Assembly (NCBI GenBank): GCA_025936755.1
Contig: JAICSS010000016.1
Location: 1-59,556, forward strand
DNA: 59,556 bases
Origin: Solirubrobacterales bacterium
GTDB taxonomy: Bacteria; Actinomycetota; Thermoleophilia; Solirubrobacterales; 70-9
Reading direction: 5' to 3'
Part shown: positions 1 through 59,556 of the stretch, piece after piece
Layout of the letters: each line of letters opens with the position of its first letter
How positions within the stretch are numbered: position 1 is the first letter of the stretch
Position numbers and translations under genes: made by a program
The notes under the pieces: generated by a model
The model's database searches: none
The model's input: only the letters and a program-made list of their open reading frames with translations
What the model was told of the DNA's origin: nothing

Positions 1-1
1 C

Positions 2-1192
2 ACCGCCTACCTCAAGGCCAACTACCCGGCCGAGTACATGGCGGCGGTGATCTCCTCGGTGATGAACACCAAAGACAAGGTGCCCTTCTTCGTCAACCGC
101 TGCGCGGAGATGGGGATCGACGTGCTGCCGCCCGACGTCAACTCCTCCGGGCACAGCTTCGTCGTCTCCGAGAACGCGATCCGCTTCGGCCTCGACGCGG
201 TCAAGAACGTCGGCCACCAGGCGGTCGAGGCGATCCTCCGCGCCCGCGAGGAGAAGCCGATCGAGTCGATCTGGGACTTCTGCGAGCGGGTCGACAGCCG
301 CGCCGTCAACAAACGGGCGATCGAATGCCTGGTCAAGTGCGGCGCCCTCGACTCGACCGGCGACAGCCGCAAAGGCATGCTGGAGACGCTGCCGGCGGCG
401 CAGTCGGCCGGCCAGAAAGCGCAGGAGGACGCGCAGATGGGCCAGGGCTCGATCTTCGACTTCGGCGAAGACGCCGGGGGGGAGGCGCAGTCGCAGGGCG
501 CCCACCACAGGCCGCCGATCCCCGGCGCCGAGTTCGACCGGGCCGAGATGCTGGCGATGGAGAAGGAGACGCTCGGGACCTACCTCTCCTCGCACCCGCT
601 GACCGAAGTCGGGCCGGCGCTGCGGGCCCGGGTCGACTGCAGCCTGGCGCAGCTCGCCGGCAAGCCCGACGGCGCCTGGGTCACGGTCGGCGGCATCGTC
701 GTCGACTGCAAGAAGATCCGCACCAAGAGCGGCAACCAGATGATGTTCGCGACCCTCGACGACGTCGAGGGGCAGGTCGAGATGCTCGTCTTCAAGGCCG
801 ACCAGTCCGAGAGCGCCGAGATCATCCAGCCCGACTCGATCGTCCTCGTCCGCGGCCGGATCGACCACAAAGACCGCGGCGAGACGAAGCTGGTCGTGCA
901 GGAGGCGCAGCGCTTCGAACCCGACCAGACGGAGATCGCCAGCGCCGCCAAGCTGGCGCCGGCGGCGAAGCCGGCCGGGCCCTTCGAGGTGCCGATCGCC
1001 CTCTCCCGCTGGAACGAGACCCTCTGCGACGAACTGAAGGCGATCTTCGAGCACCACAAGGGCGACGCCGAGGTCTTCCTCGTCGTCGGCGACCGCCGCT
1101 TCAAGGTCGGCGAGAAGTACCGGGTGAAGCCGTCGGGCGGCCTGCAGACCGAGCTGGACCATTTGTTGAGCTCCACCGCCCTGGCTGCGTGA
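2..1192 (+). CDS. dnaE: DNA polymerase III alpha subunit, C-terminal part (5' truncated by window edge)
   Basis: This is the last ~396 residues of the replicative polymerase catalytic subunit. The reading frame is open from base 2 and begins with the DnaE-typical stretch TAYLKANYPAEYMAAV. It continues through the helix-hairpin-helix region (FGLDAVKNVGHQAVEAIL, about fragment residues 60-85) and an OB-fold (VTVGGIVVDCKKIRTKSG and following, about 225-300) before a C-terminal tail. The polymerase active-site domain lies outside the window. An acidic, Gly-rich linker (about 140-170) precedes the OB-fold. The next gene starts 49 bp downstream with its own promoter box, so dnaE probably ends its transcript here. 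Identity is secure; only the start is missing. Confidence 0.95.
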   Translation, partial: TAYLKANYPAEYMAAVISSVMNTKDKVPFFVNRCAEMGIDVLPPDVNSSGHSFVVSENAIRFGLDAVKNVGHQAVEAILRAREEKPIESIWDFCERVDSRAVNKRAIECLVKCGALDSTGDSRKGMLETLPAAQSAGQKAQEDAQMGQGSIFDFGEDAGGEAQSQGAHHRPPIPGAEFDRAEMLAMEKETLGTYLSSHPLTEVGPALRARVDCSLAQLAGKPDGAWVTVGGIVVDCKKIRTKSGNQMMFATLDDVEGQVEMLVFKADQSESAEIIQPDSIVLVRGRIDHKDRGETKLVVQEAQRFEPDQTEIASAAKLAPAAKPAGPFEVPIALSRWNETLCDELKAIFEHHKGDAEVFLVVGDRRFKVGEKYRVKPSGGLQTELDHLLSSTALAA

Positions 1193-1229
1193 GCGCGGCA
1201 AATCGCTTGGTGCCGCGGTCTCCCATCCC

Positions 1230-1235
1230 TAAGCT
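1230..1235 (+). promoter_or_regulatory. -10 box TAAGCT, leaderless spacing
   Basis: TAAGCT ends 6 nt before the ATG at 1242, the spacing expected when transcription starts at or next to the start codon. No Shine-Dalgarno sequence precedes the gene. Confidence 0.5.
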
Positions 1236-1241
1236 TCGACG

Positions 1242-1616
1242 ATGACCGCTACGCGCACCACGGTCGGCGAGTGCCGCCAGTGCCGCTCCTTCTGCGACAA
1301 GATGGTCGAGCCCCGCGGTTGCGTCGAGCTCGGCTGCCGCTACCTCTACAGCTTCCTCGACCGCCTGACCGGCGAGCAGTACGTCGGCTGCATGCAAGAG
1401 GTCTACGCGGCCGAGGTCGAGCTGGGCGCCGTGCTCGAGCCGGGCGGCTTCGGCGGCGTGAAGATGACCGGCGAGCCGCTGCCGCACTGCCAGTTCGCGG
1501 TCGAGCGCGCCTACGAGGGCGAGGGGGAGTCCTACGGCTGCGTCAACCGCCGCTTCTTCGACTGCAGCGACGGGGGCAGCGAGGGCCTGCGCGCCTTCGA
1601 TCTGCGCGACGTCTGA
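1242..1616 (+). CDS. Cysteine-rich small protein of unknown function
   Basis: A 124-residue protein that I do not recognise. It has nine cysteines at about positions 11, 14, 18, 27, 32, 50, 83, 100 and 108, starting with a CxxCxxxC cluster, plus His82 next to Cys83. No signal peptide or membrane segment is visible, so a cytoplasmic metal- or Fe-S-binding protein is possible, but this is inference from cysteine spacing only. Codon use matches the neighbours and the frame is clearly coding (GC-rich third positions). The ATG follows a TAAGCT box by 6 nt. It lies between dnaE and an acyl-CoA dehydrogenase, which says little about function. Confidence 0.75.
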   Translation: MTATRTTVGECRQCRSFCDKMVEPRGCVELGCRYLYSFLDRLTGEQYVGCMQEVYAAEVELGAVLEPGGFGGVKMTGEPLPHCQFAVERAYEGEGESYGCVNRRFFDCSDGGSEGLRAFDLRDV

Positions 1617-1686
1617 GCGCACTCCAGCGTCTCTTTTCGGGACTCCGGGATCTCGTCGCGGTTCCATGACGCGACATCGTTCCGTG

Positions 1687-1692
1687 TAGACT
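1687..1692 (+). promoter_or_regulatory. -10 box TAGACT, leaderless spacing
   Basis: TAGACT ends 8 nt before the ATG at 1701 of the acyl-CoA dehydrogenase, and no ribosome binding site is present. Confidence 0.5.
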
Positions 1693-1700
1693 TTGCCTCC

Positions 1701-2993
1701 ATGGCCGATTCCTCCGTCGCCGACGTCGACGCCCAAGCGCTGCTCGACGAGGCCAACTCCACCGCCGGCGCCGAGGGCGAGCCGAAGTTCACCCTCGAGC
1801 TGAACCAGGACCAGAAGGACATCCGCGAGTGGGTGCACGGCTTCGCCGAGAACGTCGTCCGCCCCGCCGCCGAGGAATGGGACGAGCGCGAGGAAACGCC
1901 CTGGCCGGTGATCGAGGAGGCCGCCAAGATCGGCCTCTACAGCTTCGAAGCGGTGGGCCAGTTCTGGGCCGACGAGACCGGGCTGACGCTGCCGATCGCC
2001 AACGAGGAGCTGTTCTGGGGCGACGCCGGCATCGGCATGGCGATCATGGGCACGACGCTCGCGGTCGCAGCGATCTTCGGGCAGGGGACCCCGGAGCAGA
2101 TGGGGGAGTGGATCCCCCAGTGCTTCGGCACGCCGGACGACGTCAAGCTGGGCGCCTTCTGCGCCTCGGAGCCCGATGCGGGCTCCGACGTCTCCGGCAT
2201 CCGCACCAGCGCCAAATACGACGAGGCGAAAGACGAATGGGTGCTCAACGGCCAGAAGGCCTGGGCGACCAACGGCGGCATCGCCAACGTCCACGTGATC
2301 ATCGCCTCGGTCGACCGCGAGCTCGGCTCGCGCGGCCACGCCGCCTTCGTGATCCCGCCGGGGACGCCGGGCTGCGAGCAGGGCGCGAAGGTGAAGAAGC
2401 ACGGCCTCCGCGCCTCCCACACGGCCGACGTCCACCTCGACGACTGCCGCGTCCCGGGCTCCTGCCTGCTGGGCGGCAAAGAGAAGCTCGACGAACGCCT
2501 GGCCCGCGTCCGCGAGGGCAAGAAAGCCAAATCGCAGGCGGCGATGCAGACCTTCGAGGCGAGCCGGCCGACCGTCGGCGCCCAGGCGCTGGGGATCGCC
2601 CGCGCCGCCTACGAGTACGCCCTCGACTACGCCAAAGAGCGCGAACAGTTCGGCAAGAAGATCATCGAGAACCAGGCGATCGCCTTCGACCTGGCGAACA
2701 TGAAGCTCGAGATCGACGCCGCCCGCCTGCTCGTCTGGCGCGCCGCCTGGATGGGCCGCCAGGGCCACAAATTCGAAAACGCCGAGGGCTCGATGTCGAA
2801 GCTCAAGGCCGGCGAGGTCGCCGTCTGGGTCACCGAGCGGGCGATCCAGATCCTCGGCGGCAACGGCTACACCCGCGAGTTCCCGGTCGAGCGTATGCAC
2901 CGCGACTCGAAGATCTACACGATCTTCGAGGGCACCTCCGAGATCCAGCGCCTGGTCATCTCCCGCGCGATCTCCGGGCTGCACATCAAATAG
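1701..2993 (+). CDS. Acyl-CoA dehydrogenase
   Basis: A 430-residue FAD-dependent dehydrogenase that would form the alpha,beta double bond of an acyl-CoA and pass electrons to electron-transfer flavoprotein. Visible family features are the FAD/substrate segment CASEPDAGSD (about 153-162), the signature YAKEREQFGKKI (about 312-323), QILGGNGYTREF (about 383-394) and IYTIFEGTSEIQ (about 405-416), whose Glu is in the usual catalytic-base position. A roughly 30-residue acidic N-terminal extension precedes the first dehydrogenase helix. A 27-residue stretch rich in Lys, Arg and Glu (about 258-285) is an unusual insertion. Substrate chain length cannot be read from sequence. Transcribed alone; a strong hairpin follows. 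Confidence 0.93.
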   Translation: MADSSVADVDAQALLDEANSTAGAEGEPKFTLELNQDQKDIREWVHGFAENVVRPAAEEWDEREETPWPVIEEAAKIGLYSFEAVGQFWADETGLTLPIANEELFWGDAGIGMAIMGTTLAVAAIFGQGTPEQMGEWIPQCFGTPDDVKLGAFCASEPDAGSDVSGIRTSAKYDEAKDEWVLNGQKAWATNGGIANVHVIIASVDRELGSRGHAAFVIPPGTPGCEQGAKVKKHGLRASHTADVHLDDCRVPGSCLLGGKEKLDERLARVREGKKAKSQAAMQTFEASRPTVGAQALGIARAAYEYALDYAKEREQFGKKIIENQAIAFDLANMKLEIDAARLLVWRAAWMGRQGHKFENAEGSMSKLKAGEVAVWVTERAIQILGGNGYTREFPVERMHRDSKIYTIFEGTSEIQRLVISRAISGLHIK

Positions 2994-3011
2994 AGACTTA
3001 CGGCGGGAGAG

Positions 3012-3042
3012 CAAGGGTCGGCCACAGGGGTGCCGGCCCTTG
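3012..3042 (+). terminator. Hairpin after acyl-CoA dehydrogenase
   Basis: Arms 3012-3022 and 3032-3042 pair over 11 positions with one G-T pair around a 9-nt loop. No T-run follows, so it is a terminator-like or RNA-stabilising stem rather than a classic intrinsic terminator. Confidence 0.45.
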
Positions 3043-3067
3043 TCGCCTGCCCTGAAACGCCTGGTGG

Positions 3068-3188
3068 GGAGGGGCCGGTGGGGGTCCCTGGGAGCACCTC
3101 CGCCGCGAGGGGCGGAGATTGGCTGACGCCTCAAGAGCTGGTGGCGCGGCTCCATGCTGAGTACCCAGGGACCCCCACCGGCCCCTCC
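3068..3188. repeat. Long inverted repeat with nested hairpin
   Basis: Arms 3068-3092 and 3164-3188 are perfect 25-bp reverse complements. Between them lies a second perfect 7-bp hairpin (3098-3104 with 3111-3117). An 11-bp direct repeat GCCTGGTGGGG occurs at 3059-3069 and 3217-3227, overlapping and beyond the element. The element fills most of the gap between the convergent acyl-CoA dehydrogenase and nfo genes. It could be a small non-autonomous mobile element or a bidirectional termination structure; no coding capacity is evident. Confidence 0.75.
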
Positions 3189-3252
3189 TTCCTCTTCGCA
3201 GCCGATTTTGGGCACAGCCTGGTGGGGCGGAAGTCGGATGCGCTTCAGGTCG

Positions 3253-4116
3253 CTACTTGTTGCGGCGTTTGAGGCCTTCGCGGCGGAGGCGCTTCGCGAG
3301 GGTGACTTCGGCTTTGGAGGAACCCTTCTTTTCGGGGCCGGGGGTCTCCAGGGTGGCGGGGAGGCCCTCGAAGCGGGGCTCGGAGAGGAAGGCGGAGAGG
3401 CCGCGTTTGCCCATCTCGCCCTTGCCGATGTTGGCGTGGCGGTCGAGGCAGGCGCCGAGGGGGACGGCGGCGTCGTTGACGTGGACGGCGCCGAGGCGGT
3501 CGAGCCCGACCTTGGCGTCGGCTTCGTCGAGGACCTGGGCCAGGTGGGCTTCGTCGGTGACGTCGTAGCCCTGGACGAAGAGGTGGCAGGAGTCGAGGCA
3601 GAGGCCGAGGCGGGGACCGCTTCCGGCGAGCTCGATCAGCTGTGCGGTCTCGTCGAAGTTGCGGCCGAGGAGGCCTTTGTGGCCGGCGGTCTGCTCGATC
3701 AGCAGGCGGCAGCTGTCGGTCTCCTGCAGCGCCTCGGCGATCACCTTGCCGGCCCGTTTCATCGACGGCCCGTGCGGCTCGCCTTTCTGGGCGCCGGGGT
3801 GGAGGACGACGCCCGCCGCGCCGATCCCGTCGCCGATCGCCAACGCGTGGGTCAGCGAGGTCAGGGACTTCTTCCGCAGCTCCCTGTCTTTGGTCGCGCA
3901 GTTGATCAGGTAGACCGCGTGGATGATCACCGCTTCGACCGGCGAGGCGTCCATCGCCTCGCGGAAGGCGGCGAAATCGGCCTCGCCGTATTTCGTCGGC
4001 CGCCACATCCGCGGGCTCTGGTGAAAGATCTGGATAGATTCGCAGCCGCGTTCCCTGCCGCGCTCGATCGCGTTCGGCAGGCCGCCGCCGGTGGAAACAT
4101 GCGCTCCGATCAACAT
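3253..4116 (-). CDS. nfo: Endonuclease IV (deoxyribonuclease IV)
   Basis: A 287-residue apurinic/apyrimidinic endonuclease of base excision repair, a TIM barrel with a trinuclear zinc site. Metal-ligand motifs are visible in order: HAVYLINCA (His), EQTAGHKG (Glu), DSCHLF (Asp, His), HVND (His), DRHANIGKG (Asp, His) and LETPG (Glu). The N-terminus MLIGAHVSTGGG is the family start, which selects the ATG at 4116-4114; the frame is open 19 codons further upstream but without family similarity. A GGGAG sequence lies about 10 nt upstream as a possible ribosome site. The start codon overlaps that of gltX on the other strand within one CATG. Confidence 0.95.
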   Translation of the reverse strand: MLIGAHVSTGGGLPNAIERGRERGCESIQIFHQSPRMWRPTKYGEADFAAFREAMDASPVEAVIIHAVYLINCATKDRELRKKSLTSLTHALAIGDGIGAAGVVLHPGAQKGEPHGPSMKRAGKVIAEALQETDSCRLLIEQTAGHKGLLGRNFDETAQLIELAGSGPRLGLCLDSCHLFVQGYDVTDEAHLAQVLDEADAKVGLDRLGAVHVNDAAVPLGACLDRHANIGKGEMGKRGLSAFLSEPRFEGLPATLETPGPEKKGSSKAEVTLAKRLRREGLKRRNK

Positions 4117-5482
4117 GCCAAGCGATAACTCCCGTCTCAGGTTTGCCCCCTCGCCGACCGGTGCGCTGCACATCGGCGGAGCGAGGACGGCACTCTACAA
4201 CTGGCTTGCGGCCCGCCACGACGGCGGCGAGCTGGTGCTGCGGATCGAGGACACCGACCGCGAGCGCTCGACCGAGGAGAACGTCGCCCAGATTCTCGAC
4301 GCGATGCGCTGGCTCGAGCTCGACTGGGACGTCGGCCCGGTTTCCCAGGCGGAGCGCGCGGACCGCCACGCCGAGGCGCTGCGGCGGCTGCTGGACTCCG
4401 GCCACGCCTACCGCGACCACGCCACCGGCAAGGAGGTCGAGGCGTGGAAGGCCGAGCACGGCGCCGGCCGCGGCTACCGCGGCACGCCGACCGAGGACCC
4501 GACGGCCGCGATCCGGTTGCGGGTCCCCGGCGAGGGGGAGACCGTCGTCCACGACCTGATCCGCGGGCCCGTCGCCTTCCCCAACGCCAGCTACGACGAC
4601 TTCGTCATCGCCCGCGCCGACGGCTCGGTCCTCTACAACTTCGCGGTCGCCGTCGACGACGCCGAGATGGGGATCACCGAGGTGGTCCGCGGCGACGACC
4701 ACCTCTCGAACACGCCGAAGCAGCTGCTGGTGCTGGAGGCGCTCGGCCAGGAGCCGCCCCGCTACGCCCACCTGCCGCTCCTGCACGGCCCCGACGGCAA
4801 GAAGCTCTCCAAGCGCCACGGCGCCGCCTCGGTCCAGGAGCTGCGCGCCGCCGGCTACCTGCCGGCCGCGGTCCGCAACTACCTGGCGCTGCTCGGCTGG
4901 GGGACCGACGACGACACGACGCTGATGTCGACCGAGGAGCTGGTCCGGCGCTTCCGCGTCGCCGACGTCGGCAAGTCCGCGGCGATCTTCGACGAGAAGA
5001 AGCTGCGCTGGCTGAACGGTCGCTTCATGCGGGAGATGCCGCTCGACGAGTACACCGCCGCGGTCGCCCGCCACCTCGGCCGCGAGGCCGACGAGCGCCT
5101 CCGCGCCGCCTGCGGGATCGCCCAGGAGAAAGCGCAGACCCTGGAGGAGGTCTGGGCGCTGATCCGCTTCCTCTTCGAGCCGCCGGTCTCCGACGAGAAA
5201 GCCTGGGGGAAGGTGATGAAGGAGGGGACCGGACCCGTCCTGGAGGCCGTGGCCGAGGCGCTGGAGCCGGTCGAGCCGTTCGAGCCCGCCCGGATCGAGG
5301 CGGCGCTGGCGCCGCTGCTCGACCGTTTCGGCCTCAAGCCGGGCAAGCTCTACCAGCCGATCCGGGTGGCGATCACCGGCACCTCGATCTCGCCGGGGAT
5401 CTTCGAGTCGCTGGCAGCGCTGGGCAGGGAGCGTTCCCTGGAGCGGATCCGCGCCGCCGCGGAGCGCCTTCCGCCCGCTTGA
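4115..5482 (+). CDS. gltX: Glutamyl-tRNA synthetase
   Basis: A 455-residue class I aminoacyl-tRNA synthetase charging tRNA-Glu. The HIGH-type motif is LHIGGART (about residues 18-25, in the RFAPSPTGALHIG context) and the KMSKS-type motif is KLSKRHG (about 229-235). The C-terminal anticodon-binding helical domain ends the protein. The start at 4115 gives MPSDNSRLRFAPSPTG, the usual length before the first strand; an in-frame ATG at 4091 would lie inside nfo and adds nothing conserved. Because gatCAB is encoded at 15.8-19 kb, the enzyme may be non-discriminating and also charge tRNA-Gln with Glu. That is inference from gene content. Confidence 0.95.
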   Translation: MPSDNSRLRFAPSPTGALHIGGARTALYNWLAARHDGGELVLRIEDTDRERSTEENVAQILDAMRWLELDWDVGPVSQAERADRHAEALRRLLDSGHAYRDHATGKEVEAWKAEHGAGRGYRGTPTEDPTAAIRLRVPGEGETVVHDLIRGPVAFPNASYDDFVIARADGSVLYNFAVAVDDAEMGITEVVRGDDHLSNTPKQLLVLEALGQEPPRYAHLPLLHGPDGKKLSKRHGAASVQELRAAGYLPAAVRNYLALLGWGTDDDTTLMSTEELVRRFRVADVGKSAAIFDEKKLRWLNGRFMREMPLDEYTAAVARHLGREADERLRAACGIAQEKAQTLEEVWALIRFLFEPPVSDEKAWGKVMKEGTGPVLEAVAEALEPVEPFEPARIEAALAPLLDRFGLKPGKLYQPIRVAITGTSISPGIFESLAALGRERSLERIRAAAERLPPA

Positions 5483-5504
5483 CCCCCCGCAAGCTGCTCC
5501 ACAC

Positions 5505-5570
5505 TTTTGGGGTTGTAAAGGGTCCCTGAGCTAAACCCCGGAGCGGTAGCTGCCGATGGGAGGGGTGCCA
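5505..5570 (+). promoter_or_regulatory. Candidate structured leader before the HDOD-LuxR gene
   Basis: The 88-nt gap contains a possible stem GGGGTT (5509-5514) with AACCCC (5534-5539). It then has CTAAACC and GGTAGCTGCCGATGG (5545-5559), which resemble the 3' part of c-di-GMP-I (GEMM) riboswitches. The element runs straight into the ribosome binding site GGGAGGGG at 5558-5565. The usual GEMM 5' half is not clear, so this is only a candidate. Confidence 0.3.
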
Positions 5571-6656
5571 ATGAGCGTCACCGCCGCCCACAGCAACGGC
5601 AAGGTCCCCCTGCACGAGACCGCCAAACCGGGATCCCGTCCCGCCGCCGCGCCTGGAAGCCGCCTCGCCGAGGCCTTCGAGGCCGTCGAGCGCGTCCCGG
5701 TCCTGATCGAGTCGCGCCAGCGCGTGATCGCCGCCGCGACGGCCGAGACCGCCCGCGCGGGCGAGATCATCGAAGCCGTCGAGAGCGACGTCGCCCTGGC
5801 GATCTCCGTCCTCCGCCAGGCCAACCGGGGCGGCCTCGTCGCCGGCGGCATCGCCGGCATCCCGGCGGCGGTCGAGGTCCTCAAGCCCGCCGGCGTCCTC
5901 GCCCTCGCCGGCACCGCGCCCAGCTTCGACTTCTTCGACTCCAGCGGCGGCTGGGAGCTGAAGCCCGAGCGCTTCCGCGTCCACGCCCTCGCCGCCCAGC
6001 GCGCCGCCGACCGCCTCGGCCGCGTCGTCGGCTGGAGCGAACGCGACGAGCTGGCGGTGGCGGCGCTGCTGCACGACGTCGGCCGCCTCGTGATCTCCCG
6101 TCTGCACCCCGGCTACAAGGTCTACTTCGACGCGATCTCGCGCACTCCCGAGCAGCGACTGCGCGAGGAACGCGAGCAGCTCGGAATCGACCACGCCCTG
6201 GTCGGCGGCGTCCTCGCCCGCCGCTGGAACATGCCCTCGCGGATCGCGATCGCGATCGAGCGCCACCATGCCGAGGATGCCGAGGGGCTGGCGGCGATGA
6301 TCGGGACCGCCGACATGATCGCCCACTACTGCCAGGGCGAGGCGGTCGCCCCGGAGCGGCTGCGCGCCGGCGCCGAGCGCTGCGGCCTCAGCCCCGAAGG
6401 GCTGCGCGACCTGCTCTACGAGCTGCCGCTGCCGGTCCAGGACGCCTCCCGGATCAGCGAGCCGTGCCCGCTGTCGGCCCGCGAGCTCGACGTCCTCCGC
6501 CACCTCTCCGAGGGGATGGTCTACAAGCAGATCGCCAGCGAGATGCACCTCTCCGTCTCGACGATCCGCACCCATCTCCACAACGTCTACGGCAAGATCG
6601 GCGCCGTGGACCGCGCGCAGGCCGTCCTCATGGCCCGCGACAGGAACTGGATCTAG
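5571..6656 (+). CDS. HDOD/HD-domain protein fused to a LuxR-type DNA-binding domain
   Basis: A 361-residue two-domain protein. Residues ~30-275 form an HDOD/HD-like helical domain with AALLHDVGRL, IDHALVGGVLARRW and IERHHAED, so some HD metal-binding residues are retained. Residues ~295-360 are a GerE/LuxR helix-turn-helix (LSARELDVLRHLSEG, then IASEMHLSVSTIRTHL). HDOD proteins usually take part in signalling, often near cyclic-dinucleotide enzymes. A direct fusion to a DNA-binding domain suggests a one-component regulator. The start at 5571 is chosen because GGGAGGGG lies 5 nt upstream; an ATG at 5556 would put that site inside the coding region. It converges on a response regulator with the same type of DNA-binding domain. 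Confidence 0.85.
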   Translation: MSVTAAHSNGKVPLHETAKPGSRPAAAPGSRLAEAFEAVERVPVLIESRQRVIAAATAETARAGEIIEAVESDVALAISVLRQANRGGLVAGGIAGIPAAVEVLKPAGVLALAGTAPSFDFFDSSGGWELKPERFRVHALAAQRAADRLGRVVGWSERDELAVAALLHDVGRLVISRLHPGYKVYFDAISRTPEQRLREEREQLGIDHALVGGVLARRWNMPSRIAIAIERHHAEDAEGLAAMIGTADMIAHYCQGEAVAPERLRAGAERCGLSPEGLRDLLYELPLPVQDASRISEPCPLSARELDVLRHLSEGMVYKQIASEMHLSVSTIRTHLHNVYGKIGAVDRAQAVLMARDRNWI

Positions 6657-6762
6657 CGATGAGTCGTCAGTCCGCGGCGCCCACGAGCGTTTCGGCTGGG
6701 CAGAAAAGCGAGCGGCCCCCGACCTGGCGTCGTCGCTCGCTGGTGCGCGTCCGCCGCCCTGC

Positions 6763-6787
6763 CTGGGCGCAGGCGCCGAGCGCCCAG
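6763..6787. terminator. Hairpin between convergent regulators
   Basis: Perfect 7-bp arms CTGGGCG (6763-6769) and CGCCCAG (6781-6787) lie in the 138-bp gap between two convergent genes. This is a plausible bidirectional termination stem without a T-run. Confidence 0.4.
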
Positions 6788-6794
6788 CGCCCGG

Positions 6795-7391
6795 TCAATC
6801 GATAAGGCACTCGCGCACGGCGATCGCGACCGCGTGGGTGCGGTTTTTCGCGCCGAGGCGGGCGAGGGCGTGCTTGGTGTGGCTCTTCACCGTCTCTTCG
6901 CTGAGGTCGAGCTCACGGGCTGCCACGGTGGTCGACTCGCCGTTGGCCAGCAGCTGCAGGATCTGGCGCTGGCGCCGGGTCAGCTTGCCGCGGCTGCCTT
7001 TCGGCGGCACCGCCGGGTCGACGAACCGCTCCTGGGCGACGGCGGCATCGACCGCCCGCCGCAGCTCGGCCGGGCCGGCGGTGCGGGCGACGAAGGCCGA
7101 GGCACCGGCTTGCAGGGCGGCGCTCGCCAGGTGCCGTTCGGGCAGCTCTCCGTGGGCGACGATGCCGAGGGCGGCGCTGGAGCGGTGCAGCATCCGGATC
7201 GCCTCCGCGCCCGAGACCGCGTCGCCGTCGCCGTTGCCGCGCCAGCGCATGTCGACGATCGCGACGTCGAAGTCGCCGACGTCCCGGACCAGGTCGAGCG
7301 CCTCGTCGCGCGTCGGCGTCTCATGGACGACGAACCCGTCTTCGAGCGTCTCGCGGATACCGAGGCGGACGAGGGGGTGACCGTCGATCAC
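6795..7391 (-). CDS. Response regulator, NarL/FixJ type, with altered receiver residues
   Basis: About 198 residues: an N-terminal receiver domain and a C-terminal LuxR helix-turn-helix (LTRRQRQILQLLANGES, then LDLSEETVKSHTKHAL). The phospho-acceptor Asp is kept (DVAIVDMRW). The conserved Thr/Ser is Ala (GIVAHGE) and the conserved Lys is Arg (AFVARTA), so phosphorylation switching may be altered. The only conventional start is the GTG at 7391, which would delete most of receiver strand 1. The frame is open upstream, and a CTG at 7415 would give SEPPHCLVIDGHPLVR, a normal family N-terminus. No partner kinase is adjacent. Confidence 0.85.
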   Translation of the reverse strand: MIDGHPLVRLGIRETLEDGFVVHETPTRDEALDLVRDVGDFDVAIVDMRWRGNGDGDAVSGAEAIRMLHRSSAALGIVAHGELPERHLASAALQAGASAFVARTAGPAELRRAVDAAVAQERFVDPAVPPKGSRGKLTRRQRQILQLLANGESTTVAARELDLSEETVKSHTKHALARLGAKNRTHAVAIAVRECLID

Positions 7392-7495
7392 CAGACAGTG
7401 TGGGGGCTCGCTCAGGGCTGCTTCCGATCGATCGTTGGCGTTCGCGGGCGCTGGTCGGCCTCTGAAGCCTCCCGCCGGCCGATCCTACCCAGCCG

Positions 7496-7516
7496 GGGGG
7501 TGCGGTAGAAACCCCC
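7496..7516 (+). promoter_or_regulatory. Inverted repeat around the -10 of the Rrf2 gene
   Basis: GGGGGT (7496-7501) and ACCCCC (7511-7516) flank TAGAAA (7506-7511), which lies 7 nt before the GTG start at 7519. A repressor bound here would cover the promoter, so autoregulation by the Rrf2 protein is plausible. Confidence 0.4.
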
Positions 7517-7518
7517 TT

Positions 7519-7917
7519 GTGATCTCGATTACCTCAAAGAGCAGGTACGCCGTCGTCGCCATGGCCGAGCTCGCGAGGGCCGGGGAGCGGCCGATGCCGA
7601 TCAAGGAGCTGGCCGAGCGCCGCGACATCCCCGAGCAGTTCCTCGAGCAGCTCTTCTCGACCCTGCGCCGCAACGGGCTGCTCACCAGCCACCGCGGCAT
7701 GCGCGGCGGCTACACCCTGGCGCGCCCGGCCGAGGAGATCACCGTCCTCGAGGTCGTCCAGGCCCTCGACGGCAAGGTCGGCGCCGAGGCCGACGAGGCC
7801 GGCGGCATCTGGGCCGAGGGCGTCACCGCCCTGCGCAAGGTCTTCGGCCAGACCACGATCGCCGAAGTAGCCCGCCGCGAGGCCGAAGAGGCCGGCTCGG
7901 GCATGTATTTCATCTAG
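7519..7917 (+). CDS. Rrf2-family transcriptional regulator
   Basis: A 132-residue winged-helix regulator. The start at GTG 7519 gives VISITSKSRYAVVAMAELA, the normal family beginning, and lies 7 nt after a TAGAAA box. The recognition region (IPEQFLEQLFSTLRRNGLL) and wing (GMRGGYTLA, then VLEVVQALDG) are intact. It has no cysteine at all, so it cannot hold the Fe-S cluster of IscR or NsrR. It resembles the cluster-free CymR type that controls cysteine metabolism. cysK starts 33 bp downstream and cysE follows, which supports a role in sulfur control by context. Confidence 0.88.
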   Translation: MISITSKSRYAVVAMAELARAGERPMPIKELAERRDIPEQFLEQLFSTLRRNGLLTSHRGMRGGYTLARPAEEITVLEVVQALDGKVGAEADEAGGIWAEGVTALRKVFGQTTIAEVARREAEEAGSGMYFI

Positions 7918-7937
7918 CTCGGCTGCGACCGCCGGAC

Positions 7938-7943
7938 TAGACT
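7938..7943 (+). promoter_or_regulatory. -10 box TAGACT, leaderless spacing
   Basis: TAGACT ends 6 nt before the cysK ATG at 7950, and the intervening CGCGCG holds no ribosome site. It gives cysK-cysE a promoter separate from that of the Rrf2 gene. Confidence 0.5.
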
Positions 7944-7949
7944 CGCGCG

Positions 7950-8869
<920 letters not shown>

Positions 8870-8873
<4 letters not shown>

Positions 8874-9598
8874 ATCGCTGGAAACGGCTGCTCAGGGAGG
8901 TTCGCGCGGACGTCAGGGCGGCGCGCGAGCGCGACCCCGCCGCCCAGGGGGTCTCCACCTTCGAGATCCTCAGCAGCTGGGCGGGGGTGCAGGCGCTGCT
9001 GGCCCACCGGGCCGCCCACGCGCTGCTGGAGGCGGGGGTGCCGCTGCTGCCGCGGGCCATCGCCTACCTGACCAGGGCGGTGACCGGGATCGAGATCCAC
9101 CCCGCGGCCCGGATCGGCAACGAGTTCTTCATCGACCACGGCTCCGGCGTCGTCATCGGCGAGACCGCGGTGATCGGCAGCTGCGTGACGCTCTACCAGG
9201 GGGTGACCCTGGGCGGGACCGGCTTCCAGCGCGGCAAGCGCCATCCCACTCTCGGCGACAACGTCACCGTCGGCAGCGGCGCCAAGCTGCTGGGGCCGAT
9301 CGCGGTCGGCGACGGGGCGAAGATCGGCGCCAACACCGTCGTCGTCGAGGACGTGCCGCCGGCCGCGACCGTGGTCGGCAACCCGGGCCACCCGGTGAGG
9401 CTGGAAGGCAGGCGGGTCGAAGGTCCCGACGCCGACTGGATCCACCTGCCGGACCCGATCGCCGACGCGATCAAGGCGCTCTCGGAGCGGATCGCCGACG
9501 TCGAGCAGCGCCTCGCCGCCCTCGACGGCGGCAACGGGCCGGGCCCCGGCGCGGCCGAGATCAAGCCCCGCACCGGCCGCTCCTCCGCCGGCGGCTGA
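8870..9598 (+). CDS. cysE: Serine O-acetyltransferase
   Basis: A 242-residue acetyltransferase making O-acetylserine from serine and acetyl-CoA. The left-handed beta-helix hexapeptide repeats span about residues 65-185 ([20 protein letters not shown], then [20 protein letters not shown]). The His of IDHGSG is in the usual catalytic position. The helical N-terminal domain is short, as in EpsC-type enzymes. The C-terminal tail after GNPGHPV is longer than usual (~60 residues, ending in a Gly/Pro/Arg-rich segment). CysE normally docks its C-terminal Ile into CysK; this protein ends in ...SSAGG, so the classic complex may be absent. It overlaps cysK by 4 bp. Confidence 0.93.
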
Positions 9599-9613
9599 GT
9601 CCGCGTCCGTCTC

Positions 9614-9619
9614 TATGCT
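9614..9619 (+). promoter_or_regulatory. -10 box TATGCT, leaderless spacing
   Basis: TATGCT ends 7 nt before the in-frame GTG at 9627. It overlaps the alternative ATG at 9615, which favours the GTG as the true start of the helicase gene. Confidence 0.45.
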
Positions 9620-9626
9620 CGGAGAC

Positions 9627-11903
9627 GTGTTCCAGGAGGGCCACCCCGAGACCCCCGCGCAGCCGCCCGCGGCGGGCCCCGGCGCCCCGACCGAGCCCGG
9701 CGCCGACCGGGTCGAGCGCCTGCTGGCGGGGCTGAACGGGCCGCAGCGGGAGGCCGTCGAGCACGGCGAAGGGCCGCTGCTGGTCCTCGCCGGCGCCGGC
9801 TCGGGCAAGACCCGGGTCCTCACCCACCGGATCGCCTACCTGCTCGCCACCGGCGCCGCCCGCCCGGGCGAGATCCTCGCGATCACCTTCACCAACAAAG
9901 CCGCGGCGGAGATGCGGGAGCGGGTCGGTCAGCTCGTCGGTCGCTCGGTGCGGGCGATGTGGGTGACCACCTTCCACTCCGCCTGCGCCCGGATGCTGCG
10001 GGTCGACGCCGAGCGCCTCGGCTACTCGAAGAGCTTCACGATCTACGACCAGGCCGACTCGCTGCGGATGCTGAAACGGTGCCTGGGCGAGCTCGGGGTG
10101 GACCCGAAACGGTTCCCGCCGCGGGCGGTCCAGGCGAAGATCTCCGGCGCCAAGAACCAGCTGATCGACTCCGACTCCTACAACGAATCCGCCTTCGGCG
10201 AATTCGAGGAGACCGTCGCCGAAGCCTTCCCGCTCTACGAGAAGCGGATGCGGGAAGCCAACGCGATGGACTTCGACGACCTCCTCGTCCGCACCGTCAA
10301 CGTCGTCGAGCTGTTCGAGGACGTGCGCGAGCGCTGGCGCCGCACCTTCCGCCACGTCCTCGTCGACGAGTACCAGGACACCAACCACGCCCAGTACCGG
10401 CTGCTGCAGCTGCTCGCCGGCGAGCACAAGAACCTGATGGTCGTCGGCGACGACTCGCAGTCGATCTACGGTTTCCGCCACGCCGACGTCCGCAACATCC
10501 TCGACTTCGAGAAGGACTTCGACGACGTGGAGATCGTCAAGCTCGAGCAGAACTACCGCTCGACGCAGACGATCCTCTCGGCCGCGAACGCGGTGATCGA
10601 ACGCAATCGAGAAGGCCTCAAGAAGGAGCTCTGGAGCGAAGGCGACGAGGGCGCCCCGGTTCAGCTGAACGAGCTGACCGACGAGCACGAGGAGGCGCGC
10701 TGGGTCGCGGGGGAGATCGAACGGCTGGAACAGGAGGAGTCGGTTTCCCGCTCCGAGGTCGCGGTCTTCTACCGGACCAACGCGATGAGCCGGGTGCTGG
10801 AGGACACGCTGCAGCGCTTCGACGTCTCCTACCAGGTGATCGGCGGCACCAAGTTCTACGAACGGGCCGAGGTCAAGGACGCGATCGCCTACCTCAGCCT
10901 GCTGGCCAACCCGGCCGACCTCGTCTCCTTCGGCCGCGTCGTCAACTCGCCCCGGCGGGGGATCGGCAACACGACCCAGGGCCGGATCGCCTCCCACGTC
11001 AACACCACCGGGATGCCGGTCTGGGAGGTGATCGAGCGGGTCGAGGAGGTCCCCGGCCTCTCCGGCGCCGCGATCAAGGCGGTCTCCCGCTTCTACGAGA
11101 CGATGGCCGGGCTGCGCGAACGGGCCGAAGCGGAAGGGCCGGTGGCGACGCTGCTGGAGGCGGTCCTGCACGAGAGCGGCTACCTCGACGCGCTGGCGGC
11201 GGAGCGGACGGTCGAGGCCGAGGGGCGGGGGGAAAACCTGGAAACGCTGATCGGCGGCGCCGCCGAGTTCGACGTCGAGCGCGAGCGCGAGCGCGAGGGG
11301 GAGAGCGAGGTCTCGCCGCTGGAGGAGTACCTGCAGCAGATCTCCCTCTACACCGAGCAGGACGGGCTCGCCTCCGAGAGCGAGCTGGTGACCCTGATGA
11401 CCCTGCACAACGCGAAGGGGCTCGAGTACGACACGGTTTTCGTCGTCGGCTGCGAGGAGGGCGCCTTCCCGCACATGCGGGCGCTGGAGGAGGGCGGCGA
11501 AGAAGAGGAGCGGCGCCTCTGCTACGTCGGCATCACCCGCGCCCGCAAGCGCCTCTACATGACCTGGGCGCGGGAGCGGCGCCTGTTCGGGCGGGCCGAG
11601 CGCAACCTCCCGTCCCGTTTCGTCGACGAGCTGCCGCACGAGCTGACCGAGCGCCACTCGGCCGCCGCCCGCAGCCTCGGCACCAGCTGGAGCAACTCGG
11701 TCGCCAGCGAGGTGACGCCGGCGCAATCGGTAGATCCGGGCCCGGCCCTGGAGCTGCAGACCGGCGACGACGTCGTCCACGCCAGCTTCGGCGACGGGGT
11801 CGTGACCGCGGTCGAGCCGGGCGGGGTGGTCGTCGTCCGCTTCTCCGGCGACGGCTCCGAGCGCAAGCTGATGGCCGACTACGCCCCGATCCGGAAGCGC
11901 TGA
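9627..11903 (+). CDS. pcrA: DNA helicase UvrD/PcrA
   Basis: A superfamily 1A 3'-5' helicase of ~758 residues for nucleotide excision repair and replication-conflict removal. Walker A is LAGAGSGKTRVL (about 53-64) and motif II is VDEYQDTN (about 245-252). Motif III (GDDSQSIYGFRHAD), motif V (TLMTLHNAKGLEYD) and motif VI (RRLCYVGITRARKRLY) are all present. The C-terminal Tudor-like domain that contacts RNA polymerase in PcrA is recognisable (VVHASFGDGVVTAVEPGG). I prefer the GTG at 9627 because a TATGCT box sits 7 nt upstream; the ATG at 9615 would add four residues. folD starts 4 nt after the stop. Confidence 0.94.
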   Translation: MFQEGHPETPAQPPAAGPGAPTEPGADRVERLLAGLNGPQREAVEHGEGPLLVLAGAGSGKTRVLTHRIAYLLATGAARPGEILAITFTNKAAAEMRERVGQLVGRSVRAMWVTTFHSACARMLRVDAERLGYSKSFTIYDQADSLRMLKRCLGELGVDPKRFPPRAVQAKISGAKNQLIDSDSYNESAFGEFEETVAEAFPLYEKRMREANAMDFDDLLVRTVNVVELFEDVRERWRRTFRHVLVDEYQDTNHAQYRLLQLLAGEHKNLMVVGDDSQSIYGFRHADVRNILDFEKDFDDVEIVKLEQNYRSTQTILSAANAVIERNREGLKKELWSEGDEGAPVQLNELTDEHEEARWVAGEIERLEQEESVSRSEVAVFYRTNAMSRVLEDTLQRFDVSYQVIGGTKFYERAEVKDAIAYLSLLANPADLVSFGRVVNSPRRGIGNTTQGRIASHVNTTGMPVWEVIERVEEVPGLSGAAIKAVSRFYETMAGLRERAEAEGPVATLLEAVLHESGYLDALAAERTVEAEGRGENLETLIGGAAEFDVEREREREGESEVSPLEEYLQQISLYTEQDGLASESELVTLMTLHNAKGLEYDTVFVVGCEEGAFPHMRALEEGGEEEERRLCYVGITRARKRLYMTWARERRLFGRAERNLPSRFVDELPHELTERHSAAARSLGTSWSNSVASEVTPAQSVDPGPALELQTGDDVVHASFGDGVVTAVEPGGVVVVRFSGDGSERKLMADYAPIRKR

Positions 11904-11907
11904 GGCG

Positions 11908-12765
11908 ATGGCGGCCCGGATCATCGACGGCAAGGCCGTCGCCGCCGCGGTCCGCGAGCGGGTCAAGGTCGACGTCGCCGCCTACGTCGAGGAGGCCGGG
12001 CGGGTGCCCGGCCTGGCGACCGTGCTGGTCGGCGAGGACCCCGCCTCCCAGGTCTACGTGGGGATGAAGCGGCGCAACACCGAGGACGTCGGGATGCGGT
12101 CGATCCACCACGAACCGGAGGCCTCGATCCGCGAGGAGGAGCTGCTGGAGCTGGTCCGTGAGCTGAACGAGGACGACGACGTCGACGGGATCCTGGTCCA
12201 GCTGCCGCTGCCCGCCCAGATCAGCGAGAACGCGATCGTCGCCGCGATCGATCCGCGCAAGGACGTCGACGGCCTCACCCCGATCAACGCCGGTCTGCTC
12301 GCCCATGGCGACCCCGGGCTGGTTCCGTGTACCCCGTCGGGGGTGATGGAGCTGCTGGCCCACGAGGGGGTGGGCCTCGAAGGGGCCGAGGCGGTCGTCG
12401 TCGGCCGCTCGAAGCTGGTCGGGGTGCCGGTCGCCCGCCTGCTGCTGCAGGCGAACGCGACGGTGACGGTCTGCCACTCGCGCACCCGCGACCTCGACGC
12501 CACCTGCCGCCGCGCCGACGTCCTCGTCGCCGCCGTCGGAGTGCCGCGACTGCTGGGGAAGGAGGCGGTGAAGGAGGGCGCGATCGTGATCGACGTCGGC
12601 GTCAACCGCCTCGAGGAGGGCTTGGTCGGCGACGTCGACTACGAGGCCGCGGCCGAGGTCGCCGCCGCGATTACCCCCGTCCCCGGGGGCGTCGGCCCGA
12701 TGACGATCGCGATGTTGCTCGACAACACGCTCCAGGCGGCGCGCATGAGGACGACCAGCGGGTAG
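11908..12765 (+). CDS. folD: Methylenetetrahydrofolate dehydrogenase / cyclohydrolase
   Basis: A 285-residue bifunctional enzyme interconverting 5,10-methylene-, methenyl- and 10-formyl-tetrahydrofolate. Family motifs are in order: YVGMKRRNTEDVG with the catalytic Lys (about 50-62), ILVQLPLP (about 92-99), DVDGLTPINAG (about 116-126), VVGRSKLVGVPVA for NADP (about 162-174), GVNRLEEG and ITPVPGGVGPMTIAML near the C-terminus. It starts 4 nt after the pcrA stop, so it is probably co-transcribed with it. One-carbon units link to the serine genes later in the window. Confidence 0.95.
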   Translation: MAARIIDGKAVAAAVRERVKVDVAAYVEEAGRVPGLATVLVGEDPASQVYVGMKRRNTEDVGMRSIHHEPEASIREEELLELVRELNEDDDVDGILVQLPLPAQISENAIVAAIDPRKDVDGLTPINAGLLAHGDPGLVPCTPSGVMELLAHEGVGLEGAEAVVVGRSKLVGVPVARLLLQANATVTVCHSRTRDLDATCRRADVLVAAVGVPRLLGKEAVKEGAIVIDVGVNRLEEGLVGDVDYEAAAEVAAAITPVPGGVGPMTIAMLLDNTLQAARMRTTSG

Positions 12766-12851
12766 GAAACCCGGCCGGCGGCGTCGAATCCCCGCTTGAT
12801 GCAGATATAGGGTCGCCACCGACCCACCCCAAACCTTCCAAGGAGGAAGAG

Positions 12852-13436
12852 ATGGACGCGGACAGGCTGAGTACGGGGGAGAAGATCGCCGGCGCATCGG
12901 CCGTCCTTCTCTTCATCTTCATGTTCTTCGACTGGTTCAACGCCTCGGTCTCCGGCGGCAACGGTCTCTTCACGGCCAGCGTCGGCGGCAACGCCTGGGA
13001 AGCGTTCAGCTGGATCGACCTCTTCATGCTGATCACGATCGTCGTCGCGGTCGCGGTCGCCGTGATCCGGCTCACCGACGCCGTCTTCGAGCCGCCCTTC
13101 TCGCTCAACTCCGCGGTCGCGATCCTCGGCGGCCTTTCGGTGCTGCTGATCCTCTTCCGCATCGTCGACCCGCCCGGCGGCGGCGACATCGGCGGCGTCT
13201 CGGTCGACATCAGCCCCACCGTCGGCGCCTTCCTCGGCCTGATCGCCGCGGCGGGCATCGCCTACGGCGGCTACCGGGCGATGCAGGAAGAGGGGACCTC
13301 GTTCGGCGACCTCGGCGACCAGCTCTCCGGCGCTCGCGGCCGCGGGACCTCCCAGCCCCAGCAGCCGCCCGCGGCTACGCCACCGCCTCCGCCGCCCCCG
13401 CCGAGCTCCGGCCAGGGCGGTCCGCCGCCCCAGTAG
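12852..13436 (+). CDS. Four-pass membrane protein with proline-rich tail, unknown function
   Basis: A 194-residue protein with about four hydrophobic segments (roughly residues 13-30, 56-76, 88-106 and 124-144). A cytoplasmic or external tail rich in Gln, Pro and Ser follows, with an eight-proline run near residue 180. The ATG at 12852 follows the strong ribosome site AAGGAGGAAGAG, one of the few clear Shine-Dalgarno starts here. A TATAGG box at 12806-12811 may be its -10. The last 62 bp overlap the end of the convergent GMC oxidoreductase gene. The family is not recognised. Confidence 0.75.
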   Translation: MDADRLSTGEKIAGASAVLLFIFMFFDWFNASVSGGNGLFTASVGGNAWEAFSWIDLFMLITIVVAVAVAVIRLTDAVFEPPFSLNSAVAILGGLSVLLILFRIVDPPGGGDIGGVSVDISPTVGAFLGLIAAAGIAYGGYRAMQEEGTSFGDLGDQLSGARGRGTSQPQQPPAATPPPPPPPPSSGQGGPPPQ

Positions 13437-15261
13437 CGACAGCGCGGGAGATTTGCCTGGCGAAGGCGATGATGGTCATCATCGGGTTGACGCCGACCGA
13501 GGTCGGGAAGAGCGAGGCGTCGGCGACGTAGAGGCCGGCGGTGCCGTTGACCGACCCGTCGGCGGCGCAGACTCCACGGCGCGGATCGGCTGAGATCCGC
13601 GCCGTTCCCATCGGGTGGAACGCCTCCAGCCGCAGCTCCGAGGGCTTGAAGCGCGTGGCCTCGAACAGCGGCAGGTCGCCCGGCCTCAGGATCCCGGCAC
13701 GCGGGATGTTGGGATAGACCTCGGCGGCGCCGGCGGCGAAGTGGATTTCCGCGGCCCGGGCGATCCCGAAGACGACGTGGCGGGCGTCGTCGTCGGTCAG
13801 CCCGTAGCGGGCGCGCAGGGCGCCTTCGTTGGCGAGCCCGACCGAGCCGCGGGAGCGGTCGCAGAGGTGGACCCCGATCGAGCCGACGTGGCCGAAGTCG
13901 AGGATCGAGCGCTGGTGCTCCTCGCCGGTGCCGGCCAGCCAGGCGCCGCCGAAGGCGAGCGGGGTGAAGGTCGCCTCCAGCAGGACCCGGCGGTCCGCCT
14001 CCCACTGGTCGACGTAGTAGCTCTGCATCACGCCCTCCCAGCCGCGCACCTCCTCCTCGTAGCGGGCGCCGACCCAGCAGGCGGGGTGGACGCGGAGGTT
14101 GCGCCCCACCTGGGGCCCGCCCAGGCCCGAGCGCAGCAGCAGCTCCGGGGTCCCGAAGGCGCCGCCGCCGGCGATCACCGCCTGCCTGGCGCGGACGGCG
14201 TAGGGGCGCTGGCGTCCGCTCTCCTCGCGGGCCGAGCAGGCGACCCCGACCGCGCGGCCGCCCTCGACCAGGACCCGCTGCGCTTCCACGCCCGCCCGCA
14301 CCCGGGCACCGGCGGCGACCGCGCGCGGCAGGTAGCTGACGTGCATCCCCCGCTTGGCGTCGATCGCGCAGCCGAAGGGACAGGAGCTGCACTGGACGCA
14401 GTTGCCGGCGTTGCGGTGGATCGGGGCGCCGCTGGCGCCGAGCGCTTCGGCGCCCTCCATCGCCAGCTGCCCGTTGCGGCCCATCCGCTCGGGGTCCAGC
14501 TGGGTCACCCGCAGGAACTCCTCGGCCTCGGCGTAGTCGGCGTCGAGCTCGCGCGCCCAGGTGACGCCGAACTCCTGGCGCCAGCTCTCGAGGATCCGGT
14601 CGGGCGCGCGGAAACAGGTCCCGGAGTTGATCACGGTGGTTCCCCCGACCGCCTTGGCGACCGGGACCGGGATCGGCGGGCTGCCTGCGGCGATCGTCAG
14701 GCCGGCTTCGCGGTAGAGCGTCGCGATCGCCTCCAGCCGGTCGGCGGGGTAGTCGTCGCGGTCGTAGCGGCCGCCGGCCTCGAGCACGAGGACATCGAGC
14801 CCCGCCTCGGCCAGCGTCGCCGCCGCGACCGCACCGCCGGCGCCGGAGCCGACGATGACCACGTCGCATTCCTCGCCCTCGCCCTGCGGACGGGTGTCGC
14901 CGAGCGAGCCGGCCGGCTCCGGCAGGGAGCCGTCGGCGAGCGCGCAGCCGATCTCGGTCCCGATCCGCGCTTCGACCGCCGGCACCACCGCGTAGCCGAG
15001 GGTGGAGAGGATCTTCGCCATCATCAGCAGCTCGTGGTGAAGGGCCAGGCGCGAGCGCTCGAGCTTGGAGAGGAACTCGCCCGCCGCGGCGGTCCCGAGG
15101 CGGCTGAAGCGCCAGGGAAAGGGCAGCCACTCGAAGGCGCGCAGCCCGAGGCGCAGGCGGAGCAGGACGGCGGGGGAGAGCGAGCGCAGGAACTCGGCGA
15201 CCGGGCCGGAGACGTCGACCTCGCGCTCGGCCGCCGGCAGGCCGTCGACCCCCGGCGCCAT
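13375..15261 (-). CDS. GMC-family FAD-dependent oxidoreductase with cysteine cluster
   Basis: A 628-residue flavoenzyme. After a ~130-residue helical N-terminal region comes the FAD-binding motif DVVIVGSGAGGAVAAATLAE (about 133-152). A cysteine cluster NCVQCSSCPFGC follows in the middle. The GMC C-terminal signature has the active-site His (AFHPMGTARI) and Asn (TSVGVNPMMTI). Long N-terminal region plus Cys cluster resembles long-chain alcohol oxidases and sterol-type GMC enzymes; the substrate is unknown. ATG 15261 is the first conventional start, but the preceding in-frame codons still read LSAAEQRTLSAICAAM, which looks like conserved protein, so the true start may be further upstream. The 3' end overlaps the convergent membrane-protein gene by 62 bp. 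Confidence 0.88.
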   Translation of the reverse strand: MAPGVDGLPAAEREVDVSGPVAEFLRSLSPAVLLRLRLGLRAFEWLPFPWRFSRLGTAAAGEFLSKLERSRLALHHELLMMAKILSTLGYAVVPAVEARIGTEIGCALADGSLPEPAGSLGDTRPQGEGEECDVVIVGSGAGGAVAAATLAEAGLDVLVLEAGGRYDRDDYPADRLEAIATLYREAGLTIAAGSPPIPVPVAKAVGGTTVINSGTCFRAPDRILESWRQEFGVTWARELDADYAEAEEFLRVTQLDPERMGRNGQLAMEGAEALGASGAPIHRNAGNCVQCSSCPFGCAIDAKRGMHVSYLPRAVAAGARVRAGVEAQRVLVEGGRAVGVACSAREESGRQRPYAVRARQAVIAGGGAFGTPELLLRSGLGGPQVGRNLRVHPACWVGARYEEEVRGWEGVMQSYYVDQWEADRRVLLEATFTPLAFGGAWLAGTGEEHQRSILDFGHVGSIGVHLCDRSRGSVGLANEGALRARYGLTDDDARHVVFGIARAAEIHFAAGAAEVYPNIPRAGILRPGDLPLFEATRFKPSELRLEAFHPMGTARISADPRRGVCAADGSVNGTAGLYVADASLFPTSVGVNPMMTIIAFARQISRAVATGAADRPGRSSAGAAEAVA

Positions 15262-15321
15262 CGCCGCGCAGATCGCGCTCAGGGTGCGCTGCTCAGCGGC
15301 CGAGAGCCCTGGCGGGCGCCG

Positions 15322-15765
15322 TCAACCGGGTTCTATCGGCCGGCCGGCCCGTCCCGCCAGCATCCAGAGGTAGAGCGCGAGCAGCGCCAGGAAGCCGTCG
15401 ACGAGGAAGTTCAGCAGGTAGATGAAGACTTCTTCCTGGATCAGGAAGAAGGCCAGCGAGCCGAGCGAGGAGGCCGTCTTGCCGGCGGCGAGGACCAGCA
15501 GCAGCGGCCGGTAGCGGACGACGTCGGCCTGGGCGAGGAGGCAGATGCCGGCGATCACGACCATGTAGGCGAAGGCGAGCGCCAGCCACAGGTACTCCTG
15601 GGTGTGCGGGGCGCGATTGTCGAACCCGAGCCATTCGCCGGCGTCGGAGACGACGTCGAGGACGCCGCTGGGGACGGCGAGGAAGAGGATGCCGACGAGG
15701 GCGAAGGTGGCGGCGAGCAGGCGCAGGTTGAGGACGACGAATCTCTCGGCCTTGGGACCCTGCAT
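15322..15765 (-). CDS. Small four-helix membrane protein, unknown function
   Basis: 147 residues with four hydrophobic segments (about 12-33, 54-76, 82-105 and 112-136), the last three being long and aliphatic. No family is recognised. The ATG at 15765 lies 7 nt after a TAGAGT box on the same strand, supporting leaderless expression. The gene is upstream of and in the same frame as the GMC oxidoreductase, separated only by its TGA and about 20 sense codons, so the two are likely co-transcribed. It is divergent from gatC, with 57 bp between the start codons. Confidence 0.75.
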   Translation of the reverse strand: MQGPKAERFVVLNLRLLAATFALVGILFLAVPSGVLDVVSDAGEWLGFDNRAPHTQEYLWLALAFAYMVVIAGICLLAQADVVRYRPLLLVLAAGKTASSLGSLAFFLIQEEVFIYLLNFLVDGFLALLALYLWMLAGRAGRPIEPG

Positions 15766-15772
15766 CGCCGGC

Positions 15773-15778
15773 ACTCTA
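15773..15778 (-). promoter_or_regulatory. -10 box TAGAGT (minus strand), leaderless spacing
   Basis: Read on the minus strand, TAGAGT ends 7 nt before the ATG at 15765. Confidence 0.5.
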
Positions 15779-15809
15779 ACTGGCCAGACAGCCAGTTTCC
15801 ATGCGCACC

Positions 15810-15815
15810 TAGAAT
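15810..15815 (+). promoter_or_regulatory. -10 box TAGAAT, leaderless spacing
   Basis: TAGAAT ends 7 nt before the GTG start of gatC at 15823. It is back to back with the minus-strand box at 15773-15778. Confidence 0.55.
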
Positions 15816-15822
15816 CACGCGC

Positions 15823-16110
15823 GTGATCGAGCGGGATCAGGTACTCCACGTCGCGCGGCTGGCGCGCCTGCGCCTCTCCGAGGAGGAAGTGGAGACGATG
15901 GTGGGGGAGCTGTCGGGGATCCTCGAGCACGTCGACCGGATCGGGAGCCTCGACCTGGAGGGGGTGGAGCCGACCTCGCACGTGGTGGCGCTGGAGAACG
16001 TGCTGCGGGCGGACGAGCCGCGGCCGAGCCTGCCGCGCGACGTCGCCCTCGCCTCGGCGCCCGAACCGCAGGACGGCGCCTTCCGGGCCCCCTCGCCGCA
16101 GGCCGAATAG
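15823..16110 (+). CDS. gatC: Asp/Glu-tRNA amidotransferase subunit C
   Basis: A 95-residue small subunit of the GatCAB amidotransferase, which converts Glu-tRNA-Gln (and Asp-tRNA-Asn) to the amidated forms. It wraps around GatA and stabilises the complex. The N-terminus VIERDQVLHVARLARLRLSE is the family signature and selects the GTG at 15823. The central VEPTSHVV and the C-terminal LREDxP-type segment (LRADEPRPSLPRD) are present. It is immediately followed by gatA (stop TAG then ATG), and a TAGAAT box lies 7 nt before the GTG. Confidence 0.94.
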   Translation: MIERDQVLHVARLARLRLSEEEVETMVGELSGILEHVDRIGSLDLEGVEPTSHVVALENVLRADEPRPSLPRDVALASAPEPQDGAFRAPSPQAE

Positions 16111-17556
16111 ATGACCGACCTTCTCTCCCTCACCGCCCTCGAGGCGCACGAAGCGATGGTCGCCGGCGACCTGGGTGCCGAGGAGTACACGGCCGCCTGG
16201 CGCGAGGCCGCCGGCGGCGACGAGCTCAACGCCTACCTCTGGCGCGACGAGGGCGGCAAGGAGGCCGCCGCGATCGCGGTGGAGCGCGACTGCGTCGCCC
16301 CGATCGCGGTCAAGGACATCTTCACCACCGAGGGCGTGCCGACCACCGCCGGCTCGCGGATCCTCGAGGGCTACCGTCCGCCCTACACCTCGAGTGCGGT
16401 CCGCAAGCTGGTCGAGGCGGGGGCGCCGATCCTCGGCAAGACCAACATGGACGAGTTCGCGATGGGCTCCTCGAACGAGAACTCCGCCTACGGGCCCGTC
16501 CTCAACCCCTGGGACCGAGAGCGCGTCCCCGGCGGCTCCTCCGGCGGCTCCGCCGCGGTCGTCGCCGGCGGCCTCGCCCCCTGGGCGATCGGCACCGACA
16601 CCGGCGGCTCGATCCGCCAGCCCGCCGCCTTCTGCGGGATCGTCGGCCTCAAGCCCACCTACGGCGCGATCTCCCGCTACGGGATGATCGCCTTCGCCTC
16701 CTCGCTCGACCAGTGCGGCCCGCTGACCCGGACCGTCTCCGACGCCGCCCTGCTGCTCGGGATCCTCCAGGGCAAGGACCCTTGCGACTCGACCTCGGTA
16801 GGGATCGAGGGCGGCATCGCCCTCCCCGGCCGCGAGGATCTCTCCGGCCTGCGCTTCGGCGTCCCGGCGGAGCTGCGCGGCGACGACTACGACAGCGACG
16901 TCCGCGCCGTCTTCGAAAAGACGCTGCGGAAGATCGAGGAGCTCGGGGGCGAGGTCGCCGAGGTCTCGCTGCCGAGCAGCGAGCACGGGATCTCCGCCTA
17001 TTACGTGATCGCCCCGGCCGAGGCCTCCTCCAACCTCGCCCGCTACGACGGCGTTCGCTACGGGATGCGGGCCGGCGGCGACGGCGACCTGGTCGAGATG
17101 TACGAGGCGACCCGCTCGGAGGGCTTCGGCCCGGAGGTCAAGCGGCGGATCATGCTCGGCACCTACGCGCTCTCCTCCGGCTACTACGAGGCCTACTACG
17201 GCCAGGCGCAGAAGGTCCGCACCCGGATCGCCGAAGACTTCAGCGGCGCCTTCGGCACGGTCGACTTCGTCGTCACCCCGACCGCGCCCTCGGTCGCCTT
17301 CGGGCTGGGGGAGAAGACCGACGACCCGCTGGCGATGTACCTGAACGACTTCTTCACGGTGCCGATGAGCCTCGCCGGGATCCCGGCGATCTCGATCCCG
17401 GCCGGCCTCGCCGAGCCCGAGGGAGGCGGTACGCGGCTGCCGGTCGGCTTCCAGATCGCCAGCCCCGCCTTCAGCGAGCAGAAGCTGCTCGACGCCGCCT
17501 ACGCGCTCGAGCAGGGGATCGGCTTCGACGCCCGCCCGGGAGGAGCCGATGCCTGA
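16111..17556 (+). CDS. gatA: Asp/Glu-tRNA amidotransferase subunit A
   Basis: A 481-residue amidase-signature glutaminase that produces ammonia from Gln for GatB. The Ser-cisSer-Lys triad is visible: Lys in IAVKDIFTTEG (about 69), Ser in GGSSGGSAAVVAGG (about 145-150) and the nucleophile Ser in TDTGGSIRQPAAF (about 168). The mid-protein sequence GLKPTYGAISRYGMIAFASS is typical. It begins directly after the gatC stop and overlaps gatB by 8 bp, so the three subunits are one operon with tight coupling. Length is normal. Confidence 0.96.
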   Translation: MTDLLSLTALEAHEAMVAGDLGAEEYTAAWREAAGGDELNAYLWRDEGGKEAAAIAVERDCVAPIAVKDIFTTEGVPTTAGSRILEGYRPPYTSSAVRKLVEAGAPILGKTNMDEFAMGSSNENSAYGPVLNPWDRERVPGGSSGGSAAVVAGGLAPWAIGTDTGGSIRQPAAFCGIVGLKPTYGAISRYGMIAFASSLDQCGPLTRTVSDAALLLGILQGKDPCDSTSVGIEGGIALPGREDLSGLRFGVPAELRGDDYDSDVRAVFEKTLRKIEELGGEVAEVSLPSSEHGISAYYVIAPAEASSNLARYDGVRYGMRAGGDGDLVEMYEATRSEGFGPEVKRRIMLGTYALSSGYYEAYYGQAQKVRTRIAEDFSGAFGTVDFVVTPTAPSVAFGLGEKTDDPLAMYLNDFFTVPMSLAGIPAISIPAGLAEPEGGGTRLPVGFQIASPAFSEQKLLDAAYALEQGIGFDARPGGADA

Positions 17557-18979
17557 GCTGGAGGCGGTGATCGGGCTGGAGATCCACGTCCAGCTGGCGA
17601 CGAAGACGAAGATGTTCTGCGGCTGCGAGCTCTCCTTCGGCGACGAGCCGAACGTCCACACCTGTCCCATTTGCCTCGCCCACCCCGGGGTGCTGCCGGT
17701 GCCGAACGAGCAGGCGATCCGCTACGCGCTGCAGATCGGCCTCGCGCTCGGGTGCGAGATCGCGCCGCGCTCGATCTTCCACCGCAAGAACTACTTCTAT
17801 CCCGACAGCCCGAAGGCCTACCAGATCAGCCAGTACGACATTCCGATCTGCGGCGCCGGGCGGCTCGGCGATGTCCGCATCCACCGCGCCCACCTCGAGG
17901 AGGACGCGGCGAAGATGGTCCACGTCGGCTCCTCGGGACGAATCCACGGCTCCGGCGCCTCGCTGGTCGACTTCAACCGCGGCGGCACGCCGCTGGTCGA
18001 GATCGTCACCGAGCCCGACCTCCGCGGCGCCCCCGAAGCGGCGGAGTGGGCGCGCCTGCTGCGCGAGACCGTGCGCCAGCTCGGCGTCTCCGACGTCAAC
18101 ATGGAGGAGGGGAGCCTGCGGGTCGACGCCAACGTCTCGGTACGGCCGGCCGGCAGCGAGGAGCTGGGGACGAAGACCGAGCTGAAGAACATGAACAGCT
18201 TCCGCTTCCTGCAGCGCGGGGTCGAAGCCGAGCTGGCCCGCCAGCGCGAGCTGGTCGAGGCGGGGGGGACGGTCGAGCAGGAGACGCTGCATTTCGACCC
18301 GGCCAGCGGCAGCCTCACCTCGCTGCGCTCGAAGGAGGAAGCGCACGACTACCGCTACTTCCCCGAGCCCGACCTGGTGTCGCTGGCGCCGACCGAGGAG
18401 ATGCTGCGGGAGGCGCGCGAGTCGCTGCCGGAGCTGCCGGCGGCGCGGATCGAGCGCTACAAGGCGATCGGCGTCCCCGCCGACGTCGCCCTGACCCTCG
18501 CCACCGACCCCCGCACCGCCGGCTACTTCGAGAACGTCGTCGAGGCGGCCGGCGGGATCGAGCCCCGCGTCCTCGCCAACTGGGTGACCGGCGAGCTGGC
18601 GGCGGCGCTGCGCCAGGCCGAGGTCGACGGCGGCGCCGCCGACTCCCGCGTCTCCCCGGGAGCGATGGCGGCCCTGGTCCGCATGGTCGGGGAGAAGAAG
18701 ATCTCCCACGGCAGCGCCAAGATCGTCCTGGCCGCAATGGTGCTCGAGGGCGGCGACCCCGAGCCGATCGTCGAGCGCGAGGGCCTCGCCCAGATGTCCG
18801 ACTCCGGCGAGCTGGAGGCGATCGTCGAGCAGGCGATGGCCGACAACCCCGACGCCGTCGCCAGGGTCCGCGAAGGCAACGACAAGGCGATCGGCGCCAT
18901 CGTCGGCGCCGTCATGCGCGAGACCAAGGGCCGCGCCGACGGCGGCGAGGTCAACCGCCTGCTCCGCGAGCGGCTTTAG
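17549..18979 (+). CDS. gatB: Asp/Glu-tRNA amidotransferase subunit B
   Basis: A 476-residue kinase/transamidase subunit that activates the misacylated tRNA and accepts ammonia from GatA. The N-terminus EAVIGLEIHVQLATKTKMFC is diagnostic. CPICLAHPGVLP supplies the zinc-binding cysteines, and FHRKNYFYPDSPKAYQISQY continues the cradle domain. The C-terminal tail domain (YqeY-like) ends with NDKAIGAIVGAVMRETKGRA. The ATG overlaps the last codons of gatA. With this complex, Gln-tRNA is probably made indirectly from Glu charged by GltX. Confidence 0.96.
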   Translation: MPELEAVIGLEIHVQLATKTKMFCGCELSFGDEPNVHTCPICLAHPGVLPVPNEQAIRYALQIGLALGCEIAPRSIFHRKNYFYPDSPKAYQISQYDIPICGAGRLGDVRIHRAHLEEDAAKMVHVGSSGRIHGSGASLVDFNRGGTPLVEIVTEPDLRGAPEAAEWARLLRETVRQLGVSDVNMEEGSLRVDANVSVRPAGSEELGTKTELKNMNSFRFLQRGVEAELARQRELVEAGGTVEQETLHFDPASGSLTSLRSKEEAHDYRYFPEPDLVSLAPTEEMLREARESLPELPAARIERYKAIGVPADVALTLATDPRTAGYFENVVEAAGGIEPRVLANWVTGELAAALRQAEVDGGAADSRVSPGAMAALVRMVGEKKISHGSAKIVLAAMVLEGGDPEPIVEREGLAQMSDSGELEAIVEQAMADNPDAVARVREGNDKAIGAIVGAVMRETKGRADGGEVNRLLRERL

Positions 18980-18988
18980 ACGCCCGGA

Positions 18989-18994
18989 TAGGAT
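18989..18994 (+). promoter_or_regulatory. -10 box TAGGAT, leaderless spacing
   Basis: TAGGAT ends 7 nt before the ATG of the methyltransferase gene at 19002. Confidence 0.5.
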
Positions 18995-19001
18995 CGGCTC
19001 G

Positions 19002-19670
19002 ATGGCCAGGGTCTCGACGGAACGACCGCTGGGCGAGATCACCGGCCAGTACGACCGGGTCGCGCGCTTCTACAGGGCCTTCGAGCCCCTGTACCTGATC
19101 TTCCCGGTCGCCCGCCGCAAGGCGGTGGCCGCGCTCGGGCTGAAGTCCGGCGACACCGTGCTGGAGATCGGCGCCGGCACCGGTCGCAACTTCCCCTACC
19201 TGGTCGAGGCGGTCGGCCCGAGCGGGAGCGTGATCGGGGTCGACGCTTCGGAGGGGATGCTGCGGGAGGCCGGCAAGCTGGTGAAGCGGCGTGGTTGGTC
19301 GAACGTGTCGCTGCTGCGGCAGGACGCCGCCCAGCTCCAGCTCGACCCCGAAGTCGACGCCGTCCTCTTCAGCCTCAGCTACTCAGCCATGCCGGCGCCG
19401 CAACGGGCGCTGGCTGCGGCCTGGGAGCGTCTGCGACCCGGAGCTCGCCTGGCGGTGATGGACGCGGGGCTCACCGAGACGCGGCTCCGCCCTCTGCTCG
19501 ACCCGATCGCGCACCTACTGATCAGGCTCGGCCCGGGCAACCCGTACTCGCGGCCCTGGGAGGATCTGGCCGCCTACGGACAGGTGACGATCGAGCGGTT
19601 CATGTTCATCTACTACGTCTGCACGGTGACCAAGCCCAGGGCGGAGAAAGTGGCGGACGGCACTTTGTAA
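19002..19670 (+). CDS. SAM-dependent methyltransferase, UbiE/phosphatidylethanolamine type
   Basis: A 222-residue class I methyltransferase. The SAM-binding glycine motif is VLEIGAGTGRNFPYL (about 49-63), acidic loop 2 is VIGVDASEGML (about 77-87), and post-motif residues ALAAAWERLRPGARLAVMD follow (about 132-150). The N-terminus (ITGQYDRVARFYRAFEPLY) and C-terminal FMFIYYVCTV resemble the UbiE/MenG and phospholipid N-methyltransferase groups. MenG would fit the menaquinone genes further on, but substrate residues cannot settle this. Starts 7 nt after a TAGGAT box. Its stop codon lies inside the ndh operator palindrome. Confidence 0.82.
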   Translation: MARVSTERPLGEITGQYDRVARFYRAFEPLYLIFPVARRKAVAALGLKSGDTVLEIGAGTGRNFPYLVEAVGPSGSVIGVDASEGMLREAGKLVKRRGWSNVSLLRQDAAQLQLDPEVDAVLFSLSYSAMPAPQRALAAAWERLRPGARLAVMDAGLTETRLRPLLDPIAHLLIRLGPGNPYSRPWEDLAAYGQVTIERFMFIYYVCTVTKPRAEKVADGTL

Positions 19671-19683
19671 CAACGTGTTACAA
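19665..19683 (+). promoter_or_regulatory. Perfect palindromic operator before ndh
   Basis: TTGTAACA (19665-19672) and TGTTACAA (19676-19683) are perfect 8-bp arms with a 3-bp centre. The left arm sits about 19 bp upstream of the TAGGTT -10 box, in -35 position, so a bound protein would block the ndh promoter. It is similar to, but not identical with, Rex operators (half-site TTGTGA). Confidence 0.65.
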
Positions 19684-19689
19684 GCGTGC

Positions 19690-19695
19690 TAGGTT
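19690..19695 (+). promoter_or_regulatory. -10 box TAGGTT, leaderless spacing
   Basis: TAGGTT ends 6 nt before the ndh ATG at 19702. Confidence 0.55.
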
Positions 19696-19701
19696 GAGGT
19701 C

Positions 19702-20973
19702 ATGGCCTGGAACGTGGTGATCGCGGGTGGCGGTTTCGGCGGCGCTGCGGCGGCGCGGGAGCTGGAGCGGGCGATGCCGAAGCAGTCGTCCCGGCTGACC
19801 CTGGTCAACGAGACGAACTTCGCGCTCTACACGCCTTTCCTGCCGGAGGCCGCGGCCGGGACCCTGGAGCCGCGGCACGTGGTGACGCCGCTGCGGGACA
19901 TCCTCAAGCGGACCTACCTGCGGCTCGGCTCGATCGTCGGCCACGACCCCGAGGCCAAGACGGTGACGCTGCGGGCCAAGTACGGCGAAACCGAGCAGAT
20001 CCCGTATGACCAGCTGCTGCTGTCGCTGGGCTCGGTCTCGCGGGTGCTGCCGGTGCCGGGCCTGGCCCAGCATGCGGTCGGCTTCAAGAGCCTCGCCGAC
20101 GCGATCTTCCTCCGCAACCACGTGATCGAGACCCTGGAGGAAGCGAACGCGACCGAGGACCCGGCCCGGCGCGAAGAGCTTCTGACCTACGTCTTCGTCG
20201 GCGGCGGCTACGCCGGCCTGGAGGCGCTGGCCGAGCTGCAGGACTTCGCCGCCGACGCGATGGACAGCTATCCCCGCGCCCGCCTGCACGGGATGCGCTG
20301 GGTCCTGGTCGAGGCGACGAACCGGGTGCTGCCGGAGATCGACCGCGACCTCGGCGCCTACGCCTTGCGGGAGCTGCGCGGCCGCGGCATCGACATCCGG
20401 CTGGAGACGACGCTCGAGGAGGTCACGGCAAGCACCGCCCGCCTCTCCAACGGCGAGGTGCTGCCGACGCGGACCGTCGTCTGGACCGCCGGCGTCGCGC
20501 CGCAGCCGATCCTCAAAGAGCTGAACGTCCCCCTCGACGAGCGCGGCCGGGTCCCGGTCGACTCCCACCTGCGGGTGCAGGGCATGGACTCGGTCTGGGC
20601 GATCGGCGACTGCGCGGCGGTTCCCGACCCGAGCGGCGGCACCTCGCCGCCGACGGCGCAGACCGCGGTCCGGCAGGGCCCGGTGGCAGCGCGCAACATC
20701 GCCGCCGAGCTCGGAATCGGCAGCCCCAAGCCCTACGAGTACCGCTCCGAAGCCGCTTTCGTCAACCTCGGCCGCTACAAGGCCGTCGGCAAGATCGGCG
20801 ACCGCACCTTCCGCGGCTTCCCGGCCTGGTGGCTGGCGCGGACCTACCACATGAGCCAGATCCCGGGCTCGGCCCGCAAGGTCCGCGCCGTCCTCGACTG
20901 GACCGCCGGCCTGCCGTTCCGCCGCGACATCTCCGAGGTCGGCTCGATCGGCCACCCGAAGCCGCTGGTCTAG
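19702..20973 (+). CDS. ndh: Type II NADH dehydrogenase (NDH-2)
   Basis: A 423-residue single-subunit, non-proton-pumping NADH:quinone oxidoreductase on the inner face of the membrane. The N-terminal FAD motif is VVIAGGGFGGAAAARELE (about 5-22), the NADH motif is YVFVGGGYAGLEALAEL (about 160-176), and the second FAD contact is SVWAIGDCAAVPD (about 298-310) with the following TAQTAVRQG. The C-terminal segment FPAWWLARTYHM matches the amphipathic membrane-anchoring region of NDH-2 proteins. It would pass electrons to menaquinone made by the men genes here. Expression appears controlled by the palindrome at 19665-19683. A small zinc-ribbon gene follows 12 bp later. Confidence 0.92.
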   Translation: MAWNVVIAGGGFGGAAAARELERAMPKQSSRLTLVNETNFALYTPFLPEAAAGTLEPRHVVTPLRDILKRTYLRLGSIVGHDPEAKTVTLRAKYGETEQIPYDQLLLSLGSVSRVLPVPGLAQHAVGFKSLADAIFLRNHVIETLEEANATEDPARREELLTYVFVGGGYAGLEALAELQDFAADAMDSYPRARLHGMRWVLVEATNRVLPEIDRDLGAYALRELRGRGIDIRLETTLEEVTASTARLSNGEVLPTRTVVWTAGVAPQPILKELNVPLDERGRVPVDSHLRVQGMDSVWAIGDCAAVPDPSGGTSPPTAQTAVRQGPVAARNIAAELGIGSPKPYEYRSEAAFVNLGRYKAVGKIGDRTFRGFPAWWLARTYHMSQIPGSARKVRAVLDWTAGLPFRRDISEVGSIGHPKPLV

Positions 20974-20985
20974 GAGAATGGGTAC

Positions 20986-21264
20986 GTGGAGTACCTCGTC
21001 ATCGCCCTCTTCTTCGGCCTCGGCACCGGCATCGTCGGCAAGGGCAAGGGCAGCTCGTTCTTCATCTGGTTCCTGATCGGCGCCGTCCTGCCGCTGCTCG
21101 GCCTGATCGCCGTGGTCCTCTACCGCGTCGACAAGGACGAACCCGAACGGCAGTGCCCCACCTGCCTCAAGCCCCTCAAGCTCTACGTCCAGGTCTGCCC
21201 CCGCTGCGGCACCGATCTCTACCTGCCGGACCCCGCGGCGGTGCGCCACCCGGGCGTTCGCTAA
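20986..21264 (+). CDS. Small membrane protein with C-terminal zinc ribbon
   Basis: A 92-residue protein starting at GTG 20986. It has two hydrophobic segments (about residues 3-17 and 24-46) and a soluble zinc ribbon, CPTCLKPL and CPRCGTDL, in CxxC-x11-CxxC form (about 57-75). An AGGAG ribosome site starts inside the ndh stop and lies 9 nt before the GTG. It may be co-expressed with ndh; function is unknown. Its stop TAA overlaps the stop of the convergent glycosyltransferase gene (shared CTAA at 21261-21264). Confidence 0.8.
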   Translation: MEYLVIALFFGLGTGIVGKGKGSSFFIWFLIGAVLPLLGLIAVVLYRVDKDEPERQCPTCLKPLKLYVQVCPRCGTDLYLPDPAAVRHPGVR

Positions 21265-22328
21265 CGCAGCCAGGTCCTGACGATCGCGTTGGCGAAGCCG
21301 GCGCCGTAGCGCAGCGCGGCGGGCTTCTTCGAGTGGCCGTGGAGGCGCTGTTCGACCGTGATCGGGACCTCGGTGGCGGGGATGCCGCGCTTGATCGCCT
21401 CGATCATGAACTCGGAGGTGTGGAATTGCTCCTGGCGCAGGACGAGCTGGGGGAGGACGGTGGTGCGGACGGCGCGGTAGCCGTTGGAGCAGTCGGTGAC
21501 GTGGGTGCGGGTGATGAGCGAGACGAGGCGGTTGAAGAAGACGATCCCGAGCTCCCGGGCGAAGTGGTTGCGGTCGGCGTGGCCGAGGACGCGGGAGCCG
21601 TGGGCCATCTCGACCTCGCCGTCGAGGATCGGCTTGACCAGCCGCTCCATCTCGTCGGGGCGGTGCTGGCCGTCGGCGTCGAGGGTGACGACGATCAGCG
21701 CGCCGGATTCGACCATCAGCCGGTAGCCGGTCCGCAGCGCCGCGCCGCCGCCGCGGTTGGTGACGTGGCGGGCGACGAGGGCGCCGTGCGCGGCGGCGAC
21801 GTCGCCGGTGCCGTCGCGGGAGCCGTCGTCGACGACGAGGACCTCGGTGCGGGCGCCGCAGACGGCCGCCGGGATCTGGTCGAGGACGGTGGCGATGTTG
21901 TCGGCCTCGTTGTAGGCCGGGATCAGGATCGCGATCTTGTCGCGGAAGCGGTCGGGAAGGCCGGCCTGGCGGAACTCCTCCCAGGTGAGGCCCTCGAGCG
22001 CGGCCGCCAGCTGGCGGCTGTTCCGGGCCGACTGCGAGAGCGCCCGCAGCGTCAGCCCGAAGAGGACGAAGATCGCGAAGACGGCGAGGCCGAGGATGCG
22101 GCCGCCGTTCCCTTTCTCGAAGGAGAAGGCCGAGAGCAGGCCGTTGACGATTTCGGTCCCGGTGACGAGCGCGAGGCCGAGGCCGGCGGCGATCAGGATC
22201 AGGACGTCGGCGTTGCGGAGGGCGCGGCGGCGGACGACGGCGTAGGCGACGAGGAAGATCGCCATCAGCAGCCCGACGCTGCGGAGCGCCGTCAGTTCGG
22301 CTGGGAAGATGCCTGCTCTGGGGACCAT
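21261..22328 (-). CDS. DUF2304-like membrane region fused to GT2 glycosyltransferase
   Basis: 355 residues. The N-terminal ~120 residues contain three hydrophobic helices and the pattern of DUF2304 proteins. The C-terminal ~230 residues are a family 2 glycosyltransferase of the polyprenyl-phosphate mannose/glucose synthase type, with ILIPAYNEADNI (about 147-158), VLVVDDGSRDGTG (about 173-185) and TLDADGQHRPDEM (about 215-227). It would load a sugar from a nucleotide onto a lipid phosphate for use by GT39-type enzymes such as its two upstream neighbours. The ATG at 22328 lies 37 bp inside the neighbour; a second Met about 21 codons later is possible. The two domains are more often separate genes. 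Confidence 0.85.
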   Translation of the reverse strand: MVPRAGIFPAELTALRSVGLLMAIFLVAYAVVRRRALRNADVLILIAAGLGLALVTGTEIVNGLLSAFSFEKGNGGRILGLAVFAIFVLFGLTLRALSQSARNSRQLAAALEGLTWEEFRQAGLPDRFRDKIAILIPAYNEADNIATVLDQIPAAVCGARTEVLVVDDGSRDGTGDVAAAHGALVARHVTNRGGGAALRTGYRLMVESGALIVVTLDADGQHRPDEMERLVKPILDGEVEMAHGSRVLGHADRNHFARELGIVFFNRLVSLITRTHVTDCSNGYRAVRTTVLPQLVLRQEQFHTSEFMIEAIKRGIPATEVPITVEQRLHGHSKKPAALRYGAGFANAIVRTWLR

Positions 22329-23698
22329 TCGCGAGCGGAGGATATGGGCGCGAGGGCCGATGACAGCGCCAGCCCGGCGAGTGGGAAGACGAGCGTCATC
22401 AGCACCTCGTTGCGCCGCGGCGCCGCCAGGGAGACCGCGCCGACCGCGGTGACGAGGACGATCGGCGTCGCCAGGACGACCAGCTCCCACCAGCGCCGCC
22501 GCAGGCCGAGGAGGCCAAGGCCCGCCAGGCCGAGGAGGACGAGGAGCACCTGGACGACGCGCCCGGCGGTCGTGCTCATCGCTTCGCCGACGCCGCTGCT
22601 CCACATCCGGCCGACCTTGCGCGCGGTCATCGCCAGATAGCCCCAGGGGTCTTCGCCGAAGTACCTGCTGAAGTCTTCCTTGCCCGCCTTGCCGAGCGCT
22701 TCGTCGCGGGACAGGTCGGGGTGCTCTTCCTTCGCGACCCGGTCGAAGAGCGGGGTGGGGTCGATCCGGTCGAGGGCATCCGAGTCGGGTGCGAGGTCCA
22801 GGCCCCGGTAGCGCCTGACGAGATCGGCCTTGACCCGCTGGTATTCGCCGTCGGCCGGCAGGTAGGTGCCGACGTAGAGCGCCTTGCCGCCGCCGGTGGA
22901 GATCGGCACGACCTTGTCGAGGACGACGAGGTTGCGAACGGTCCAGGGCAGGATCGGCAGGACCAGGGCGACGAGGAGGACGGCGGCGCCCGCGAGTCCC
23001 AGCCGCCATTCGCGCCGGCGCCACTCGCGCCACGCCGCGAGGGCGACGAAGGCCGCGCCCACGAGCAGGTACTCGGGCCGGAACATGGCGGTCAAGCCGA
23101 AGAGGAACCCCGGCGCCACCCACACCCACCAGGTGACGCGCCGTCCCCGCATACCGGGGACAAGCCTGTCTGCGCTTCTGTCACAGGCCCAGAGGAAGGC
23201 GAGGACCGCCGCCGGGAGGGTCAGCATCGCCGGCGGCTCGCTCATCAGCTCGCCCGCGGTGTGGAGGAACGGCGGGTAGACGGCGACCGCGAAGGCGGCG
23301 AAGAGGCCGGCCCAGCGCCCGTGGGCGCGACCGCCGAGGCGCCAGCCGAGGGCGAAGACGACGAGGATCGTCGCCACCCCGAGCAGCGCCGCGACGATCC
23401 GCGCCGTTCCTTCCCGGGCGCCCCCGGTCGCGTAGAAGGAGGCGGCATAGAGGAAGGGCGCGCCGGGCGACCAGTCGCTCGAGTCTTCGAAGTCCGGCCC
23501 GCCGAAGCTCTGTTCCGTGTACAGCGCCTTCGAGAGCGCGTAGTAGGCGTGCGAGTCGTCCCCCGGGTGCTCGACCGGGTTGACGACCACATAGGCACGC
23601 ACGACCAGCCCCAGCAGCGCGATCGCCCCCAGCGCGATCAGCGTCCGCTTGCCGTAGCGCTGCGGCAGCGCGCGGATCCAGTCGGCGAGGGCGGTCAA
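22292..23698 (-). CDS. GT39/ArnT-like membrane glycosyltransferase (copy 1)
   Basis: A 468-residue polytopic membrane protein of the dolichyl/undecaprenyl-phosphate-sugar transferase type, with about 10-12 hydrophobic segments. The first periplasmic loop holds the acidic pair PGDDSHAYYALSKALY (about 45-60), expected at the catalytic site. RPEYLLVG and a large C-terminal soluble loop (VPISTGGGKALYVGTYLPAD onward) follow. It starts with TTG 23698, which overlaps the TGA of the upstream paralogue (TTGA), so translation is probably coupled. Such enzymes move sugars from lipid carriers onto proteins, lipids or wall polymers; the acceptor is unknown. Confidence 0.85.
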   Translation of the reverse strand: MTALADWIRALPQRYGKRTLIALGAIALLGLVVRAYVVVNPVEHPGDDSHAYYALSKALYTEQSFGGPDFEDSSDWSPGAPFLYAASFYATGGAREGTARIVAALLGVATILVVFALGWRLGGRAHGRWAGLFAAFAVAVYPPFLHTAGELMSEPPAMLTLPAAVLAFLWACDRSADRLVPGMRGRRVTWWVWVAPGFLFGLTAMFRPEYLLVGAAFVALAAWREWRRREWRLGLAGAAVLLVALVLPILPWTVRNLVVLDKVVPISTGGGKALYVGTYLPADGEYQRVKADLVRRYRGLDLAPDSDALDRIDPTPLFDRVAKEEHPDLSRDEALGKAGKEDFSRYFGEDPWGYLAMTARKVGRMWSSGVGEAMSTTAGRVVQVLLVLLGLAGLGLLGLRRRWWELVVLATPIVLVTAVGAVSLAAPRRNEVLMTLVFPLAGLALSSALAPISSAREWSPEQASSQPN

Positions 23699-25119
23699 GA
23701 GGCGCCCAGGCTATCCGCGACGTTGGACTGGGGGAGCGCATCCGGTGGCCGCCCAGGCTTTGCGAGGCGGCCGCCGGATGCGCTCCCAAGCTCCCCGGCC
23801 AGGTAGGCGAGGGCAGGGGCTGCGAGCGATGCGAGCAGAGGGACAAGCACGAGGACGCGACGCGGGGAGGCGACCAGCAGGCCGCTGATCGCGGTGATCG
23901 CGAGGAAGATCGTGCCGATCAGCAGGGCCTCCCAGCGGCGCCGCCAGGCGAGGATCGCCAGGCCGAGCAGGCCGAGGGCGACGAGCGCCCAGTGCACGGC
24001 CTCCCAGCCCGGCTCGCGCATCACGTCGCGGGGACCGTGGGACCAGATGCGGCCGACCTTGGCGGCGAGGAAGCCGGCGTATTCGAGCGGCTCGTCGGAG
24101 ACGTCGTCCCAGAGCTGTTCCTTGCCCATCTTCGAGAGCGCCTGGTCGGTTTCCATCCCAGGGCGCTGCTGTGCCGCAAGCCGGGCGAGGATCTGCTCGA
24201 GGCGCAGCCGCTGCGCGTCCTGCGGCGAGAAGAGGTCGGGATGTTCGGCCGCGACCTCGGCGCCGACCTTTTCGGGGTCCCCGTCGGAGGGCAGGTAGGT
24301 GCCGGCGAAGAGGACCTGACCGCCGCCGGTGGAGATCGGGACGAAGCGGTCGAGCGCGACCGCGTTGCGGATCGTCCAGGGGGCGATGACGACCAGGGCG
24401 GCAGCGAGAAAAACAGCAGCAGGTAAGAGGGAGGAGCGCCAATCGCGAGGCAGCTCGCGAGCGGCGATCGCGATTGCGACCAGCACCGCGATCCCGAGGT
24501 ACTCCGGCCGCACCAGCGCAAGCGCTCCGAACAACCCGCCTGGCAGCAGCCACCGCACCCAACCTCCGTCCCAAGACCAAAGCGCCGCCAATACCCCACC
24601 CGACAACAGCGTCGCCGCCAGCGGCTCGCTCATCAGCATCCCCTGGTACTCCAGAAGCGCCGGATACACCGCCACCACTAGCGCCCCAACCAGCGCCGGC
24701 CACACGCTTGCTGAGTTGTAGGCGCTATAGCGCCCCTTTCTCAGCGAACGTGGTTCCGGGGCGGGCACCAAGCGCCTCCCAATCAAGTACGCGAACAGCA
24801 CGCTCAACGCCCCGATCGCCGCCAGCACCACTCGCGCCAGCCGTTCGTGCACGCCGCCCGTCACCTCGTACAGCCCCGCCACGAGGAGCGGAAGCCCCGG
24901 CGAGTAGTTGCTCGACGGCTGCGTCGCCGCCGGCCCAGCCGTGAACCCTTCGCCCTCGCTCAGGTTCGCCGCGATCGCCGCGTAGGCCCGGGCGTCGTAG
25001 ACCGGCGCCCGGCCGTCCCAGGCTTCGCCGACCCGCAGGCCGAGTCCCAGCAGCAGGACCGCGACCAGCGCCGCGAGCCCGATCCGGCCGCCGTTTCGCG
25101 CCGCCAGTCCACTTTCCAT
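23695..25119 (-). CDS. GT39/ArnT-like membrane glycosyltransferase (copy 2)
   Basis: A 474-residue paralogue of the adjacent downstream protein with the same order of features: an acidic loop after helix 1 (VYDARAYAAIAANLSEGEGF), RPEYLGIAV, the NAVALDRFVPISTGGGQVLF segment and the FAGTYLPSDGDPEKVGAEV loop. About a dozen hydrophobic segments. Shared VPISTGGG and TYLP-DG motifs at equivalent positions indicate tandem duplication followed by divergence. The start is ATG 25119; the minus-strand sequence TTGAAT lies 7 nt upstream as a possible -10. It is divergent from the sulfoquinovose synthase gene with 63 bp between starts. Confidence 0.85.
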   Translation of the reverse strand: MESGLAARNGGRIGLAALVAVLLLGLGLRVGEAWDGRAPVYDARAYAAIAANLSEGEGFTAGPAATQPSSNYSPGLPLLVAGLYEVTGGVHERLARVVLAAIGALSVLFAYLIGRRLVPAPEPRSLRKGRYSAYNSASVWPALVGALVVAVYPALLEYQGMLMSEPLAATLLSGGVLAALWSWDGGWVRWLLPGGLFGALALVRPEYLGIAVLVAIAIAARELPRDWRSSLLPAAVFLAAALVVIAPWTIRNAVALDRFVPISTGGGQVLFAGTYLPSDGDPEKVGAEVAAEHPDLFSPQDAQRLRLEQILARLAAQQRPGMETDQALSKMGKEQLWDDVSDEPLEYAGFLAAKVGRIWSHGPRDVMREPGWEAVHWALVALGLLGLAILAWRRRWEALLIGTIFLAITAISGLLVASPRRVLVLVPLLASLAAPALAYLAGELGSASGGRLAKPGRPPDALPQSNVADSLGAS

Positions 25120-25167
25120 CGGCTTGATTCAACTAGGACGGCCGGTCCCGCGCGCCGCGCGAGGCAC

Positions 25168-25173
25168 TAAGCT
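25168..25173 (+). promoter_or_regulatory. -10 box TAAGCT before sqdB-like gene
   Basis: TAAGCT ends 9 nt before the ATG at 25183, inside the 63-bp region shared with the divergent glycosyltransferase operon. Confidence 0.4.
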
Positions 25174-25182
25174 GCCGCCCTC

Positions 25183-26358
25183 ATGCGAATCCTCATCCTC
25201 GGGGGCGACGGCTACCTGGGCTGGCCCACTGCGCTCCGCTTCTCGGCCCGCGGCCACGAAGTATCCGTCGTCGACAACTTTTCCCGCCGCCGCTGGCACA
25301 CCGAACACGGCACCGCCTCGCTGACCCCGATCGCGGAGCTCGACGAGCGGATCGCCGCCTGGCGCGAGGTCTCCGGCGAGCAGATCCGCAGCTACGTCGG
25401 CGCCGTCGAGGACGGCGACTTCCTCGACGAGGTCGTCGCCGAGACCAGGCCCGAGGCGGTCGTCCACTACGGCCAGCAGGCCTCGGCGCCGTTCTCGATG
25501 CTCTCGCGCGAGCGCGCGGTCGAAACCCAGCAGGCGAACGTGATCGGCAACCTCAACCTGCTCTTCGCGATGCGCGACCACGTCCCCGACGCGCACCTGG
25601 TCAAGCTCGGGACGATGGGCGAGTACGGCCAGCCCGACATCGACATCGAGGAGGGCTACATCACGATCCAGCACAAGGGTCGCGAGGACACCCTGCCCTA
25701 TCCGAAGCTGCCGGGCTCGCTCTACCACTGCTCCAAGGTCCACGACTCGACCAACATCCACTTCGCCTGCCGCACCTGGGGCCTGCGCGCTACCGACCTC
25801 AACCAGGGCGTCGTCTACGGGATCGAGACCGAGGAGACGGCCCGCGACGAGCGCCTCGTCACCCGCTTCGACTACGACGAGCTCTTCGGCACCGTGCTCA
25901 ACCGCTTCTGCGTCCAGGCCGTGATCGGCCACCCGCTTACCGTCTACGGCGCCGGCCACCAGACCCGCGGCTTCCTCAACATCCGCGACACCCTCGCCTG
26001 CGTCGAACTGGCGGCGCTGAACCCGGCCGAGCGCGGCGAGTTCCGCGTCTTCAACCAGTTCACCGAGCAGTTCTCCGTCCTCGAGCTGGCCGGGCTGGTC
26101 AAGGAGGCCGGCGAGCACCTCGGCTACGGCGTCGAGGTCCGGCACTACGAGAACCCGCGGGTCGAGAAGGAAGAGCACTACTACAACGCGATCCACACCA
26201 AGCTGCTCGACCTCGGCCTGCAGCCGACCCTCCTCGGCGAGGAGCTGGTCGAGTCGATCATCCACGCGATCGAGCGCTGCAAAGGCCGCGTGATCGAGAC
26301 CGCGATCGCCCCGCAGACCCGCTGGAACCCCGCCAAATCGCCTGCAGGCCAGGCCTAG
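25183..26358 (+). CDS. sqdB: UDP-sulfoquinovose synthase (SQD1/SqdB type)
   Basis: A 391-residue extended short-chain dehydrogenase. The NAD motif is ILILGGDGYLGWPTAL (about 3-18). The SQD1-specific stretches are very clear: KLGTMGEYGQPDIDIEEGY (about 139-157), GREDTLPYPKLPGSLYHCSK with the YxxxK pair, and LRATDLNQGVVYG (about 202-214). The enzyme combines UDP-glucose with sulfite to make UDP-sulfoquinovose, the head-group donor for the sulfolipid SQDG or for sulfoquinovose-containing glycans. No recognisable SQDG synthase (SqdX/SQD2) is next to it; instead it is divergent from lipid-carrier glycosyltransferases. Identity is strong; the end product is inference. Confidence 0.9.
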   Translation: MRILILGGDGYLGWPTALRFSARGHEVSVVDNFSRRRWHTEHGTASLTPIAELDERIAAWREVSGEQIRSYVGAVEDGDFLDEVVAETRPEAVVHYGQQASAPFSMLSRERAVETQQANVIGNLNLLFAMRDHVPDAHLVKLGTMGEYGQPDIDIEEGYITIQHKGREDTLPYPKLPGSLYHCSKVHDSTNIHFACRTWGLRATDLNQGVVYGIETEETARDERLVTRFDYDELFGTVLNRFCVQAVIGHPLTVYGAGHQTRGFLNIRDTLACVELAALNPAERGEFRVFNQFTEQFSVLELAGLVKEAGEHLGYGVEVRHYENPRVEKEEHYYNAIHTKLLDLGLQPTLLGEELVESIIHAIERCKGRVIETAIAPQTRWNPAKSPAGQA

Positions 26359-26384
26359 GCCCGCTGCTACCATCGCCAGTTCCT

Positions 26385-28088
26385 ATGCGGGCTGCTGACA
26401 CGTTGATGGAATCCCTCAAGGCCGAGGGCGTCAAGGACGTCTTCGGGATCCCCGGCGGGGCCAACCTGCCGACCTACGACGCGCTCTACGACGCGGATTT
26501 CCGCCACGTCCAGGTCCGCCACGAGCAGGGCGGCGGCCACGCCGCCGAGGGGTACGCGAAAGCCTCCGGCCGGGTCGGCGTCGCCTTCGCCACCTCCGGT
26601 CCCGGCGCCACCAACCTCGTCACCGCGATCGCCGACGCGATGATGGACTCGACCCCGACCGTCTTCATCACCGGCCAGGTGCGGACCGAGCTGATCGGCA
26701 CCGACGGCTTCCAGGAGGCCGACATCCTCGGCGCGACGATGCCCTTCGTCAAGCACTCCTTCGCCGTCACCGACCCGCGCCAGATCCCCGAGTACGTCCA
26801 CGAGGCCTTCCACGTCGCCTCGACCGGGCGCCCCGGGCCGGTCCTGCTGGACATTCCGCAGGACCTCTCTCGCGCCGACATCGACTACCTGCCGCGGACC
26901 GAGCCGGTCGAGCTGCCCGGGTACAAGCCCTCGACCGAGGGCAACATCAAGCAGATCCGGATCGCCGCCAAAGCGCTGGCGAGCGCCCGGCGGCCGATCT
27001 TCTACACCGGCGGCGGCGTCGTCAACGCCAACGCCTCCGAGGAGCTGCGCGAGCTCGCCGGCTCCGACCGCTTCCCGGTCACCTCGACCCTGATGGGCCT
27101 CGGCGCCTTCCCGGCCTCCAGCGACCGCTTCCTCGGCATGCTCGGCATGCACGGCACCGTCGCCGCCAACTGGGCGATGGACAGGGCCGACCTGATCGTC
27201 GCCATCGGCGCCCGCTTCGACGACCGCATCACGGGCAAGCTCGACGAGTTCGCCCCCCACGCCAAGGTCATCCACATCGACATCGACCCGGCCGAGATCT
27301 CGAAGAACGTCGGCGCCCACATCCCGATCGTCGGCGACGTCAAGCAGGTGCTGCCGAAGCTGACCCGCGAGTACCGGGCGCTGCAGACCGACTCCGGCCG
27401 CCTCGAGGAGTGGTGGAGCACCCTCGAGGGCTGGAAGGACGCGCACCCGCTCTACTACGAGGCCGGCAAGGACGGCGAGATCAAGCCGCAGTTCATGATC
27501 GAGGCGCTGCACCGGGCCAGCCAGGGCGACGCGATCGTCACCTCCGACGTCGGCCAGCACCAGATGTGGACTGCGCAGTACTACGGCTTCGACAAGCCCC
27601 GCCGCTGGATCAACTCCGGCGGCCTCGGGACGATGGGCTTCGGCCTGCCGAGCGCGATCGGCGCCAAGGTCGCCTGTCCGAGCGAGGAGGTCGTCTGCGT
27701 CGCCGGCGACGGCAGCCTGATCATGAACGTGCAGGAGCTCGCCACCTGCGTCACCGAGCAGGTCCCGGTCAAGGTCTTCCTGATGAACAACGGCTACATG
27801 GGCATGGTCCGCCAGTGGCAGGAGCTGTTCTGGGACCGCCGCTACAGCTCCGTCGACATGGGCTCCAGCCCCGACTGGGTGAAGCTGGCCGAGGCGTTCG
27901 GCGCCAAAGGCATGCGCTGCGAGAGCTCGGCCGACCTCGAGGAGCAGATGGTGGCGGCGCTGGAGCACGACGGCCCGGTCTTGATGGACGTCCGCGTCGC
28001 CCGCGAAGAGAACTGCTATCCGATGATTCCGCCCGGCAACGCCGCCCGCGACATGGTCGAGGCGCCGCGTGGGGCGGTAAGCGGATGA
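26385..28088 (+). CDS. ilvB: Acetolactate synthase large subunit
   Basis: A 567-residue thiamine-diphosphate enzyme making acetolactate or acetohydroxybutyrate from pyruvate for valine, leucine and isoleucine. The thiamine-activating Glu lies in VRHEQGGGHAAEGYAKASG (about 45-63). SGPGATNLVT (about 73-82), the FAD-contact region IGARFDDRITGKL and the Mg-binding GDGSLIMNVQEL near residue 444 are all typical. The C-terminus is complete. The ATG is 11 nt after a TACCAT box, giving at most a very short leader. ilvN starts 13 bp after the stop, so the two subunits are co-expressed. Confidence 0.96.
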   Translation: MRAADTLMESLKAEGVKDVFGIPGGANLPTYDALYDADFRHVQVRHEQGGGHAAEGYAKASGRVGVAFATSGPGATNLVTAIADAMMDSTPTVFITGQVRTELIGTDGFQEADILGATMPFVKHSFAVTDPRQIPEYVHEAFHVASTGRPGPVLLDIPQDLSRADIDYLPRTEPVELPGYKPSTEGNIKQIRIAAKALASARRPIFYTGGGVVNANASEELRELAGSDRFPVTSTLMGLGAFPASSDRFLGMLGMHGTVAANWAMDRADLIVAIGARFDDRITGKLDEFAPHAKVIHIDIDPAEISKNVGAHIPIVGDVKQVLPKLTREYRALQTDSGRLEEWWSTLEGWKDAHPLYYEAGKDGEIKPQFMIEALHRASQGDAIVTSDVGQHQMWTAQYYGFDKPRRWINSGGLGTMGFGLPSAIGAKVACPSEEVVCVAGDGSLIMNVQELATCVTEQVPVKVFLMNNGYMGMVRQWQELFWDRRYSSVDMGSSPDWVKLAEAFGAKGMRCESSADLEEQMVAALEHDGPVLMDVRVAREENCYPMIPPGNAARDMVEAPRGAVSG

Positions 28089-28101
28089 GGGCGGTGAGCT
28101 G

Positions 28102-28647
28102 ATGGAGGCGGGCACTCCGCAGGTGGTCAAGCTCGAGGACCTGCACGTCGCCGGTCAGCTCAGCGGCCGCAAGCACATCCTCTCGATCCTGGTCGAGAAC
28201 AAGCCGGGGGTGTTGGCGCGGGTCGCCGGGCTCTTCTCCCGCCGCGGCTTCAACATCGACACCCTCGCCGTCGGCCCGACCGACGACCCCAGCGTCTCCC
28301 GCATCACCCTGACGCTGGACGGCGCCGTCCACCCGATCGACCAGGTGACCAAGCAGCTGCACAAGCTCGTCAACGTGCTGAAGATTCGCGACATGGAGCC
28401 GGAGGAGACGGTCGCCCGCGAGATGGCCCTCTTCAAGGTCTCCTCGGCGGTCGAGAACCGGGCCGAGATCATCCAGTTCGCCGAGATCTTCCGGGCGAAG
28501 ATCGTCGACGTGGCGCGGCGGACGATGACGATCGAGGTGACCGGCTCCGCCGACAAGATCGAGGCCTTCGAGCGGATGGTCCGCCCGCACGGCCTCGTCG
28601 AAATGGTCCGCACGGGCGAGATAGCGATCGGCAGAGGCCACGACTGA
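28102..28647 (+). CDS. ilvN: Acetolactate synthase regulatory small subunit
   Basis: A 181-residue regulatory subunit giving valine feedback control of IlvB. The ACT domain starts at KHILSILVENKPGVLARVAG (about 24-43) followed by FSRRGFNIDTLAVGPT. The C-terminal domain (EIIQFAEIFRAKIVDVARRT, about 113-132) is the family's second domain. Length is typical of bacterial IlvN/IlvH long forms. The ATG follows the ilvB stop by 13 bp. Its TGA is the outer base of a long imperfect inverted repeat (28647-28751) that separates it from menF. Confidence 0.95.
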   Translation: MEAGTPQVVKLEDLHVAGQLSGRKHILSILVENKPGVLARVAGLFSRRGFNIDTLAVGPTDDPSVSRITLTLDGAVHPIDQVTKQLHKLVNVLKIRDMEPEETVAREMALFKVSSAVENRAEIIQFAEIFRAKIVDVARRTMTIEVTGSADKIEAFERMVRPHGLVEMVRTGEIAIGRGHD

Positions 28648-28751
28648 AATGACGGCCCAGGACGCCCTCAGACGGCGTTCTCGGTCGCTTGTGTGCAGAG
28701 CACACGGCGCTCCCTGTGTCCTTGTCTGAGAACGTCCTGACCTCGTCATTT
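28647..28751. repeat. Nested inverted-repeat element between ilvN and menF
   Basis: Three blocks pair in order: 28647-28654 with 28744-28751 (8 bp), 28658-28664 with 28733-28739 (7 bp) and 28667-28673 with 28724-28730 (7 bp), with small internal mismatches. Inside the loop is a perfect hairpin GTGTGC-aga-GCACAC (28691-28705). The possible menF starts (TTG 28689, GTG 28716) lie inside this structure, so it could affect menF translation, end ilv transcription, or be a small mobile repeat. Confidence 0.65.
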
Positions 28752-30116
28752 GGCGCCGCCTTGCAAAGGGCCGCCGAACGGGGACGGCGCACCCTCGTAA
28801 GCGTCACCCGCGAGGTCGAGGTCGGCGATCCCTGCGCGGCGGTCTTCGCCTCGCGCCTGGCCAGCGACCGCTGGTTCTGCTGGGAGCAGCCGGATCGCGA
28901 GTTCGCGCTCGCCGGGCTCGGGGTCGCGCACGAGGCGGGCTCGCGGGGGGAGGGGCGCTTCGACGACGTCGCCGGCGAGTGCCTGCGGGTCGGCTCCGGC
29001 GCCGTGCTCGACGAGCCGCGGGGGCTGCCGGCGGGGGCCGGCCCGGTCTGGCTCGGCGGCTTCGCCTTCGACCCCGACGGCGGGCGTTCGCCGACCTGGT
29101 CCTCGCTGGCGCCGGCCTCGCTGGTCCTGCCCGAGGTCTCGCTCTGCCGCAGCCGCAGCCGCAGCTTCCTCACCGTCAACGCGGCCGTGCAGCCGGGCGA
29201 GGACGTCGAGCGGCTGGGGGAGAGGCTGCGATCCCGTCTCGCCTCGCTCCGCGGCGAGACCCCGCTGCCGCTGCTCGATCCGCACCCGACCGCCCAGGCC
29301 GGCATCCGCAGCGCCCGGCCCCCGCGCGAGTTCGAAGCCGCCGTTTCGGGCGCGACATCCCGGATCGCCGAAGGGGAGATGTCCAAGGTCGTCCTCGCCC
29401 GCGAGGTGATCGTCAGCGCCGGCGCCGCCCACGACCCGGCCGCGGTCTTCGGCGCCATGCGCGAGCAGTTCCCGGCCTGCTTCTGCTTCTGCTGCGGCAC
29501 GCCCGAGGCCGCCTTCCTCGGCGCCAGCCCCGAGCTGCTGGTCCGCCGCTCGGGCGCCAGCGTCTCCACCGTCGCCCTCGCCGGCTCGACCCGCCGCAGC
29601 TCCGACCCCGCCGTCGACGACCACCTCGGCGAGCAGCTGCTGCGCAGCGACAAGGACCGCCGCGAGCAGCGGATCGTCGCCGAGCGGATCGTCCGCGCCC
29701 TGCGCCCGCACGCGGTCTGGGTCGAGGCCGGGGCCGAGCCGGAGATCGTCAAGGTGGCGAACATCCAGCACCTGGCGACGCCGGTGATCGCCCAGCTGGC
29801 CGAGCCCCACTCGGCGATCGAACTGGCCGGGCTCCTGCATCCGACCCCCGCCGTCGGCGGCGAGCCCTGGGCCGCGGCGGCAGCGGCGATCGCCGAGCTG
29901 GAGGGCATGGACCGCGGCTGGTACGCCGCCCCCGTCGGCTGGATGGACGCGACCGAGGACGGCGAATTCTGCGTCGCCCTCCGCAGCGCCCTCCTCCGCG
30001 ACCGCGAGGCCCACCTCTTCGCCGGCGTCGGCGTCGTCGCCGGCTCCGATCCGGCAGCCGAGCTGGCCGAGACCGAGGTCAAGCTGGGGGCCCTGCTGCC
30101 GCTGCTGGCCGAGTAG
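28689..30116 (+). CDS. menF: Isochorismate synthase
   Basis: A chorismate-binding enzyme of up to 475 residues that converts chorismate to isochorismate, the first step of classical menaquinone synthesis. The C-terminal chorismate-binding core has MSKVVLAREVIVSAG (about 232-246), LAGSTRRSSDP (about 297-307), VKVANIQHLATPV (about 354-366), LLHPTPAVGGEP and the final FAGVGVVAGSDP with the metal-binding AETEVKLG. The N-terminal half is divergent, as is usual. The start is uncertain: TTG 28689, GTG 28716 or TTG 28761 are in frame, and conserved sequence begins near VSVTREVE. Salicylate synthase is less likely because menD, C, B, E and A are nearby. Confidence 0.9.
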   Translation: MCAEHTALPVSLSENVLTSSFGAALQRAAERGRRTLVSVTREVEVGDPCAAVFASRLASDRWFCWEQPDREFALAGLGVAHEAGSRGEGRFDDVAGECLRVGSGAVLDEPRGLPAGAGPVWLGGFAFDPDGGRSPTWSSLAPASLVLPEVSLCRSRSRSFLTVNAAVQPGEDVERLGERLRSRLASLRGETPLPLLDPHPTAQAGIRSARPPREFEAAVSGATSRIAEGEMSKVVLAREVIVSAGAAHDPAAVFGAMREQFPACFCFCCGTPEAAFLGASPELLVRRSGASVSTVALAGSTRRSSDPAVDDHLGEQLLRSDKDRREQRIVAERIVRALRPHAVWVEAGAEPEIVKVANIQHLATPVIAQLAEPHSAIELAGLLHPTPAVGGEPWAAAAAAIAELEGMDRGWYAAPVGWMDATEDGEFCVALRSALLRDREAHLFAGVGVVAGSDPAAELAETEVKLGALLPLLAE

Positions 30117-30119
30117 GTT
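30114..30119 (+). promoter_or_regulatory. -10 box TAGGTT overlapping the menF stop
   Basis: The TAG stop of menF forms the first half of TAGGTT, which ends 7 nt before the GTG start at 30127. One sequence serves as stop codon and promoter element. Confidence 0.5.
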
Positions 30120-30126
30120 CTCGTTC

Positions 30127-31131
30127 GTGCTTCGTCGAGCAATCCTCTTCGCGTCTGTGCTGCTTGCCGTAGTCGCCGCGTTTGCAGGAGCGGCTTCCGC
30201 CGAGGGACCGCGCCTCGCGATCATGGCGCAGGAATATGGGAGAGAAGTCTTCACGGTCGGGCCGCTGGGGGAAGACCGGCGCCAAATCGTCGACCAAGAG
30301 GATGCCGGGCCGGGCGCCGGCCCTTCGTGGTCCGCGGCCGGCGATCGCCTGGCATTCGCAGCCGACGTGTACCCGGATGACGATCCGGTGCTCGGAGTCG
30401 TCGATGCCGACGGCGGCAACCTGCGGATCTATCCGCATATTCCTGTCGAACTCGGTGGTCCGGTCATGGCGCCAGACGGCCGCTCGGCCGCCTTCGCCCG
30501 GGTCCAGGTTCGTCGGGCCGGTCGCGACACGAACACCTACATGGTCAGAACCTCGATCTGGTCGTTTGACTTTCAGAAAGGCTCGACACGGCCGCTGACG
30601 CGGTGGCAAGGCGAATTCCTGGCCCCCAGCTCCTACTCGCCAGACGGTTCGACGCTTGCTGCCACCGGATTTGATCTCCGCCGGTTTCGCGCCGTGGCGA
30701 TCGACGTCGGCAGCGGGCGCACCTCGCTGCTCGCGCGCAATGCGGCGGAACCCGCTTATTCCCCCGACGGCTCCAGCATCGCCTTCATACGCCGGAAGCC
30801 CTGGCTGCCGAAAAGGGGCAAAGAGATTCGGCCTTCGGTAGCCGAACTGCGGGTGGGCCGCGTCGGTGTTCCGGGACGGTCTGTGTCGCTTCTGCGCATG
30901 CGGGGCCTTTTCGCGTCGCCGAGCTGGGATCCGGCAGGTCAGCGTCTCGTCTTCGTGCATTTCGGGATCGACAAGCACGGTGGGGAGAGTTTCCGGAAGG
31001 GCAACAGCCTGATCGCGATCAATGCCGATGGCACCTGCCTGAGGAAGGTCTTCTCGGACCCCCATCTGACTCTCTACGGTGTTGCCTGGCAACCGGGATC
31101 CGACCGCGAAGCCGGACCGATCATTTGCTAG
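30127..31131 (+). CDS. Secreted TolB/WD40-like beta-propeller protein
   Basis: 334 residues starting at GTG. Residues 1-25 are a signal peptide (basic LRRAILF, hydrophobic ASVLLAVVAAFAG, then ASA-E cleavage site). The mature part repeats the TolB-type blade motif: GAGPSWSAAGDRLAFAAD, GGPVMAPDGRSAAFARV, SSYSPDGSTLAATGF, PAYSPDGSSIAFIRR and SPSWDPAGQRLVFVHF, at least five blades. It probably binds protein or polysaccharide outside the membrane; no catalytic residues are evident. Third-position GC is visibly lower than in neighbouring genes, suggesting a different history. It ends in a CTAG shared with the stop of convergent menD. Confidence 0.8.
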   Translation: MLRRAILFASVLLAVVAAFAGAASAEGPRLAIMAQEYGREVFTVGPLGEDRRQIVDQEDAGPGAGPSWSAAGDRLAFAADVYPDDDPVLGVVDADGGNLRIYPHIPVELGGPVMAPDGRSAAFARVQVRRAGRDTNTYMVRTSIWSFDFQKGSTRPLTRWQGEFLAPSSYSPDGSTLAATGFDLRRFRAVAIDVGSGRTSLLARNAAEPAYSPDGSSIAFIRRKPWLPKRGKEIRPSVAELRVGRVGVPGRSVSLLRMRGLFASPSWDPAGQRLVFVHFGIDKHGGESFRKGNSLIAINADGTCLRKVFSDPHLTLYGVAWQPGSDREAGPIIC

Positions 31132-32879
31132 CCCGGTAGGGCCCCGTGCACCCGTGCGACGAGGCCGCGGTGCGCCTCGACGTTGGCGCCGCGGTCGGTC
31201 TTGACCTCGATCAGGCCGGTGCTAGCCGCAATCGCGTCCGGTAGGTCGGCGATCGAGCCGAGCCGGCGATGGGGGAGGTCGAAGAGCGCGGCGGCCTTGG
31301 CGGCGTCGACGCCGCGGGGGGTGCCGAGCAGGGCCTCGAACTCGTCGCTGGCTAGCGCCGACTCCTGCGGCAAGAAATGAAAGATGCCGCCGCCGTCGTT
31401 GTCGATGACGACGATCCGGACCGGGGTCTCGACGTCGCGCAGGGCGGCGAGGCCGCCGATGTCGTGGAGGAGGCCGAGGTCGCCGGTGACGATGGTGGTC
31501 GGGCGGCCGCTGGCCTGGGCGGCGCCGATGCCGGAGGAGATCAGGCCGTCGATGCCGTTGGCGCCGCGGTTGGAGAGGAAGAGGACATCCGCCTCGCCCG
31601 CGGCGAGGAAGGTCTCCTGGTCGCGGATCGGCATGCTCGAGCTGGTGTAGACGAGGTCGCCGCCGCGATGGGCGCCGCCGAGGGCGCGGTGGAGGGACGG
31701 CTCGGAGATCTCGGCGCCGGAAAGGGCCTCGTCGAGCGTCGCCTGTGCCGCCGCCTCGGCCTCCAGCCAGCGCTCCGGCGCCGGCCGTTCGCGCCCCTCC
31801 AGGCCTTCCACCCGCGCCGCCCAGCCGGAGGCGAGCTCGGTCGGGTCGGCGCGGAGGATCGCCGCCGCCCGGTTGGTCGGCTCGTTCCAGCCGCCATAGG
31901 GGTCGACCACGATCTCCTCGGCGCCGCTGGCCTCGATCCAGGCGCGCAGCGGCTTGCTCGTCGGCATCTCGCCGAAGCGCAGGATCAGGTCCGGGACGAC
32001 CGAGCGGGCGAAGTGCTCCTCGCGCAGCAGCAGGTCGTAGGCGGCGACGACGTGGGAGCGGTCATGGGGGCCGCAGCGGAGCTGCGAGGTGGGGTCGGCG
32101 AGGATCGGGAAGCCGGCGACGCGCGCGAGGTGGGCCAGCGGCTCCCGCAGCTCCGGGTCGAGCTGGCGGCCGGCGACGATCGCGCCGGAGATCGCGTTGC
32201 CGATGTGGCCGGCGACCTCGTCGAGGAGGAAGGGGGAGGGCTCGAGGTCGATGTGGGTGACCGCGGTCAGCGGGCGCCCTTCGCGGCCCTCCAGCGCCAG
32301 CGGGTCGGTCGCGGCCACCGCGCCCTCGACCGGGACCGGCGCCAGCGGCTCGCGCCAGGGCAGGTTCAGGTGGACGGGCCCCGGGCGCGCCTCCCCCCGC
32401 GCGGCGGCGAGCGCCCGGCAGGCGACCGAGCGGTAGTGGAGGAGGCCGGGGTCGTCGGCCTCGTGCGTGCCGACTTCGCAGAACCAGCGCACCGAGGAGC
32501 CGAAGCTCTTGATCTGGTCGATCGTCTGCCCGGCGCCGATCCCCCGCAGCTCCGGCGGCCGGTCGGCGCTCAAGACGACCAGCGGGATCCCCGATTCGTC
32601 GGCCTCGACCACGGCCGGGTGGTAGTTGACCAGCGCCGTCCCCGAGGTGCAGAGCAGCGCCACCGGCCGGCGCCGAGCCTGCGCCGCCCCGAGGGCGAAG
32701 AAGCCGGCCGAGCGCTCGTCGACGATCACCTTCACCTCGATCTCGGGCTGCCGCCACAGCGCCACCGCCAAGGGCGTCGAGCGCGAGCCGGGGGAGACGA
32801 CCGCCAGCCGCAGCCCGCCGCGCGCCAGCTCCTCGGCGAAGGCCGAGGCGAGGGCGGTGTTGGCGTTGGTCGGGTCCAT
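31128..32879 (-). CDS. menD: SEPHCHC synthase (menaquinone MenD)
   Basis: A 583-residue thiamine-diphosphate enzyme condensing isochorismate with 2-oxoglutarate. N-terminal VVSPGSRSTPLA (about 27-38), the thiamine-activating Glu in VDERSAGFFALG (about 53-64), LCTSGTALVNYHPAVVEA, and the Mg/ThDP motif GDLGLLHDIGGL with IDNDGGGIFHFLPQ near residue 470-490 are all present. Length is typical. It is the last gene of menB-menA-menC-menD and shares a CTAG with the stop of the convergent beta-propeller gene. A 42-bp palindrome separates it from menC. Confidence 0.95.
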   Translation of the reverse strand: MDPTNANTALASAFAEELARGGLRLAVVSPGSRSTPLAVALWRQPEIEVKVIVDERSAGFFALGAAQARRRPVALLCTSGTALVNYHPAVVEADESGIPLVVLSADRPPELRGIGAGQTIDQIKSFGSSVRWFCEVGTHEADDPGLLHYRSVACRALAAARGEARPGPVHLNLPWREPLAPVPVEGAVAATDPLALEGREGRPLTAVTHIDLEPSPFLLDEVAGHIGNAISGAIVAGRQLDPELREPLAHLARVAGFPILADPTSQLRCGPHDRSHVVAAYDLLLREEHFARSVVPDLILRFGEMPTSKPLRAWIEASGAEEIVVDPYGGWNEPTNRAAAILRADPTELASGWAARVEGLEGRERPAPERWLEAEAAAQATLDEALSGAEISEPSLHRALGGAHRGGDLVYTSSSMPIRDQETFLAAGEADVLFLSNRGANGIDGLISSGIGAAQASGRPTTIVTGDLGLLHDIGGLAALRDVETPVRIVVIDNDGGGIFHFLPQESALASDEFEALLGTPRGVDAAKAAALFDLPHRRLGSIADLPDAIAASTGLIEVKTDRGANVEAHRGLVARVHGALPG

Positions 32880-32888
32880 CGGGGGTGG

Positions 32889-32930
32889 CGTGTCGCCTTA
32901 TGCGTCCGTATGGGCGCAAAAAGCGACACG
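32889..32930. repeat. 42-bp palindrome in the menC-menD gap
   Basis: Outer perfect arms CGTGTCGC (32889-32896) and GCGACACG (32923-32930) enclose a second stem TGCG/CGCA (32901-32904 with 32915-32918) around a 10-nt loop; the segments between the stems are A/T-rich and only partly paired. The outer/inner stem layout resembles the 45-bp repeats at 33532 and 43912, but the sequence differs. Confidence 0.65.
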
Positions 32931-32936
32931 TGCAGG

Positions 32937-34013
32937 CTAGATGCGGTGCGCTTGCAGCGCCTCCTCGTCGATCTCGATGCCGAGGCCCGGCCCGGGGGGA
33001 AGGTGGAGCATGCCGTCGCGGACCTCGCACCCGACCGCGGCGATCGTCGCCGCGAAGAGGCGTTGGGTGGCGAGGCCGTGGGCGAGGTGGAGCCGTTCCG
33101 GGTGTCCGGTCTCGGCGAGGCTGAGAGCGGTCTGCGCCCCCGCGGCGATTCCAACCGGCCCGTCGAGGGCGCTGGTGACGTAGGCGGGGAGGACGCCGGC
33201 GATCCTCAGCGCTTCCTCCGGCCCCCCGACCTTCGAGAGCTTGATCCCGGTGTAGGCGCAGGCCCGGAGCGCAGCGGCTTCCTCGGCCTCGTCGAGAGAC
33301 GCCACGCTCTCGTCGGCCGCGAGGGGGATCGAGGTGGACGCCGCGAGCTCACCCATCTCCTCGAGCGTCCCGACCGGCTGCTCCGCCAACTCGATCTCAT
33401 AGGGCTCGAGTTCGCTCAGGCGCACCTTGGCCGTCTCGAGGTCCCAGGCCGCGTTGGCGTCCACCCGAATCCGCACCTCCGCCCCCAGCGCCTCCCGTAC
33501 CGCTCGCACCTGCTCCACGTCCCGGTTCGCGCGAGTCCGCAAAACCTGACGCATATCGTCAGTTCTCACGGACTCGGCGCCGAGCTTCAGCTTGAACGTG
33601 GTGAACCCATCGGCCGCCCACGCTTCGGCGTCTGCCGCGACCGCCTCCGGCTCGCCCGCCACGAGCGTCGCGTTGCACGGAACGGCTTCGTCCTCGCCGC
33701 CGCCCTCGTCCGCCGCCCTCCTACCCAGCAAGTCCATCCGCGCCACGCTCACCGCACAGCGAGCCGGGGCGGACAGTCCCTCGGCCTCGAGCGCCTGATC
33801 CGCCGCCCAGGCCTCGAGCTCCCGCACGACAAGCGCCAGCCCGGCCCCGCCCCGCAGCGACAGCGGCACCGCTTCGCCCAGGCCCTCGACCCCGTCCTCG
33901 TCCCGCACCCGCAGCAGCACCATCTCCCGCTGCTCCAGCACCCCCCGCGCGGTCGCGTAGGGCCGCTCGAAGGGCAGCGCGTAGGGGATGACCTCGACCG
34001 AGCTGAGGCGCAC
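32937..34013 (-). CDS. menC: o-Succinylbenzoate synthase with repeat-encoded insertion
   Basis: A 358-residue enolase-superfamily enzyme dehydrating SHCHC to o-succinylbenzoate. Catalytic features in order are KLKLG (Lys pair, about 140-144), RIRVDANAAW (Asp, about 176-185), EIELAEQP (Glu), PLAADESV (Asp/Glu) and GIKLSKVGG (Lys). Between KLKLG and RDVEQVRAVRE lies an extra ~15-residue segment (about 147-161, SVRTDDMRQVLRT) encoded by a 45-bp palindromic repeat that also occurs at 43912-43956. The frame is kept, so the enzyme may tolerate it in the loop after barrel strand 2. It starts 12 bp after the menA stop. Confidence 0.93.
   Translation of the reverse strand: MRLSSVEVIPYALPFERPYATARGVLEQREMVLLRVRDEDGVEGLGEAVPLSLRGGAGLALVVRELEAWAADQALEAEGLSAPARCAVSVARMDLLGRRAADEGGGEDEAVPCNATLVAGEPEAVAADAEAWAADGFTTFKLKLGAESVRTDDMRQVLRTRANRDVEQVRAVREALGAEVRIRVDANAAWDLETAKVRLSELEPYEIELAEQPVGTLEEMGELAASTSIPLAADESVASLDEAEEAAALRACAYTGIKLSKVGGPEEALRIAGVLPAYVTSALDGPVGIAAGAQTALSLAETGHPERLHLAHGLATQRLFAATIAAVGCEVRDGMLHLPPGPGLGIEIDEEALQAHRI
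33532..33576. repeat. 45-bp palindromic repeat, copy 1 (inside menC)
   Basis: Outer 8-bp arms CGAGTCCG (33532-33539) and CGGACTCG (33569-33576), inner arms CTGACG (33546-33551) and CGTCAG (33557-33562), 5-bp centre. It matches 39 of 45 positions of the copy at 43912-43956. It is fully inside menC, in frame. Confidence 0.85.
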
Positions 34014-34025
34014 GCCCCGAGTCTC

Positions 34026-34907
34026 TCAGGCGGAGATGAGGAGACCGGCGGTGACCAGCAGGCTGAAGACGCCGAGCAGCGCCCCGGTCGCCGCGAGCAC
34101 CCCGTTCAGCGCCGGGCCGTCGCGACGCTCCGCCAGCGTCCGCGCCGGTTTCAGCGCCAGCGGCGCCGCCAGCCAGCCGATCATCGGCAGGGCGCTCGCC
34201 TCGCCGGCCCAGAGGGCGAGCGGCAGGACGAGGAAGCCGCCGGCGACCAGGGTCACGTACAGCCGCACCGCCGCCTCGCGGCCGATCCGCACCGCCAGCG
34301 TGTTCTTGCCGGCGCGGCGGTCGGTCTCGAGGTCGCGGACGTTGTTGACGACGATGATCGCCGTCGCCAGGAACCCGATCGAGATCGAGAGGCCGAGCGG
34401 AAGCGCGTCGAGTTCCTCCAGCTGCACGTAGTAGGAGCCGTTGACCGCGACGAGGCCGAAGAAGAGGAAGACGAAGACCTCGCCGAAGCCGGCGTAGCCG
34501 TAGGGCCGGGGCCCGCCGGTGTAGAGGACGCCGGCGGCGATCGAGAGGACGCCGATCGCGAGGATCACCCAGCCGGCGACGGCGGTCAGGTAGATCCCGC
34601 AGGCGACAGCGACCGCGAAGGCGATCCAGGTCGCGACCATCACCCGCTGCGGCGTCACCATCCCGCTGGCCGTGACCCGCACCGGCCCCAGCCGGTCGGC
34701 GGTGTCGGCGCCGCGCTTGGCGTCGGAGTAGTCGTTGGCGAGGTTGGTCCCGATCTGGATGAAGATCGAGCCGACGAGGGCGGCGAGGAAGGCGCCCCAG
34801 CGCGGCAGCTCCCCGGCCCACTGCACCGCCGCCGCGGTCCCGACCAGGACCGGCGCGATCGCCGCCGGCAGCGTCCGCGGCCGCGCCGCCATCAGCCAGA
34901 TCCTCAT
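34026..34907 (-). CDS. menA: 1,4-dihydroxy-2-naphthoate polyprenyltransferase
   Basis: A 293-residue UbiA-family integral membrane enzyme attaching the prenyl tail to dihydroxynaphthoate to give demethylmenaquinone. About nine hydrophobic segments are visible. The first aspartate motif is [15 protein letters not shown] (about 58-72), and the second is [20 protein letters not shown] (about 186-205). The N-terminus [20 protein letters not shown] is typical, which sets the ATG at 34907. The start overlaps the menB stop by 4 bp (34904-34907), so translation is coupled. Demethylmenaquinone would then need MenG; the methyltransferase at 19002 is a candidate. Confidence 0.95.
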
Positions 34908-35773
34908 GCGCGGCGGGGGAACTTGGAGAACTCGGGGGAGCGCTTCTGCTTGAACGCCTCGCGCCCCTCGGCCGCCTCCTCGCTTCCGTAGAAGAGGAGG
35001 TTGGCGTCGTGGGCGAGCTGCTGGATGCCGGCGTAGCCGTCCTCGTGGGCGTTGAAGCTGGCCTTGACCAGGCGCAGGGCGAAGGGGGAGAGGGCGAGCA
35101 TCTCCCGGCACCAGGCGACCGTCTCCCGCTCCAGCTCGACCACCGGCACGACCGCGTTGATCAGCCCCATCTCCAGCGCCTCGGCCGCGTCGTACTGGCG
35201 GCAGAGCATCCAAATCTCCTTCGCCTTCTTGGTCCCGACCAGGTCGCGCAGCAGCGAGGCGCCGTAGCCGCCGTCCCAGGAGCCGACCCGCGGGCCGACC
35301 TGGCCGAAGACGCCGTTGTCGGCGGCGATCGTCAGGTCGCAGCAGAGGTGGAGGATGTGGCCGCCGCCGATCGCGTAGCCGGCGACCATCGCCACGATCG
35401 GCTTCGGCAGCCGCCGCATCTGGATCTGCAGGTCGGTGACGTGGAAGCGGCCGACCGAGGCGCCCTCGGGCATGTAGCCGGTGTCGCCGCGGACGGTCTG
35501 GTCGCCGCCGGAGCAGAAGGCGCGCTCGCCGGCGCCGGTGAGGACGATCACCCCGACCTCGCTGTCCTCGCGCGCCAGCTCCATCGCCGCCGAGACCTCG
35601 ATCAGCGTCTGCGGCCGGAACGCGTTCAGCACGCCGGGGCGATCGATCGTCACTTTGGCGATCCCGCCGCCGGTCTCGTAGCGGATGTCCTCGTACTCGC
35701 CGGGACCGGCGGTCCACTCGATCGGCGCGTAGAGCTGGTCCTCGGAGGGAGCTCCTTTGTGGCGTTTGGGCAT
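34904..35773 (-). CDS. menB: 1,4-dihydroxy-2-naphthoyl-CoA synthase
   Basis: A 289-residue crotonase-fold enzyme cyclising o-succinylbenzoyl-CoA. Motifs include [14 protein letters not shown] (about 50-63), [12 protein letters not shown] (oxyanion region, about 90-101), [15 protein letters not shown] (about 125-139), [13 protein letters not shown] (about 156-168) and the MenB-specific C-terminus [13 protein letters not shown] conserved Asp follows the crotonase oxyanion loop. The ATG at 35773 is chosen because the minus-strand box TATCGT lies 7 nt upstream and the N-terminus fits the family length. It is the first gene of menBACD and starts 18 bp from divergent menE. Confidence 0.95.
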
Positions 35774-35780
35774 GATGGGG

Positions 35781-35786
35781 ACGATA
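35781..35786 (-). promoter_or_regulatory. -10 box TATCGT (minus strand) for menBACD
   Basis: On the minus strand TATCGT ends 7 nt before the menB ATG. It lies in the 18-bp gap (35774-35791) separating the divergent menB and menE starts, so the men operon promoter must extend into menE coding sequence. Confidence 0.45.
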
Positions 35787-35791
35787 TCCCG

Positions 35792-37117
35792 ATGAAGCTC
35801 GACGACTGGCTCTCCCAGAGATCGCAGAGCTGTCCCGACCGGACGGCGCTCGTCGCCGACGGGGCGGAGATGACCTACGCCGAGCTCGAGGCGGAGGCGA
35901 CCTGGGTCGCGCGGCGGCTCGCCGCCCATGGCGTCCGGCGCGGCTCGATCGCCGCCCTGACCATGCATCCGCGCCGCGAGCAGGTCGTCCTCCTGCACGC
36001 GCTGATGAAGCTGGGAGCCGAGCTGCTGCCGCTGGGCCCGCGCCTGACCGCGGCCGAGCGGGCGGCGATCGTCACCGCCGAGGAGCCGATCATCGACCTC
36101 GACGACCCCGGCCAGCTGACCCAGACCGAGGCCGACATGCCGCTGCTCGGCGAGCACGACATGGACGCGATCTGCTGCCGGGTCCTGACCAGCGGCAGCA
36201 CCGGCACACCGCGGCCGGTCCCGCTCAACTACGGCAACTTCCTCTGGAACGCGGTCGGCTCGGCCTTCAACATCGGCGTCGAGCCCACCGACCGCTGGCT
36301 CTGCTGCGTTCCCCTCAGCCACATCGCCGGCCTCGGGATCGTCATGCGCTCGGTCATCTACGGAACCGCCGCGGTCGTCCACGACGGCTTCGACGTCGAC
36401 CGGGTGGGGGAGGCGCTGGAGCGCGACGGGATCACCCAGGTATCGCTGGTGGCGACGATGCTGACGCGGCTGCTGGAGGCGGGGGTCGACCTCTCCCGCC
36501 CGCGGGCGATCCTCGTCGGCGGCGGCCCGGTGCCGGCGGAACCGCTGGAAGAGGCGCTCGCCAAGGGCGCCACCGTGGTTCAGACCTACGGCCTGACCGA
36601 GACCTGCTCGCAGGTGACGACGCTGGCGCCGGCCGACGCCAGGCGCAAGCTCGGCTCCGCCGGGCGGCCGCTGCTGACCACGCACCTGCGGATCCAGGAA
36701 GGCGAGATCCTCGTCCAGGGGCCGACCGTCGCCCCCGGCAGCGCCGACGCGGACGGCTGGCTCCACACCGGCGACCTCGGCCAGATCGACGAGGAAGGCT
36801 TCCTCTACGTCCGCGACCGGATCGACGACATGATCGTCAGCGGCGGCGAGAACGTGATCCCGGCCGAGGTCGAGGAGGTGCTCCTGCGGCACCCGCACGT
36901 CGCCGAGGCGGCGGTGATCGGCCGCGAGGACCCCGAGTGGCAGCAGGCGGTGACCGCCGTCGTCGTGCTCGAGAGCGAAGCCGAGGTGAGCCCGGACGAG
37001 CTGCGCCGCCACTGTGCCGAATCGCTGGCCGGGTTCAAAGTGCCGAAGCGGGTGGAGCTGGCGTCGGCGCTGCCGCGGACGCCCTCGGGAAAGCTGATGC
37101 GCCGGGCGCTTCGTTGA
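35792..37117 (+). CDS. menE: o-Succinylbenzoate-CoA ligase
   Basis: A 441-residue acyl-adenylating enzyme activating o-succinylbenzoate with ATP and CoA. The P-loop is [14 protein letters not shown] (about 131-144), the adenine motif is [11 protein letters not shown] (about 266-276), the hinge Asp lies in [17 protein letters not shown] (about 326-342), and [17 protein letters not shown] precedes the final [10 protein letters not shown] with the catalytic Lys. The start at 35792 leaves only 18 bp to the divergent menB start. A GGGGA sequence ~10 nt upstream may act as ribosome site. ilvC follows 28 bp later with its own promoter box. Confidence 0.94.
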
Positions 37118-37131
37118 GCGCGGGCGACCGG

Positions 37132-37137
37132 TAGCCT
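37132..37137 (+). promoter_or_regulatory. -10 box TAGCCT before ilvC
   Basis: TAGCCT ends 8 nt before the ilvC ATG at 37146. Confidence 0.45.
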
Positions 37138-37145
37138 GCCGGCTC

Positions 37146-38162
<1,017 letters not shown>

Positions 38163-38168
38163 GCAGCG

Positions 38169-38579
38169 TCAGTCTTTGATCGGACCGCGGGGGTCGGTCT
38201 CTCCCTCGGGCAGGCGGCCGTCGCGGCCGACGTAGCCGTCCTTGCCGCCGACGCAGACGTAGATCGCGTCTTCGTCGGAGCTGAGGTTCTTGAGGCTGCG
38301 GACGACTTTGGCGTCGACCCAGGCGAAGCCGCCGGGGCCGAGCTCGTGCTTGGTGCCGTCGAGGTCGATCTCCATCCGTCCCCGGTGGACGAAGTAGAGC
38401 TCCTCCTGCTCCTCGTGGTAGTGCTTGCCGGACTCGTAGCCCGGCGGCATCACGATCGCGTTGACGCCGAAGGCGGTCACGCCCAGCTCCTTGCGGACCT
38501 TGCGGAAGCCCCAGCCCTCGCCGAGGTCGTCGAGGTGGGCGACCGCGTAGCCGTCGCCTTTGTTCACTGAGGGCTCCAT
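38169..38579 (-). CDS. Single-domain cupin protein
   Basis: 136 residues forming one cupin barrel. Metal-binding motif 1 is visible as GKHYHEEQEELYFVHRGRME (about 51-70: His, His, Glu), and motif 2 is weaker (LGPGGFAWVDAKVVRSL, lacking the usual His). The metal site is therefore probably incomplete and the function (small-molecule binding, isomerase or oxygenase) unknown. The ATG at 38579 follows a strong AGGAGG site, unlike most genes here. It is convergent with ilvC (6 bp apart) and divergent from serC. Confidence 0.82.
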   Translation of the reverse strand: MEPSVNKGDGYAVAHLDDLGEGWGFRKVRKELGVTAFGVNAIVMPPGYESGKHYHEEQEELYFVHRGRMEIDLDGTKHELGPGGFAWVDAKVVRSLKNLSSDEDAIYVCVGGKDGYVGRDGRLPEGETDPRGPIKD

Positions 38580-38606
38580 CTATCTCCTCCTGAAAGTGTC
38601 ATCTGA

Positions 38607-41392
<2,786 letters not shown>

Positions 41393-41413
41393 CCGCGGCT
41401 GGAGTCCACGCGA

Positions 41414-41470
41414 TTTGCGCGCCGCACCTTCGGCGCGAAAGAGTTGTTTCGTGGGAGGGTCCTCGGACCC
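41414..41470 (+). terminator. Two hairpins after serA
   Basis: First stem: 41414-41423 with 41432-41440, nine pairs with one bulge, flanked by TTT and AAA. Second stem: GGGTCC (41457-41462) with GGACCC (41465-41470). They separate the serine operon from the RTX-like gene and probably end or slow transcription. Confidence 0.45.
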
Positions 41471-41484
41471 AAGCCCCGGGAACG

Positions 41485-42033
41485 ATGAAGAAGGCGATCC
41501 TCATTGCGTTGGCGCTCCTCGCGGCTCTGCCCGTGCTGCCTGTCGATGCAGCCGAACCCGTCAACCTGCTGATCAGCGGCGGCGGGGAAAACAACGGCTT
41601 CCACATCTCCCTCAGCGCCGACGGCCGCGACTACGCGATCCTCTCGACGGTGCCGCTGGAAGTCGGCGGCAACCTCTGCTCGCACCCCGAAGAAGTCCCG
41701 ACCGAACTGCTCTGCACGGCGCCGGCGATCGCCGGCTTCGAAGTCAACTCCGGCGGCGGCTCGGACTCGGTCTTCTTCACCAGCGACATCCCGGTCCCGG
41801 TGACGATCCGCGGCGGGTCCGGAAACGACCGGCTCTACGGCGGCGGCGCCGCCGACAAGGTCGTCGGCGGCCCCGGCGACGACCTGCTGCTCGGGCGGCG
41901 CGGGGACGACTGGATCCTTGGCGGCCCCGGCCGCGACCGCCTCAGCGGCGGGCCCGGAAACGATCAGCTGCGCGGCGGGCCGGGTAAGGACAGGCTCAAC
42001 GGAGGACCGGGGCAGAACCAGCTGATCCCCTGA
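41485..42033 (+). CDS. Small secreted RTX-type calcium-binding protein
   Basis: A 182-residue exported protein. Residues 1-22 form a signal peptide (KKAILIALALLAALPVL, cleavage near DAA). Residues ~25-105 are a novel globular part with two cysteines. Residues ~108-178 contain about seven glycine/aspartate nonapeptides of the hemolysin type, such as GGSGNDRLY, GGPGDDLLL, GGPGRDRLS, GGPGNDQLR and GGPGKDRLN, which fold into a calcium-filled parallel beta-roll. A Sec signal on an RTX repeat protein is typical of Gram-positive-type cells, not of type I secretion. Function unknown. Confidence 0.85.
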   Translation: MKKAILIALALLAALPVLPVDAAEPVNLLISGGGENNGFHISLSADGRDYAILSTVPLEVGGNLCSHPEEVPTELLCTAPAIAGFEVNSGGGSDSVFFTSDIPVPVTIRGGSGNDRLYGGGAADKVVGGPGDDLLLGRRGDDWILGGPGRDRLSGGPGNDQLRGGPGKDRLNGGPGQNQLIP

Positions 42034-42048
42034 TCCGCCCGCCGGGGC

Positions 42049-42076
42049 TTGAGATTCCCGCGGCCTCCGCTAAGGT
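42049..42076 (+). promoter_or_regulatory. Promoter of the leuA leader
   Basis: TTGAGA (42049-42054) and TAAGGT (42071-42076) are separated by 16 bp, a good -35/-10 pair. The predicted transcript start is a few nucleotides before the leader-peptide ATG at 42087. Confidence 0.6.
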
Positions 42077-42086
42077 TCGGAGCCGA

Positions 42087-42146
42087 ATGAGCTTCCGGCT
42101 CGACAGCCTCGCGCTACTCCTTCTCCTCCCCCCTCGGGGGGAATAG
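42087..42146 (+). CDS. Leucine-rich leader peptide of leuA (attenuator)
   Basis: A 19-codon reading frame encoding MSFRLDSLALLLLLPPRGE followed by TAG. Seven of 19 residues are Leu, five of them consecutive (CTA CTC CTT CTC CTC, 42114-42128), including CTA and CTT, which are uncommon at this GC content. Such a peptide acts as a leucine sensor: ribosomes stall on the Leu run when charged tRNA-Leu is scarce. Bases 42117-42125 of the Leu run are perfectly complementary to 42197-42205, the leuA ribosome binding region, so a stalled ribosome would free the leuA start. This leader is too short for ordinary gene finding. Confidence 0.8.
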   Translation: MSFRLDSLALLLLLPPRGE

Positions 42147-42208
42147 CGCTGGGCGGCGCGTTAGCCGCGAGAGACAAAGGCCATTCGATTCAAAGAGAGA
42201 AGGAGAGG
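42114..42208 (+). promoter_or_regulatory. leuA attenuator: alternative RNA structures over the leuA ribosome site
   Basis: Three helices are visible. CTCCTTCTC (42117-42125) pairs perfectly with GAGAAGGAG (42197-42205), which contains the leuA Shine-Dalgarno AAGGAG. Stem A pairs 42144-42149 with 42158-42163, and stem B pairs 42153-42157 with 42164-42168. A and B exclude each other because they share or cross 42153-42163. A C-run/G-run hairpin (42128-42141) ends the peptide. Confidence 0.65.
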
Positions 42209-42212
42209 TCCC

Positions 42213-43817
42213 ATGGGTTCCGGACCGCAATCTGAGACCAAATCCGACGCCAACCGCGTCCACATCTTCGACACCACGCTGCGAGACGGCGAGCAGTCGC
42301 CCGGGATCTCGCTGAACACCGCCGAGAAGGTCGAGATCGCCCAGCAGCTCGCCCGCCTGGGCGTCGACGTGATCGAGGCCGGCTTCCCGATCACCTCGCC
42401 CGGCGACTTCGAGGCGGTCGAGAAGATCTCCCGGGTGGTCGAGGGCCCGGTGATCTGCGGCCTGGCCCGCACCCACAAGGCCGACATCGACGCCGCCTGG
42501 GGGGCGATCAGGGAGGCGGGGCGCCCGCGCATCCACACCTTCATCTCCACCTCGGACATCCACATCGAGCACCAGCTGCAGACCGACCGCGAGGACGTCA
42601 AGGGCCAGGCGCGGGCGGCGGTGGCGCTGGCGAAGAGCTACTGCGAGGACGTCGAGTTCTCGCCGATGGACGCGACCCGCGCCGAGATCGAGTTCACCGC
42701 CGAGGTCTGCGCGATCGCGGTCGAGGAGGGCGCGACCGTCGTCAACATCCCCGACACCGTCGGTTACACGACGCCGGAGGAGTACGCCGACTACTTCCGC
42801 CGCCTGTACGAGCTGGCGCCGGCGCTGCGGGAGGTCGAGCTGTCGGTCCACTGCCACGACGACCTGGGGATGGCGGTCGCCAACTCCTACGCCGGGGTGC
42901 TGGCGGGGGCGCGGCAGGTCGAGTGCGCCGTCAACGGGATCGGCGAGCGGGCCGGCAACTGCTCGCTGGAGGAGATCGCGATGCTGGTCGCCGTCCGCGA
43001 GGACGTCCACGGCCTCCACACCGGGATCATCACCCGGGAGATCGCCCGCACCAGCCGCATGGTCAGCCGTCTCACCGGCTACCCGGTGCAGCCGAACAAG
43101 GCCGTCGTCGGCCGCAACGCCTTCGCCCACGAGTCCGGGATCCACCAGGACGGCGTGCTGAAGGAGCGCAGCACCTACGAGATCATGGACGCGACCGAAG
43201 TCGGCCTGGAGTCGAACTCGATCGTCCTCGGCAAGCACTCCGGTCGCCACGCCCTGCGCGACGCGCTGGAGCAGCTGGGCTTCAAGGTCGAGGGACAGGC
43301 GCTGAACAACGCCTTCAAAGCCTTCAAGGAGGTCGCCGACCGCAAGAAGCAGGTGACCGCGCTGGATTTGGAGGCGATCGTCTCCGACGAGATGCGCGAG
43401 CGCTCCGACGCCCACGAGCTGGCCTGGTTCGAGGTCGAGGCCGGGACCCGCAAGCCGCCGCTGGCGAAGGTGGCGGTGACCAAGCCCACCGGCGAGGAGT
43501 CGGTCGGGGAAGCCAGCGGCGACGGCCCCGTCGACGCGATCTTCCACGCTATCCAGGACGCGGCCGGAACCGAGTGCGAGCTGGTCGAGTACAAGGTCGA
43601 GGCGGTGACCGGGGGAGAGGACGCCCTCGGCGAAGTGACCGTCCAGCTGCGCGCCGCCGGTCGGCTGGCGACCGGCCAAGGTGTCGCTACGGACATCCTC
43701 GAGGCATCGGCCCGCGCCTACGTCCGCGCCCTGTCGAACGCCCTGGAAGGCGCGGCGACCCGCGAGGCGGAGGCGGCGACGGCCGAGGCCGTGGTCGAGC
43801 GAACGCCTGGGCCGTAG
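42213..43817 (+). CDS. leuA: 2-Isopropylmalate synthase
   Basis: A 534-residue enzyme condensing acetyl-CoA with 2-oxoisovalerate, the committed step to leucine. The TIM-barrel N-terminus is IFDTTLRDGEQSPGISL (about 18-34), HCHDDLGMAVANSYAG supplies the metal-binding His residues (about 211-226), GIGERAGNCSLEE follows, and the C-terminal LeuA dimer/regulatory domain starts near residue 390. It belongs to the shorter E. coli-like group. The ATG follows AAGGAGAGG, part of which is paired in the attenuator. Leucine feedback at the protein level is expected through the C-terminal domain. Confidence 0.96.
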   Translation: MGSGPQSETKSDANRVHIFDTTLRDGEQSPGISLNTAEKVEIAQQLARLGVDVIEAGFPITSPGDFEAVEKISRVVEGPVICGLARTHKADIDAAWGAIREAGRPRIHTFISTSDIHIEHQLQTDREDVKGQARAAVALAKSYCEDVEFSPMDATRAEIEFTAEVCAIAVEEGATVVNIPDTVGYTTPEEYADYFRRLYELAPALREVELSVHCHDDLGMAVANSYAGVLAGARQVECAVNGIGERAGNCSLEEIAMLVAVREDVHGLHTGIITREIARTSRMVSRLTGYPVQPNKAVVGRNAFAHESGIHQDGVLKERSTYEIMDATEVGLESNSIVLGKHSGRHALRDALEQLGFKVEGQALNNAFKAFKEVADRKKQVTALDLEAIVSDEMRERSDAHELAWFEVEAGTRKPPLAKVAVTKPTGEESVGEASGDGPVDAIFHAIQDAAGTECELVEYKVEAVTGGEDALGEVTVQLRAAGRLATGQGVATDILEASARAYVRALSNALEGAATREAEAATAEAVVERTPGP

Positions 43818-43829
43818 ACCCGTCACGCC

Positions 43830-43848
43830 CAGGCGCGCCTTTCGCCTG
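43830..43848 (+). terminator. Hairpin after leuA
   Basis: Perfect 6-bp arms CAGGCG (43830-43835) and CGCCTG (43843-43848) with a 7-nt loop, 12 nt after the leuA stop. No T-run follows. Confidence 0.4.
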
Positions 43849-43911
43849 AGAGCCGGCACGAACCGCGCACCACAGGCGCGATGTTCCCCGTCAGCCTCGG
43901 TGTATGCCCGC

Positions 43912-43956
43912 CGAGTCCGCAAGAACTGACGCATACCGTCAGGTTTCGCGGACTCG
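43912..43956. repeat. 45-bp palindromic repeat, copy 2
   Basis: Outer arms CGAGTCCG (43912-43919) and CGGACTCG (43949-43956), inner arms CTGACG (43926-43931) and CGTCAG (43937-43942). It matches 39 of 45 positions of the copy inside menC (33532-33576). It ends 4 bp before the GTG start of the AbiEi/DUF559-like gene and may carry its promoter or translation signals. Confidence 0.85.
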
Positions 43957-43960
43957 CGAT

Positions 43961-44896
43961 GTGGAGGCTGCCATCGGCCGACTGGCTGACCGGCAGCACG
44001 GGGTGGTTGGTCGGGCACAGTTGAAGGAGCTGGACCTGGGGGAGGCGGCGATTCGGCATCGGCGGCGTCTCGGCCGGCTGCGACGGCTGAACCCGGGAGC
44101 CTTTGCCGTGGGTCATCGCGCTGTCTCCCGGCAGGGACATTGGATGGCGGCGGTGCTCGCTTCGGGTCCGGAGGCGGTCTTGAGCCACTGGTCGGCTGCG
44201 GCCCTCTGGATGATCCGGCCGAACTCGCGGTCGCTCGTCGAGGTCACGACGGCACACAGGAGCCGATCCTGGAAGGGGATCGAGCGGCATGTGTCTCAGG
44301 TGCCGGCCGACGAGCGGGCGGTGGCGGAGGGGATCCCGGTGACGAGCGTTCCGCGGACGACCTTCGATCTGGCGGCGACTGAGGATGTGGACACGGTGGT
44401 CGCGATGCTGCGGGAGGCGGAATACCTGAACCTCTGGGATCGCTTGTCGCTCTGGGACCTAGTGGAGCGGTATCCGGGGAAACGGGGATCCCGGAAGGTT
44501 CGGGAAGCGCTGGAGCGGTTGAAGGAGGAACCCGCGGGGCGCAAGCGATCGCCACTGGAGGAGCGCTTCAACCCGTTCCTCCGCCGGCACCGCCTGTCCC
44601 TACCCCGCTACAACGACTGGATCTCTGTCGGCAACGACAGGCGCTACCAGGTCGACTGCCACTGGCCCGGCACCAACCAGATCGTCGAGCTGGATGGCTG
44701 GCAAGCCCACAAGGGCCGCGTCGCCTTCCGCGAAGACAAGGCCCGCGACCGCCGCCTCACCGCCGCCGGCTACACCGTCACCCACCTCACCTGGAACCAG
44801 CTCGACGACGAACCCGGGGCCATCGCCGCCGACCTCCGAGCCCTCCTGATGAACAACCAGAACCGCCTGAGCCGGGCCGCTGCAACCTCCACCTGA
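43961..44896 (+). CDS. AbiEi-like / DUF559 (restriction-endonuclease fold) protein
   Basis: 311 residues from GTG 43961. The N-terminal ~60 residues (VEAAIGRLADRQHGVVGRAQ, then IRHRRRLGRLRRLNPGAFA) look like the winged-helix domain of AbiEi-type antitoxins. The C-terminal ~110 residues resemble DUF559/Vsr-like nucleases: YQVDCHWP, IVELDGWQAHKGR and the final TVTHLTWNQLDDEPGAIAAD, with Asp, Glu and Asp-x-Trp in plausible metal-site positions. No partner toxin is adjacent, so this is probably an orphan of the family common in actinobacteria. An ATG at 43904 would translate the palindromic repeat and is less likely. Confidence 0.75.
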   Translation: MEAAIGRLADRQHGVVGRAQLKELDLGEAAIRHRRRLGRLRRLNPGAFAVGHRAVSRQGHWMAAVLASGPEAVLSHWSAAALWMIRPNSRSLVEVTTAHRSRSWKGIERHVSQVPADERAVAEGIPVTSVPRTTFDLAATEDVDTVVAMLREAEYLNLWDRLSLWDLVERYPGKRGSRKVREALERLKEEPAGRKRSPLEERFNPFLRRHRLSLPRYNDWISVGNDRRYQVDCHWPGTNQIVELDGWQAHKGRVAFREDKARDRRLTAAGYTVTHLTWNQLDDEPGAIAADLRALLMNNQNRLSRAAATST

Positions 44897-44922
44897 TCAA
44901 GTAGAGGTTGCAGCGGCCCGGC
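44871..44922 (+). terminator. Very strong hairpin overlapping the end of the DUF559 gene
   Basis: Arms 44871-44889 and 44904-44922 are perfect 19-bp reverse complements with a 14-nt loop that contains the TGA stop codon of the preceding gene. No T-run follows, but the stem is strong enough to stop transcription or block 3' degradation. Confidence 0.65.
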
Positions 44923-44980
44923 CCGGAGCGCCCTAAAGAAGAGCGCGAGCCTGCGAAAGCCTAAATACAAGCGTCCGTGA

Positions 44981-44986
44981 TAACGT
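44981..44986 (+). promoter_or_regulatory. -10 box TAACGT, leaderless spacing
   Basis: TAACGT ends 7 nt before the ATG at 44994 of the XRE-cupin regulator and probably drives that gene with leuC and leuD. Confidence 0.5.
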
Positions 44987-44993
44987 ACAACCA

Positions 44994-45620
44994 ATGGCCC
45001 CCACTATGACCAAGGCTTCCGTCCCTGCCGACTCTCCCCGCGCCTCGGCCAAAGACCCCGCAGCCTCCGTCGGCCCCCGCGTCCGCGCGCTCCGCGATGC
45101 CATGGGCCTTTCCCTCCGCGACCTCGCCCTGCGGTCCGGCGTCAGCGCGCCGATGCTCTCGCAGGTCGAGCGCGGGGAGACCAGTCCGACCCTCGCCGTC
45201 GCCGGCAAGATCGCCGCCGGCCTGGAGCTGACGCTGTCGCAGCTGCTGCGCCTCGACGAGGGCCAGCACGTGGCGATCAGCCGCGCCGCCGGCCGCCGCC
45301 GCAGCGAGCGGGGCGGCCACCGCTTCGAGGAGCTGACGCCGCCGCTGCCGGGGCAGCGCGCCGACGTCTCCCTGCACGTGCTCGAGCCCGGCGCCACCAC
45401 CGGCGGCGCCGCGGACCCGCCGATGCACGAGCCGGGCAGCCGCGAGACCACGGTCGTCCTCGCCGGCACCCTGGCGCTGGTCCTCGACGGCAGCCGCCAC
45501 GAGCTTCAAGAGGGGGACAGCGTCACCTTCGACGCCGATCTTCCGCATCATTTCGAGAACGAAGGCCGGGAGGCGACCCGCTTCCTGGCCGTGATCGCCG
45601 CCGGCCTCAGGAGGTCATAA
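44994..45620 (+). CDS. XRE-family regulator with C-terminal cupin domain
   Basis: 208 residues. An N-terminal helix-turn-helix of the XRE type spans about 27-85 ([20 protein letters not shown], then [20 protein letters not shown]), and a cupin barrel spans about 120-205 ([20 protein letters not shown], then [15 protein letters not shown]). Such proteins sense a small molecule in the cupin. The leuC ribosome site AGGAGGT lies inside its last codons and the gap to leuC is 4 bp, so it is in the leuCD operon. That placement suggests control of leucine synthesis, but this is context only. It may also autoregulate. Confidence 0.85.
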
Positions 45621-45624
45621 GCCA

Positions 45625-47010
45625 ATGCCGAAAACGATGTTCGACAAGATCTGGGAGCAGCACGAGGTCTCGCCGGGGCTGATCTACATCGATCTGCACC
45701 TGGTCCACGAGGTCACCTCGCCGCAGGCCTTCGACGGCCTGCGGCTGGCCGGCCGCAGGGTCCGCCGCCCGGACAAGACCCTCGCCACCGCCGACCACAA
45801 CACCCCCACCGACGGGACCATGGCGGCGCGGCTGATCGCCGACCAGCTCTCGCGCGTCCAGGTCGAAACCCTGGAGCGCAACTGCGAGGAGTTCGGGATC
45901 CCGGTCTATTCGCTCGGCTCCGACCGCCAGGGCATCGTCCACGTGATCGGCCCCGAGCTCGGCGTCACCCAGCCGGGGATGACGATCGTCTGCGGCGACA
46001 GCCACACCTCCACCCACGGCGCCTTCGGGGCGCTGGCCTTCGGCATCGGGACCTCTGAGGTCGAGCACGTGCTGGCGACCCAGTGCCTGGTCCAGAAACG
46101 GCCGAAGACGATGCGGATCTCCTACGCCGGCGAGCTGCGCCACGGGGTCACCCCGAAGGACCTGATCCTGGCGACGATCGGCCGCCTCGGCACCGGCGGC
46201 ATGACCGGCTACGCGGTCGAGTACGCGGGCCCGGCGATCGAGGCCCTCTCGATGCCGGGCCGGATGACGATCTGCAACATGACGATCGAGGGCGGCGGCC
46301 GCGCCGGGATGATCGCCCCCGACGAGACCACCTTCGAGTGGGTCAAGGGGCGCCCGGCCGCGCCGGGCGAGTTCGAGGCGGCGATGGCCCGCTGGCGCGA
46401 GCTGCCCACCGACCCCGGCGCCAGCTTCGACACCGAGGTAGAGGTCGACGCCGCGGGGATCTCGCCGATGGTCACCTGGGGCACCAACCCAGGCCAGGTC
46501 GTCGAGGTCACCGACAGCGTCCCCGACCCGGCGCAGCTCGACTCGCCCGCCGATCGCGAAGCGGCCGAGCGCGCCCTCGCCTACATGGGCCTGGAGGCCG
46601 GCACCCCGATGACCGAGATCGCGCCCGAACGCGTCTTCATCGGCTCCTGCACCAACAGCCGCATCGAGGACCTGCGCGAGGCCGCCGCGATCGTCGACGG
46701 CCGCAAGGTCGCCGGCGGCGTCAGCGCGATGGTCGTCCCCGGCTCCCAGCAGGTGAAGAAGGCGGCCGAGGAAGAGGGCCTCGACGAGGTCTTCAAGAGC
46801 GCCGGCTTCGACTGGCGCGTGGCGGGCTGCTCGATGTGCCTGGGGATGAACCCCGACACCCTGGACGAAGGCGAGCGCTGCGCCTCGACCTCGAACCGCA
46901 ACTTCGAGGGGCGCCAGGGCAAGGGCGGCCGCACCCACCTCGTCAGCCCGAAGATGGCCGCCGCGGCCGCTATCGAGGGCCACTTCGTCGACATCAGGGA
47001 TTGGAGCTAG
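45625..47010 (+). CDS. leuC: 3-Isopropylmalate dehydratase large subunit
   Basis: A 461-residue aconitase-family subunit isomerising 2- to 3-isopropylmalate. The Fe-S cluster cysteines lie in [12 protein letters not shown] (about 343-354) and [11 protein letters not shown] (about 404-414). The N-terminal active-site sequence [20 protein letters not shown] (about 125-144) and ATADHNTPT (about 54-62) are typical. The ATG follows AGGAGGT by 9 nt, a strong ribosome site placed inside the regulator gene. leuD follows 3 bp after the stop. Confidence 0.96.
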
Positions 47011-47013
47011 AGC

Positions 47014-47577
47014 ATGAGGCCCGTAGACAAGATCGAAGGCAAGGTGTCGGTGCTGGACCGCAGCGACGTCGACACCGACCAGATCATCCCCAAGCAGTTC
47101 CTCAAGCGGGTCGAGCGGACCGGCTTCGGCGAGTTCCTCTTCTACGACTGGATCCGCGACGGCGAGATCGAGCTGGAGCCGAACCCGATCCTCGTCACCG
47201 GGGCCAATTTCGGCTGCGGCTCCTCCCGCGAGCACGCCCCCTGGGCGCTCGAGGACTTCGGCTTCCAGGCGATCCTGGCGCCCTCCTTCGCCGACATCTT
47301 CTACTCGAACTGCACCAAGATCGGGCTGCTGCCGGCGATCCTCGACGAGGCGCACTGCCGTGCCGTCGCCGAGGCCGGCGAGGCCCGGATCGACCTCGAC
47401 GACGAGACCGTCAACTGCGCCGCCGGCGTCTTCCAGTTCCAGATCGAGCACGACGTCAAGCACCGCCTCCTGAACGGGCTCGACGACATCGGCATCACGC
47501 TCGAAAACGCAGGCGCGATCGACGAGTTCGAGGCCGAGCCGGCCGCCTCCTTCGGTCCCGCCACCACCAGCCTGTAG
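47014..47577 (+). CDS. leuD: 3-Isopropylmalate dehydratase small subunit
   Basis: A 187-residue swivel-domain subunit paired with LeuC. Recognised by DVDTDQIIPKQFLKRVERTG (about 15-34), the substrate loop NFGCGSSREHAPWAL (about 68-82) and APSFADIFYSNCTKIGLLP (about 90-108). The ATG is 3 bp after the leuC stop, and a methyltransferase gene begins 2 bp after its own stop, so all are in one operon. Confidence 0.95.
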   Translation: MRPVDKIEGKVSVLDRSDVDTDQIIPKQFLKRVERTGFGEFLFYDWIRDGEIELEPNPILVTGANFGCGSSREHAPWALEDFGFQAILAPSFADIFYSNCTKIGLLPAILDEAHCRAVAEAGEARIDLDDETVNCAAGVFQFQIEHDVKHRLLNGLDDIGITLENAGAIDEFEAEPAASFGPATTSL

Positions 47578-47579
47578 CG

Positions 47580-48347
47580 ATGGCCGGGGGACCAGCGGAG
47601 TGGGATGCGGAGGCCTACCACCGCCTCGCCAGACCGCAGGAAGAATGGGCGCGGGAGGTGCTGAGGCGCCTGCCGCTGCGGGGCGAGGAGACGGTGCTCG
47701 ACGCCGGCTGCGGGTCAGGCGGCGTCACCCGGCTCCTGCTCGAGCGCCTGCCGCGGGGGCGGGTGATCGGGGTCGACGGCTCGCAGGCGATGATCGACGA
47801 GGCCCGCTCCAACCTCGAGCAGTGGGCCGGCCGCGTCGAGCTGCGCGCGGGCGACCTCCTCGAGCTGCAGCTCGAGCAACCGGTCGACGCCGTCTTCTCC
47901 AACGCCACCTTCCACTGGATCCCGGACCACGAGACGCTGTTCGGGCGCCTGCGCGGGGCGATGAAGCCAGGCGCCCCGCTCGTCGCCCAGTGCGGGGGCG
48001 AGGGAAACGTCGCCGAATTCGCCGGGGCGATCGAGGCGGCGTCGGCGCTGCCGGAGTTCGCGGCCGCTTTCGAGGGCTGGCCGGCGCCGTACAACTTCGC
48101 CGGCCCCGCTCTCACCGAAGAGCGGCTGCGGGCGGCCGGCTTCGACGGGATCCGCTGCTGGCTGGAGGAGAAGCTGGTCGAACCGAAGGAGCCGCGCGAG
48201 TTCGGGGCTGCGGCGGGGCTGGCGCCGCATCTCGAACGGCTGCCGGAGGAGCGGCGCGACGCTTTCGTCGACGCGGTGATGGAGCGCCTCGACAAGCCGA
48301 TCGCCTACCGCTACGTGCGGCTCAACATCGACGCCACCGCCGCTTGA
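47580..48347 (+). CDS. Trans-aconitate methyltransferase-like enzyme in the leuCD operon
   Basis: A 255-residue class I methyltransferase. The N-terminus EWDAEAYHRLARPQEEWA (about 7-24), motif I VLDAGCGSGGVTRLLLERLP (about 39-58), loop VIGVDGSQAMIDEAR and VFSNATFHWIPDHETLFG (about 101-118) match the Tam family, which methylates trans-aconitate and related tricarboxylates. Its ATG is 2 bp after the leuD stop. Because LeuCD acts on isopropylmalate and yeast Tmt1 methylates 3-isopropylmalate as well as trans-aconitate, a role on a leucine-pathway intermediate or by-product is plausible. That substrate link is inference. Confidence 0.82.
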   Translation: MAGGPAEWDAEAYHRLARPQEEWAREVLRRLPLRGEETVLDAGCGSGGVTRLLLERLPRGRVIGVDGSQAMIDEARSNLEQWAGRVELRAGDLLELQLEQPVDAVFSNATFHWIPDHETLFGRLRGAMKPGAPLVAQCGGEGNVAEFAGAIEAASALPEFAAAFEGWPAPYNFAGPALTEERLRAAGFDGIRCWLEEKLVEPKEPREFGAAAGLAPHLERLPEERRDAFVDAVMERLDKPIAYRYVRLNIDATAA

Positions 48348-48348
48348 C

Positions 48349-48385
48349 CTGTTCCTCATTGGTGCCTGACAACGGAAAGGAACAG
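48349..48385. repeat. Inverted repeat between methyltransferase and leuB
   Basis: Perfect 8-bp arms CTGTTCCT (48349-48356) and AGGAACAG (48378-48385) with a 21-nt spacer, starting 2 bp after the methyltransferase stop and ending 17 bp before the leuB -10 box. It could be an operator or a termination stem. Confidence 0.45.
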
Positions 48386-48402
48386 ACGAGGGACGAGGTG
48401 CG

Positions 48403-48408
48403 TAGAGT
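48403..48408 (+). promoter_or_regulatory. -10 box TAGAGT before leuB
   Basis: TAGAGT ends 9 nt before the leuB ATG at 48418. Confidence 0.42.
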
Positions 48409-48417
48409 GCGGCGCCG

Positions 48418-49530
48418 ATGAACGGCGCCCCGCGCATAGTCGTCCTGCCCGGCGACGGGATCGGCCCCGAGATCGTCGCCGCCGCGCGCCGCGTCCTCGA
48501 CGCCCTCGGCGAGTTCTCCTACGACGAGCGCCTGATGGGCGGCTGCTCGATCGACGAGCACGGCACCGCCCTCACCGAGGAGGTCCTCGACGCCTGCCGC
48601 GGCGCCGACGCGGTCCTGCTCGGCGCCGTCGGCGGCCCCGAGTGGGACACCACCGACCCGAGCGCGCCGCGCCCCGAGCAGGGCCTGCTCGGCCTGCGCA
48701 AGGGGATGGGCCTCTACGCCAACCTCCGCCCGGTCCGGCCCAGCCCGGCCCTCGTCGGCGCCAGCCCCCTGCGCGAAGAGCGGATCGCCGGCACCGACCT
48801 GCTCGTCGTCCGCGAGCTCACCGGCGGCATCTACTTCGGCGACTCCGGCCGCGAGGGCGACGTCGCCCACGACACCTGCGAGTACTCCGTGCCGGAGATC
48901 GACCGGATCGCCCGCACCGCCTTCGACGCCGCCCGCCGCCGCGCCGGGAGCTCCGGTCGCAAGCCGAAGGTCACCTCGGTCGACAAGGCCAACGTGCTGG
49001 AGACCTCGCGCCTCTGGCGCGAGGTGGTCGGCCGCGTCGCCGCCGACTTCGGAGACGTCGAGCTCGAACACCTCCTGGTCGACAACGCGGCGATGCAGCT
49101 CGTCTCCCGGCCGGCCGACTTCGACGTCGTCCTCGCCGAGAACCTCTTCGGCGACATCCTCAGCGACGAGGCGGCGATGCTGACCGGCTCCCTGGGGATG
49201 CTGCCCAGCGCCAGCCTCGGCGCCGAGGGCGTCCCCGGCCTCTTCGAGCCGGTCCACGGCTCCGCCCCCGACATCGCCGGCCAGGGCGTCGCCAACCCGC
49301 TCGCGACCTTCCTCTCGGCGGCGATGATGCTGCGCCACGGCCTCGGCCGGGGCGAGGACGCCGCCCGCATCGAGGCCGCCGTCGACGCCGTGCTGGAGCG
49401 CGGCCTCCGCACCCCCGACCTCACCTCGGGGACGGTTGCCGAGCCGCCGACCGCCGAGAACCCGACGCCCCAGCGCGAGGCCGGGACCGAGGAGATGACC
49501 GCGGCGGTGCTCGAGCAGCTCGGCGCATAG
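48418..49530 (+). CDS. leuB: 3-Isopropylmalate dehydrogenase
   Basis: A 370-residue NAD-dependent oxidative decarboxylase giving the leucine 2-oxoacid precursor. [20 protein letters not shown] (about 7-26), [11 protein letters not shown] (about 67-77), [17 protein letters not shown] (about 89-105), [13 protein letters not shown] (about 187-199) and [20 protein letters not shown] (Mg-binding Asp residues, about 242-261) are all recognised. [18 protein letters not shown] is the C-terminal signature. It is downstream of leuCD and the methyltransferase but has its own promoter-like box and an inverted repeat ahead of it. Confidence 0.96.
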
Positions 49531-49578
49531 CCGCCGGCTTCGCCGCCGCACCGTAGAAGCGCAACCGCCCATCGGGCA

Positions 49579-49584
49579 TAATCT
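49579..49584 (+). promoter_or_regulatory. -10 box TAATCT, leaderless spacing
   Basis: TAATCT (within the broader GCATAATCT) ends 6 nt before the ilvE ATG at 49591. Confidence 0.5.
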
Positions 49585-49590
49585 CCCGTC

Positions 49591-50577
49591 ATGGATCCGG
49601 TCGAGCTGATCTGGCGGAACGGCGAGTTCCTTCCCTGGGAGGAGGCGCAGACCCACGTGCTCAGTCACGGGCTGCACTACGGGACCGGCGTCTTCGAGGG
49701 GATCCGCTGCTACGAGACCTCCCGCGGGCCGGCGATCTTCCGCCACCACGACCACCTCGACCGGCTGGAGAAGTCGGCCGAGCTCTACTACCTGGAGCTG
49801 CCCTACTCGGCCGAGGAGATCCGGGGGGCCACGCACGAGCTGCTGCGGCGCAACGGCCTCAGCAGCGCCTACATCCGGCCCCTCGCATACCGCGGCTACG
49901 GCTCCCTCGGCCTCTACGCCAAGGACGCCCCGGTCGACGTGATCGTCGCCGCCTTCCCCTGGGGCGCCTACCTCGGCGAGGAGAGCAAGAACGGCGGCAT
50001 CCGCGCCAAGGTCTCGAGCTGGCGCCGGATCAGCCCCGGCGGCTCGATCCCGCACGCCAAGGCCTCGGGCTCCTACCTCAACTCGATCCTCGCCAAGACC
50101 GAGTCGACCAACGCCGGCTACGACGAGGCGATCCTGCTCGACGAACGCGGCTTCGTCTGCGAGGGCTCGGGCGAGAACATCTTCCTCGTCCGCGACGGGC
50201 AGATCGTCACCCCGCCGCAGGTCGCCTCGATCCTCGACGGGATCAACCGCAAGTCGGTGATCCAGATCGCCCGCGACCTCGGCTACGCCGTGGTCGAGCG
50301 CGACGTCGCCCGCGCCGAGCTCTACCTCGCCGAGGAGGTCTTCCTCACCGGCACCGCGGCCGAGCTGGTGCCGGTGCGCGAGATCGACGACCACCCGCTC
50401 GGCCAGCCGGGCGAGATCACCCGCCACGTGCAGGCGAAGTTCGAGGACGCGCTGACGGGCAGGGCCGAGGAGTACCTGGAGTGGCTCGACTTCGTCGAGG
50501 CTCCAGAGGCCGCCGCACCCGACTCCAGCGAGGCTTCGGACTCGGAGTCGATCGGGCGAATTACCCCCGCCGCATAA
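49591..50577 (+). CDS. ilvE: Branched-chain amino acid aminotransferase
   Basis: A 328-residue fold-type IV PLP enzyme making the last transamination to Leu, Ile and Val. The N-terminus IWRNGEFLPWEEAQTHVLSH (about 7-26), GLHYGTGVFEGIRCYET (about 27-43), the PLP lysine in IPHAKASGSYLNS (about 152-164) and the Glu of ERGFVCEGSGENIFL (about 186-200) are typical. About 25 extra residues rich in Glu, Ala and Ser follow the usual C-terminus. cimA starts 79 bp downstream. Confidence 0.94.
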   Translation: MDPVELIWRNGEFLPWEEAQTHVLSHGLHYGTGVFEGIRCYETSRGPAIFRHHDHLDRLEKSAELYYLELPYSAEEIRGATHELLRRNGLSSAYIRPLAYRGYGSLGLYAKDAPVDVIVAAFPWGAYLGEESKNGGIRAKVSSWRRISPGGSIPHAKASGSYLNSILAKTESTNAGYDEAILLDERGFVCEGSGENIFLVRDGQIVTPPQVASILDGINRKSVIQIARDLGYAVVERDVARAELYLAEEVFLTGTAAELVPVREIDDHPLGQPGEITRHVQAKFEDALTGRAEEYLEWLDFVEAPEAAAPDSSEASDSESIGRITPAA

Positions 50578-50656
50578 GCGGCCGGCGCGGCACGCCCGCG
50601 CACGCCGGACCGGCACGGTCCACCCGATCTTCTCCGACTCGAAAGGCAGCAATCAG

Positions 50657-52206
<1,550 letters not shown>

Positions 52207-52210
<4 letters not shown>

Positions 52211-53349
52211 ACCCCGACACCCAACGGAACCGCCAGCAGGTTCCGCTCGCCCGGCCGGAGCTCGGCGCCCGCGAGGAGGAGCTGGTCCTGGCGGTGCTGA
52301 GGTCCGGGCAGCTTTCGCTCGGAGAGATGGGCGGGCGCTTCGAGCGCGAGTTCGCCGCCTGGCTCGGCGTCGAGGACGCGGTGATGGTCTCCAGCGGCAC
52401 CGCCGCGCTGCACCTCGGGGTGCGGATGCTGGGCTGGGGCGAGGGGGACGAGGTGGTGACCAGTCCCTTCAGCTTCGTCGCCTCCGCCAACTGCCTGCTC
52501 TACGAGGGGGCGAAGCCGGTCTTCGCCGACGTCGAGGAGGAGACGCTCGACCTCGATCCCGCCGCCGCCGCCGCCGCGGTCGGCGAGCGCACGGTCGGCC
52601 TGCTGCCGGTCCACATCTTCGGCTTCCCGGCGGCGATGCCGGGGCTGGAGGCGCTGGCGCAGCGGCACGGCCTCGGCATCCTCGAGGACGCCTGCGAGGC
52701 GCTCGGCGCGATCGACTCGGAGGGGCGCAAGGTCGGCGCCCGCGGCAACCTCGCCACCTTCGCCTTCTACGCCAACAAGCAGATGACGACGGGGGAGGGG
52801 GGGATGATCGTCCCCCGCGATCCCGGGGAGGCCGCGCGGCTGCGCTCGGAGCGCAACCAGGGCCGCGCCGTCGACATGGGCTGGCTCGACCACGACCGGC
52901 TCGGCTTCAACTACCGCCTCTCCGACCTCGCCGCCGCCCTCGGCGTCGCCCAGGTCGAGAAGCTCGACTCGCTGCTGGCGCGGCGGGCGGCGGTGGCGCG
53001 GATGTACGAGCAGCGGCTCGCTGGACTGGAGGGGGTGCGGACGCCGGTCGCCTCCCGCGGCGCCGAGGTCCGAAGCTGGTTCGTCTACACCGTGCGCCTG
53101 CCGCGGGGCGCCGACCGCGACGCCGTGATCCGCCGCCTCGCCGGGCGCGGGGTCGCCTCCAAGGCCTACCTGCCCTGCATCCACCTCTTCCCGCACCTGC
53201 GCGAGCTGGGCTACAGCGAGGGCCAGTTCCCGGTCGCCGAAGCCGCCGCCGCCGACTCGCTGGCGCTGCCGTTCTTCCCGGCGATGGGCGAGGCGCAGGT
53301 GGACCGCGTCTGCCAGGAGCTCGCCGCGGCGCTCGGCCAGGGCTCCTGA
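52207..53349 (+). CDS. DegT/DnrJ/EryC1-type PLP aminotransferase
   Basis: A 380-residue fold-type I aminotransferase, usually acting on nucleotide sugars or small keto compounds. The N-terminus VPLARPELGAREEELVLAVL (about 12-31), MVSSGTAALHLGVRML (about 60-75), ILEDACEALGA (about 158-168) and the PLP lysine in FYANKQMTTGEGGMI (about 187-201) are clear. The GTG start overlaps the cimA TGA. No other sugar-modification genes are adjacent, so the substrate is unknown; its position suggests co-expression with the isoleucine gene by read-through rather than shared pathway. Confidence 0.88.
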
Positions 53350-53367
53350 CGGCATAATCGCCCGCCC

Positions 53368-54759
53368 ATGGGACGCTTCCGCAAAGAGCCCGACCCGCGC
53401 TTCTGGCGCCTCAACCGCTCGCTGGCCTTCGACGCCTGGCTGGCGCCGTACGACATCGACCAGTCGAAGGCGCACGCCCGCGGCCTCTGCGAGATCGGCG
53501 TCCTCACCGCGGACGAGCTGTCCCGGGTCGAGGACGGCCTCGACCGCGTCCGCGCCCGCATGGCCGAGCACGGGTTCGAGTTCGAGGCCGCCGACGAGGA
53601 CATCCACATGGCGATCGAGCGGCTGCTCGGCGAGGAGATCGGACCGCTCGCCGGCAAGCTCCACACCGGCCGCTCCCGCAACGACCAGGTCGCGACCGAC
53701 GTGGCGATGGTCGTCCAGGCGCACTCGCTGCGGGCGATCGAGCTCTGCGGCGCGGCGATGGAGCGCCTGCTCGCCCAGGCCGAGGCCCACAAGGACTGGA
53801 CGATGCCCGGCTACACGCACCTGCAGCGGGCCCAGCCGGTCTACCTCGGCCACCACCTGCTCGCCTACTTCTGGATGCTCGCCCGCGACGTGCTGCGCTT
53901 CCAGTTCGCCCTCGACAGCGCCAGCGTGATGCCGCTCGGGTCGGGCGCGCTGGCCGGCGTCAACTGGGAGATCGACCGCGACTCGGTCGCCGCCGACCTC
54001 GGCTTCGCCCACGTCAGCCACAACTCGATCGACGGCTCCTCCAACCGCGACTTCGTCCTCGACTACCTGAACGCGGCCTCGACCTGCGCGATGCACCTCT
54101 CGCGCCTGGGCTCGGAACTCGTCATCTGGAGCTCCTCGGAGTTCGGCTTCTGCGAGCTCGACGAGTCCTTCTCCTCGGGCTCCTCGATCATGCCGCAGTA
54201 GAAGACCCCGGACTCGGGCGAGCTGCTGCGGGCGAAGAGCCCGCGCGTCGCCGCCTCCCAGCAGACGTTGCTGGGCGTCATGCACGCGCTGCCGCTCACC
54301 TACGGCAAGGACATGCAGGAGGACAAGGAGCCGCTGTTCGACGCGATCGACACGATCGAGGCCCTGCTCGACGCCACGGCCGGCATGCTCGACGGGATCG
54401 AGTTCGACCGCGAGCGGATGCTCGAGGCCGCCGGCGACGAGATGCTGGCGGCAACCGAGGTCGCCGACCTGCTGGTCCGCCGCGGCGTCCCCTTCCGCGA
54501 GGCGCACGGGATCGTCGGCGGCCTCGTCCGCGACGCGGTCGAGCGCGGGAAGAGCCTTTCGCAGCTGACCCCGGAGGAGCTGCGCGAGCGCTCCGAGCAC
54601 CTCGACGACTCCTACTACGAGGTCCTGCAGCAGAGCAGCTGGCTGGAGTCGAAGCGGATCGCCGGCGGCACCGGCTCGGCGCCGCTGGCGCGGCAGATCG
54701 AGGAGGCGCGGCAGACGCTGGCGGCGGTGCAGACGCGGGTCGACGAAGAGCGCGGGTGA
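53368..54759 (+). pseudogene. argH: Argininosuccinate lyase with in-frame amber codon at the catalytic lysine
   Basis: One continuous frame of 464 codons encodes a full-length lyase (arginine step: argininosuccinate to Arg plus fumarate), interrupted only by TAG at 54199-54201. Motifs before it are normal: HTGRSRNDQVATD (about 97-109), TMPGYTHLQRAQP (about 145-157) and SSNRDFVLDY. The signature normally reading GSSxMPQKKNPD reads GSSIMPQ, stop, KTPD here, so the first Lys is TAG and the Asn is Thr. Both equivalent positions are active-site residues in the family. The frame then continues normally (MHALPLTYGKDMQEDKEPLF) to TGA at 54757. This may be a real lesion, a sequencing or assembly error, or recoding. 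mpg overlaps its stop. Confidence 0.88.
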
Positions 54760-55367
54760 GCCGGCGGCGTTCAGGCTCGAGAAGCCGGGCCCAACGGCTC
54801 GGAGAGCCGTTGGGGGCCGATTTCTTCGATCGCTCGGTCCACGAGGTCGCCCGCGACCTGATCGGCTGCACCCTCCTCTACGAAGGCCGCGGCGGCGTCG
54901 TCGTCGAGACCGAGAGCTACGAGGCCGACGACCCCGCCTGCCACGCCTACGTCGGCCTGACCGAGCGCACGCGGGTGCTCTTCGGACCGCCCGGCTACGC
55001 CTACGTCTACCTCTCCTACGGGATCCACAGCCTGCTGAACGCGGTCGCCGAACCCGAGGGCGAGGCGGCGGCGGTGCTGATCCGGGCCCTGGAGCCGACC
55101 CACGGGGTCGAGGAGATGCGGGCGCGGCGCGGCGGCAAGCCGGACCTCGACCTCTGCTCCGGCCCCGGCAAGCTGACCGAGGCGCTGGGGATCGACCTCG
55201 GCGACAACGAACGCGACCTCACCCGTGAGCCCTTCCTGTTGACGTCGCCGAGCGGAGAGCGGCCGGAGATCGTAACCGGCCGTCGCATCGGCATCACCAA
55301 AGCGGTCGAGCTTCCCTGGCGCTTCTGCGCCGCCGGCAGCCCCTGCGTCTCGCGCCCGCGCCCTTAA
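54756..55367 (+). CDS. 3-Methyladenine DNA glycosylase (MPG/AAG type)
   Basis: A 203-residue repair enzyme removing alkylated purines. Family features are GADFFDRSVHEVARDLIGCT (about 20-39), VVVETESYEADDPACHAYVG (about 49-68, with the catalytic Glu), RTRVLFGPPGYAYVYLSYG (about 72-90) and CSGPGKLTEALGI (about 133-145). The GTG at 54756 overlaps the argH stop. The first ~18 residues are basic and not conserved, and an 11-bp perfect hairpin falls in them, so a TTG at 54810 is an alternative start. Its TAA is shared with the stop of the convergent penicillin-binding protein (TTAA). Confidence 0.92.
   Translation: MSRRRSGSRSRAQRLGEPLGADFFDRSVHEVARDLIGCTLLYEGRGGVVVETESYEADDPACHAYVGLTERTRVLFGPPGYAYVYLSYGIHSLLNAVAEPEGEAAAVLIRALEPTHGVEEMRARRGGKPDLDLCSGPGKLTEALGIDLGDNERDLTREPFLLTSPSGERPEIVTGRRIGITKAVELPWRFCAAGSPCVSRPRP
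54790..54814 (+). promoter_or_regulatory. Perfect hairpin in the 5' part of mpg
   Basis: Arms 54790-54800 and 54804-54814 are perfect 11-bp reverse complements with a 3-nt loop, about 35 nt after the GTG start. It may end argH transcription or limit mpg translation. Confidence 0.45.
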
Positions 55368-57631
55368 CCTGCGGTGACGCCGCCACCGCCGCCCGATTCC
55401 GGCGCGGCTTCGGGGGCGGCTTCGGGGGTCGCTTCCGGCGTCGCTTCGGTTTCCGGCGCCGGTTCGACCACTTCGGGTTCGGGTTCCGGGCTCCCGTATT
55501 CGCCTTCGGAGGGGACGTAGCTTTCGCTTGCGCCCGGTTCGAAGTCTTCGCCTTCTTCCCTGGCGGCCTTGCGCGCCGCCTTTTCAGCCGCGTGTTCGGC
55601 CTGGATGTCGCGCCAGGCGGAGATCACCCGCGCCCAGATCAGGGCCGGGAAGGTGCCGCCCATCACCGGGCCGCCGTTGTAGAGCGTGGTCATCGGCGTC
55701 GTCGTGTCCGGGTAGCCGACCCAGACGCAGGCGGTGACTTCGTCGGCGATGCCGCCGCAGAACCAGGCGTCGCCGTTTTCCTCGGTCGTCCCGGTCTTGC
55801 CCCACTGGCCTTCGACGCCGATCTGGGCGTTGGTGCCGGTGCCGCTGGCGACCACGGTTTCGAGGATCCCCTTCTCGGTTTCCACCGTTTCCCGGTCGAA
55901 GACCTGGTCGTGCTTGGAGTCGTTGTCGCCGCCCTTGATCGTCTCCCCCTCGGAGTTGGTGACCTGGGTGAAGGCGACGGGGCTGTCGCCGGGGCGAGGG
56001 GCGAGGGTGCCGCTGACGCGGTCGCCGTTGTTGCCGATCGTGCTGTAGGCGTAGGCCCAGCCGAGCGGGGTCACGCCCTCGGTGAGGCCGCCGAGGACCA
56101 TCGCCGGGTTGGTCGAGATCGGGTCCTCGTAGCCGGCCTTGTGGATGGTGCCGGCGATCGCGCCGGTTTTGTCGCGGACGGTCTTGCCTTCCAGCCCTTC
56201 CAGCGCCAGGGCGGCGTAGATGGAGTTGTCCGAGTAGGTCGTCGCACAGATGATGCTGCAGGAACCGAGGTATGAGCCCTCGTCGTTGGTCACCCGGAAC
56301 GTTTCCTGGTTGTTCTTGCCGAAGTGGAAGAACCGTTCTTCGGAGGGGTATTCGGTGTAGGGGGAGATCCCCTCTTCGAGCGCGGTCAGCAGGGTGAAGG
56401 GCTTGATCGAGGAGCCGGGCTGGCGGTGGCCCTGGGTCGCCAGGTTGAACGGCTTGGTGTCGAAATCGGGGCCGCCGACCATCGCCTTGATCCCGGCGTT
56501 GTGGTTGTCGATCACCACCACCGAGGCCGTCGCCGGCGAGTAGCCGAGGTAGGAGCTGACCGCTTCTTCGGCCGCTTCCTGCAACCGCAGGTCGAGCGTC
56601 GACTTCACCTTGAGGCCGCCGAAGAAGGCCTTGGAGGCGCCGTAGCGGTCGACCAGCTGCTGGCGCAGGTAGGCGGTGAAGTAGGGCGCCTTGGAGTCGA
56701 TGCTGGGAGGTTCGATGCTGGCCGGGGAAGGCAGCGCCTGCTCCTGGTATTCGCGCAGCTGGCTTTCGGATATGTAGCCCTGTTCGGACATCTTTTCCAG
56801 GACGACGTTGCGGCGCGCCTGCGCGTTTTCGGGATAGACCTTGGGGTCGTAGGCCGTGGGCGACTGGATGATCCCCGCCAGCATCGCCGCCTCCCAGGGC
56901 TCGAGCACCGAGGCGCAGGGCTCGGTTTCGGTCCCGCAGCCGGGGTGGGCGCTGCCGAAGTAGGTGCGCGCCGCCGCCTCGATCCCGTAGGCGCCCTCGC
57001 CGAAGTAGATCGTGTTCAGGTACTCGGTGAGGATCTTGTCCTTGCTCCAGTGGTGCTCGAGCCGGTAGGCGAGGGCCGCCTCCTTGAACTTGACGAAGAG
57101 GGTGCGGTCGCCCTGTGCTTCGAGCGCGTTCTTGACGAACTGCTGGGTGATGGTGGAAGCGCCCTCGGCGGCGCTGGCGCTGAGGATGTCTTTGACGAGG
57201 GCGCGGCCGATGCCCTTGAAGTCGACGCCGTTGTGCTCGTAGAAGCGGGCGTCCTCGATCGAGACCACCGCGTTCTTCACGTTGGGGGAGATCTGTCCGG
57301 AGCTGAGGAGGATTTTGTTCTGGTCGCTGCTCAACGTTCCGATCTCTTCGCCGTTGTCGCCGACGACGATGCTGTTCTTCGAGGCCTTGTACTGGGCGAA
57401 GTCGTAGATCGCCGGCAGGTCCTGGGAGACCGCGGCCATCATCCCGAAGACCATCGAGACCACAGCGAGGACCCCGAGCCCGAGCAGCACGAAGAGGACG
57501 CGCAGCTTCTTCAGGCGCGGTTTCGATCTCGTCGGGGGCGAAGGGGGGCCCGGCGCGGTCGTCGGAGCCGGGGGGATGGGCGGGATCTCACCGCCGCCGC
57601 TTCGCCGTCGCTTTAGTCCTAGGACAGCCAT
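55364..57631 (-). CDS. Class A penicillin-binding protein (glycosyltransferase/transpeptidase)
   Basis: A 755-residue bifunctional peptidoglycan synthase. A cytoplasmic basic, Pro-rich N-terminus is followed by one membrane anchor (about 45-70). The GT51 domain (about 95-270) contains EDARFYEHNGVDF with the catalytic Glu and GASTITQQFVKN. The transpeptidase domain has the SxxK motif in PGSSIKPFTLL (about 405-415), an SxN-type motif YSDNSIYAALA and KTGTTEENGDAWF (about 615-627). The C-terminal ~60 residues are a disordered run rich in Glu, Pro, Ala and Thr, with ATPEA/AAPEA repeats. It is divergent from tyrS with 77 bp between starts. Confidence 0.94.
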   Translation of the reverse strand: MAVLGLKRRRSGGGEIPPIPPAPTTAPGPPSPPTRSKPRLKKLRVLFVLLGLGVLAVVSMVFGMMAAVSQDLPAIYDFAQYKASKNSIVVGDNGEEIGTLSSDQNKILLSSGQISPNVKNAVVSIEDARFYEHNGVDFKGIGRALVKDILSASAAEGASTITQQFVKNALEAQGDRTLFVKFKEAALAYRLEHHWSKDKILTEYLNTIYFGEGAYGIEAAARTYFGSAHPGCGTETEPCASVLEPWEAAMLAGIIQSPTAYDPKVYPENAQARRNVVLEKMSEQGYISESQLREYQEQALPSPASIEPPSIDSKAPYFTAYLRQQLVDRYGASKAFFGGLKVKSTLDLRLQEAAEEAVSSYLGYSPATASVVVIDNHNAGIKAMVGGPDFDTKPFNLATQGHRQPGSSIKPFTLLTALEEGISPYTEYPSEERFFHFGKNNQETFRVTNDEGSYLGSCSIICATTYSDNSIYAALALEGLEGKTVRDKTGAIAGTIHKAGYEDPISTNPAMVLGGLTEGVTPLGWAYAYSTIGNNGDRVSGTLAPRPGDSPVAFTQVTNSEGETIKGGDNDSKHDQVFDRETVETEKGILETVVASGTGTNAQIGVEGQWGKTGTTEENGDAWFCGGIADEVTACVWVGYPDTTTPMTTLYNGGPVMGGTFPALIWARVISAWRDIQAEHAAEKAARKAAREEGEDFEPGASESYVPSEGEYGSPEPEPEVVEPAPETEATPEATPEAAPEAAPESGGGGGVTAG

Positions 57632-57695
57632 CGAATGAGGAACGGCAAAAAACAGCTCGACGTCCGTGACGGACCGCCGAGCGGAGGCGGCAGTC

Positions 57696-57701
57696 TAGCA
57701 T
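57696..57701 (+). promoter_or_regulatory. -10 box TAGCAT, leaderless spacing
   Basis: TAGCAT ends 7 nt before the tyrS ATG at 57709. Confidence 0.5.
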
Positions 57702-57708
57702 TGCCCGG

Positions 57709-58869
57709 ATGCCGGATCTGACGCGGAACGCTGTCGACGTGCTGCCCGCCGGGCGCCTCGCCGAGCAGCTGGAGGAGGGGCGGCCGCTGCGGGTCAAGCT
57801 CGGGATCGACCCGACCACGGCCGACATCCACCTCGGCCACACGGTCGTGCTGGAGAAGCTGGCCGAGTTCCAGCGGGCCGGGCACCAGGTGGTCCTGATC
57901 GTCGGCGACTTCACCGCCCAGGTGGGGGACCCGAGCGGGCGCTCGGCGACGCGGCCGGTGCCGAGCGCGGAGGAGATCGAGGCCAACGCCGCCACCTACC
58001 AGGACCAGGCCTTCAAGATCCTCGACCGCGAGCGGACCGAGGTGCGCCGCAACAGCGAGTGGCTGCGGATGGAGCCGGAGGCGTTGCTGGGGCTGCTGGC
58101 GCAGACGACGGTGGCCCGCCTGCTGGAGCGCGACGACTTCCAGAAGCGGATGGCGGCGTCGCAGCCGATCGCGGCGCTGGAGCTGCTCTACCCGCTGCTG
58201 CAGGGCTACGACTCGGTCGCGGTCGAGGCCGACGTCGAGCTCGGCGGCACCGACCAGAAGTTCAACCTCCTCTTCGGGCGCGACGTCCAGGGCGCCTACG
58301 GGCAGAAGCCGCAGTCGATCATGACCCTGCCGATCCTGGTCGGGACCGACGGTGGGCGGAAGATGAGCAAGTCGCTCGGCAACTATGTCGGCGTCACCGA
58401 CGCGCCGGAGGAGATGTTCGGCCGCCTGATGAGCATCCCCGACGAGGCGATGCCGGAGTACTACCGGCTGCTGCTGGGCTCCGAGCAGCCCGGGGGGCCG
58501 CCGAACCAGGCGAAGCGGGAGCTGGGGCGGCGGCTCGTCGACCGCTTCCACGGCGGGGGGGCGGGGGCCGCGGCCGAGGACCGCTTCAACCGCATCCACG
58601 TCCAGCACGCGGTGCCGGACGAGATCCCGGAGGTGGGCCTCGACGCCTACCGCGCCGACGGCAACGGCCTCGTCCACCTGCCGCGCCTGATCGCCGCCGC
58701 CTTCGACCTCAGCAGCAGCGAAGGGCGCCGCCTGCTGCAGCAGGGAGCGGTCAAGCTCGACGGCGAGCCGCTGGGCGCAGAGCCCCTGGATCGCGAGATC
58801 GATAGTCTTGACGGGCATGTGCTGCAGGTGGGGAAGCGACGCTTCTGCCGCCTGAGGGCTACCCCCTAG
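57709..58869 (+). CDS. tyrS: Tyrosyl-tRNA synthetase
   Basis: A 386-residue class I synthetase. The HIGH-type motif is IHLGHTVVLEKL (about 40-51) within KLGIDPTTADIHLGH, the substrate region is ELGGTDQKFNLLFGRDVQ, and the KMSKS motif is GGRKMSKSLGNYVG (about 220-233). The C-terminal S4-like RNA-binding domain (RRLLQQGAVKLDGEPLGAE) is present. Length and order match the longer TyrRS group found in many bacteria. It starts 7 nt after a TAGCAT box and is the last protein gene before the rRNA operon. Confidence 0.95.
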   Translation: MPDLTRNAVDVLPAGRLAEQLEEGRPLRVKLGIDPTTADIHLGHTVVLEKLAEFQRAGHQVVLIVGDFTAQVGDPSGRSATRPVPSAEEIEANAATYQDQAFKILDRERTEVRRNSEWLRMEPEALLGLLAQTTVARLLERDDFQKRMAASQPIAALELLYPLLQGYDSVAVEADVELGGTDQKFNLLFGRDVQGAYGQKPQSIMTLPILVGTDGGRKMSKSLGNYVGVTDAPEEMFGRLMSIPDEAMPEYYRLLLGSEQPGGPPNQAKRELGRRLVDRFHGGGAGAAAEDRFNRIHVQHAVPDEIPEVGLDAYRADGNGLVHLPRLIAAAFDLSSSEGRRLLQQGAVKLDGEPLGAEPLDREIDSLDGHVLQVGKRRFCRLRATP

Positions 58870-59150
58870 GCAAGCAGCCTCGGCAGTGCTATATTTCTTT
58901 GCCCTCTTGGGGCTGCTTCGGCGGCCCCAAGCGCTGAGAGCGACGAGACCCGTCGCGGAGGCGCAGTGGTCTTTGAAAACTGAGCAGCGTGCATCTCCGT
59001 GGACCCGAGCAATGGTCTGCGGAATGTTCAGCCCGACCCATTCGGTGCGCCAGCGTGCCGGATGGGCTTGATTTACCTCGTCATGTCGGTCGCCGTATTT
59101 GTGTACTCGGCGGCCAACTGAGATATGACAGGCTCTCTGTAGAAGTACAT
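58870..59150 (+). promoter_or_regulatory. rRNA operon leader: hairpin with UUCG loop and boxA-like element
   Basis: No protein gene is credible here. A TATATT box lies at 58890-58895 without a clear -35. A perfect stem pairs 58906-58916 with 58921-58931 (one G-T pair) around a C(TTCG)G tetraloop and may end tyrS transcription or cap the rRNA leader. TGGTCTTTGAAAAC (58967-58980) resembles boxA antitermination elements found before 16S genes. The rest is leader RNA up to the mature 16S. Confidence 0.6.

Positions 59151-59556
<406 letters not shown>

Follow-up and report, generated by a model that had tools for sequence, protein, structure and literature searches.

How does a near-perfect DNA palindrome come to lie inside a gene for a core-pathway enzyme with the reading frame left intact? 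The question is raised by menC in the window, the whole 59,556-nucleotide stretch of a Solirubrobacterales genome that was analysed. We compared the genome of the window (G000; 2.4 Mb, contamination estimated at 4%) with that of a sister species (G002) and with further relatives, some of the assemblies being incomplete. The explanation that we regard as somewhat probable, taken as a whole, is that menC has received a solitary copy, itself non-autonomous, of a short mobile palindrome. The features at this locus are:

32937–34013, minus strand: menC (o-succinylbenzoate synthase, enolase superfamily; PF13378 match), the host gene of the insert
33532–33576, minus strand: 45-bp palindrome, type A, with CGAGTCCGC arms, in frame within menC (residues 147–161)
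32888–32931, no strand assigned: palindrome belonging to a different type (GTGTCGCCTTATGCGTCCGTATGGGCGCAAAAAGCGACAC), located between menC and menD; the corresponding place in G002 lacks it

The menC insert and its site in relatives

The menC element (CGAGTCCGCAAAACCTGACGCATATCGTCAGTTCTCACGGACTCG) is a near-perfect palindrome that encodes the peptide ESVRTDDMRQVLRTR, and the minus-strand frame runs through it unbroken. The original prediction of a palindrome of 15 residues kept in frame within menC was correct to the base, and its statement that the catalytic residues are kept was confirmed, as the conserved K141, K143, D185, E211, D234/E235 and K258 are all retained despite the insert. The product resembles enolase-superfamily structures, O-succinylbenzoate synthases among them. 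When the element and its flanks were folded as one RNA strand, the energy was −41.3 kcal/mol, compared to −22.8 ± 2.9 kcal/mol for shuffled sequences (z −6.4; 0 of 200 shuffles). In the structure model of MenC, the block-mean pLDDT over residues 141–160 was 74 and 52 compared to 91 overall, and this low-pLDDT stretch is flanked by a strand (139–143) and a helix (154–176). Given this drop, the insert is read as a poorly ordered loop on the strength of the model, and the suggestion that it forms a surface loop is supported to the extent that it is modelled as a low-confidence loop.

In relatives, the empty site of MenC reads KLKLGA-GDDVGQVRAVREALG. The insert was absent from MenC of the other ten members of the genus that were examined, where the empty site had been anticipated, and also from MenC of more distant relatives. 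The sole exception was the sister species G002 (MenC 79% identical), which carries a 16-residue insert at the same base with a different palindrome, CGAGTCCGCGAGAACGGTCCCTCAAGAGCCGTTTTCGCGGACTCG, an occupant that the original prediction had missed. Compared with its relatives, MenC is longer by a net 16 residues (48 bp), which exceeds the 45-bp element by one codon.

That two species keep an insert at one menC site could be taken to mean that the segment is a functional loop selected at the protein level, with the palindrome incidental. We consider this highly improbable, because the two peptides differ (ESVRTDDMRQVLRTR in G000 and ESARTVPQEPFSRTR in G002) while the DNA is still palindromic, and because near-identical elements also occur between genes and, in an AddA/AddB-like nuclease gene, in a reading frame different from that of the menC copy. 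The same 15 residues without palindromic DNA were not found in distant MenC proteins among the relatives examined.

Dispersed copies, insertion polymorphism and shared sites

The type-A palindrome is dispersed in G000, where the menC copy and six close copies elsewhere make seven. The six lie in the window at 43912–43956, in recJ, in the AddA/AddB-like nuclease gene and in three other places, which are most likely outside genes, between them. A covariance model made from 17 palindrome copies added about 9 copies in G000, the majority of which have CGAGACCGC arms where type A has CGAGTCCGC, and in total G000 carries about 16 copies of 45 bp with two main arm types; about 10 copies were found in G002 and one in another genus (G063). 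Blastn of the type-A element against 40 relatives gave no match, and copies with different cores were revealed only by pattern search and the covariance model. A permissive 14-base pattern, run against every genome, gave matches that look like chance and were set aside. Compensatory changes in the stem were more numerous than in shuffled controls, and no conserved unpaired flanking tetranucleotide (GTAG or CGTC tag) was found at the copies examined.

A census of 451 kb of G000 yielded 53 palindromes with at least 16 of 20 pairs, compared to 9 in block-shuffled sequence. The census showed additional types in G000 (GGCGTTCGTCCTTTG.., TGTTCCTTTTGG.., GTTTCCACCC..), and other DUF559 genes are headed by some of these types. 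Weak palindromes are common at this base composition, and the menC palindrome might be ascribed to chance in coding DNA rich in GC, or to an artefact of assembly; this account is scarcely credible, being refuted by several near-identical 45-bp copies, by the empty sites and by the presence of such elements in relatives that were assembled independently.

Each extracted copy measures 45 bp, and almost every one lacks stop codons in most of the six frames, so that insertion seldom disrupts the frame of a gene. In-frame copies were observed in at least three genes, menC, recJ and the AddA/AddB-like gene, which establishes that such insertions are tolerated. In recJ and the AddA/AddB-like gene the insertion site is common to G000 and G002 and the palindromes differ. 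At or close to the same RecJ linker, several more species of the genus have inserts that look like palindromes of different arms (GTGTGGAG..CTCCAC or GGCGGGTTTG..), and in other species this linker is without any insert.

Insertion polymorphism between the sister species was directly visible for several palindromes of other types, which are present in G000 or G002 and absent in the other genome, with flanks that are mostly 75–90% identical. The menC–menD palindrome at 32888–32931 is of this kind, and arms of a similar type are found at the head of the DUF559 genes L201/L243 and L258. Insertions in the G000/G002 comparison were frequently located directly 3′ of a stop codon; no target-site duplication was identified at the empty sites compared, and net insertion lengths vary. 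The proposal that a mobile palindrome has been tolerated as an in-frame peptide gains support from the dispersed copies and from these polymorphisms of other palindromes.

Homogenisation was assessed at seven palindrome sites common to G000 and G002, a single species pair in which some site matches are approximate. Identity between the two species was 0.71 at the same site and 0.70 at different sites (permutation 1707/5000), whereas identity within a genome was 0.84 in G002 and 0.82–0.83 within the types of G000. The flanks of the shared sites are mostly 70–92% identical. Because the palindromes are more like those of their own genome than like their counterparts at the same site, despite similar flanks, those at shared sites appear, judged from sequence comparison, to have been overwritten separately in each lineage. 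Gene conversion or homing would give such homogenisation.

AbiEi–DUF559 genes accompanying the palindromes

The second type-A copy of the window, which matches the menC copy, lies at the start of a gene for a two-domain protein:

43904–44896, plus strand: AbiEi–DUF559 fusion gene (330 aa), candidate mobilising or converting enzyme; PF04480, with PF13338 (AbiEi_4) below the cut-off
43912–43956, plus strand: second type-A palindrome of the window, coding for the N-terminus (about residues 4–18) of the AbiEi–DUF559 protein; putative cognate pair

The set of palindrome types linked to AbiEi–DUF559 genes across the genome, with one such gene in the window itself, had escaped the original prediction. 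In G000, a gene of this kind accompanies at least two arm types, A (in the window) and B (at C3). The fusion joins an AbiEi-like N-terminal part to an I-Bth0305I/Vsr-like nuclease domain, and P234, D251, E262, D264 and H269 are invariant. A profile of 38 family members matched structure 3hrl (DUF559), antitoxins of the AbiEi type and the homing endonuclease I-Bth0305I (E 0.002). The AlphaFold model of the window protein (pLDDT 91) fits AbiEi (6y8q) and the catalytic domain of I-Bth0305I (3r3p; TM 0.72 over the target). Relatives on Bacillaceae and Thermus plasmids share just one of the two domains, and no homologue was found when phage records were searched with the window fusion protein. A very strong GC-rich inverted repeat directly after the gene (44871–44920) was not taken as a cognate palindrome; it is unlike the 5′ type and is probably a terminator. 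Very strong GC-rich inverted repeats 3′ of some other DUF559 genes are likewise terminator-like and were not taken as cognate.

The association between palindromes and these genes was quantified over non-redundant, full-length AbiEi–DUF559 genes of the bacterial family, the loci being the best-scoring matches with at most a few per genome; palindromes were scored ungapped, and some with indels (e.g. L221) therefore count as absent. The results showed a palindrome of at least 15 of 20 pairs at the 5′ end of 28 of the 38 genes, compared to 5.9% of random windows and 9.8% of 305 control gene starts, which were added because random windows might understate palindromes near gene ends. The difference from the control genes was significant (Fisher 5e-17; 2e-14 without four loci that had been fetched via the palindrome). 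At the 3′ end, 13/38 genes carry a palindrome at least 70% similar to the 5′ one, and many have a palindrome at the 5′ end only, on or close to the start codon, a position also expected of an autoregulatory operator of AbiEi type. Palindrome and protein also co-vary, as similarity between palindromes tracks similarity between proteins (Mantel r 0.61, reached in 0/5000 permutations), and palindrome types go with clades of the genes. Two other genera have a palindrome that brackets the gene and recurs elsewhere, with no AbiEi–DUF559 gene in the 3 kb fetched around the copies. On a Tsukamurella plasmid, the sole outgroup case examined, TGCGGTGGAT..ATCCACCGCA stands on both sides of a DUF559 gene that is 28% identical over part of its length. 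No case of a whole palindrome–gene–palindrome unit entering an otherwise empty site was demonstrated.

These data bear on two further explanations. According to the first, which we judge rather unlikely, the palindromes are mobile by means of an unrelated transposase or host repair, and the AbiEi–DUF559 genes have them only as operators or were inserted beside them as passengers. Enzymatic evidence tying the AbiEi–DUF559 protein to movement is lacking, and some REP-like repeats, the CGTC repeats, are known to have no enzyme of their own (PMC3733652). However, the same palindrome brackets the gene on both sides in the 13 cases above, palindrome and protein co-vary, and cognate copies are dispersed in other genera. 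A search of G000 for Y1_Tnp (PF01797, the RAYT family), the only transposase family looked for, gave 0 matches, compared to matches in 5/14 control genomes.

According to the second, which seems to us distinctly unlikely, the palindromes are operators for autorepression by the AbiEi-like domain, with a regulon made up of the dispersed copies. AbiEi reportedly binds inverted repeats in its own promoter and so regulates itself (PMC7319586), the palindrome covers the start codon in many cases, and many copies are intergenic. An operator is nevertheless hard to reconcile with copies that lie mid-gene in menC, recJ and the AddA/AddB-like open reading frame, with sister species that differ by insertion, with the frequent position directly after stop codons and with palindromes at the 3′ end of the gene.

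Proposed mechanism and known systems

We lean, with reservations, towards a mobile-palindrome system that resembles REP/RAYT or the Rickettsia RPEs in its working and has a homing-nuclease-like partner; mobility of the palindromes and their association with the gene are shown by the comparisons above, and the role of the nuclease is inferred. The AbiEi-like domain would recognise the arms of a palindrome, the homing-endonuclease-like domain would nick or cut at the palindrome or at an empty target, and repair templated by another copy would write the palindrome into the target. Arm binding, cutting and repair from another copy are all inferences, and no cleavage, binding or movement was observed. 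One and the same process would both spread palindromes and overwrite older ones at occupied sites; such overwriting would explain why palindromes at shared sites match their own genome and not their site. The copies in menC, recJ and the AddA/AddB-like gene would persist because the 15 residues they encode in linkers or loops are tolerated. Specific cutting and spread by repair, as in homing, have only indirect support, from homogenisation within genomes.

The nearest parallel for the in-frame palindromes is the RPE, and for the palindrome-bracketed enzyme gene it is REP/RAYT, both by analogy and without comparison to RPE sequences. Rickettsia RPEs are palindromic repeats found both in intergenic DNA and, with the frame preserved, inside unrelated protein-coding genes (PMC10969869), and the palindromes described here meet this description as a multicopy family. 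They differ in length (45 bp compared to about 150 bp for RPEs) and in their partner, as AbiEi–DUF559 genes are tied to the types here while no enzyme partner is given for RPEs in that source (PMC10969869). Some RPE families are reported to have an unpaired CGTC tag at one of their ends (PMC3733652); the copies here show no conserved tag of this kind. REP/RAYT systems consist of dispersed short palindromes, some of them inside coding regions, and a presumed mobiliser gene bracketed by them (PMC3733652). The likeness is one of arrangement only, with a cognate palindrome bracketing the partner gene and AbiEi–DUF559 in the place of RAYT. The system is not a member of REP/RAYT, as its palindromes lack the conserved unpaired GTAG/CGTC tag and its partner is an AbiEi–homing-nuclease-like fusion.

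The nuclease domain is like the EDxHD/Vsr homing endonuclease I-Bth0305I in sequence, fold and invariant acidic and His residues. The gene differs from genes of that type in lying outside any intron or intein and in being fused to an AbiEi-like DNA-binding part, and its recognition of the palindrome is inferred. The N-terminal part is like the AbiEi antitoxin of the type IV toxin–antitoxin system AbiE in sequence and fold (6y8q), but the fusion has a nuclease domain and its palindromes also lie far from the gene, inside other genes.

No relevant paper on DUF559 and palindromic repeats was found in the open literature, a search that left out most subscription papers and preprints. The palindromes and their partner genes suggest a selfish DNA system that we have not found described before. 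It is possible, although we put this forward only tentatively, that they form a new class of selfish DNA in which homing by a dedicated AbiEi–DUF559 nuclease writes short palindromes into genomes, genes included, and overwrites them time and again where a site is occupied, and in which palindrome and enzyme co-diversify across Actinomycetota. The mobility of in-frame palindromes such as RPEs and of REPs without a transposase is open, and movement of CGTC REPs is stated as an open question (PMC3733652); the fusion protein offers a candidate enzyme of a different class. Each AbiEi–DUF559 protein is predicted to recognise its own palindrome type. A possible role is also suggested for some of the proteins annotated as DUF559, a label that denotes unknown function. 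The in-frame copies also represent a natural case of peptides inserted in core-pathway enzymes.

Several sites in the sister species involve more than a palindrome alone. Three palindromes in G002 (L183, L187 and L190) share similar flanks (gaagattcg..ttttcac), and the sequence suggests that the palindrome is part of a larger repeat. Where G000 has an AbiEi–DUF559 gene with its palindrome (L265:15601–16569), the matching place in G002 (L189:4294–5098) is occupied by an unrelated gene and a solitary palindrome. Positions 20971–20975 of the window are an empty site at which G002 has about 3.7 kb of extra DNA (L186:1340–5033) with a 45-bp palindrome at one edge (L186:4986–5030), and this may be larger cargo associated with a palindrome.
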